This document shows, piece by piece, positions 1-39,475 of a DNA stretch of 39,475 nt; the stretch's first letter is position 1; the number at the start of each line of letters is the position of its first letter. The translations under genes and the position numbers were made by a program. This stretch comes from Bacteroidota bacterium (GTDB lineage Bacteria; Bacteroidota; Rhodothermia; Rhodothermales; Bin80). Below the pieces are notes generated by a model, which saw only the letters and a list, made by a program, of their open reading frames with translations, was not told the DNA's origin and searched no databases. The stretch is taken from assembly GCA_026709065.1 (NCBI GenBank), contig JAPOTS010000060.1, positions 1-39,475 on the forward strand, in the 5' to 3' direction.

Positions 1-1
1 A

Positions 2-70
2 ACTAGATCCTCGGAAAAAAGATTCAGTTTTGGTGAAATTAATTTTAAACTCAATCGTCGTGAATATTAA
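2..70 (+). CDS. C-terminal fragment of an unknown protein
   Basis: An open frame enters at the left edge of the window and stops at TAA (68-70). It encodes 22 residues ending in FGEINFKLNRREY. The alternating polar/hydrophobic pattern and the terminal aromatic residue would suit the last strand of an outer-membrane beta-barrel, but this is only an inference from a very short piece. It converges on the TonB receptor on the opposite strand. The frame could also be open by chance. Confidence 0.35.
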   Translation, partial: TRSSEKRFSFGEINFKLNRREY

Positions 71-116
71 GGGTTACAAGTAGCAGAGTGCCAGAGTCAT
101 TTAAGCATTAACCCTT
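69..116. terminator. Possible bidirectional terminator hairpin
   Basis: AAGGGTTA (69-76) and TAACCCTT (109-116) form an 8-bp inverted repeat with a 32-nt loop, lying between two convergent reading frames and followed by a short T-rich stretch. The loop is long, so a role as terminator is only suggested by position. Confidence 0.25.
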
Positions 117-120
117 TCTT

Positions 121-2547
121 TCAAAATGATGTCCTCAATCGGAGATTGATTGTCCGCGGTGTAAGTCGTGTTGGAATACGTTGCCAAATACCTGTTGCAT
201 CAGGTAGCCATGAGTAGGTTACCGTATTAACGATATCAAAGACGTTGAGAACCTCAGCAGTAATCTCTAAATGCAGTGGTTTTGGCTTATTGGTCAGTTT
301 AATGATTTTTGTCGTTCCAAAGTCAACTCGGCGAAATTCTGGATATCTTGTTGAATGCCTTTGTCCAGGTACCTGTACTGTCACATTTCCCAATCGTCTG
401 CCAGGGATCGGTGCTGTATAAGGAAGTCCACTGCCAAACAAGATACGCATATGTAATTTCCATGAGGTATCTGTCGGAACATAATCCTGCACAAATAACG
501 CAACGGTATGACGCTGGTCAGCGGGTCGGGCTCGCAATCCATTATTCAAATCTGTCTCAAATTCTGGAAGAAACCGTTCACGTGCGACCATAAAACTATA
601 ATTAATCCAGCTCTCCATTCCGGGTACAAATTCACCGCGAGTCTGAAGATCTAAGCCATAGATATAGCCAGTTGCATCGTTAAACCCGCTGTAATTAATC
701 CGAACATTTTCAAGGGAATAGCTGATCAAGTCTGAGAGTCGTTTATAGTAGGCTTCACCGCGTAAATACAATCGTCTGCGAGGGATAAATAACTCAGCTC
801 CTGCTGTGAATTGTGTAGATTTCTGAGACCGAAGATTTTGATTTAGAGACTCAGGGAGAGGTACATCAGATCTTGGAGTTCCACGAAGTTCGCGGTACGT
901 AGGTTGTTGAAAATAAATCCCAGCGGATGCGATCAAAGTGAGTTCTTTTGAGGCTTCGTAACGAAGACTTGCACGCGGTGAAATGGTCCACTCACGATTG
1001 AAGTCGTACCAATCTGCACGAACCCCTCCATTGATGAGTAATGAACGATTGACGCTATATGAATCTTCAATATGGATACCTATTTGCGAAGCATTCAGCT
1101 CAGCAGTCCCAATTAAACTATCAACCACAATACGGACAGGTTCGTCATTGAGTCCTGTACCGAGAATAATTGATTGTTCCATGAGTTGATCGCTAAATGT
1201 TAGTCGTTTATAAGACCATCCTGCTTCCAGTGCGTGTCTATCACTCGTCCATTGATAGATCCCTTGGCCAATTTGAGTTGTCACAGTGATGGAATTATCG
1301 GCAAGATCTTCTTGGCGTGCAAGCCCACTTGGGACTTCAACTCGGTCAGCATTACTATTCGTCACAATGTCATATAAAATGGCATTTCCTTCAAGCAAAA
1401 GTTGTTCCTGTTCCTTTGTTGAATATATACTCAGATCGTGTTGAAGTGTCCATCGAGATCCGAATTTCCCCCGATGTCTGAGCCCGATCAGTCCAGTTTG
1501 ATAGCCGTCAGATTCCATACTGTTATCTGAATAAGTAAGCCAAACCGATCGAATATCTGAAGGACCTCCACCGGCAGATACTGTGCCATAGAAAGTCCGC
1601 CTCCCACGAGGATCAAGTCGGAATTCGTGGTTAGCATAGAGTCCAATTAATTCTAGTTCTTGCCGGGGGCTAAGCAGATAGTTTACATGTGCTTGAACAT
1701 CCTCATAGTCAGGTTGGTAATTCCCTTTGAGTTCTTGAGTTGAAAAAAAGCGTCGTGCACGGGCCTTCCGCAAGCCGATCTGCCATGAGATGGGGCCATT
1801 AGTTGCTGAGGCGGTGGCCGTGCCATCTAACAAAGATAATGTAGCGCTTGTGGTAAGAGCGGGAGTTGCTTTATATTCTATGTCAAGGGCAGAGGAGATC
1901 TTGCCACCATACTTTGCTGGGAATCCTCCCGTATACAATGTGATTCTCCGTGCCAAATCTGGATTAAAGAGTCCAAGCCCTTCTTGTTCGCCTTGGCGAG
2001 GGCGAAATGGCATATGAATTTCAAAACCATTGATGAAAATCAAGTTCTCGTTAAAGCCACCTCCACGGACGGAATATTGATTGGATAGCTCGTTATTGGC
2101 AGAAACGCCGGGCAGGACTAACAACGCTTGAAACCCCTTGAAGGGGGAGGGCATTCTGCGCACCTGCTCAGGCGTAATCTGTTGCACACCCGCCCCTGCA
2201 ATAGTTTGAGATTCTACAACGATCTCTTCCCCTTCCACGACTGTTGAATTGAGTTGGACATGAAGATTAGTAATTGCATTGGAAGCTACAGTTACTGAAT
2301 CAATATAAGTAGTGAATCCAATATATGAAAACCTTAACGCATACCTGCCCATAGGGAGTTGAAGCAGATAGGTTCCAGATTCATCAGTGGCCGTTCCAAA
2401 GTTAGTATCATTGACCAAGATACTGACCCCAGGCAGAGTTAGGTCAGTTTCTGACTCGGTGACAACGCCTTCAACGGTTCCCCACGATTGCGCCGAGGCG
2501 TGAGTTGCAATCAAAAGGGGAATTAAGTTAAGAACAATCCGATACAT
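121..2547 (-). CDS. TonB-dependent outer-membrane receptor
   Basis: This 808-aa protein is a TonB-dependent receptor that would import a ligand across the outer membrane using energy from TonB/ExbBD. A signal peptide (residues 1-20, ending ASAQ) is followed by a carboxypeptidase-regulatory-like domain (about 22-110, beginning GTVEGVVTESETDLTLPGVS), then a plug domain (about 115-230) with the typical SVRGGGFNENLIFINGF and YTGGFPAKYGGKISS segments, and a long beta-barrel ending in Phe, the usual outer-membrane C-terminal signal. Full length for the family. No SusD-like or DUF4249 partner lies beside it, so the substrate is unknown. The ATG is chosen because it directly precedes the signal peptide; no Shine-Dalgarno sequence is visible, as is common in this group. 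Confidence 0.93.
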   Translation of the reverse strand: MYRIVLNLIPLLIATHASAQSWGTVEGVVTESETDLTLPGVSILVNDTNFGTATDESGTYLLQLPMGRYALRFSYIGFTTYIDSVTVASNAITNLHVQLNSTVVEGEEIVVESQTIAGAGVQQITPEQVRRMPSPFKGFQALLVLPGVSANNELSNQYSVRGGGFNENLIFINGFEIHMPFRPRQGEQEGLGLFNPDLARRITLYTGGFPAKYGGKISSALDIEYKATPALTTSATLSLLDGTATASATNGPISWQIGLRKARARRFFSTQELKGNYQPDYEDVQAHVNYLLSPRQELELIGLYANHEFRLDPRGRRTFYGTVSAGGGPSDIRSVWLTYSDNSMESDGYQTGLIGLRHRGKFGSRWTLQHDLSIYSTKEQEQLLLEGNAILYDIVTNSNADRVEVPSGLARQEDLADNSITVTTQIGQGIYQWTSDRHALEAGWSYKRLTFSDQLMEQSIILGTGLNDEPVRIVVDSLIGTAELNASQIGIHIEDSYSVNRSLLINGGVRADWYDFNREWTISPRASLRYEASKELTLIASAGIYFQQPTYRELRGTPRSDVPLPESLNQNLRSQKSTQFTAGAELFIPRRRLYLRGEAYYKRLSDLISYSLENVRINYSGFNDATGYIYGLDLQTRGEFVPGMESWINYSFMVARERFLPEFETDLNNGLRARPADQRHTVALFVQDYVPTDTSWKLHMRILFGSGLPYTAPIPGRRLGNVTVQVPGQRHSTRYPEFRRVDFGTTKIIKLTNKPKPLHLEITAEVLNVFDIVNTVTYSWLPDATGIWQRIPTRLTPRTINLRLRTSF

Positions 2548-2622
2548 CCCACATACATTGTATTTTGAATGACAGGTTGAGTGGGGTAGAAGTATGCAGA
2601 ATAGACGAAGTAAGAATGTAAA

Positions 2623-3594
2623 TTAGTAAGACCAAGAAGTTGGTTCTCTATCCCAGCGATGGGTATAGAGTGATTTGAGCAATGATGGATCCAATCCTCC
2701 CTTGCTACTTGCGGCTATATTTGCGTCTACATGTTGCAATTTACGCATCCCAGGAATAGTGGTGCTTACAGCTGGATTGCTCAGGATAAAACGCAGGGCC
2801 ATTTCTGGTAAGGTGCTTGTTTCAGGGACTAAATCACGAAGAAGTTCAACACGTTCTAAACTACTCTTCAGATTTTCTTCAACAAAGTAAAGGTTTCTCC
2901 AATCGCCATCGGGCCAGGTAGAGCCCAAAGTTAACATGCCCGTCAGGGTTCCTTCGTCAAAAGGAACTCTGGCAATGATTCCCACATTATGTTCTTCACA
3001 GGCTGGAAAGAGTTCGTCAACAGGGTTTTGGTCAAAAATATTATAAATGACTTGCACGCAGTCAACAAGTCCACTTCGCACAGCATGAACTCCATTCCAG
3101 GGCTCCCACCGATTAAGGCTGATTCCGATAAATCCGATTTCCCCATTTTCTTTTGATCTTAACAACTCTTGAATCCATCGATCATCTTGTAGCCATGAGT
3201 CCTCCCATGTATGAAGTTGCATGAGATCAATTTGATCAACCTTCAGGTTTTCAAGGCTCATACGAATATATTGTCGCACATAAGAAGGGGGATAACAGTC
3301 GTCAAGTGTATGCTTCCTTTTGCTGGGCCAAGAACGATTTTTAGGCGGAATTTTGGTGGCATTAATCAAACGTTTATCGGGGTATTGCCTAACTAGATTT
3401 CCTAATAATTGCTCACTATGGCCATCTCCATAAGCCCATGCAGTATCATAGAATGTGCAACCGAGTTCAACAGAGCGCTGAAGTGATTTGATGGACTCGG
3501 AATCGTCCGAATCTTTCCATCCAGACATTCCCCACATCCCGTACCCAATTTCACTGACAGAGAGGCCTGTACGACCAAGGAGTCTATAATTCAT
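2623..3594 (-). CDS. Aldo/keto reductase
   Basis: A 323-aa cytoplasmic NADPH-dependent oxidoreductase of the aldo/keto reductase superfamily, a TIM-barrel enzyme that reduces carbonyl substrates. The start RLLGRTGLSVSEIGYGMWGM is classic for the family. The catalytic tetrad can be placed at Asp50 and Tyr55 (YDTAWAYGDGHSE), Lys81 (INATKIPP) and His128 (LMQLHTW). Near the C-terminus the stretch RFILSNPAVSTTIPGMRKL matches the cofactor-binding region. The length is normal. It is separated by about 75 bp from the downstream TonB receptor on the same strand and could be co-transcribed with it. The physiological substrate cannot be read from the sequence. Confidence 0.93.
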   Translation of the reverse strand: MNYRLLGRTGLSVSEIGYGMWGMSGWKDSDDSESIKSLQRSVELGCTFYDTAWAYGDGHSEQLLGNLVRQYPDKRLINATKIPPKNRSWPSKRKHTLDDCYPPSYVRQYIRMSLENLKVDQIDLMQLHTWEDSWLQDDRWIQELLRSKENGEIGFIGISLNRWEPWNGVHAVRSGLVDCVQVIYNIFDQNPVDELFPACEEHNVGIIARVPFDEGTLTGMLTLGSTWPDGDWRNLYFVEENLKSSLERVELLRDLVPETSTLPEMALRFILSNPAVSTTIPGMRKLQHVDANIAASSKGGLDPSLLKSLYTHRWDREPTSWSY

Positions 3595-4291
3595 AAAAAA
3601 ATAATGTAGTCAAAAGCATTTTCTGGCTTTAGTACTGGTTCCACAGAGGTACAATAGTTAGATTACAGTCTGGGTACTTTATTGATCTCTCTAAATGCTA
3701 AAACGAAAACTCGTCTAATCAAGTTCAATTTACGAAAACAAATCAGTCTACAAATCACTGTTCCAACGATAAAAGGAGATTATATAGAGTGTTATTGCTT
3801 ACAACAATAATTACGTATGTTTGTTTCATTCTTTGGGTGTAATACTTCTGGAATAAAAATCCATGGCTGATTAAATAATTTCATCGAAAGATTACACAGA
3901 TGAAGGCTTTATGTGATGGGGTTAATGCATTCAATGCGTTTTTTCGTTGATTATCGTTCTGGAGGTACCAATGTTATCAATCTGATTCTGAAATTACCTT
4001 TTTCAAGGAGCTGGAGTTTACCATCATTTAATTACATAGGATTCGGTATCTCAGCGCACCGTTCAGATTAAATTGATTATTTTGTACATTTATGACTGAA
4101 ATAACTTTATTTTAATTTTGAAGAAAGAGGTGCAGAGCACTTTCATTTATCTTACTTTAACGAAGGGACATTTGATTTTGACTGCAACCCATCTCTAAAA
4201 TAAGTGTATGATAATTCAGATCTTTATTTTGTGTAAATATCATTAATGAGTACAAGAAATCAAATAATTATATTACTAATTCAATTATAGA
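3595..4291. other. AT-rich intergenic region between divergent genes
   Basis: About 700 bp without a convincing gene. It must hold the promoters of the divergent aldo/keto reductase and ispH genes. An AAAAGGAG sequence (about 3771-3778) stands 11 nt before a GTG (3790) that opens a 17-codon hydrophobic peptide; this is too short to call a gene. No convincing decayed gene, hairpin or RNA gene was found. Confidence 0.6.
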
Positions 4292-5536
4292 ATGTCTCGA
4301 AGTTTTGATATTCCCCAATTCTATCGTAGCCCAATTATCTCAACTCTTAAAACGGCTCGGATGGCAGCAGATCCACGAAAAAAAGATCTGACTCCCTCGT
4401 TATTGGATTTTGGACCTTTGCATGTTTGGATTGCACGGAATTTTGGCTTTTGCTTTGGGGTTGAAAATGCCGTAGAGATTGCTTATCGCGCAATTTCAGA
4501 TCATCCAGACAAACGATTGTTTATGCTTTCAGAAATGATTCATAACCCTCAGGTAAACAATGATTTACGTCGGAGGGGAATGCAGTTTTTACGCTCAAGT
4601 ATGGGAGATCAACTAATAGACTTTAAAGCCCTGTCCCCCGACGATATTGTCGTCATTCCAGCATTTGGAACGACATTGGAAATTAAAGAAGAACTCAAAG
4701 AGCTCGGAGTAGATGTAAGAACTTATGACACAACCTGCCCGTTCGTGAAAAAAGTTTGGCGCAGAAGCGAGAAGATAGGAGAAGATGGGTATACGGTGAT
4801 CATTCATGGAAAGCGTTTGCATGAAGAATCCAGAGCATCTTTTTCCCATGCTAATGAGCATGCACCAGTGCTTGTGATACGAGATACCACTGATGCAGAG
4901 GACTTAGCACAAGTGATTAGAGGCGAAAAAGACCGTAATTATTTTTATGAACGATTTCCAGAGTGTTATAGTGAGGGATTTGATCCAGACAAAGATTTAG
5001 CGCGTATCGGAGTCGTCAATCAGACAACGATGTTAGTAACCGAGACGCAGGAGGTGACAGATATTTTACGTAAAGCTACCGTAGAGCGTTATGGAGAAGA
5101 TGGCCATTTTGTAGATACCAGTGATACCCTCTGTTATGCAACTCACGAAAATCAGGAAGCAGCGCGTGAAATGTTAGAACAGGATCTCGATTTAGCGTTA
5201 GTTGTTGGTGGATATAATTCTTCAAATACCAGCCAAATTGTGTCGTTATACAATTCTGTTATTCCAACTTACTTTATTCGGGGGGCAGAAGAGATTGAAG
5301 ATCGACATCGGATTCATCATTATGACTATCCAGCTATGCAAGTGCGTACAACTTTGAAGTGGCTTCCGACCTGTCGGCCAGTTTCTGTTGCCATCACTTC
5401 GGGAGCTTCTTGCCCAGACATGCTGGTTGATGATGTAATCCGAAAGGTTGTAGCATTCTTTGATGGAGTCTCAACTTTTGAAGAAGCTCTTGCCCCATAT
5501 CAACCTGAAAATGTGGCAATTGATAATGAACAATGA
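4292..5536 (+). CDS. ispH: 4-hydroxy-3-methylbut-2-enyl diphosphate reductase (long form)
   Basis: IspH (LytB) is the [4Fe-4S] enzyme that performs the last step of the MEP isoprenoid pathway, reducing HMBPP to IPP and DMAPP. The three cluster cysteines are visible: Cys54 (NFGFCFGVENA), Cys149 (YDTTCPFVKKVW) and Cys281 (SDTLCYATHENQEA). His84 (EMIHNPQV) and the HGKRLHEES segment (172-180) sit where substrate-binding and catalytic residues are expected. At 414 aa it belongs to the long class resembling cyanobacterial and plant enzymes rather than the roughly 315-aa Escherichia coli form; the extra length is an N-terminal extension of about 40 residues and an insert around 190-235. The stop codon overlaps the start of the next lipoprotein gene (ATGA), so it heads a small operon. 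Confidence 0.96.
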   Translation: MSRSFDIPQFYRSPIISTLKTARMAADPRKKDLTPSLLDFGPLHVWIARNFGFCFGVENAVEIAYRAISDHPDKRLFMLSEMIHNPQVNNDLRRRGMQFLRSSMGDQLIDFKALSPDDIVVIPAFGTTLEIKEELKELGVDVRTYDTTCPFVKKVWRRSEKIGEDGYTVIIHGKRLHEESRASFSHANEHAPVLVIRDTTDAEDLAQVIRGEKDRNYFYERFPECYSEGFDPDKDLARIGVVNQTTMLVTETQEVTDILRKATVERYGEDGHFVDTSDTLCYATHENQEAAREMLEQDLDLALVVGGYNSSNTSQIVSLYNSVIPTYFIRGAEEIEDRHRIHHYDYPAMQVRTTLKWLPTCRPVSVAITSGASCPDMLVDDVIRKVVAFFDGVSTFEEALAPYQPENVAIDNEQ

Positions 5537-6093
5537 CTCGGTGGGCATGGGTAGGTTACTTGCTGGTTTTAGGATCTTGTGATCTATTCGGCGCTCGGAC
5601 CCCTGAAGATCCTGAAGGAGAAGCAGGTACTTGGCAACAGCCAGTCGCCCCCGATCTTGTCGTAGACAATATACGTGCAGCAATTTCGGAGTTAAACGCC
5701 TCAAATTATAGGCGTTCGCTTCATGAGGAGTTTGAATTTGTGCCTTCATCGGATGCTCGTGCTCGCAATCCAGATCGCTGGATCAATTGGAATCGTGCCC
5801 AAGAGAATGGACATTTTGTTACACTGGCTGAGGCATCCAGAGGTAGCTCAAATAATTCGCTTCGATTAGAAGATATGACCACCGAACTTGGTGAATCTCA
5901 GTATATTATTGATGCCAGTTATATACTGGTCATCTCGCATGGAAGCCAGCAACTCTCTGATACTTTGCAGGGGCGCCTCGCATGGTTTATCATTCTGGAA
6001 GCAGATGGATTATGGACATTAAAGAAATGGAATGATCAGAGCATTGGATCACAGGATTCATGGAGCGATCTCAAGTCCGAATTTGCAAGTTAA
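5533..6093 (+). CDS. Small lipoprotein, unknown function
   Basis: A 186-aa protein with a lipoprotein signal: Arg3, a hydrophobic stretch and the lipobox LGSC with Cys16. The mature part (about 40-180) has a helix followed by strands and conserved-looking tryptophans (WINWNRAQ, LAWFIILEADGLWTLKKW), a pattern reminiscent of small NTF2-like folds, but I do not recognise a named family. It starts inside the ispH stop codon (4-bp ATGA overlap), which implies translational coupling, and is followed 4 bp later by a second lipoprotein of similar layout. The two may be diverged paralogues, as both end with a 'W-x-L-x-x-W' type strand. Confidence 0.85.
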   Translation: MTRWAWVGYLLVLGSCDLFGARTPEDPEGEAGTWQQPVAPDLVVDNIRAAISELNASNYRRSLHEEFEFVPSSDARARNPDRWINWNRAQENGHFVTLAEASRGSSNNSLRLEDMTTELGESQYIIDASYILVISHGSQQLSDTLQGRLAWFIILEADGLWTLKKWNDQSIGSQDSWSDLKSEFAS

Positions 6094-6097
6094 GTTC

Positions 6098-6637
6098 ATG
6101 TTAGATGGCAATATCAGTGGTGATACATCAACACATATCAATATTCTTTTGGTAGGTTTAATCTGTATGTTTACTGCATGTAATCCATTTGCTCCCGCAA
6201 TTGGCGTGGGAGATCCTTTTGAGGATCTATTGGGGGATCCAAAGACCGTTGATGGTTATTTCACGAATTTTCGTAATGCATATGAGCTTCGCGATATTTC
6301 CTTGTATGAATTGTTGATTGACTCATCGTTCGTATTTATCTATAATGATTTTGATACGGGGATTGAAAGAGAGTGGGGATTTGGACAAGAGTTAGAAACA
6401 ACCCGACGATTATTTGAAAGTACGATTGAGGTAAAATTGCAATGGAATCAAATCATTTCTAGACAGATCTATGAAGAAGGGACGCGGGCGATTGCAGTGA
6501 GGGGGTTCAATTTATCTGTTGGACTTGATAATGGCGAAGTATTTCGTGGAGATGGGAATGTCAATTTCTTACTTGCTCGCCCAGATACCACGCTCGCGTG
6601 GAGGCTAATACGTTGGCGCGATGAAAGCGAACTTTAA
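6098..6637 (+). CDS. Second small lipoprotein, NTF2-like layout, unknown function
   Basis: The frame encodes 179 aa from the ATG at 6098. A hydrophobic stretch (ILLVGLICMFTAC) ends in a lipobox with Cys28. The mature part (VDGYFTNFRNAYELRDISLYELLIDSSF... WRLIRWRDESEL, in pieces) resembles the preceding lipoprotein and a SnoaL/NTF2-like cone fold; this is inference. The n-region after 6098 has no basic residue, so a TTG at 6083, which adds QVKF with a lysine and overlaps the preceding gene, is a possible alternative start; a further in-frame ATG exists at 6032. It ends 10 bp before the preferred start of the M20 dipeptidase. It is probably part of the ispH operon. Confidence 0.8.
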   Translation: MLDGNISGDTSTHINILLVGLICMFTACNPFAPAIGVGDPFEDLLGDPKTVDGYFTNFRNAYELRDISLYELLIDSSFVFIYNDFDTGIEREWGFGQELETTRRLFESTIEVKLQWNQIISRQIYEEGTRAIAVRGFNLSVGLDNGEVFRGDGNVNFLLARPDTTLAWRLIRWRDESEL

Positions 6638-6647
6638 TTATATTCAA

Positions 6648-8030
6648 ATGATTGATCACGCTCTTAGTTATTCAAAAAAGCATCATGATCGTTTTGTAGA
6701 TGAGTTGATAGAACTCCTTAGAATTCCATCAATTAGTACAGATCTCTCGTATTCCAATCATGTAGCTCATGCTGCCGACTGGCTTGTAGAGCACTTGAAA
6801 TCTCTGGGAGTCAATAATTCTAAGGCAATCCAGACCAATGGGCATCCGATTGTGATCGGAAATATTGAGGTGGATCCTACTTGCCCTACGGTTTTAGTCT
6901 ATGGTCATTATGACGTTCAGCCTGCGGATCCTCTTGAGCAATGGACTTCGCCCCCCTTTGAACCTATCATCAAAGATGGAGTCCTGTTTGCTCGGGGTGC
7001 TTGTGATGATAAAGGTCAATTTTTTATGCACTTAAAGGCGTTAGAGTCTTGGATGCAGACTACTGGAGCTCCTCCAGTCAATATCAAGTTCATCATTGAA
7101 GGGGAAGAGGAATCTGGGTCAGCAAGCCTTCCTAACTTCATCAGTGAGTATAGAGATTATTTGGCGGCGGATGTTGTCGTCATTTCGGATTCTAGTTTAT
7201 TCGCACCAGGGATTCCATCCATTACTTACGGGTTACGTGGAATGACCTACATAGAGCTCACGCTCACTGGCCCCGATCGTGATCTTCATTCTGGCACATA
7301 TGGAGGTGCGATTCACAATCCAATCAATGCATTAGCACAATTGATTGCACAGATGCATGATGAAGATCATCGTATTTTGATTGATGGATTCTATGATCGT
7401 GTACGTCCACTTTCTGCTGATGAACGTAAATCCATGGCTGCATTGCCATTTGAATCTGAAAAATGGGCTCAGGAAGTAGGAGTTGACATTCCAGTGACCG
7501 AGTCTGGATATTCGGTACTTGAGGCTTCAACCTCACGCCCTACACTTGATTGCAACGGTATCTGGGGTGGTTATACGGATGATGGTGCAAAGACCGTTCT
7601 TCCCTCTAAGGCAAGCGCTAAAATTTCTATGCGTTTGGTTCCTGACCAAGACCCCGATGAGATTGCAATACTAACTAGGTCATGGTTGGAGTCAAAAGTT
7701 CCGGCATCAATGGCTATGGAATTCAAAGTACTCCATGGGGCTCAGCCTGTAATGATCAATACAAATAGCCCGGCGATGACGGCTGCGACTGAGGCATTAA
7801 ATGATGTCTATCACCGCCCTCCATATTTTATGCGCATTGGGGGGAGTATTCCAGTTGTTGCAGATTTTAAGCATTTACTTGGCTTAGATAGCGTGCTGAT
7901 GGGGTTTGGGTTGGATTCTGATGCAATTCATTCTCCGAATGAGCATTTTGGGCTTGATCGATTTGCAGAGGGAATTGAATCCATCATCAGGTTTCATGCT
8001 CATTATGCATCAATAGAAGGATCCAAATAA
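6648..8030 (+). CDS. M20 family metallodipeptidase
   Basis: A 460-aa zinc-dependent dipeptidase of the M20 family (PepV/carnosinase type) that would hydrolyse dipeptides or related amides. Metal and catalytic motifs are complete: the YGHYDVQPADP motif (His87, Asp89), the bridging Asp120 in RGACDDKGQ, the Glu-Glu pair in EGEEESGS, Asp181 in VVISDSS, and the late AIHSPNEHF histidine. The lid/dimerisation domain (about 200-370) contains DLHSGTYGGAIHNP. I prefer the ATG at 6648 because it begins the usual N-terminal helix (IDHALSYSKKHHDRFVDELI); the ATG at 6621 would add nine residues and overlap the upstream lipoprotein gene by 17 bp. No signal peptide is seen, so the enzyme is probably cytoplasmic. 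Confidence 0.94.
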   Translation: MIDHALSYSKKHHDRFVDELIELLRIPSISTDLSYSNHVAHAADWLVEHLKSLGVNNSKAIQTNGHPIVIGNIEVDPTCPTVLVYGHYDVQPADPLEQWTSPPFEPIIKDGVLFARGACDDKGQFFMHLKALESWMQTTGAPPVNIKFIIEGEEESGSASLPNFISEYRDYLAADVVVISDSSLFAPGIPSITYGLRGMTYIELTLTGPDRDLHSGTYGGAIHNPINALAQLIAQMHDEDHRILIDGFYDRVRPLSADERKSMAALPFESEKWAQEVGVDIPVTESGYSVLEASTSRPTLDCNGIWGGYTDDGAKTVLPSKASAKISMRLVPDQDPDEIAILTRSWLESKVPASMAMEFKVLHGAQPVMINTNSPAMTAATEALNDVYHRPPYFMRIGGSIPVVADFKHLLGLDSVLMGFGLDSDAIHSPNEHFGLDRFAEGIESIIRFHAHYASIEGSK

Positions 8031-8055
8031 GTGTCATACACGTAAAACATGTATT

Positions 8056-8143
8056 GCCCGGGTGGCGGAATTGGTAGACGCGACGGACTCAAAATCCGTT
8101 GGCCTTTAAAGCTGTGTGGGTTCGAGTCCCACCCCGGGTACCA
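8056..8143 (+). tRNA. tRNA-Leu (anticodon CAA)
   Basis: A complete class II tRNA of 88 nt. The acceptor stem is GCCCGGG paired with CCCGGGT (G1-U72, as in known leucine tRNAs), followed by A73 and an encoded CCA (8141-8143). The D-arm contains GGCGGAATTGGTAGACGC, the anticodon stem is ACGGA/TCCGT with loop CTCAAAA giving anticodon CAA, a long variable arm follows (TGGCCTTTAAAGCTGTG), and the T-arm has GGGTTCGAGTCCC. It reads UUG codons. It begins 25 bp after the M20 gene and could be transcribed from the same promoter. Confidence 0.98.
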
Positions 8144-8381
8144 TTAGGTTAATTGATTGGATCCCATTGAATCTACTGCGACTTAGGATTGCCTACCATT
8201 GATTCATTCGTGCAGAATCATCATTTGAATTGAAAAGTCAGCTCTCAGTTTCAGGGCAAAAATCGGCTGAAATGAAACGCACAGCCATAATCATCGATAG
8301 CACATTGAGTCAATAGTAGCATCTGCAAATAGCAGGAACAGATTCCAAATTACTGGCGGAAATTCTTTCCTTATCAGACTT

Positions 8382-9398
8382 TTACAGGAAACCTAATTCT
8401 TCATTGATTATGCGCACTCCGTCGACTAGCGAACGTAATTTTGCTCGTGAGGCCCATCGGGCGGTTTCACTGAAGCCACAGTCGGGAGAAAGGACTAACT
8501 GATCTGCGGGGACATGGTTTAAGATGGTTCGGATTCGATCAGCGACAATTTCTGGGGTTTCAACAAAATAATTTTTCACATCAATGACACCTGCGGCAAC
8601 GGTGCGACCGCTTTCTGCAATCTGGGTGGCTAATTCAAGTTCAACCATTTCTCGATTCGCAAATTCAAGATGAATTTCTTGAGCTGCCATATCAAGAATA
8701 CTGGGAAATAGAGGTGCGTATGTACGATGTGCTACTGGCCGACCGAGGTAGTTGCCAAAACACAGATGAATGCTAATTTCTGCATTGATACCTTTGACGG
8801 ATTGATTAAAGAGTTCAACATATTCTTCAGGGGAGTTTTTATGAACAGCGGCAGAGGGTTCATCTAGTTGAATTAATGTCGCGCCATGGTCAACGACTTG
8901 TTTTAGTTCTGAATTGATGATGTGTACGAATTCTTTTGCCACTTCTACGCGGTCTTTATATACGGTGCCGGTTTGAATTCGTCCTGAAAGTGTATATGGT
9001 CCTGGGCAGGTGACTTTCATGGGGCGATTTGTTCGGGAGCTGGAATACAGAAATTCATCCACGATTCCGAGTCCATTAGGGGCAGAAAATGGTTCTAACG
9101 GTTTATAGCGTTCACGTTGATCATGTCCACCAGGGCCTAATTTTCTCTGATATTCAAGCGGAGTTAATCCAGTCAGTCGCTCATAAAAACCTGCTGTAAA
9201 AAATCCTAAACGCCGCATTTCGCCATCGGTAATAATATCAATTCCTGCATCTTCTTGGTCTCGGATGGCAAGATCAACTGCACAATCAAAGGTTTCTTTA
9301 ATATCTGAGGCTCCATATTCCCCGAGTTTCATAGCTTCCAAAGCAGTTATGAGCCACGCCGGGGGCGCATAGCTACCGATTACACTAGTTTTTAGCAT
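8382..9398 (-). CDS. Core methionine-synthase (MetE C-terminal domain) family protein
   Basis: A 338-aa protein covering only the catalytic C-terminal half of cobalamin-independent methionine synthase (MetE). The zinc ligands of the family can be placed at His211 and Cys213 (SIHLCFGN), Glu245 (IHLEFANRE) and Cys307 (LSPDCGFSE). TDGEMRRLGFF near residue 58 and LIQLDEPSAAV near 175 are other family motifs. The N-terminal folate/peptide-binding half of full MetE (about 750 aa) is absent, so the methyl donor may differ from methyl-tetrahydropteroyltriglutamate; short homologues include core methionine synthases (Mes-type) and epoxyalkane:CoM transferase relatives. The start MLKTSVIGSY is typical. 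It stands alone with no methionine gene beside it. Confidence 0.88.
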   Translation of the reverse strand: MLKTSVIGSYAPPAWLITALEAMKLGEYGASDIKETFDCAVDLAIRDQEDAGIDIITDGEMRRLGFFTAGFYERLTGLTPLEYQRKLGPGGHDQRERYKPLEPFSAPNGLGIVDEFLYSSSRTNRPMKVTCPGPYTLSGRIQTGTVYKDRVEVAKEFVHIINSELKQVVDHGATLIQLDEPSAAVHKNSPEEYVELFNQSVKGINAEISIHLCFGNYLGRPVAHRTYAPLFPSILDMAAQEIHLEFANREMVELELATQIAESGRTVAAGVIDVKNYFVETPEIVADRIRTILNHVPADQLVLSPDCGFSETARWASRAKLRSLVDGVRIINEELGFL

Positions 9399-9845
9399 TC
9401 ACAAATCTAAGTATTTGAAGTTAGTGCGGAAATTAACAGGATTGATTGAAGGGAGATTCAATACTTGTTTTGACAAATTCCAATGCCCTTGAGCATTTGA
9501 GAATCAAAAAATATTTACAACCCACTAAGTGTTGGATGGAACATTTTTAATTGTAGATTAGTATTTTAGGTTAAGCACTACTATCTATTCTCAGATTGAA
9601 TATTAGAATTAATGGTAACTTTGTTATGGAATTCATTTATTGATAATTAATTCGTGATATTTGTATATTGCAAATATAATACTTAGTGTTCTTTTAATTC
9701 AATTAATGATGTAAATCAACGTTCTAATGAAAGCCTCAATGAGATGAAGAGAGGTAGATGATGCTTACATTATGCTTCATACAGAGAAGGTTGGCCTTTG
9801 CTGATAGCTAATGCCAACCAGAACCAATAACCAATTTTACAACAG
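9399..9845. other. AT-rich divergent intergenic region
   Basis: About 450 bp between the divergent MetE-like gene and the secreted FG-GAP protein. It is AT-rich with no supported gene. It should hold both promoters, but I could not place a confident promoter motif. A small hairpin near its right end is listed separately. Confidence 0.6.
9789..9819 (+). promoter_or_regulatory. 5'-leader hairpin before the FG-GAP protein
   Basis: GGTTGGC (9789-9795) pairs with GCCAACC (9813-9819), with a small inner GCT/AGC pairing in the loop. It ends 26 nt before the ATG at 9846, so it would lie in the leader of the mRNA. A regulatory or mRNA-stabilising role is only inferred. Confidence 0.3.
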
Positions 9846-11759
9846 ATGAAAAAAATACTTTACTACTTTTCAGTTCCAATTTTCTTATTGATAGCTGGGT
9901 CTGCGACGGCCCAGAAAGTCGTCTATCAATGGACACCAAGTCCTACTGAGGCATTTTCAGAAGATGATATACCTGCTTATGCACTGGGATTTCAAGCGGG
10001 TGCCCCAAGCATCGCAGGCCCCGCAGATTTAGATGGCGATGGCAAAGTTGAGGTCATTCTTACTGATTATTCAGGGGGCGGTCGAGTTCATATTCTTGAA
10101 TCTGCTGGTGCAGATACATGGGAACTTATCTATTCTTCTCCAACCTTGAATCCAATGTCAGGTGCTACAAATAATGCACGTGGAGTTGGTTTTGGTGATT
10201 TAGATGATGATGGTTTGGGTGAATTTTATGTTTTCACAGGGTTAAACATTCCCGATGATAGCCCCATTAAAGTAGCGGTTCCAAGCCCAGGACTTGCAGT
10301 TGTAGAAGCCATGGGAGATAACACATTCAACATTCTCCCCAATTTTTGGGATTTTGATGGAGATTTGCCTTCTCGATTCTGGACAGAGCAGATCACTGCC
10401 GCTGATGTGGATAATGATGGAATCTCTGAATTGTTGTTTGGCAACAATGGTGCTGACCCCATATATGATAGTTGGTATGTTGTGACCGCTTCGGATTTAG
10501 GAACTTCCCTTGCCTCATTTAATTTGGAGAAACGATGGACAAGTAGATCGGATTCGGTTGATATGGTTGGCCGCGGGGGGGGTAGCGCTTATGGAATTAT
10601 TCCTGCCGATCTTGACGGAGATGGGACTCATGAAATTGTGTTATCAAGCTGGAATTATATGAGTTTGTATGTTATAGGTGTTGATGGCCCCGATTCATAT
10701 ATTGATTCCGAAACGGAAAATGCCCAATACTATGCAGTTCCCTTAGCGATTGATAATGATGACATCTCATACTTCGGATGTGTTGTCGTTGACATTGATA
10801 ATAATGGTGATCATGAAGTTTATTGCCCCTCAAATATCACTGCTGATCTCACAATTCTCAACTATGAACAAGGAGAGGACCCATTAAAAATTCTCGATGA
10901 TAATGTTGTTTATCAGACAATTAAAGAAAAGGTATCGCGTTGGGGACTTACCGCCGGAGATATTGATCAAGACGGAAAACAAGAGTTGATAGGAACGGGA
11001 GATCCTTACACTCCCCAGAACTTTGCGGATGGTTCTCCTCCCAAATGGGTTAGAATAGTCCATTATGATGGGAGTGGTGATGTAGAGGATGCGAAAAGTT
11101 ATCAAGTTGAAGAGATTGAATTTCCCATGCCCATGGGTACGATATTTGATACTGTGAATCGTGACAGTGCTGGTGTAAAAACGACCTACTTGTCATCAAC
11201 CTATAATGATGATGATCTAGGTTCATTAGGTATACGAGCCACCAAATTTGTATTTCTTGGAGATGTAGATAATGACGGGCATTCCGAAGTTGCAATGTCT
11301 CTCTCTGGCATTCCTGACAGCATTTATGTATACAATGAGGTGTACAGTGCAACGGACTCCATGTATGTCATCACCGATACACTATCTGCAACTCCAAATC
11401 CAAACAGAGCCTTCATGATGGTAATGAGCAGTGATGGAATATCAACGAGCATTTCAAATGACCGTGTGATTGTTCCTACAGATTTTGAGCTACATTCCAA
11501 CTACCCAAATCCATTTAATCCATCAACCAATTTCTCGTTTACCCTACCATTGGATAAGCGTGTGAGTGTAAGAGTATATGATATGAATGGCCGTTTGATT
11601 CGGACGCTCATTAATGATGAATTATATTCACAGGGAACTCATTCAGTCACATGGAACAGCCTTTCTGATAGTGGCGCACAGGTTGCAAGTGGCCAGTATA
11701 TCTACACATTAGAGTGGGGGCAATTCCGTCATGCGAAGCGCATGGTTCTGATTAAGTAA
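9846..11759 (+). CDS. Secreted FG-GAP repeat protein with T9SS sorting domain
   Basis: A 637-aa exported protein. It has a signal peptide (residues 1-22, ending GSATAQ), then a beta-propeller of FG-GAP/VCBS repeats with seven calcium-binding-loop motifs such as DLDGDGKVEVI, DLDDDGLGEFY, DVDNDGISELL, DLDGDGTHEIV, DIDNNGDHEVY, DIDQDGKQELI and DVDNDGHSEVA. From about residue 547 (FELHSNYPNPFNPSTNFSF) to the end it carries a type A T9SS C-terminal sorting domain, ending in QYIYTLEWGQFRHAKRMVLIK in two pieces, which directs export through the outer membrane and cell-surface attachment. It is monocistronic and followed by a strong hairpin. The ligand is unknown; adhesion or glycan binding is a reasonable guess. 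The start is fixed by the signal peptide. Confidence 0.93.
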   Translation: MKKILYYFSVPIFLLIAGSATAQKVVYQWTPSPTEAFSEDDIPAYALGFQAGAPSIAGPADLDGDGKVEVILTDYSGGGRVHILESAGADTWELIYSSPTLNPMSGATNNARGVGFGDLDDDGLGEFYVFTGLNIPDDSPIKVAVPSPGLAVVEAMGDNTFNILPNFWDFDGDLPSRFWTEQITAADVDNDGISELLFGNNGADPIYDSWYVVTASDLGTSLASFNLEKRWTSRSDSVDMVGRGGGSAYGIIPADLDGDGTHEIVLSSWNYMSLYVIGVDGPDSYIDSETENAQYYAVPLAIDNDDISYFGCVVVDIDNNGDHEVYCPSNITADLTILNYEQGEDPLKILDDNVVYQTIKEKVSRWGLTAGDIDQDGKQELIGTGDPYTPQNFADGSPPKWVRIVHYDGSGDVEDAKSYQVEEIEFPMPMGTIFDTVNRDSAGVKTTYLSSTYNDDDLGSLGIRATKFVFLGDVDNDGHSEVAMSLSGIPDSIYVYNEVYSATDSMYVITDTLSATPNPNRAFMMVMSSDGISTSISNDRVIVPTDFELHSNYPNPFNPSTNFSFTLPLDKRVSVRVYDMNGRLIRTLINDELYSQGTHSVTWNSLSDSGAQVASGQYIYTLEWGQFRHAKRMVLIK

Positions 11760-11765
11760 TTTTGA

Positions 11766-11801
11766 GAGCAGGCGGAATAAATAATTTTATTCCGCCTGCT
11801 C
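11766..11801. terminator. Perfect 16-bp hairpin terminator
   Basis: A 16-bp perfect inverted repeat with a 4-nt loop (GAGCAGGCGGAATAAA / TTTATTCCGCCTGCTC) begins 6 bp after the stop of the FG-GAP gene. The GC-rich outer stem gives strong pairing, although no clear T-tract follows. Position and strength make it the likely transcription end of this gene. Confidence 0.7.
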
Positions 11802-12387
11802 AGACAAAGCTATATCTCGCATACGATAATTGATACGTGTAGCTCACTGAGGCGAGTCAAATACAGTATATGACTCAGGAACCCCCAACATAAACGAGTA
11901 ATTGTAAGCCTTAGAAAATCTGACTGTCCTACACTGAAATAATCCCATCATTCCTTTACCCATTTCAGTGTTAGCAAATGGCTATCCAGAATTGGATTAA
12001 GATGTTGAGCCCCCAAATTCTTAACTATCAATGTCACATCCCTTCAATCATTCTCTTGCCATATCTACCTGTGATTAGGGAGGATTAAACAAAAAAATAC
12101 TGTTCAAATTAAGCAAGTTAAAGACGCAAACGATAAAATACGTGGTAGAGGAAATGCTTTCTGTTAATGGGTATTGGATGAATATTGCTACTATTTTGAT
12201 TGCCACATTGACGAGCATATAAAACGATTTTCGTCATTTAGGATCAAAACTACCAAAGTTCGTGCAGGAGGATTCCGAAGTAAAGAACGATTCGCCTATG
12301 CAATCTAACCCTATCTCGTAGGACTATATCTTTATCCCGAAGGATTCCAAAACTAGTCCAATCTCAAAAAATTGAAGAGACCATTAA
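11802..12387. other. Intergenic region between convergent genes
   Basis: About 590 bp separating the 3' ends of the T9SS-exported FG-GAP gene and the FG-GAP lipoprotein gene. No supported gene, RNA or insertion sequence was found. The only structure seen is the 10-bp inverted repeat at 11931-11971. Confidence 0.55.
11931..11971. repeat. 10-bp inverted repeat
   Basis: ACACTGAAAT (11931-11940) and ATTTCAGTGT (11962-11971) are perfect inverted copies separated by 21 nt, in the gap between two convergent genes. It could be a terminator, a small mobile-element relic or chance. Confidence 0.4.
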
Positions 12388-14220
12388 TTAGAACTTAAGA
12401 TTTCTAAAAAATAGTAATCCACCCCCATGCCCACCACTGAAGATATCCAAGTCGCCATCTGAATCAATGTCTACAAATTCAGGGACAGCCAGTAATGGAA
12501 ATGGTGCATCAATCGTACCATGCTCTACAAAAAACGGAAGTTGAGCAGTTCCATTATTGAGATAGAGCATGACCCCGTCAGCCTCGCGCCCCACAATCAA
12601 ATCCTGATCGCCATCTCCATCTATATCTACAAAGCGCGGCACGCTCCGTCTGCCAACATCAATGTCTTCAAAATTGTCACTGATTAAATCAAATTTCGGT
12701 TCCTTAGGATTCCCATTATTGAGGTAAAAGTTTAACTCTCCAGATGACTCACCAATAAAGAGATCTTGATCTCCATCATCATCAATATCAACAAAGGTCG
12801 GAGTGCTATTGCTACCGCGAGTCAGAATGACGGTATTTGCTTCAATCAACTGGAAATTTGGAGATTCAGCTGTCCCAACATTTTGATAATAGAGGGATCC
12901 TTTATTCCAAGTACCAACTAGCATATCTAAATCTCCATCGTCATCTAAGTCCGCTAACGTCGGAGCAAGATTGTAATTTCCCTCTATATCAAGTGGATCC
13001 GTTTGCTCCCATTTTAATTCCCCATCAACGGACGTATTTTCATAATAGTAGATCGTCGCAGAAGCATAATCGGAGGGAGAAATCTTGTTAGAAATTAGTA
13101 GATCTTGATCTCCATCACCATCTAAGTCAGCAAATACAGGATAAGAATCGGCTCCCACATCAATGCCTGACAGTAAGGTTTTTGTTTTCAGCTCCAACCC
13201 TTCATCGGTTGGGTCCATATGATAGAAATTATCAACCGATGAGGAACTAGGATTGAATGCCCCACCGAGCACACCGAAGAATAGCTCATGGGTACCATCA
13301 CCGTTTAGGTCTGAAAATTGGACAGAGTTATAGCCACTCGTCTTAATTGGATTACCAGCTGGAAACGCAATCGGCTCGTTGCGTAAGTTGGGGATCTCAC
13401 AAGTTCCAGTATTAGAAATCAGTAGAATTCCAGCCTCAAAAAAATCTCCCCAGAACATATCTTGATCTCCGTCCTGATCAATATCATGGAAGGAAAGGGC
13501 ATTGGCTCCATGTAGCGTAGCAAACATGCCCAGAATTTCAATATCTTCAAATCGATCCGTCACAAGCTCAAACTTGGGGAGCCCAGATTCATCAACTCCT
13601 ATGGACTCATAATGTAACACGGTTCCACTCACTCGTCCAATAAAGAGATCAAGCAACCCATCACAATCTAAATCTATGATCGTGGGGATATTTTGACGAT
13701 CCATGAATAGGGGAACACCTTGAGCATCAGGTAATGAATCAAGCGGGGTTGCAAATGATGGTGAAGTCGGTGATCCATCATTGCGGAACAATCTCAGATA
13801 ACTAAAGATCGTTTCCCCAATCAGATCGTAGTCACCATCCTGATCTAAATCCACGAACCGATACCATTCCCCGATATCTAAATTACGATACCGGTCACTG
13901 CGCCAAGTAAACGATGGTTCGGTGGGAGTACCCGTATTTTCAAAAAATTTTAGATGACCAGTGAGTTCTTGAAGAAACAAATCCAGATCCTGATCTCCGT
14001 CAATATCTATGAGTTGTGGACGGGGGAGATTGAATCCACCATGGAAGGGATGTTGAAGCGTATGGCCACTTGTGTCTATAACGGTGATCCCGTAGATCTC
14101 CTGAGAGTAGGAGGGTGGAAAAATAGGAAAATCAGAAGTCTGAGGTTCTCTGGTTGAAACACAACCTATCAAAAATAACAAGCCAAAGGACCACCAAAAA
14201 TGGCTGTTACCGTGTCCCAA
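12388..14220 (-). CDS. FG-GAP/VCBS repeat lipoprotein, probable TTG start
   Basis: About 610 aa. After a hydrophobic stretch (FWWSFGLLFLIGC) with a lipobox ending in Cys20, the protein is built of ten calcium-loop repeats, among them DIDGDQDLDLF, DLDQDGDYDLI, DLDCDGLLDLF, DIDQDGDQDMF, DLNGDGTHELF, DLDGDGDQDLL, DLDDDGDLDML, DIDDDGDQDLF, DIDGDGDQDLI and DIDSDGDLDIF, interspersed with 'FENTGTPTEPSF'-like strands. This indicates a surface-exposed beta-propeller anchored by lipid. The same frame runs upstream to an ATG at 14589, but that would place the lipobox at residue 143 and lie wholly inside the preceding gene. The only plausible start between that gene's end and the lipobox is TTG at 14220, giving a 14-bp overlap. 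It is the last gene of a three-gene operon with the YncE-like and choice-of-anchor B proteins. Confidence 0.8.
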   Translation of the reverse strand: MGHGNSHFWWSFGLLFLIGCVSTREPQTSDFPIFPPSYSQEIYGITVIDTSGHTLQHPFHGGFNLPRPQLIDIDGDQDLDLFLQELTGHLKFFENTGTPTEPSFTWRSDRYRNLDIGEWYRFVDLDQDGDYDLIGETIFSYLRLFRNDGSPTSPSFATPLDSLPDAQGVPLFMDRQNIPTIIDLDCDGLLDLFIGRVSGTVLHYESIGVDESGLPKFELVTDRFEDIEILGMFATLHGANALSFHDIDQDGDQDMFWGDFFEAGILLISNTGTCEIPNLRNEPIAFPAGNPIKTSGYNSVQFSDLNGDGTHELFFGVLGGAFNPSSSSVDNFYHMDPTDEGLELKTKTLLSGIDVGADSYPVFADLDGDGDQDLLISNKISPSDYASATIYYYENTSVDGELKWEQTDPLDIEGNYNLAPTLADLDDDGDLDMLVGTWNKGSLYYQNVGTAESPNFQLIEANTVILTRGSNSTPTFVDIDDDGDQDLFIGESSGELNFYLNNGNPKEPKFDLISDNFEDIDVGRRSVPRFVDIDGDGDQDLIVGREADGVMLYLNNGTAQLPFFVEHGTIDAPFPLLAVPEFVDIDSDGDLDIFSGGHGGGLLFFRNLKF

Positions 14221-15562
14221 GACCTGTGGGATTATGCCCCACTTCAAGCATTTTTGTGATTTCACGAGTTTCTGAGTCAATGACTGCAATGGCCCCAACT
14301 GGCGTGTTATCCCGCCATTGATATTGTCCAGAGTAAGCACCATTGAGATTGTTATTGGAAATATAAACCGTCTTTCCATCGGGTGAAATAGCTGCCCCAT
14401 GCGGTTCAGAAAGCCCTTCAACAGTCCCGACAATACGGCGGTCGGAGACATCAACGACCGTAGCCCGATTGCCCATTTTATTTCCAAACCAAGCAAATTC
14501 TCCATCTGGAGAAAAGACTGGATGCCATGGGGCCATTCCGACTTGAATGGTTTCATCCAAAGTGGGGGTTGCAGGGTTTGATATATCAAAGAAGAAAAAT
14601 TGTCCAGTCAATTGACCACCTACCACCATGGTTTGACCGTCAGGGGAGACAGCAAACTGGACCAATGTATGGGTGTTACCTTCAATAGATTGGAGTTCAG
14701 GGACACCCGCTTCATGGTCAACAATTGCGATTCGATTTTCAGCAAGACTTCCAACGTATACGTAGGATCCCGAAGGATCTATTGCAAGTGCGTGGGGGCG
14801 GGGAAAGAAGACATCCAACTCATCAGAGCTCATCATAGTCCGGTCAACGACACCAATTCGTTGTGGTGGGTTGACGGCTTTCATAGAGCGTCCTACAAAT
14901 AGCAAACTATCGGTTGGACTAACGACCAGCATTCCTGGTCGCTCAAAGGGCATCTGCCCAATGAGCTCAAGATTGTCATCGAATTTTAAGACGCGGTCGT
15001 CACCGATCAACGAGACATAAAATGCGGATCCATCGGGTTCCACTGCGACATGATGCGGTCTCGCATCAGCAGTGAACCCAAGGGCCTGCAGGTCAATGGT
15101 TCTAATCACGACATTCGTGTCCATATCAATGACTGCAACCTTTGCTTCCCCCTGAATACATACATAGAGTAAGTGTTCTGCCTCGGCAAATGCAATGTGT
15201 CCATCATCATTTGGTGCTCCATGTTCAATCCATGACTGGACTGTCATCAAGTCAGTATCAGATATATCAGAGGTTACACTAGTGAGCGAATCAGCATCAG
15301 AAAGTTCGGTAGCAAGACGGATAAGTAAGCTACCTTTAGGATCGTAAGGAATGACCACTTCTCCATAGTCTGATCCAGACATCAACCCATCCCATGAATC
15401 AAGAGATAGTCCAGTTTCACGAGCTAACAGGGGAGCAAATTTTTCTTGAATGATGGGTAAAATCTCGCTACTAAATGCTACCTGATGAGTCTGAGCAAAG
15501 GCTTGGACATGCGTTACACCTAACAGAACAGTAACAATAGCAGAGAGTAGATTTCTCATCAT
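14207..15562 (-). CDS. YncE-like beta-propeller with degenerate cytochrome-c-like domain
   Basis: A 451-aa exported protein with a signal peptide (residues 1-24, ending QAFAQ). Residues about 28-115 look like the planctomycete-type cytochrome c domain: SSEILPIIQEKFAPL, GLSLDSWDGLMSGSDYGEVV, GSLLIRLAT and SWIEHGAPND are its usual landmarks, but the expected CxxCH haem motif is replaced by FAPLL (42-46). From about residue 118 to the end it is a YncE/YVTN-type seven-bladed propeller with repeats such as VAVEPDGSAFYVSLIGDD, LAIDPSGSYVYVGSLAEN and AAISPDGKTVYISNNNL. It begins 2 bp after the stop of the choice-of-anchor B gene and overlaps the FG-GAP lipoprotein gene, so all three are probably made together at the cell surface or periplasm. 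Confidence 0.85.
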   Translation of the reverse strand: MMRNLLSAIVTVLLGVTHVQAFAQTHQVAFSSEILPIIQEKFAPLLARETGLSLDSWDGLMSGSDYGEVVIPYDPKGSLLIRLATELSDADSLTSVTSDISDTDLMTVQSWIEHGAPNDDGHIAFAEAEHLLYVCIQGEAKVAVIDMDTNVVIRTIDLQALGFTADARPHHVAVEPDGSAFYVSLIGDDRVLKFDDNLELIGQMPFERPGMLVVSPTDSLLFVGRSMKAVNPPQRIGVVDRTMMSSDELDVFFPRPHALAIDPSGSYVYVGSLAENRIAIVDHEAGVPELQSIEGNTHTLVQFAVSPDGQTMVVGGQLTGQFFFFDISNPATPTLDETIQVGMAPWHPVFSPDGEFAWFGNKMGNRATVVDVSDRRIVGTVEGLSEPHGAAISPDGKTVYISNNNLNGAYSGQYQWRDNTPVGAIAVIDSETREITKMLEVGHNPTGLGTR

Positions 15563-15564
15563 GA

Positions 15565-17958
15565 TTAGATATCAAGCTCTTGTTTTTTAAGAACGAAAAG
15601 TCCCTCGCCTATACTGGAAACGATGATCGTTCCACTTGGAAAAAATGGGTAGTTACTCCATGACCCATCAAATCCAGGCCGATCACTACCGAGAGGAAAA
15701 GTGTCAAAGAATCCAGTTAAGACTGGATTTGTACGATCACTGATATCAAAGATTCGTAATCCGCTCCGATAGTTTGACTGATACATCAAATCGCCTTGAA
15801 TGTAGAGATTATGATCACTTGACAGGTTATCTGAGAAGAACTCTCCGACTAATAAAGGATCATCAAGATCTGAAACATCCCAAATAAGGGTGCGAGTTCC
15901 GATGACTTTCTCTTGGAGCTCATCCAACTCATCGTTCATATAAAAGTACTGAAAGTCTTCAGTCAACCATCCTTGATGCGTGTAGGCAACATTTGGATAT
16001 TCTGCGACAGAAACGGCAATCGGATTACTTTTGTCGGTCACATCCGAAATGCTCAGTGCTGTTTCATTGGAATTGAAGCAAATTTCTTGCCCCTGATAAT
16101 CATTGTCTGGGCCTTCATAAATCACGCACTGGGCATCATGGGAGTATCCGGTTCCACGTCGCCCCGTTGTGATATCAGCAAAACATCCGACAAATTCTGG
16201 AGCTACAGGGTCTTGAATGTTGACCATGTGCAATCCTCCACCACAGGTTTCTCCGCCATCCCCGCTTCCTACGATGTAGGCAAATCCTGTATCTTCATTG
16301 ATGACAACATTGTGAGCACTGGCCACACCATCATAATGGGCATCGTGAGTGAATAGGGTAGGGGCATCACTTGTGTCACGTAAACGCGTTAAATCAAATA
16401 CTTGCATTCCATGAGGCCCCGCGTTATCGGCCACGATATAAGCATGATTAGCATATACCTTGATATCCCGCCACGAACTTGGACTAGCACCTTCGGTAAG
16501 TGGAAGGTCTCCAATCAGGGTGGGGTTAGCTGGATCGGTAATATCTACAAAAGATGTACCATTGGTCCGGCCAACGATCGCATATTCGCGATTAGTTTCT
16601 GGGTCTACCCAGCCCCACAGGTCATTGGTATTAATCCCGCTAGCTCCTCCCAAATCTTCCACAGTCATGTACGATAATAAATCAATATTACCACATTCAA
16701 ACTGACCAGCGACACCATCTTCACACTCAACAGATCCACTGGAGAGTAAGACCAATTCTTTTCCAGTCATCAGTGACTCACTGACACTCCAGCCTTGAGT
16801 TTCAGAATTTAATGTGGCGATACGAACCGTACCTTTACCCAAGTTAGTACCGGGAGCACTTACAACGGCGACACTGTCATGTGCAGAAATAATCATGCCA
16901 AAAAGGACATCCCCTTGTCCACCTTCAAAGAGACTCGTTTGGGTCCATTGGTTTGACTCAGAATCAAGTTGAAAGACCATTGCAGCTCCCTTCTGAGCTA
17001 CTGCTATTGGGGTTCCAGCCACTAAGGTTGAATGATGGGCATTGAAACCTAGTCCAAAAAGGTCAACTTCACCATCTGATCCACTGTCAAGAACCTGATG
17101 AACTTCAAGTCCAGTTTCATTTAAGCCAGCCCAAATCAATTTGCCGGCAGGAGGTGGTGCAGTGGGTTGCACATTAGGGACAATCCCTGGGGCTCCTGCC
17201 AAAAGCATTGAGCCGTTGACCACTTGAATGACAGCCCCCAAGGCTTTGCCATTAATTCTTTCATCATTGCCATCAAGGATCACTTCTCCATGCCATGATC
17301 CATCATGATTGGCAAACTGATAAATCACACCAGCCCCTTCATTAGCACCTGGCGCACCAACGTAGATATTCCCATTATCTGCAAGAACTGTGGAGGCTCC
17401 AAAAAGATCAGTTGCAGTGGTACTATCGTGGTTCAATGATCCAGAAAACTCAAATCCCTGCTCTCCGCGTGTATAAACAGATACCGAATGGGTGGAATCA
17501 ACTCCGACCATTGAACCTGTTACGAGGGTTTCTCCCATAAGAGAAACGGTTCCACCAATTGGAGCATCCTTGGAGCCACTTAATTTCAAGGACTCAACCC
17601 ATGAATTAGTCAATGCATTAAGGGTGAATATATATACCGCACCACCATTACCATCTAAGGATGGTGCACCGATTGCAAGATAATCGCCATGAATTGCAAT
17701 CTGGTAGCCAAAGGCATCCCCAACAGTCCCGTCAGAAGCAGAGAGTTCATTAACGACCTCCCAACTCTCTGTATCAGCTGAATGTTTATAGATGTAAACA
17801 GATCCAGGAGCTTCCTCACTCGGAACGGGATGAGATACAAAAACTGAATTATGAGAAATTTCAGAGGCAAGTCCAAATGCATTGATCTGAGCGTGAACTG
17901 CCGTAGGTAATGCTAATAATAGCAATAGAGTTACGTACCTGAAAATATTATTATTCAT
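15565..17958 (-). CDS. Choice-of-anchor B family protein (FG-GAP plus LVIVD repeats)
   Basis: A 797-aa exported protein. Signal peptide residues 1-23 (LLLLLALPTAVHAQ). Residues about 25-400 carry integrin-like FG-GAP repeats (GDAFGYQIAIHGDYLAIGAP; LFGASTVLADNGNIYVGAPG). A Cys pair region CEDGVAGQFECGNIDLLSYM (about 420-440) leads into LVIVD-type repeats (YAIVGRTNGTSFVDITDP; GLRIFDISDRTNPVLTGFF), the signature of the choice-of-anchor B family. Members are surface or secreted proteins whose anchor varies between species; here no T9SS tail or lipobox is seen, and the protein ends VLKKQELDI. First gene of the three-gene operon. The exact role is unknown. Confidence 0.9.
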   Translation of the reverse strand: MNNNIFRYVTLLLLLALPTAVHAQINAFGLASEISHNSVFVSHPVPSEEAPGSVYIYKHSADTESWEVVNELSASDGTVGDAFGYQIAIHGDYLAIGAPSLDGNGGAVYIFTLNALTNSWVESLKLSGSKDAPIGGTVSLMGETLVTGSMVGVDSTHSVSVYTRGEQGFEFSGSLNHDSTTATDLFGASTVLADNGNIYVGAPGANEGAGVIYQFANHDGSWHGEVILDGNDERINGKALGAVIQVVNGSMLLAGAPGIVPNVQPTAPPPAGKLIWAGLNETGLEVHQVLDSGSDGEVDLFGLGFNAHHSTLVAGTPIAVAQKGAAMVFQLDSESNQWTQTSLFEGGQGDVLFGMIISAHDSVAVVSAPGTNLGKGTVRIATLNSETQGWSVSESLMTGKELVLLSSGSVECEDGVAGQFECGNIDLLSYMTVEDLGGASGINTNDLWGWVDPETNREYAIVGRTNGTSFVDITDPANPTLIGDLPLTEGASPSSWRDIKVYANHAYIVADNAGPHGMQVFDLTRLRDTSDAPTLFTHDAHYDGVASAHNVVINEDTGFAYIVGSGDGGETCGGGLHMVNIQDPVAPEFVGCFADITTGRRGTGYSHDAQCVIYEGPDNDYQGQEICFNSNETALSISDVTDKSNPIAVSVAEYPNVAYTHQGWLTEDFQYFYMNDELDELQEKVIGTRTLIWDVSDLDDPLLVGEFFSDNLSSDHNLYIQGDLMYQSNYRSGLRIFDISDRTNPVLTGFFDTFPLGSDRPGFDGSWSNYPFFPSGTIIVSSIGEGLFVLKKQELDI

Positions 17959-18024
17959 AACGATATAGAGAGGATTAAGTAAACGAGCTTATACGAGAAT
18001 ATTAGTTGAATGATGCAGGGTACA

Positions 18025-19917
18025 TTATAACTTCTGCTCAAGAACGATAAACGAAAGCGGGGGGAGAGTCACCACGATGCTTGATGGATGACCGTGGCAT
18101 GGTATTGTTTTGGGTTTGATATGCCCATGATTTATGATTCCACTGCCTCCATATTTAAGGTTATCGCTGTTAAGGCGTTCAGTCCAAGATCCTCCAGACA
18201 TGACACCGATTCGAAAATCATGGCGAGGTACAGGTGTCAAATTCAGAGCAAAAAGAATGGTACAGGGATGATTTCCCCGCTTATAAATGAGAATAGAATC
18301 TTCAACATGTTCGCCAATCCATCCCCAGCTATGTGGGGTATCATCCCAAAGAGCAGGGGAGTTATGATACAAGGAATTTAAATCTTGGACGAGTCGGAAT
18401 ATGCCTTGATGTGTAGCGTAGTTGAGCAGATCCCAATTGAGTGGGTGATCGTGAGTCCATTCCTGTGTTTGAGCAAATTCACTTCCCATAAACAGCATTT
18501 TCTTTCCAGGATGCCCATACATATGGCCAAGAAGGATTCGGTAATTAGCAGCTTTCTGCCACTCATCTCCAGGCATACGATCCCAGAGTGACCCTTTACC
18601 ATGTACAACCTCGTCATGAGATAGAGGGAGAATATAATGCTCACTAAATGCGTAGACAAACGAGAAAGTGAGAAGGTTATGATGGTATTTTCGATGAACA
18701 GGATCCTCACTCATATAGGCGAGAACATCATTCATCCATCCCATATTCCATTTGAACATAAACCCTAACCCATGGTCATAGGTCGGCGCAGAAACCCCCT
18801 GAAATGCCGTTGACTCTTCTGCAATGGTAAAGGCACCAGGGAAATGAGAATAGACCGCCTCATTGGTTTTCTTGATGACATCAATCGCTTCAAGGTTTTC
18901 TCGCTCACCATAGATATTCGGAGTCCATTCATCGCGTGAATAATCCCGATATAACATGGATGCCACAGCATCTACTCTAAGGCCATCAACATGGTATTTG
19001 TCAAGCCAGAACAGTGCATTTGAGATTAAAAAGTTACGAACTCCCGGTTTTGCGTAGTCAAAGATGAGGGTGCCCCAATCGGGATGATATCGCATTTTGG
19101 GGTCATCATATTCATAGAGCGTAGAGCCATCAAAAAAGACTAAGCCTTGGGCATCGGTTGCAAAATGTGCAGGGACCCAATCAATGATGACTCCGATACC
19201 ACGCTGATGGAGCGTATCAATGAGAAACATTAGATCTGTTGGGGATCCATAGCGATGGGTTGGTGAATAGTAGCCGACGATCTGGTATCCCCAAGAGCCG
19301 TAATAGGCGTGCTCAGCAACAGGGAGAAGTTCAACATGGGTAAAGCCGAGTTCTAATACATGATCGGCAAGAGCAGGAGCTATCTCTCTGTAAGACAATG
19401 AGGTACCATACTCTTTGTGTCGCCAAGATCCAAGGTGTACCTCGTATATTGAGATAGGCTGATTGAGTGTTGCAGGACCATTTCGCTTGTTCATCCATGT
19501 CTGATCATTCCACTGATAGTTGAGTGGATTCAGTATTGCAGAGAGGCCCTCAACACTACTTCCATGTGAGAGGGGAGGCTCCATCTGGACGGCATAGGGG
19601 TCGCATTTATCAACGACATATTGATCTCGTTGGATGTGAAATTTGTAGCGATGCCCTTCAGAGGCCTGCATTACGAAGCATTCCCAGCACCCACTGCCCA
19701 TTTTTTGCATTGGATTTGCCTGATCATCCCAGCCATTAAAATCGCCAACAACGTTTACTTGATCCGCATGAGGGGCCCAGACTGCAAACCATGCTCCTTG
19801 AGATTGCAGATGTCCACCGAGGCGTTCATAGCTTTTGGTCAGTGTGCCTTGATCCCAAAAGTAAAGGTCTTCGTCAGAAAGCCAGCGATGGTTTGGAGAG
19901 GAGGAGTCAGTGGGCAT
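18025..19917 (-). CDS. glgB: 1,4-alpha-glucan branching enzyme
   Basis: A 630-aa GH13 branching enzyme that cuts alpha-1,4-glucan chains and reattaches them by alpha-1,6 bonds to make glycogen. The N-terminal CBM48 module (about 38-105) contains [20 protein letters not shown]. Catalytic residues are Asp316 ([19 protein letters not shown]), Glu367 (TIAEESTAF) and Asp435 ([21 protein letters not shown]). The length fits GlgB forms lacking the extra N1 domain. It starts 5 bp after the glgE stop, so the two form an operon in which GlgE elongates and GlgB branches. Confidence 0.97.
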
Positions 19918-19922
19918 GTGGA

Positions 19923-21896
19923 CTAAACAAAATAGTCAAAATCAGCTTCAGTTCGTACGCGCGGCATAACTTGAAATATTCTTGCAGGCATTGAATGAGG
20001 GTTGAGATGAATCATGTGGAAACGTCCTTGCCAAATATATCGCTCTCCTTTAAGTAAGTCAAGCATCTGAAACGGTGAATTTTGAGGTAGATTCAATGCT
20101 TCAAGTGGAATCTCAATTTCTCCTTTTTGTTCTTGAAATGGATCCAAACTGACGATGCATACAATCGAATTAGAGTCAGAATGTTTTGAGTAGGCCAGCA
20201 TCAGGGGATTTTCAATCTTGAGGAATTTGAGATTCCTGAATTCCTGAAAAGCGATATTTTCCTTTCTAATCTGGTTCACAGTTTGAAATAAACCCTGTAA
20301 GGATTCGGGATCATTCCAGTTCCAGTTGCGGATTTCATATTTTTCATTATCGGCATACTCTTCGCGGTCGGGGTGTTGATTAGCAATGACATGTTCATAG
20401 GGGGGGCCATAGATGCCATAAATTGGAGACAGGGTTGCGGCAAGGATATATCGAATGATATGTGCAGCACGGCCTCCACTGGTAAGATATTCATGTAGAA
20501 TATCGGGAGTATTGGGCCAGAAGGACGGTCGGAAGTATTCAGCTATATTGGTAGAGGTCAGTTCCGTTAGATAATCGGTAATTTCCTCTTTGGTATTGCG
20601 CCAAGTGAAGTATGTATACGAGTTATTGAACCCTAATTTTGCAAGGGTATACATTGATTTTGGGCGTGTGAAAGCTTCTGCAAGGAAAATGACCTCAGGA
20701 TGTTTCACTCGCAATCGGCTCAAACACCATGTCCAAAAGGCCATGGGCTTCGTATGTGGATTATCAACCCGAAAAATTAATACGCCACGTTGAATCCAAA
20801 ATTCAAATACATTCTTGAGTGCTTCCCAGAGTTCTCGCCAATCGGCACATTCAAAATCAAGTGGATACACATCCTGATATTTTTTAGGAGGATTTTCGGC
20901 AGATCGGATGCTGCCGTCTGCACGCTTCTTAAACCATTCAGGGTGCTGTTTTATCCATGGATGATCAGGTGAGCACTGAAAGGCTATATCAAGAGCGACC
21001 TCCAATCCATTTGCATCTGCGGTTTTCATAAACCTGTCAAATGCGGGCAGTCCTCCTAAATCTTTATGCACACTGGTATGTCCCCCATATGGACTGCCAA
21101 TAGCCCAGGGGCTTCCTGGCTCATTAGATTTAGCTTTTGGATGATTGTCTTTACCTTTTCTAAAAGTCGTACCAATTGGATGGATAGGAGGAAGATAAAC
21201 AATATCGAATCCAAGGTCTCGGATCCGTTCAAGCCTCAAGGCAGCATCGTCAAAAGTCCCATGAATCCCTTGCACTTGGGAAGTAGATCGTGGGAAGAAC
21301 TCATACCATGCAGCGAACGCGGCAAGCTTCCGATCAACTTCTACGGTGAGCGGGTTGCTTTGAACCGCCCCTTTTTGAGGGTCATTGGACAAGGCAAGTT
21401 GTAGAGATTCTTCATCAAGAGGTGCTTCTATGTCACCATTAACATAGCGCTCTGCAAAAGCCAATAGTTTTTTACGTTGTTCTTGTGGAGCATTGACCGC
21501 ATATTCTTTGAGTAGAGCTGCGCCATCAAGGAGTTCTATTTTCAATTCAGAGGCTGGCATTTTTGCCTCAAAGCGGCGTTCGTACTGCTCATGCCATGAT
21601 CCATAGCGATTGATCCATGCACGCACATGATAGGTATAAAGCCCTAGAGAATCAGCTATAAAGGTGCCCGTATATTCATCATTGTGCATTGGAGTCATCT
21701 TCACCTCTTCTGTCGCACCACCAAGACGTGTGACATACAGTCCTGCACATAGTTGGTCATGGCCATCAACGATGATGCCAGCTACGACGTGGACTGGCTC
21801 CCCAACGGTTCGTTTAATCGGCCAGTCACCTTCAAGAACACGGGGGCTAACAGACGTAATGAACACTCTTGACCAGCGTTCTGAGGCAGACTTCAT
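19923..21896 (-). CDS. glgE: Alpha-1,4-glucan:maltose-1-phosphate maltosyltransferase
   Basis: A 657-aa GH13_3 enzyme that transfers maltosyl units from maltose-1-phosphate onto alpha-1,4-glucan. The N-terminal beta-sandwich domain (about 1-115) is followed by the catalytic barrel with [19 protein letters not shown] (201-219), [18 protein letters not shown], the nucleophile Asp378 in [14 protein letters not shown] and the acid/base Glu407 in [13 protein letters not shown]. These motifs separate GlgE from ordinary amylases. The usual length is 650-700 aa. It heads the glgE-glgB operon and is divergent from glgX across a 97-bp region containing an inverted repeat. TreS/Mak or GlgM, which would make maltose-1-phosphate, are not in the window. 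Confidence 0.97.
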
Positions 21897-21961
21897 GATT
21901 GGTAGATCTTAATGTTGGTGATGAGATATTTTGGCTAAAAATACGGTTTAAGAGTTTAAGG

Positions 21962-21976
21962 CGTGATTTTATCACG
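21962..21976. promoter_or_regulatory. Inverted repeat operator candidate between glgE and glgX
   Basis: CGTGATTTTATCACG is a perfect 6-bp inverted repeat with a 3-nt centre, 17 nt before the glgX ATG and 65 nt before the glgE ATG on the other strand. It resembles a binding site for a dimeric regulator and could control both transcripts. No regulator gene is in the window. Confidence 0.45.
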
Positions 21977-21993
21977 GCTATCACATATAATTT

Positions 21994-24018
21994 ATGAATA
22001 AATCTCTTGATTTAGGAGCAAACTTAGATCACAATGGTGCGAATTTTTCAATTTTCAGTGCTAATGCTGAGCGTATTGAACTCGTCTTACTCAATGAAGA
22101 GCATGTGATTGAGCGGGTAATTGATCTCACCCATCGGTCAGGCGATGTGTGGCATCAGTATGTTGCAGGGATTAAATCAGGGCAATGTTATGCTTATCGT
22201 GTGTATGGTCAATGGGCCCCGCATGAAGGGCACCGCTTCAATGGTGCTAAGTTACTTTTAGACCCATATGCCCGTTTGATTAGTCGAATGCCTATCTGGG
22301 ACGAAAGCCTCTTTGGGCATGATCGATCCCATGATGATTTAATTCTTAATTCGGCAGATAGTGCTCCTTATGCACCAATCGGTAGGGTCATTGAGGCATC
22401 CACCATCGTAAGTCCGAAGCCTAAGATTCCGTGGTCAGACACAATTATCTACGAAACTCATGTGCGTGGACTGACAATCCAGAATCCCAATGTTCGATCA
22501 GAAATTCGAGGAACGTATCTCGGTGTTGCTTCAGAGCCGATTCTCATGCATTTAAAGCAGCTGGGGGTGACTACAATTGAGTTGCTACCGATCTACGCTA
22601 CATTACAGGATGAACGATTGATCAATCATGGGTTGTCACAGTACTGGGGATATAATCCTCTTTCATTTTTTGCACCCGATCCTCGATTTTCATCTGGGGG
22701 TCCGTCAACGGCAGTAGACGAATTCAAAGCGATGGTAGATGTCTTACATCAGAATGGATTTGAAGTGATTCTTGATGTAGTCTACAACCATACATGTGAG
22801 GGTAATCATTTAGGTCCTACATTATCATGGAGAGGAATTGATCATTCTTCATATTATATCACTCAGTCAAAACAATCTCGTTATTTGTATGACAGTTCTG
22901 GATGTGGCAATACCCTAAGGGTTGAGCATGCATTCGTACGTCGGCTTATAATGGATAGTCTTAGGTATTGGGTAGAAGTCATGAATGTTGATGGGTTTCG
23001 GTTTGATCTTACGACTTCGCTATTGAGAGAACGCACAAGGGTTAACTTGCAGAGTGGATGGCTCCATATGATCCAGCAAGATCCTATTCTATCTCAGGTA
23101 AAGCTCATTGCCGAGCCTTGGGATTTAGGTACTTCGGGCTATCAATTAGGGCAGTACCCTTATCCTTGGAGAGAATGGAACGATAAATATCGCGATGTGA
23201 TACGTCGTTACTGGAGTGGCGAAACGCGGACTACGGGGATGTTTGCGACTAGGATTGCGGGATCTAGTGACCTATTTTCTAAGGGGCATCGTCATCCTTC
23301 ATCGTCCATTAATTATGTCACATCTCACGATGGATTTACTTTAATGGATTTAGTGTCGTTTAAGAAAAAAGATAATCTGGCAAACTTAGAAAACAATCGG
23401 GATGGTACCAATGCTAATTACAGCCAGAATTGTGGGCATGAAGGGGCGACAACAGACGCTGATGTTCTAGCTTGCAGAGAACGCCTTCGTAAAAGTATTC
23501 TAACGACTTTGATGGTATCTCAGGGAGTTCCAATGATCTTAGGTGGAGATGAATTTTGCCGAACGCAGCATGGGAATAACAATCCATATTGTCAGGACAA
23601 TGACATCTCTTGGTATGACTGGAAATTGGCCGATTCCCAAACTAATTTTTTAAAATTTGTTCAAGAGTTAGTGGCTTTTCGTAAAGCATGCCCGTCATTG
23701 CGGAGGGGTAGGTTTTTGACCGGGCGGATAGGGGAGGATGGATTACCAGATGCTACTTGGTGGCATCCAGAGGGGCGAGTGATGAATTCTGATGATTGGA
23801 CTCGTACGCAAGCATTCGGGATGTGGCTTTCTGCACCAGACATGTTACTCATCTGTTTTAATCCTACAAAGGATGTGATTCAATTCATCATTCCAAATGA
23901 ATATAGTTGGAGTTGGGGCTTGGGCTGGGGTGATAGTGCCCTGCAGGATGACTCTGCAAGTGTTGCACCGCAATCCATCCTAATTCTTCGGAGTGAATCG
24001 CCTACTTTGAGTCGTTAA
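21994..24018 (+). CDS. glgX: Glycogen debranching enzyme (isoamylase type)
   Basis: A 674-aa GH13_11 debranching enzyme that hydrolyses alpha-1,6 branches of glycogen. The N-terminal CBM48 part (about 5-100) contains HNGANFSIFSANAERIELVL. The catalytic barrel contains ETHVRGLT, VVYNHTCEGN, nucleophile Asp338 (VDGFRFDLTTSLLRE), Glu374 (LIAEPWDLG) and Asp446 (VTSHDGFTLMDLVSF). GGDEFCRTQHGNNNPYCQDN is a hallmark of GlgX/TreX proteins. It is divergent from glgE and its last 39 bp overlap the 3' end of malQ on the opposite strand. It supplies linear chains to MalQ. Confidence 0.96.
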   Translation: MNKSLDLGANLDHNGANFSIFSANAERIELVLLNEEHVIERVIDLTHRSGDVWHQYVAGIKSGQCYAYRVYGQWAPHEGHRFNGAKLLLDPYARLISRMPIWDESLFGHDRSHDDLILNSADSAPYAPIGRVIEASTIVSPKPKIPWSDTIIYETHVRGLTIQNPNVRSEIRGTYLGVASEPILMHLKQLGVTTIELLPIYATLQDERLINHGLSQYWGYNPLSFFAPDPRFSSGGPSTAVDEFKAMVDVLHQNGFEVILDVVYNHTCEGNHLGPTLSWRGIDHSSYYITQSKQSRYLYDSSGCGNTLRVEHAFVRRLIMDSLRYWVEVMNVDGFRFDLTTSLLRERTRVNLQSGWLHMIQQDPILSQVKLIAEPWDLGTSGYQLGQYPYPWREWNDKYRDVIRRYWSGETRTTGMFATRIAGSSDLFSKGHRHPSSSINYVTSHDGFTLMDLVSFKKKDNLANLENNRDGTNANYSQNCGHEGATTDADVLACRERLRKSILTTLMVSQGVPMILGGDEFCRTQHGNNNPYCQDNDISWYDWKLADSQTNFLKFVQELVAFRKACPSLRRGRFLTGRIGEDGLPDATWWHPEGRVMNSDDWTRTQAFGMWLSAPDMLLICFNPTKDVIQFIIPNEYSWSWGLGWGDSALQDDSASVAPQSILILRSESPTLSR

Positions 24019-25467
24019 GCTGTTGAGCCAGTGAGAGGTCACATCTTTGAGCTGAGTCAGTTGCTGATCAGTTAAGGCCCATTCCCAGTTACCATCAAGT
24101 GTTCCGGGGAAATTCATCCGGGCATCGCTGTCAAGTGATAGGACATCCTGAACGGGCACAATGACGATGCCCGCGTCTGAATGCATGCATCGTTCAATGA
24201 CATTAGGGCAGACATCATCGGATGACTCAATATGAAGATAAGCTTTGGCAAATCCATGCTCATAATCTGATAATTCGTGCCACCAACCTAATAAGGTATT
24301 ATTGTCATGTGTGCCTGAGTATATACATTGATCGGGTCTATAATTATGGGGTAAGTGTAGGTTATCGTTGCCCGCATCAAATCCAAATTGAATGACAGCC
24401 ATGCCAGGGAAGCCATTGTGATTCATAAGTTCAATCACATCGGGAGTTATGACACCTAAGTCTTCAGCAATCAGGTTCATCGCACCGATCTCTTTGCTGA
24501 GTTGATCAAATAAAGATTGTCCAGGGCCCGTTACCCAGCGCCCATGCACTGCCGTTTCTTCGGAAGCGGGGACTTGCCAGTAACCAGCAAATCCGCGAAA
24601 ATGATCCAAGCGAACGCTATCGCACAAGCTTAGAGCGCGTTTCATACGCTGTACCCACCACTGATACCCTTGCTGGTGCATCGTATCCCATTGATAGATT
24701 GGATTTCCCCATCTTTGCCCTGTGTCGCTGAACAGATCTGGAGGGACCCCAGCGACCACTAATGGTTCACCGGAATCATCAAGTTGAAATAACTCTGGGT
24801 GTGCCCAGACATCAACACTATCGTGTGCAACATAGATGGGCAAATCTCCCATGATTTTCACGCCATTTTGATGGCAATATTCGGATAGTTTATGCCATTG
24901 AGAATCAAAGATGAACTGTTCAAAGAGAAAGAATTGAATCTCGGGTAGATCAATGTTGCAATCTGAGGGATTGAATTGGTGATCTTCATCTGGCCAACTT
25001 GTCCATATTTGATGATGGTATTTTGTTTTTCTCGCTTGAAATGCTGCATAAGGAATCAGCCAATCTTTTTCTCGATCAATAAACGACTGAAATTCACTCG
25101 GAGCAGGTTGTTCAACAAATTGATCATATGCCAGATGAAGGAGGGCAATTTTGTAATTTAAGGCACTCTGGTAATCAACCTTGCCTTCGGTGAGGGGATA
25201 GTTGGTGTAGATTTTGGATTCGGGGACCCAACCGTCTTGCACCAAGATTTCGGGGCTAATCAATAGGGGATTTCCAGCGAATGAGGCAGGACTTGCATAA
25301 GGAGAATTTCCAAGTCCGACTGGGCAAAGGGGAAGCATTTGCCACCATGTTTGACCAGACTTGACCAAGGTATCTACAAATCTCCAAGCAGCTGGTCCCA
25401 GATCACCGATCCCAAATTGGGTGGGTAATGAAGTGACATGTAGCAAAAGCCCACTAGATCGTATCAT
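23980..25467 (-). CDS. malQ: 4-alpha-glucanotransferase (amylomaltase)
   Basis: A 495-aa GH77 enzyme that transfers segments of alpha-1,4-glucan between maltooligosaccharides, releasing glucose. The start RSSGLLLHVTSLPTQFGIGD is typical. Catalytic residues are Asp288 (SVRLDHFRGFAGYW), Glu335 (LIAEDLGVITPDV) and Asp388 (YSGTHDNNTLLGWW). The DLPIYVAHDSVDVWA and DLFSDTGQRWGNPIY segments are also family motifs. The length matches short bacterial MalQ. It is convergent with glgX, with a 39-bp 3' overlap, and belongs functionally with the glucan genes. Confidence 0.97.
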   Translation of the reverse strand: MIRSSGLLLHVTSLPTQFGIGDLGPAAWRFVDTLVKSGQTWWQMLPLCPVGLGNSPYASPASFAGNPLLISPEILVQDGWVPESKIYTNYPLTEGKVDYQSALNYKIALLHLAYDQFVEQPAPSEFQSFIDREKDWLIPYAAFQARKTKYHHQIWTSWPDEDHQFNPSDCNIDLPEIQFFLFEQFIFDSQWHKLSEYCHQNGVKIMGDLPIYVAHDSVDVWAHPELFQLDDSGEPLVVAGVPPDLFSDTGQRWGNPIYQWDTMHQQGYQWWVQRMKRALSLCDSVRLDHFRGFAGYWQVPASEETAVHGRWVTGPGQSLFDQLSKEIGAMNLIAEDLGVITPDVIELMNHNGFPGMAVIQFGFDAGNDNLHLPHNYRPDQCIYSGTHDNNTLLGWWHELSDYEHGFAKAYLHIESSDDVCPNVIERCMHSDAGIVIVPVQDVLSLDSDARMNFPGTLDGNWEWALTDQQLTQLKDVTSHWLNSLTTQSRRFTPKN

Positions 25468-25865
25468 CTGAAAGAATGAACAGTCATTTATAGGAGAGCT
25501 CCAGAAATACAGTAGGTGTCATCATGCTTATTCTGTGTATTATAGACGCAGTCACAGTGTTTTTTTAAGCGAAGGCATTGTAGCGTATCAAATTCTGAGA
25601 GTTAGGCACAGTCTTCTGTAATCACACCATTCAATGCTTTTAAAACGATCTGAAGGGAATTCAAAATTTGAATAAGGTCTCAAGCAATGGATCACTAAAT
25701 CTAAACCAGTTCCGAAGTGTAGAATTTTGCAATTTTGATGGAGAGTTTTTAGATAAGAAGAAACTTAGAATGGGCTTCCCCAGACTATTATTGCCTGTTT
25801 ATAGGGTTTCTTGATTTACCTCGGAGTAGTGAGTGTTTATGATGATCTTTGCAAACTCCCTAGAT
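25468..25865. other. Intergenic region at the edge of the accessory island
   Basis: About 400 bp between malQ and the restriction-modification-like operon. It includes the malQ promoter region on the right-to-left strand. On the minus strand, in the same frame as the DUF262-HNH gene, a short stop-free run (about 25799-25870) encodes a coherent-looking peptide (INPYKSREFAKIIINTHY), which could be a relic of coding sequence. Nothing else is supported. Confidence 0.4.
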
Positions 25866-25991
25866 TTATAGGGATTGATCCAGTGGGCTAATCAGATCAT
25901 TCGGAGGCTGTGGTCTTGGCCTACCGGATTTCTGATTGGGTGCTGGTTTGGGTGATTTGGTGAGTTCATGGCATTGTTGAGTTAGCGTCAT
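25866..25991 (-). CDS. Possible 41-aa basic, proline-rich small protein
   Basis: A small frame starts with ATG at 25991, overlapping the DUF262-HNH stop codon by 4 bp (ATGA), and ends at TAA (25866-25868). The 41 residues are rich in Pro, Lys and Arg (KSPKPAPNQKSGRPRPQPP) with no membrane segment. The ATGA arrangement suggests translational coupling as a third gene of the operon. I do not recognise a family, and such a short frame could be open by chance, so the call is tentative. Confidence 0.35.
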   Translation of the reverse strand: MTLTQQCHELTKSPKPAPNQKSGRPRPQPPNDLISPLDQSL

Positions 25992-27157
25992 GATGATGCC
26001 CAGAGATCTTTTATCTGTGTAGCAGTTTTCTTGTGATGCTCTGCCTTACAAATCATCTGGCAATTCTCAGCATCTGTTTTTCCTCCCTCAGACCATGGCT
26101 TGATATGATCTGCTTCCATCTCTTCAATAGGTAGCTCCTTGTTCGTAATAGCACAGATGCCCTCTTGTCTGTCATATGCTGATTGTCGTTGATCAGGTGT
26201 AAATGCACGACGGTTCAAATACTTTTCATCACCAGATAATACAAATGGATAGATGCCTGCGTGGTTGAGTTCATTGGAATGACACTTAAATAGATTCGTA
26301 ACCTTTTCTGCTACTTCGGCAGGATCATAATCTTTATCCTTGAACGCATGGTAAAGGCTTCCCCAGTCCACTGATTTCATTTTAGATCTGTGATTCTTCG
26401 AGTTTTCAGATATGTTGAATGTATATTCAATCCATTGATAAATACTCTCGAAGTAATCCCATAGATGTTTTGCTGATTGTTTATTTCGATGTTCGGCCAT
26501 GTACTCACGAATCGTAGAGTCTTGGTTGGAACCAGTTCTCCAGATCAAGATGCGCTCAAGATGATCTTGACGCTCCCGTTTTCCACTCATATATTTCCCG
26601 CACATGTCTGCTTGACCGCCGGTCTTTGTGAAATAGCTCTTTGCATCTGTGACCCAAGGACCATTGTAGATAGAGTTTCTCAATTCTTGGTTAGATAATT
26701 CTTTTGCGCCTGTATTGATGGTCTGAAACCAACGCATTAATTCATTTGGATTCCCCTCACAAACATGAACATGGAGTTCATAATTTAAAATGCGTTCTTG
26801 ATTCTTTTTGTCTAATCCATGCCAGAATTGAGTATGGCGATCACCAATAGACATAGAGAATTCACGTATAACAATGAATTTGCAAATTGTAATAATTCGC
26901 TGTTGTCCGTCTAGTAACTCATATTCATATTCACTGTTGTTGGCCTTTGCAAAATAAATCAAGTTTACAGGGCGGTCAAAGTAAATGGACTGCATCAGTG
27001 CTTCTTGAAAATCTTTTTTCCCATCATAGATATATTCTCTCTGGTAGGGTGGGCGGATATTCAACCTTCCTCCATATCCAGTAACCAGTCCAGATTGATC
27101 ATTAGCATATCCGTCAATGATCTCTTTGATTGTGATTTTTTGTTCTTGGATGTTCAT
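25988..27157 (-). CDS. DUF262-HNH endonuclease, probable restriction partner
   Basis: A 389-aa protein with two parts. Residues about 10-230 form a DUF262 (ParB/sulfiredoxin-like, GmrS-type) domain with RPPYQREY (35-42) and the DGQQR motif (83-87) that in this family binds and hydrolyses nucleotide. Residues about 325-380 form a classic HNH nuclease: Cys335 (GICAIT), Asp350-His351 (EADHIKPWSEGG), Asn365 (AENCQMIC) and His374-His375, with Cys335/Cys338-like spacing not fully typical of zinc fingers. The gene begins 2 bp after the stop of the EcoRI-type methyltransferase, so they form one operon. Inference: this is the nuclease of a restriction-modification or modification-dependent defence pair. 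It would be cytoplasmic. Confidence 0.85.
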   Translation of the reverse strand: MNIQEQKITIKEIIDGYANDQSGLVTGYGGRLNIRPPYQREYIYDGKKDFQEALMQSIYFDRPVNLIYFAKANNSEYEYELLDGQQRIITICKFIVIREFSMSIGDRHTQFWHGLDKKNQERILNYELHVHVCEGNPNELMRWFQTINTGAKELSNQELRNSIYNGPWVTDAKSYFTKTGGQADMCGKYMSGKRERQDHLERILIWRTGSNQDSTIREYMAEHRNKQSAKHLWDYFESIYQWIEYTFNISENSKNHRSKMKSVDWGSLYHAFKDKDYDPAEVAEKVTNLFKCHSNELNHAGIYPFVLSGDEKYLNRRAFTPDQRQSAYDRQEGICAITNKELPIEEMEADHIKPWSEGGKTDAENCQMICKAEHHKKTATQIKDLWASS

Positions 27158-27159
27158 GA

Positions 27160-28185
27160 TTAGATCTGCTTATTTCGGATAAAAATACGTTTGTAGACTT
27201 TCTGTCCATTAATAGTTGCTTGTCTAACTTTGCTTTTGGAATCCCAAAGACCACAAGAAAAACCACTTCCCTCGCTTTCTGTTGCTCCCATAATCTCAAA
27301 CTGTTCTGGATTGTACTTGTCCAAGAAGGTAATAGGAACTCCCATTATTCCAGCATAATCAACTGGAATATGCTTTGTCTTACTTACCTCAATTGCATCA
27401 TAATTGTCATAGTGCGGGTATTCTTCTGGTGTGTATCTCTTGTAGAGAATCATCTCATCATTCCGCTTTTTGTGGGGCAGGTTTGTAAACCAACAAGCAT
27501 TCCCCAACCTTCCTTTTACAATGCCATCTACAATTCGGTATGCACTACCTTCTTTTTTTGTTTCAACCAGCTCTTTTGCATACTCATCAGGCACATCAAA
27601 AAGCATGTCTCGCCCAGAGGTTCCGTATCCTAACCAGATCTTATTCTGCATAATAAGCGGGAAAATCTCTTTGTAGGTAATCGCATTCATATTCCCAATA
27701 ATCAAAAACTTTTTATCATACTCCATTAACTGCGCCACATATTCTCTGAAAAGAGAAAACGGTGGATTGGTTACTACAATATCGGCTTCTTTCAATAACT
27801 CAATACACTCAGCACTCCGAAAATCCCCATCACCCTTCAAAGGCTTTACATGAATCTCATGTGGATCAGGGCGGCAATTCCCATCTTGATCTCCATAGTA
27901 TTCCAGATAAACTGCTTTCTCTGAATCATGCTGTGAAAACAGATCGGGTTGTTGATTTTTATAGCAAGTCGCGATGAGTTTCTTCAATCCATACCACTCA
28001 AACTGTTTTGAGAAGAATTCAAAGAACTTGCTCACGCGTGGGTCATCACAATTACAATAGACCACTTTACCATAAAAATGATCTTTGTGGTGACGTAACT
28101 CGTTTTCAACAACACGTAACCGCGTATAGAACTCATCCTTCTTTGCACGTTTTGCACCTTGCAAGTTTACATTTTTGCTCATCAA
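27160..28185 (-). CDS. EcoRI-type adenine-specific DNA methyltransferase
   Basis: A 341-aa protein of the EcoRI methylase family, which methylates adenine using S-adenosylmethionine. The N-terminal KKDEFYTRL (15-23) and KVVYCNCDDPRVSKFFEFF (40-58) segments are highly characteristic of M.EcoRI relatives, and the catalytic motif IV is NPPF (140-143, IVVTNPPFSLFREYV). The family's founding member methylates GAATTC; whether this one does is unknown. It is first in a minus-strand operon with a DUF262-HNH nuclease, where an EcoRI-like nuclease would normally be expected. The start at the first of two consecutive ATGs (28185) is uncertain by one codon. The island is flanked by transposase remains, suggesting gain by transfer. 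Confidence 0.92.
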   Translation of the reverse strand: MMSKNVNLQGAKRAKKDEFYTRLRVVENELRHHKDHFYGKVVYCNCDDPRVSKFFEFFSKQFEWYGLKKLIATCYKNQQPDLFSQHDSEKAVYLEYYGDQDGNCRPDPHEIHVKPLKGDGDFRSAECIELLKEADIVVTNPPFSLFREYVAQLMEYDKKFLIIGNMNAITYKEIFPLIMQNKIWLGYGTSGRDMLFDVPDEYAKELVETKKEGSAYRIVDGIVKGRLGNACWFTNLPHKKRNDEMILYKRYTPEEYPHYDNYDAIEVSKTKHIPVDYAGIMGVPITFLDKYNPEQFEIMGATESEGSGFSCGLWDSKSKVRQATINGQKVYKRIFIRNKQI

Positions 28186-28271
28186 TAATCTACAGCGGAG
28201 TTGAATTCAGTTTCGTGTAAGATGCATGTTTGACATTTATCAAACATAACTTGGTTGAACGCGCCATTTTG

Positions 28272-28992
28272 TCAATTGTGTAAAGTCCTAATCGTGTGTC
28301 TGCCTATAAACTCGTTGAGATAGTACTGTAACTGCATGGGAGACACTCTATGATGGATGCAATAGTATCCTCTCTTCAACAAAGGGTAGAAAGACCCCAT
28401 GCCGTTGATATGAGCCCCTCATTGATAGATTCATCGAGTAAATGCTTCACTGTTTTATGAGTAACTATTTCTGGCGCTTTGTAGCCTTTGAAGTCAGTCG
28501 CTAAGGTTGTTGTATCCGTGCTGGAAATACAGGTAACTAATTTTGTCAGCGTCTTACCAGTCGAATCTGAAACGACATCCGCCCGTACTTGATTCGTTCC
28601 TCCATCTTTTGCTCTCTCTAAGGCAGTCTTGTCAACTGTACTGCGCCCAGTTCCTCAATTTCCATTCTCTTAGCATTACTCATTTTCTTGCGTTTCCTTC
28701 AAACATAGGTCTCATCTACCTCTACATCCTACAAATTGCTTCATATCCTAATCCAGTTTTCACGGATACGCATGCCCAAATATAATTCTGACTTCTGCGT
28801 TGATCCATATTACTATGAAGTTTCATGCTGTACACACCTTTAATCTCTGATTGAGAATAGCGATTGTAATGGTCATTTTGTTTATCCAGTAGAGTATTTG
28901 GATAACAGTGATAAGTCTCACACTAAAGAAATTGCGACATATTCAGGTCTTCCCATTAAACTCACTTTGATTAAGTGGATTCAAATTTTCGG
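28272..28992 (-). pseudogene. Decayed IS1595 (ISXO2-like) transposase
   Basis: Reading the minus strand across frames recovers most of an ISXO2-like DDE transposase. In order: a CRNFFSVR segment of the zinc-ribbon/N-terminal part, KGVYSMKLHSNMD, STQKSELYLGMRIRENW (counterpart of 'TQKTAWFLLHRIRE'), VEVDETYV with the first catalytic Asp, RKRKKMSNAKRMEIEEL, then after a frameshift TGRSTVDKTALERAKDGG and QVRADVVSDSTGKTL, TLATDFKGYKAPE with the second Asp, and after another shift HINGMGSFYPLLKRGYYCI followed by HHRVSPMQLQYYLNEFIGRH. There are several stops (for example a TGA directly after VEVDETYV, in place of Gly) and at least three frame changes, and the catalytic Glu of 'NGIESF' is Gly. It is clearly non-functional. 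Terminal inverted repeats were not identified. Confidence 0.85.
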
Positions 28993-28996
28993 ATAA

Positions 28997-29350
28997 TTGT
29001 TTATTATACTGAGCCCAAAATACGGATATTTGAGCTATTTTTTCTGTCATATGAGATCATCTCTGGTTGGCTTGGAAGATCCATTAAAGAACCTCGCAAA
29101 TAGCCATAAAACGAGACAAAGCTGGCCAGTCAGGTCAAATTGTCCGAACCTCTCAACTGTTCAAAAGTCTGGACTTGATATAGACGAATCTGTAGAATTC
29201 ACAGAATATATATTCAATACGGTCCCGATAAAAATCGTTTCCCGCCTGAAATCAAAGATTGACGCTCAAAACACCAAGTACAATTTACTCATCTGGATGA
29301 TCGGAGCTGGGATAGCCATCTTAACTGTTGTGATAGCACTTGGAGACTAA
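28997..29350 (+). CDS. Small protein with C-terminal membrane anchor, possibly truncated
   Basis: A 117-aa frame. Only the C-terminal half looks clearly coding: a charged helical stretch (KIVSRLKSKIDAQNTKYN) followed by one transmembrane helix (LLIWMIGAGIAILTVVIAL) and a short tail. This coiled-coil plus tail-anchor layout is seen in small orphan and DUF1640-like bacterial proteins. The N-terminal part (residues 1-45) is unusual, and the frame starts just beside the transposase relic, so the true gene may have lost its 5' end. An internal ATG at residue 19 is another possible start. Function unknown. Confidence 0.4.
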   Translation: MFIILSPKYGYLSYFFCHMRSSLVGLEDPLKNLANSHKTRQSWPVRSNCPNLSTVQKSGLDIDESVEFTEYIFNTVPIKIVSRLKSKIDAQNTKYNLLIWMIGAGIAILTVVIALGD

Positions 29351-29368
29351 TCTTCACGATTAGTAGTC
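29345..29368 (+). terminator. Hairpin overlapping the stop of the small membrane protein
   Basis: CTAATC (29347-29352) and GATTAG (29358-29363) form a 6-bp stem with a 5-nt loop, extended by weaker pairing outside; it overlaps the TAA at 29348-29350. It may end transcription, but there is no T-tract. Confidence 0.25.
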
Positions 29369-29531
29369 GGTTCAGTGCGCCATCGTCTTTACAGTACAAG
29401 GATAGATTTCATCATTCTATGAACTTCACAGATGACTAAATAATTCCCTTTTGATAAGGATAGGGAATGATGATTGAGTTGCTTGAACATTACTTGGACT
29501 AGCACGATGATGCATGAGACAATCAGGTCTA

Positions 29532-29963
29532 TCAATACCTTTGAATATATTCTTCAAGCGCTTCAAAGAATTCACGATAATAGCGTTGCGCGACTCGGGT
29601 AGGTACTTGAAGTGAACGATAGACACCACTATTCGTTTGCTCTGCATACTCCTGTAGATCAAAGTTGAGTAATACTTGTGTCCCGTTAGGAGCTGTGGAA
29701 ATCAGAGCAGAAACTTTCCGACGCGTTGGCCCCGAAAAGAAAAATAAAATTCTGTCTTCAGCACGGTAATCTGTATTGATAATTCCTTCCTCTCTCTGGG
29801 CATCAATAATAGCGAACCCTTCTTCGGCAAGTACCTGTACTGTCGCATCAAATACTAAATCATAGTCTAAATCATAGATGCGTGAACGCTCTTCAACAGC
29901 AATGTTTTGTGTTGCTACACATCCTGTCAATAAAAAAGGTATGAGGTACAATAGTCGTTTCAT
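29532..29963 (-). CDS. Small lipoprotein, unknown function
   Basis: A 143-aa lipoprotein: MKRLLYLIPFLLTGC gives a clear signal with lipobox Cys15. The mature region has the pattern of a compact alpha/beta domain: YDLDYDLVFDATVQVLAEEG followed by IIDAQREEGIINTDYR, then strands (RRKVSALIS, GTQVLLNFDLQEY) and a C-terminal helix (REFFEALEEYIQRY). The 'VFDATVQVLAEEGFAI..AQREEGII.TDY' arrangement is like BamC-type and related small outer-membrane lipoproteins, but a family name is not certain. It lies 67 bp downstream of the PHP phosphoesterase on the same strand. Confidence 0.85.
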   Translation of the reverse strand: MKRLLYLIPFLLTGCVATQNIAVEERSRIYDLDYDLVFDATVQVLAEEGFAIIDAQREEGIINTDYRAEDRILFFFSGPTRRKVSALISTAPNGTQVLLNFDLQEYAEQTNSGVYRSLQVPTRVAQRYYREFFEALEEYIQRY

Positions 29964-30030
29964 GATAAAAAATAGGTTTGCAGTATAGACGCATGCAATG
30001 CCATTGATGTCACTTCATTTCGTTCAACCC

Positions 30031-31155
30031 TTACCCTTCAACTTCAATCAAGAGCGTGAATTCTGGGTGTGTATTAGGAGCAATGACTGCATTAAGAACT
30101 TCAAAAGTAATAGCATAAGGGCCATCTTGGCCAGCAGTTTTTACAGTAAATTCAGTTTGGGTTTGAGGCATCACTTCTAACAGATTGGCATCCTCATGAA
30201 ATGTGAAGTCAGACGAATTACGCAGTATAAATCTTGCATCAGAATGATTTTGTAAAGTCACATCCAAGACCGATGTTCTTGGTCTGTAATGGGCATGTAA
30301 TACTTGGATTGATGAATCAATCAGAGGCAGAATCTCAGATTCACGACCGATCAAAGTATTACGATGCCAAGCAACGGTGCGACGTTGTTTTAATGCGTTA
30401 TGAATGCTTTCCGAGGTGCGGTCCTCGGCAAAAATAAGGGTCACAGGCCGATGACCGCCTTCAGCAATCTCAAAATCCCAATCTATCAGTTCGTGAATAT
30501 CACTCGTTGCAAGGATCGCAAGGTTGTAATCAAGCGCAATCTGAAGTGCTTCATCAGAGTACGTGAACTGATTGGCGACCTCAATGCCTTGTATCAACCC
30601 TTCCTCAATCAATGATGTATGCAGATCTTCTAATTTTGCGATACCATCTGGGCGCTGAGCCGTCCATGCAGGATGGTTCCAGAATGCATATCCTCCTTGC
30701 CGTTCAACTTCTTCAAACACGTCTATTACATCCATGAATTCTTCTCCCCGTGGAGCTACAAGTGCATTGGCATCTTGTATAAAGATGGCATTCACATGTC
30801 CGAGTGGAAGCCCCCGAGTAATTTCTGCCCCATGTATAACAATCAATGGATGATCACCATTGGCCCTATTTGCCACTTGAAACGAGCGGTTATGATCGGG
30901 GAGGGGAATATCATTTCGATGTGGAAGGTATTCTAAATGTTCTGTGATGGCAATGGCATCAAGTCCATCACGATGGGACTCTTGAATTCTAATATTCGGC
31001 CAGACACTCCCGTCAGAAAATGCACTATGAGTGTGTAGGTCAGTAACTAATGTGTGAAGACCAGACACATCTGGAAAGTCAATAGTACGCATATCCTGAG
31101 CTTTGATGCTCATTGAAACTGACCATAGACATAGTATAATGAAAGCGTTACGCAT
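30031..31155 (-). CDS. Exported PHP-domain phosphoesterase
   Basis: A 374-aa protein with a signal peptide (residues 1-20, ending SIKAQ) and a PHP metallophosphoesterase domain (about 35-270). Metal ligands are visible: DLHTHSAFSDGS (His41, His43, Asp48), ITEHLEY (Glu72, His73), HGAEITRG (His108, Glu111), GHVNAIF (His120), WNHPAW and ATSDIHEL. The layout matches exported Sb-PDE-type phosphodiesterases rather than DNA polymerase PHP domains or cytoplasmic TrpH/RnaAM. Residues about 275-374 form a beta-rich C-terminal domain. It probably hydrolyses phosphate esters or phosphodiesters in the periplasm; the substrate is not known. It is divergent from pyruvate kinase. Confidence 0.9.
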   Translation of the reverse strand: MRNAFIILCLWSVSMSIKAQDMRTIDFPDVSGLHTLVTDLHTHSAFSDGSVWPNIRIQESHRDGLDAIAITEHLEYLPHRNDIPLPDHNRSFQVANRANGDHPLIVIHGAEITRGLPLGHVNAIFIQDANALVAPRGEEFMDVIDVFEEVERQGGYAFWNHPAWTAQRPDGIAKLEDLHTSLIEEGLIQGIEVANQFTYSDEALQIALDYNLAILATSDIHELIDWDFEIAEGGHRPVTLIFAEDRTSESIHNALKQRRTVAWHRNTLIGRESEILPLIDSSIQVLHAHYRPRTSVLDVTLQNHSDARFILRNSSDFTFHEDANLLEVMPQTQTEFTVKTAGQDGPYAITFEVLNAVIAPNTHPEFTLLIEVEG

Positions 31156-31227
31156 AATTTTTTAGATAATGGAAGCAGATTGCCAGTGTATGTGTTAAAG
31201 TGCAAAGATATAACAAATTTAAGTTTT

Positions 31228-32688
31228 ATGATTTCTCCATCAATGCCGCGCCATACCAAGATCATCTCAACCTTGGGGCCGGCCTCAAGTGATCGGGATA
31301 CAATTTCCGCCCTTATTGAAGCTGGAACTGATGTGGTGCGACTCAATTTTTCCCACGGTGATCATGAAACCCACCGAACAATGGTTGCGACCGTACGTGA
31401 GGAGGCCGCTAAACAAGACAGGCAAGTCACAATTCTACAAGATCTGCAAGGACCTCGGATTCGAGTTAGTCGGGTCAAAGGGAATTCTATTTCCCTAGTA
31501 GAAGGCAGTGAAGTTGTGATTTCAGCGTCACATTCGCTTGATGATATTTCTTACGAAGATCATATCTACATTAGTTATAAGGCACTAGCTGTTGATGTCG
31601 CTCTTGGCGGTAAAATTCTAATGGATGACGGGAGGCTATCGTTAACAGTTCTTTCTATTGATGGAAATGATGTCCATGCCAGAGTAGATATCGGAGGAAT
31701 TTTGAAATCCCGTAAGGGGGTTAATCTTCCTCATGTTCGAACGAGTGGGCCAGCATTGACCGAAAAAGATTTATCTGACCTGCAAGTAGGCATTGATTTG
31801 AATGTTGATTGGATTGCACTGTCTTTTGTTCGTAATGAGACCGATGTCGTGCATCTCCGAAAACATCTCAAGGCGGCAGGCCATCGTGCGGGAATCATAT
31901 CAAAAATTGAAAAACCAGAAGCCTTTGAAGCCATTGATAATATTTTGGCTGTCAGTGATGGAATTATGGTCGCGCGTGGTGACTTAGGAATTGAAATGCC
32001 AATGTCCTCTATTCCGCATGCTCAAAAAACGATCATTCACAAGTGCCTCTTAGCCGGTAAACCAGTAATTACGGCAACACAGATGCTAGAAAGCATGATT
32101 GAAGATCATGTACCCACGAGAGCCGAAGCAAGTGATGTTGCCAATGCAGTACTTGATGGCACAGATGCGGTGATGCTCAGCGGTGAAACTGCGGTAGGGC
32201 AACACCCTGCCAGCGTCGTCGCAGCAATGGCTAGGATCGTTACGGCAGCCGAAGACCATTGGTATGCATTGCCTGAGAAAAGTAGAGGACTTCCTGAGGG
32301 GTTAAGTGCAGTAGAAGACCAACAAGATATTACCGATGCAGTTAGCCTCACGGCCTGTGAGCTAGCCAAAAATGTTGGTGCTCGCGCCCTCGTTTGTTTG
32401 ACCGCGTCAGGGGCAACTGCACGCGCATTAGCCAAACATCGCCCCCGCATGCCAGTCTACGCGTTTACAGATTCACCGAGCGTAATAGGGCAGGTAGGTG
32501 TCTTATGGGGAACAAAAGCTTTTCAAATCCCTTTCCAAAGTGATACGGATGCCGGAGTGAGATTGGTGCAACAAACATTGGTCAGTAATGGGTACATTCG
32601 AAGTGGCGATACCATCGTCATTTGTGCTGGAATGCCTCTTCCTCGCAAAGGCCGCACTAACTTAGTTCATGTTAGCTATGTTGATTGA
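31228..32688 (+). CDS. pyk: Pyruvate kinase
   Basis: A 486-aa glycolytic enzyme converting phosphoenolpyruvate and ADP to pyruvate and ATP. Motifs: TKIISTLGPASSD, RLNFSHGDHETH (Arg38), ILQDLQGPRIRV, SKIEKPEAFE (catalytic Lys and metal-binding Glu), MVARGDLGIEMP (metal-binding Asp), KPVITATQMLESMI and TRAEASDVANAVLDGTDAVM. The C-terminal regulatory domain is present and the length is normal. The frame is open back to a TTG at 31180, but the ATG at 31228 (MISPSMPRHTK) suits the family better; ATG 31243 is a second option. Its 3' end overlaps the next gene, implying coupled translation. Confidence 0.96.
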   Translation: MISPSMPRHTKIISTLGPASSDRDTISALIEAGTDVVRLNFSHGDHETHRTMVATVREEAAKQDRQVTILQDLQGPRIRVSRVKGNSISLVEGSEVVISASHSLDDISYEDHIYISYKALAVDVALGGKILMDDGRLSLTVLSIDGNDVHARVDIGGILKSRKGVNLPHVRTSGPALTEKDLSDLQVGIDLNVDWIALSFVRNETDVVHLRKHLKAAGHRAGIISKIEKPEAFEAIDNILAVSDGIMVARGDLGIEMPMSSIPHAQKTIIHKCLLAGKPVITATQMLESMIEDHVPTRAEASDVANAVLDGTDAVMLSGETAVGQHPASVVAAMARIVTAAEDHWYALPEKSRGLPEGLSAVEDQQDITDAVSLTACELAKNVGARALVCLTASGATARALAKHRPRMPVYAFTDSPSVIGQVGVLWGTKAFQIPFQSDTDAGVRLVQQTLVSNGYIRSGDTIVICAGMPLPRKGRTNLVHVSYVD

Positions 32689-35600
32689 TATCAGACTCTC
32701 TATTTTGTTTGGGATCTGTCTGTTACTATGCATCTCAGGATGTAGCAGTAATTCTTTCCTTGGAACTCGATTTGATAATTTTTCTGCCTATTACAACAAA
32801 TTTTATAATGCTGAGCGCTCTCTTGGTGAGGGTATTCGCAATATCGAGGAGCAGAGTAAAGATGACCCTGTTGATCAGGATGTATTTATCTCACTGTTTG
32901 GGCGCAATGATCGGACATTCTCCCAGCAAAGCCCCTTTGAGGATGCCATTTCAAAGAGTGCAGATGTTGTTCGCAAGCATCCCAACTCCAAATGGGTAGA
33001 TGATGCCATTATGATTATTGGAAAAGCATGGTTCTATACTCAAAATTATGCAGGTGCGGAAGAGAAGTTTAATGAGATCCTTGAGATTGATTCTCCACTT
33101 CAAGATGAAGCAAGTTTCTGGTTAGCGCGCACATTAATCGCAAGTGAAGCATTTGAAGATGCCTTAACTCACTTACAGGCATTGTTGAGCAATGAGGATC
33201 TTTCAACTCGTTGGGAACCGCTCTATCGATTGATTCTTGCAGAGCTACACATACAGAATCAGAATGTGGAGCAGGCGATCAATGAGTTACAAATTGGATT
33301 GGAAGGAGTCCGTGAAAATCGGATTGCAGCCAGAGCCCAATTCCTGCAGGCACAAGCACTTGAAAAAGTTGGGCGCTATGAGGATGCGGTCTCTGCATAT
33401 GATGGAGTTCAGAGTTATCGTCCATTTTATGAGCTTTCCTATGCTGCTCAGTTCAATGCCGTTCGCGTTCATGCGGTTTATCTTGATCCACTGGAAGCTA
33501 TGACCCGCCTCCGCCGCATGGAACGAGACGATAAAAACTATGACTATCGCGCTGAATTGAACTACCTGAAAGGTCGTATCCTGATTTCAATGGGTCTCTA
33601 TGATGAGGCACTGGCTGAATATGATGAACTATTATATGAACCCTCTGCGAATGGTTCAAGGGTTCGTGGCCGAATTCATTATGCTCTGGCGACCTATTAT
33701 AGAGATATTGTGGTGGATTTTCCATATGCCGCAGCCCATTTTGATACCGCTGCATCATCAATAAAAACCGTAGGAAATAGACGAGGGACTAGCCAGTCGC
33801 CTTCAAAGCCTCTTCTACCGTCACCAAGTGCAATTACCGATAGCGAGGAACAGGCTCAAATCTACGGTGATTTTTCTGATGCACTTGATCAAATTCTTTT
33901 GATGGATTCACTTTTATACTTAGGAACCTTGGATGACAGCAGTTTTGCGGAGGTTGTTCTGGAACTGCGCCAGAGGCGTGCAGAAGAGTTAGCGGAGTTA
34001 GAGCGTCAAATGCGGCAGCGCCAATCTGAGTCAGGTTTTCGTAGAAATCTATCTGCAATTGATGATCGTGGATATGGGGAAACAGCCGTTGCAGGATCTG
34101 AGGGGGAAGCTGGATTTTTATTCCATAAAGATTCTCAACAAATGTTGTATGCCCGAGAGGACTTCATAGCAATTTGGGGGCCTCGCCCACTGGCTCCTAA
34201 CTGGCGTCGTATCGCCGCAATTGTTGCGTCAGTATCGGACGAAGCCGATGGTTCAGGTGAAAATGGTGAGGTTGAGAATGCCACGATCAATCTTCCAAGG
34301 GTTGATGTGTCAGCCGTCCCTAGAACCGATGAAACATTTGACCAGTTGTTGCATGACCGAGCCTATGCCCGTTATGAATTGGCAAATGTGCTGTTTCTGT
34401 CGATGAACAGGCCTGATTCTGCTGCTGTCTGGTACCGTATGGTTATTGAAGATAATATTGCAGAAGAAGTCGTTAAGCGAGCGTATTATGCACTGGCAGA
34501 GGTTCAGCAGGCACTCGGTGATACTCTCACTGCCCGTCGCTTGTATGAAATCATTGTTTCGGATTATCCACAGTCTGAATTAACCAATCAGGCATATCTA
34601 CGTTTAGATCAACCTGCAACGAATACAGTTTCTACAGATTCCTCTGCGGTCGCTGAGCGAAAGTATCAGGAGTATCAGATCAAATGGCAGGGAGAGGCTT
34701 CCGAAGAAGTCATGAGTGATATGCTACATCTTGGACTGAATTGGCATCAAACTTCTGTTGCCCCCAAAGCTCTATTAGCTTCAAGTAAAGTATTTTTAGA
34801 GCTAGCGGCATCAGATAGTCTTGATATTCTTGCTCCCCTTCCAGTTTCTGTTGAGGATAGTCTTCTGGAGGTTCGCGGGATGTATTCTGACTTTGACTCA
34901 ACGGCAACCGCAACTGATAGTCTATTAACACTTCCGCTACTTCTTACACATTTACGTGACTCTTATGAGAAGTATTCTCACGCGGAGCGGGCAAGGCGCA
35001 TTTTGAATGCACTTAATGAGGAATCAGACCGCAGGCAGGCGATTCAAGATTCAATTCAACACGTTGCCGATTCAGTTGCAACATATGAAAAGGCGAGCGC
35101 TGATTCTCTGGCCATAGTAACCCTCACAGATCCATTAATGATCTCCGATGAGTTCAGTACTGATTCGCTTCAGATTACAGGAGAGATTTCGGATTCACTT
35201 AGAGTGGAAATGTCAGATGAAATCTTCAATCTTGTAGATGACTCACTACAAACGATCAGCTCAGAGATTGATTTTGGACAAGACCCCGTTATGCTTACCG
35301 ATACAACCCTACAACTTAATATGTCTGAGGTGACTCAGTTGGAACCAGATTCTATAATAGCAATGGATTTAGGTGCATCCCTTACACAGGAGCAGGTCAA
35401 CGATTCAACTGGATCAGATGATAAACTTGATCCAAGCCTTGGAAATATTGATTGGTCGTTAGGAGGTTACACAATTTATTTGATCTCTTATGACAATTAT
35501 GAAACTGCCAAAGCATTCGCAAAAAATTTTTCTAGGCAGCTGATTGATGTACAGTTTCCACTTGATATTTATGGGGCAGAGGTACGGGGGAATGTTGAGT

Positions 35601-35719
35601 TCAGAATTGGGCTTGGGTTATTTGAAACTGTAACCGAAGCTGAATCTGTAATGAACCAACTTGAAGGGCGTATTCCATCAGACGCATCAATTACTCGAAT
35701 TAGGTCTGATGGTGAGTAA
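32669..35719 (+). CDS. PorW/SprE-like TPR lipoprotein with SPOR domain
   Basis: A 1016-aa lipoprotein (signal ILFGICLLLCISGC, Cys25). The mature start, SFLGTRFDNFSAYYNKFYNAERSL in two pieces, matches the beginning of PorW/SprE, the periplasmic lipoprotein of the type IX secretion system. TPR-like helical repeats follow (about 90-370 and 545-640, e.g. AQALEKVGRYEDAVSAYDGV, ALAEVQQALGDTLTARRLYE), then a low-complexity acidic Asp/Ser-rich stretch (about 770-920) and a C-terminal SPOR domain (about 933-1012, YTIYLISYDNYETAKAFAKN), which binds denuded peptidoglycan. ATG 32678 is an alternative start. It overlaps pyk by 20 bp. Its presence agrees with the T9SS-tailed protein at 9846. Confidence 0.8.
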   Translation: MLAMLIDIRLSILFGICLLLCISGCSSNSFLGTRFDNFSAYYNKFYNAERSLGEGIRNIEEQSKDDPVDQDVFISLFGRNDRTFSQQSPFEDAISKSADVVRKHPNSKWVDDAIMIIGKAWFYTQNYAGAEEKFNEILEIDSPLQDEASFWLARTLIASEAFEDALTHLQALLSNEDLSTRWEPLYRLILAELHIQNQNVEQAINELQIGLEGVRENRIAARAQFLQAQALEKVGRYEDAVSAYDGVQSYRPFYELSYAAQFNAVRVHAVYLDPLEAMTRLRRMERDDKNYDYRAELNYLKGRILISMGLYDEALAEYDELLYEPSANGSRVRGRIHYALATYYRDIVVDFPYAAAHFDTAASSIKTVGNRRGTSQSPSKPLLPSPSAITDSEEQAQIYGDFSDALDQILLMDSLLYLGTLDDSSFAEVVLELRQRRAEELAELERQMRQRQSESGFRRNLSAIDDRGYGETAVAGSEGEAGFLFHKDSQQMLYAREDFIAIWGPRPLAPNWRRIAAIVASVSDEADGSGENGEVENATINLPRVDVSAVPRTDETFDQLLHDRAYARYELANVLFLSMNRPDSAAVWYRMVIEDNIAEEVVKRAYYALAEVQQALGDTLTARRLYEIIVSDYPQSELTNQAYLRLDQPATNTVSTDSSAVAERKYQEYQIKWQGEASEEVMSDMLHLGLNWHQTSVAPKALLASSKVFLELAASDSLDILAPLPVSVEDSLLEVRGMYSDFDSTATATDSLLTLPLLLTHLRDSYEKYSHAERARRILNALNEESDRRQAIQDSIQHVADSVATYEKASADSLAIVTLTDPLMISDEFSTDSLQITGEISDSLRVEMSDEIFNLVDDSLQTISSEIDFGQDPVMLTDTTLQLNMSEVTQLEPDSIIAMDLGASLTQEQVNDSTGSDDKLDPSLGNIDWSLGGYTIYLISYDNYETAKAFAKNFSRQLIDVQFPLDIYGAEVRGNVEFRIGLGLFETVTEAESVMNQLEGRIPSDASITRIRSDGE

Positions 35720-35997
35720 TCCTAAAATAGAAAGATGATCGTTGATATTCTATAGCTTCTTGAAGTGATTCGGGGCTATAATATTCTTGGCAATACTAGA
35801 TTGAATCAGATTTCAAATTCGAAACCCCATGAATGAATTTGGTGGAAATGATCTGATAGAACTGTTGTGAGATAAGATTAAGCCGGAGGGCATTTCATAA
35901 TTCAAGGATAAAAAGCTAATTTATTATGAAAATTCCGTAAAATAAATTTAATCAACCCATGTCTGTATGCACATGACATAAGCTCAGTACTTCAAAA

Positions 35998-37020
35998 TCA
36001 GTCACATAGAGGGAGTGGGGATCCGAGCCCAATTTCATTTTCTGTCCATTCATTTCCGTTGGAATCAATTAGATATGTGTGATTTGTAGATCCCGAAAAA
36101 ATGCCTAACCCTCCTTGTATGTTAGAATATACATTGGTTGGAGTTCCTAATAAAATCGGGTCAGTTCCAGTCAAGTAGTCATCCTGAATGGTAATTGATC
36201 TACTCCATAACACTAAGTCTTCATTCAGGCTTGTCACTACGATTTTGAAATATATATCTGAGTCGATTTCTGATATGTATGGGGGACGGGTAAAGATCTC
36301 AAACTCACGGGTTTCATTTTCAAAAAGCTTGTCAGAGAAATAACCAGTGAAAAAGGTACCATAGTATTGATTGAAAGGAACAGGGGGTCGGTCTAGACTT
36401 GTAAATGAATCAAATAGAGACGGGTCTGAACTGTCAAACCGAATTAGGTACAATGCGGGAACTCCATCAGGGTTATCAAATAGATCCACCGAATCATCAT
36501 CATCAAGACAAGAACGAAATACTTGATATACTAACAATTGATAAAAAGATCTGCCAGATAGGTCTGTAACACTAAATCTTATTCTGTAAATTGGTAGCTC
36601 TTGAGATCCAATGCTGACATCTTGAAGATCTAAAAAAGTAGATTTTAGCATCGGAGCATGAGAAATGGCATAAACGCTTGCAAATCCGGGTGATGATACA
36701 TCCAGCCTATATTCCTCTCCAATGATAGGGCGCGTGCCCAGCTCTGAGAGATAAACCCCGTTTTTAGTATGGATTAATGTCTCTTGACGGCCAGATTCTC
36801 CTTTAATCGTAACAGTTGCATCTTTAATTTGGTACTCTTCTATGGGTAATGAGCTATTTAAGGGGAGGCTTTGACTGATCTCTACAGACCAAATACTGTC
36901 TGGATTAAATTCTCCCCTTATAGCTAAACTTGATGTATAATCATCTGGAGAATTAATGTCTATCGTAGATTCGCATGCGGAGAATATGATGAGGGATGTT
37001 AAGCAGTATTTAAGTGACAT
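35998..37020 (-). CDS. DUF4249 family lipoprotein
   Basis: A 340-aa lipoprotein with lipobox FSAC (Cys16) and the DUF4249 layout: an early strand region ESTIDINSPDDYTSSLAIRG, DATVTIKGESGRQETLIH, and EEYRLDVSSPGFASVYA, then a long beta domain and a C-terminal GGLGIFSGSTNHTYLID that is typical of the family (a final 'GxxGxFxG' segment). DUF4249 proteins are found next to TonB-dependent receptors in Bacteroidota and are thought to cooperate in outer-membrane uptake. It starts 1 bp after the stop of the upstream TonB receptor, so they form one transcript. The ligand is unknown. Confidence 0.9.
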   Translation of the reverse strand: MSLKYCLTSLIIFSACESTIDINSPDDYTSSLAIRGEFNPDSIWSVEISQSLPLNSSLPIEEYQIKDATVTIKGESGRQETLIHTKNGVYLSELGTRPIIGEEYRLDVSSPGFASVYAISHAPMLKSTFLDLQDVSIGSQELPIYRIRFSVTDLSGRSFYQLLVYQVFRSCLDDDDSVDLFDNPDGVPALYLIRFDSSDPSLFDSFTSLDRPPVPFNQYYGTFFTGYFSDKLFENETREFEIFTRPPYISEIDSDIYFKIVVTSLNEDLVLWSRSITIQDDYLTGTDPILLGTPTNVYSNIQGGLGIFSGSTNHTYLIDSNGNEWTENEIGLGSPLPLCD

Positions 37021-37021
37021 A

Positions 37022-39377
37022 TCAAAAGTCTAGTTGATATGAAATGAATGGAACCCACTGGAACAAAGAGATCTGTTTCCCTTCTATCGGGGGGCTGAAA
37101 AAGTCTTCGTTAATGTTAGTATATGCATAGATATAGAATGGATTTCTTCGTCCATAAGCATTATATATGCCAATGGAAAAGGTACTAGTTGCCCATGAGA
37201 GCGGTTTATCAAAATGAAATCCTAAATCCAAGCGGTGATGATCAGGTGCTCGAGAGTTATTTAGGGGGCCAAAGTCAACTACCGTCAGTGTATTGATCTT
37301 ATATTCTCCAATGGGTAGCCAAACTGGATAACCACTACCGTAAACCCAAGAATCAGAAAATTCAATCCGATTTGTGATTCGATAGAGGCTTACTATTGAG
37401 AGATCATGTCGGCGATCAAACCCATCAGGAAATGTATTACCACCATTGAGATTATTAAATGTCCTTGTTGTTTGAGCCAATGTATAACCGAGCCAGCCCG
37501 TCCATCTTCCAGAGTTTTTTCTCGCAAAAAATTCGATTCCAGTTGCATGACCCTTTCCTTCTTCAATCAAGCTGGCCCAATTTAGAATAGGGGATGTCCG
37601 AATAGTTGCATTTGTCTTATACTCGAGAAGTTGTTGCATAGGCCGGATATAGCCTTCAATGGATAGCTCAAATTCACCATTGGGAGGCTCCCATTTTAAT
37701 CCTAGGGCTAACTGGTGACCTCTTTGTGGTTTTATTGATTCAGTGCTGGGTATCCATAAATCATTAGGAAGTTGTGAACCACCCTGCTTTAAAAGGTGTA
37801 TGTACTGTTGTGATGTAACTACAGATGCTTTTGCACTAAGATGTTCCGATATCAGAAAGTTAGCATTCAAGCGGGGTTCAATTGACCAATAAGAAGTCCC
37901 TTCAACAAAATAACTTGATGCACGAAGTCCCAAGTTAACCTGCAATCTGCTACTTAGATGAATTTCGTCTTCTATGTAAGTGGCCACAGTCTTAGAGTTA
38001 AGATGTTCGGTGGGGAATTGAGTTTGAATATTCTCAAATTGATCCGATTCTGTTTCAACAAAACGTTGAGTGCGTCCAGGTTGAATACGATGCCAAATCC
38101 CTTCTATGCCAAAGTGCAAGTGATGTCTAGTGGCGGCATTATATTCAGCATCTACCTTAATGATACGATCCAAAATCCCCGAATCCCAAATCTCTTGGGA
38201 TATACTGAGGGTTTGATTCATATCTGATTGTGATCTCTCTCGATTACGTTCCAACGCATAATTGTACGAGGTCAACCCTGCTAGGACATTAACAAACAAA
38301 CGATGACCAATAACTCGGTTCCATCTAAGGGCTAATAGTTTATTCCCCCAGCCAGTATCTGTACTCACCATGTCAGGAACAATAGTATCGGCATTAGACA
38401 GGTCTTTATCGGAATCATACCTGTATGCGAGAAGATCTCTTCCTGTATAAGCGCTTAAATACAAACGGTCACGCTTGGAAGCAATAATATTGGCCTTGAA
38501 GTGAAGGTCATAGAAAAAAAACGAAATCTCTTTCTGCTTCGCGGTCCTCAATTGCTAAGAGTAATAAATCAATTAGTGTACGTCGTCCAGAAAGCAAAAA
38601 AGAGGCTTTATCTCTCTTAATTGGTCCTTCAATCAATACTCTTGATGATAGAATACCAGCCGCTACTTGGCCTCGATAGCGTTTCAAATTTCCTTCCTTC
38701 ATCGTATAATCAATAACTGATGAAAGTCGTCCACCATATCGAGCAGGAAATCCCCCTTTATAGAATTGAACATTCTTCATAGCCTGTGCAGGAAACATAC
38801 TGAAAAACCCCAATAAATGACTAGGGTTATATAATGGAAGTCCGTCTAATAATATCAAATTTTGATCTGCCCTCCCGCCTCGAACATACAGCCCGCTATT
38901 TCCTTCTCTTCCCCCTTGTACGCCTGGAAGTAACTGTAGTATTTTTTGAACATCTGGTTCTCCTAAGAGCACTGGAAGCGTCTCTAAATCACTAATCTCA
39001 ATATTATGTTTACCCATATTGAGGTTATCCACTATTCGATTATTAGACGCGACGACTTCAATTTCTTCAAGATTGATCTCACGAGGAACAAGAGTGAGCG
39101 TAAGGGTAGTATCTGTGGATAGTATTAAATCAAGATTAAATATCTCGTATGCAATATGTGAAACAAGAAGATTAGGCTGGGGCGCGGTAGAGGTAAAACT
39201 GAAAAAGTCATATTGATTCGTGGTCGTTCCTTGTTCAAGCTCAATTGAGAATATCTCAACATCTGGGATCCGTTCACCACTAAGACGGTCTTCTACATAA
39301 CCACTGACGGTATAACTCTGAGCATATGTCTGTAAAAGATATCATAGGATGAAAGGTTCAGTAGCCGGCCTTATCAT
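37022..39377 (-). pseudogene. TonB-dependent receptor disrupted by a frameshift and a 5' stop
   Basis: A second TonB-dependent receptor, partner of the DUF4249 gene. Reassembled reading: a signal-like stretch YLLQTYAQS, a carboxypeptidase-regulatory-like domain (SYTVSGYVEDRLSGERIPDV), a plug (LLPGVQGGREGNSGLYVRGG, LILLDGLPLYNP, FPARYGGRLSSVIDY) and a barrel ending in YQLDF. Two lesions are seen. First, a run of eight T on the coding strand (38514-38521) shifts the frame: as given it ends DFVFFL-stop, while one T fewer yields DFVFFYDLHFKANII and continues. Second, upstream of YLLQTYAQS the frame meets TGA (39342-39344); the nearest in-frame ATG (39377) lies before it and no start codon follows until a GTG at 39032 inside the plug region. 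Either lesion could be a sequence error, a recent mutation, or damage from the adjacent IS110 element. Confidence 0.78.
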
Positions 39378-39406
39378 GGCTGTAACTTTAACTAAACTTT
39401 TATTCT

Positions 39407-39475
39407 ATGAAATCAAACTTACATTCTCCCCCTATTCAGTACTTTGTTGGACTTGACGTTCACCGGGACACGATA
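39407..39475 (+). mobile_element. IS110-family transposase, N-terminal fragment cut by window end
   Basis: An ATG at 39407 opens a frame of 23 codons that runs off the window: the piece YFVGLDVHRDTI matches the start of IS110/IS1111 DEDD transposases, with Asp17 as the first catalytic residue. It is divergent from the TonB receptor and begins 29 bp from that gene's apparent ATG. The rest of the element, including its ends and any bridge-RNA region, lies outside the window or in the short gap. Intactness cannot be judged. Confidence 0.75.

Follow-up and report, generated by a model that had tools for sequence, protein, structure and literature searches.

In Type I and Type III restriction-modification (RM) systems, interchangeable target-recognition modules are found on the specificity or methylation side and the nuclease subunit is constant (HsdS/HsdR and Mod/Res). 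Type IV, modification-dependent enzymes of the GmrSD/BrxU kind are directed against foreign modified DNA and possess an N-terminal DUF262 domain with a DGQQR motif and a C-terminal nuclease domain of the His-Me/HNH type. In the SspABCD–SspE and DndI systems, a DNA-marking enzyme is combined with a DUF262-nuclease protein; the SspABCD mark is a phosphorothioate, and in SspE the DGQQR motif forms an NTP pocket beside which the phosphorothioate is read via residues Y30/Q31 (PMC9646914). In SspE, the mark activates the nuclease. The Mycoplasma pneumoniae protein MPN198 (M.MpnI), described as an EcoRI-like methylase, is an orphan with no nuclease partner and methylates CTAT, a non-palindrome, when expressed in E. 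coli (PMC3536716). Placed in the EcoRI-like family by that description, MPN198 indicates that members of this family can differ in target specificity.

The window analysed here is a stretch of 39,475 nucleotides from a Bacteroidota genome and encodes, on its minus strand, two adjoining genes separated by 2 bp (27158–27159). The first, M (27160–28182), specifies a putative M.EcoRI-family DNA N6-adenine methyltransferase of 340 amino acids, counting from the ATG at 28182 to the stop codon at 27160, although a TTG one codon earlier (28185) could also serve as the start. The second, R (25988–27157), specifies a predicted DUF262-HNH nuclease of 389 amino acids. A first-pass annotation of this DNA had proposed just such a neighbouring pair and is borne out in this, in the 2-bp gap and in the motifs that it named (KKDEFYTRL, YCNCDDPRVSKFFEFF and NPPF in M, DGQQR and EADHIKPWSEGG in R); its interval, however, began at 25866, about 120 bp past the R stop codon, and no gene was seen in the ~120 bp between that point and the stop. 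Beside the operon, at 18025–25467, lies an apparent alpha-glucan metabolism cluster (branching enzyme, GlgE-like, debranching enzyme and MalQ-like), the gene names coming from sequence reading rather than a family search.

M matches the Pfam EcoRI_methylase family (PF13651) across the whole model (1–345 of 345, E 1.6e-132) and is 48% identical to M.EcoRI, with motifs in common. Its catalytic motif IV, NPPF (residues 139–142; 27757–27768), is present without exception in the 149 Ms aligned. R comprises a GmrSD_N (DUF262) domain (PF03235, E 4e-16; residues 34–164; 26666–27058) and a C-terminal HNH domain (PF01844, E 4.3e-9; residues 338–379; 26021–26146). M and R also match the Type II methyltransferase model PDLC03297 (MTase_II) and, over R residues 1–378, the Type II restriction enzyme model PDLC03418 (REase_II; E 6e-89) of PADLOC, a library of defence-protein models; both proteins are therefore already catalogued as putative Type II. 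Searching the PDB by sequence with R or M gave no useful relative. M thus belongs to the same methylase family as that of the EcoRI system, whereas R is unrelated to EcoRI. With GmrSD and BrxU R shares the combination of DUF262, nucleotide motif and His-Me finger nuclease, but it is shorter than these, has a canonical HNH (PF01844) rather than a DUF1524 domain, and is accompanied by a cognate methylase.

In the AlphaFold2 (AF2) model of R (mean pLDDT 85), a ParB/Srx-like domain at the N-terminus is linked by a helical middle to an HNH domain at the C-terminus. BrxU is the best structural match (Z 8.2), covering both ends with a high rmsd, followed by Gme HNH (7.6) and T4 EndoVII (7.2), which match the HNH domain, and by SspE (6.8), DndI (5.4), sulfiredoxin (5.4) and ParB-CDP (5.2), all of these Z values being modest; BrxU, SspE, ParB-CDP and sulfiredoxin are matches of the DUF262 domain. 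The DGQQR motif (residues 83–87; 26897–26911), equivalent to the NTP pocket motif of SspE (PMC9646914), is present in 149 of 149 Rs. Amongst the putative catalytic residues of the HNH domain (DH 350–351, N365 and H374), H351 is found in 149 of 149 Rs, N365 and an N or H at 374 each in 147 of 149, and D350 is nearly invariant. Because these pocket and HNH residues are conserved, R is likely to use NTP and to cut DNA, and the earlier proposal of a nucleotide-sensing DUF262 plus HNH cutter is plausible as a prediction. In the HNH region of the window R (26021–26156), each of the two CxxC pairs found in most relatives lacks its second cysteine (C338 to T and position 373 to E), and position 374 is H where most relatives have N; zinc binding may be altered in the small subclade to which it belongs.

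Scanning genome contigs with M as query identified 80 loci, most with an R homologue downstream, in Bacteroidota, Chloroflexota, Gemmatimonadota, Spirochaetota, Bacillota, Actinomycetota, Patescibacteria and other phyla, and a reverse scan of viral contigs with an R alignment as query likewise identified 80 loci. Pooled, the two scans yielded 165 M–R pairs, which span numerous phyla as well as plasmids and phage contigs; M precedes R in 162, and the gap is no more than 20 bp in 129. Of 345 genomes sampled evenly from the phylum, 14 encode R, every one of them together with M, and 17 encode M; M adjoins R at 19 of 19 R loci, two of these Ms being incomplete. The three genomes with M and no R comprise two in which M adjoins a gene for an EcoRI endonuclease (72% and 77% identity to EcoRI) and one with a divergent solitary M. 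A first count left ten R loci with no intact M: R is close to the contig start in six, M is cut or split in two (L198, truncated, and L189, located at the start of a contig), and the last two are the phage contigs L144 and L159 described below. Divergent Rs on complete plasmids (34–42% identity) likewise follow an EcoRI-family M. The pairing of M and R is well beyond chance, and it is widespread rather than a local oddity; that homologues of the two genes never adjoin, or always keep other partners, is contradicted by these counts. In our samples, M.EcoRI-family methylases are partnered far more often by DUF262-HNH than by anything else, with the EcoRI endonuclease a minority partner confined to one clade. 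The first-pass annotation, which described a hybrid RM operon, was right that the unit is RM-like, with DUF262-HNH replacing the EcoRI endonuclease, but the view of it as an odd hybrid is not supported.

A number of loci depart from the simple two-gene layout. On phage contigs L144 (2474–3343) and L159 (2422–3391), R is intact and M is broken by a frameshift or stop, which may reflect sequencing error or phase variation. Additional genes are also found: a DinD-like/Bro-N gene that either separates M from R or immediately precedes R (L015, L019, L022, L024, L028, L031 and L035, mostly Bacteroidales), an AAA ATPase plus DUF4276 (TOPRIM-like) pair between M and R (L018 and L042) and a DUF6602 gene in the same position (L043). 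The M–R unit is carried on resistance plasmids (L314, L316 and L101), with the optrA gene between M and R in L314, an Enterococcus dispar plasmid.

Alignment of the paired Ms reveals a conserved core interrupted by two segments, varA (residues ~186–230; 27493–27627 in the window) and varB (residues ~298–329; 27196–27291), in which similarity drops to the level of unrelated sequence, as judged against shuffled segments with mean identities of 0.20 for varA and 0.19 for varB and 99th percentiles of 0.33. With a 50% identity cut-off, 147 Ms divide into 33 types of varA and 62 of varB, which occur in 112 combinations; one module type recurs on M cores just 50–60% identical. In L024 and L025, R is 96% identical, varA 100% and varB 25%, whilst in L019 and L025, R is again 96% identical with varA at 31% and varB at 71%, patterns which imply that varA and varB move independently. 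The two segments are discrete, exchangeable modules; we infer that they serve in target recognition and that together they would set the target of M. The AF2 model of M has low confidence in varB, and a fold search with this model gave no match at E ≤ 0.001, with M.TaqI appearing weakly at rank 33.

Changes in the modules are not mirrored in R, which lacks any module-like variable region; only a short loop near residues 101–110 reaches a comparable variability. In 58 pairs of systems with Rs 85–99.9% identical, which are not phylogenetically independent, both module types are shared in 12% and neither in 60%. Two copies in a single genome (G251; L186 and L196) have Rs 97% identical, with eight of the ten differences in residues 2–16, and M cores 91% identical, yet varA and varB are only 22% and 13% identical. 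In such comparisons, nucleotide identity falls across the modules only. Comparison of the window with L006 gives Rs 79% identical and different types of both modules. Misassembly was considered as a source of such patterns, as short reads and long identical cores could join the wrong modules, but was ruled out because swaps are also seen when only complete isolate plasmids and isolate genomes are compared. Leuconostoc and Paucilactobacillus have Rs 87% identical with varA at 38% and varB at 22%; the corresponding figures are 83%, 72% and 19% for Gordonia and Rhodococcus ruber, 70%, 22% and 84% for Macrococcoides and Paenibacillus, and 71%, 11% and 21% for two plasmids of one Pseudarthrobacter strain. 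In Apilactobacillus and Pediococcus the M cores are 93% identical, varA 95% and varB 29%. That R is near-constant whilst the modules of M change suggests, from sequence comparison, that R is tied to no fixed sequence, and that the cutter does not itself read DNA sequence but is told where to act by M.

The pairing, modular swaps, constancy of R and conserved catalytic and nucleotide motifs computed here are brought together in a reading that we regard as moderately probable, in which M is both methylase and specificity subunit and recruits R, an HNH nuclease gated by nucleotide, to sites that lack methylation. M would methylate adenine in a short host sequence that its C-terminal half reads with varA and varB. 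R, whose nucleotide-binding DUF262 domain is joined via the helical middle to HNH, would lack a matching sequence specificity of its own and would be brought to DNA by binding the constant core of M. On meeting an unmethylated target in incoming DNA, M would switch on the bound R, with the DUF262 pocket binding or turning over NTP, and the HNH domain would then cut or nick; methylated host sites would give no trigger. Physical recruitment, NTP gating and cleavage at unmethylated sites are each predictions of this scheme. Replacing a module in M would give methylation and cutting a new target at once, with no change required of R. Should M targets be non-palindromic, a rule would be needed to spare newly replicated DNA. 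The first-pass annotation had offered a choice between a classical Type II pair and a modification-dependent one; this choice misses the better reading, as R shows no specificity of its own that would track M, and M is the most likely source of targeting.

An R that is indifferent to the target is compatible both with recruitment by M and with reading of N6-methyladenine (6mA). R might act free of M in the manner of SspE, its DUF262 domain reading 6mA in any context and self-methylation licensing or gating a non-specific HNH nuclease against unmarked foreign DNA. Such a mechanism accounts for R ignoring the modules of M, and R has the fold of SspE together with its DGQQR and YQR motifs (PMC9646914) and the structural matches to SspE and DndI noted above. 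The YQR and DGQQR motifs, however, are common to many DUF262 proteins and are no proof of mark reading, and SspE itself reads its mark in one sequence context. The mark predicted here is methyl-adenine made by one methylase; that of SspABCD is phosphorothioate. A general 6mA reader could join any adenine methylase, whereas R keeps essentially to one family: its partner in the 165 pairs is an EcoRI-family methylase, not SspABCD/Dnd genes. It is because of this near-exclusive partnership that recruitment by M is favoured over mark reading, which we consider unlikely, although it is the main rival.

Under an ordinary Type II scheme, R would recognise the same sequence as M independently and a few residues would suffice to change its specificity. 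The PADLOC models, drawn from catalogued systems, label both proteins Type II, the separate methylase and nuclease genes stand side by side as Type II RM requires, and R might read DNA through a few scattered residues. Against this, Rs up to 97% identical lie beside wholly different M modules, and R is under strong purifying selection (dN/dS of about 0.02–0.1 in four pairs). A search for a hidden specificity region in R, using 18 windows of 20 residues and two tests each, found none that tracks module type: the largest positive z was 2.5, with an effect of 0.027, and none was accepted. Two or even three Ms that differ in their modules can also accompany a single R. G003 has the order M-M-R-M, with varA common to all three Ms and three different varBs, the third M being frameshifted and carrying an EcoRI-type varB; in L065 (M-M-R), varA and varB both differ between the Ms. 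The window genome encodes one R and has roughly ten matches to M, many of them lying at the ends of contigs, the exact set being uncertain in so fragmented an assembly. Extra Ms would bring no gain to a self-targeting Type II nuclease but would each offer a further potential specificity to one directed by M, which is suggestive. Independent recognition by R is, on this evidence, quite improbable.

A further possibility is that varA and varB vary for some other reason, such as escape from phage inhibitors, and that all Ms and Rs share one target. The poor modelling of varB leaves some room for this, but Ms encoded beside a true EcoRI endonuclease provide a control that argues otherwise. In eight such Ms (from E. 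coli, Klebsiella (two), Leuconostoc, Staphylococcus, Rhodococcus and two viral contigs), varA is 62–95% and varB 74–100% identical, compared to 57–83% for the cores. Two additional EcoRI-linked Ms (L226 and L227) have modules like those of the eight, so that across all 10 loci varA and varB are as conserved as the catalytic core or more so. That both segments are frozen where M is paired with a nuclease of fixed sequence specificity means that they behave as target-recognition segments, and the methylation of CTAT rather than GAATTC by MPN198, described as EcoRI-like (PMC3536716), also speaks against a single shared target. We therefore judge this explanation to be very improbable. Some Ms linked to DUF262-HNH nucleases combine an EcoRI-type varA with another varB and others show the reverse; the window M is not amongst those resembling M.EcoRI in either module. 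Its varA (YGTSGRDMLFDVP...) and varB (MGATESEGSGF...) are of other types than those found beside the EcoRI endonuclease, that is, unlike those of GAATTC methylases, and the GAATTC target implied by the first-pass annotation is not supported. Scarcely credible is a Type IV enzyme of the GmrSD/BrxU kind acting on foreign modified DNA with M as an unrelated neighbour: the DUF262 plus HNH architecture and the top-ranking match to BrxU would fit, but R adjoins one methylase family near-universally and a nuclease cutting M's own 6mA mark would be lethal to the host.

Directing of R by M resembles the Type I and Type III systems in its logic, exchangeable and apparently target-recognising modules being combined with a constant nuclease. 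The differences are that M–R has neither a helicase motor nor a separate S subunit, that both modules reside in one small EcoRI-family methylase and that the nuclease is unrelated; a Pfam search of R found DUF262 and HNH domains only, with no HsdR/Res helicase-nuclease. None of the parts is new, and both proteins already carry Type II labels, but there is a fair chance that the pair represents a separate mechanistic class. In the open-access papers searched, we found no description of the M–R pair, of the modules or of a DUF262-HNH nuclease directed by M. In the M core tree, which is midpoint-rooted with the rooting not certain, the eight EcoRI-linked Ms form one clade (support 1.0) amongst DUF262-HNH-linked Ms (parent support 0.76). 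We put at slightly better than even the proposal that this is a distinct RM class, in which a two-module EcoRI-family methylase is the sole specificity factor and directs a helicase-free, nucleotide-gated DUF262-HNH nuclease lacking sequence specificity of its own, with EcoRI a derived case in which a sequence-specific nuclease captured one such methylase, whose modules then became frozen. If this is correct, a widespread system currently filed as Type II runs by another rule, in which interchangeable methylases serve one small nuclease and each can supply it with a new target; swapping a segment of ~30–45 residues would be a very simple way of changing the restriction target, and the build-up of methylases with differing modules around one nuclease would be explained. 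EcoRI, the textbook enzyme, would possibly be a specialised offshoot, and the recognition modules could be recombined to give new methylase specificities.

The dispersed M copies of the window genome show several further features. Contig C135 carries an intact M without R that has the same varA as the window M, is identical to it in DNA over ~585 bp and then continues into a different, EcoRI-type varB. In the solitary Ms of C135, C129 and C121 (L207, L204 and L201), ~50 bp resembling the start of R follow the M stop codon before unrelated sequence begins, and they look to derive from an M–R unit that lost R and then spread. A motif search for terminal inverted repeats as the vehicle of these copies gave matches equal in number to the reversed control, and this explanation was abandoned. 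The solitary M on C135 (L207; 2352–3608) lies between an exbD-like gene and leuB; in three relatives in the genus (L286, L287 and L288) these two genes are adjacent without M, identifying the L207 copy as an insertion. On C129 (L204; 2351–2677) is a short chimeric M in which core residues 1–65 are fused to the varB end, apparently through an internal deletion at a shared QFE motif.
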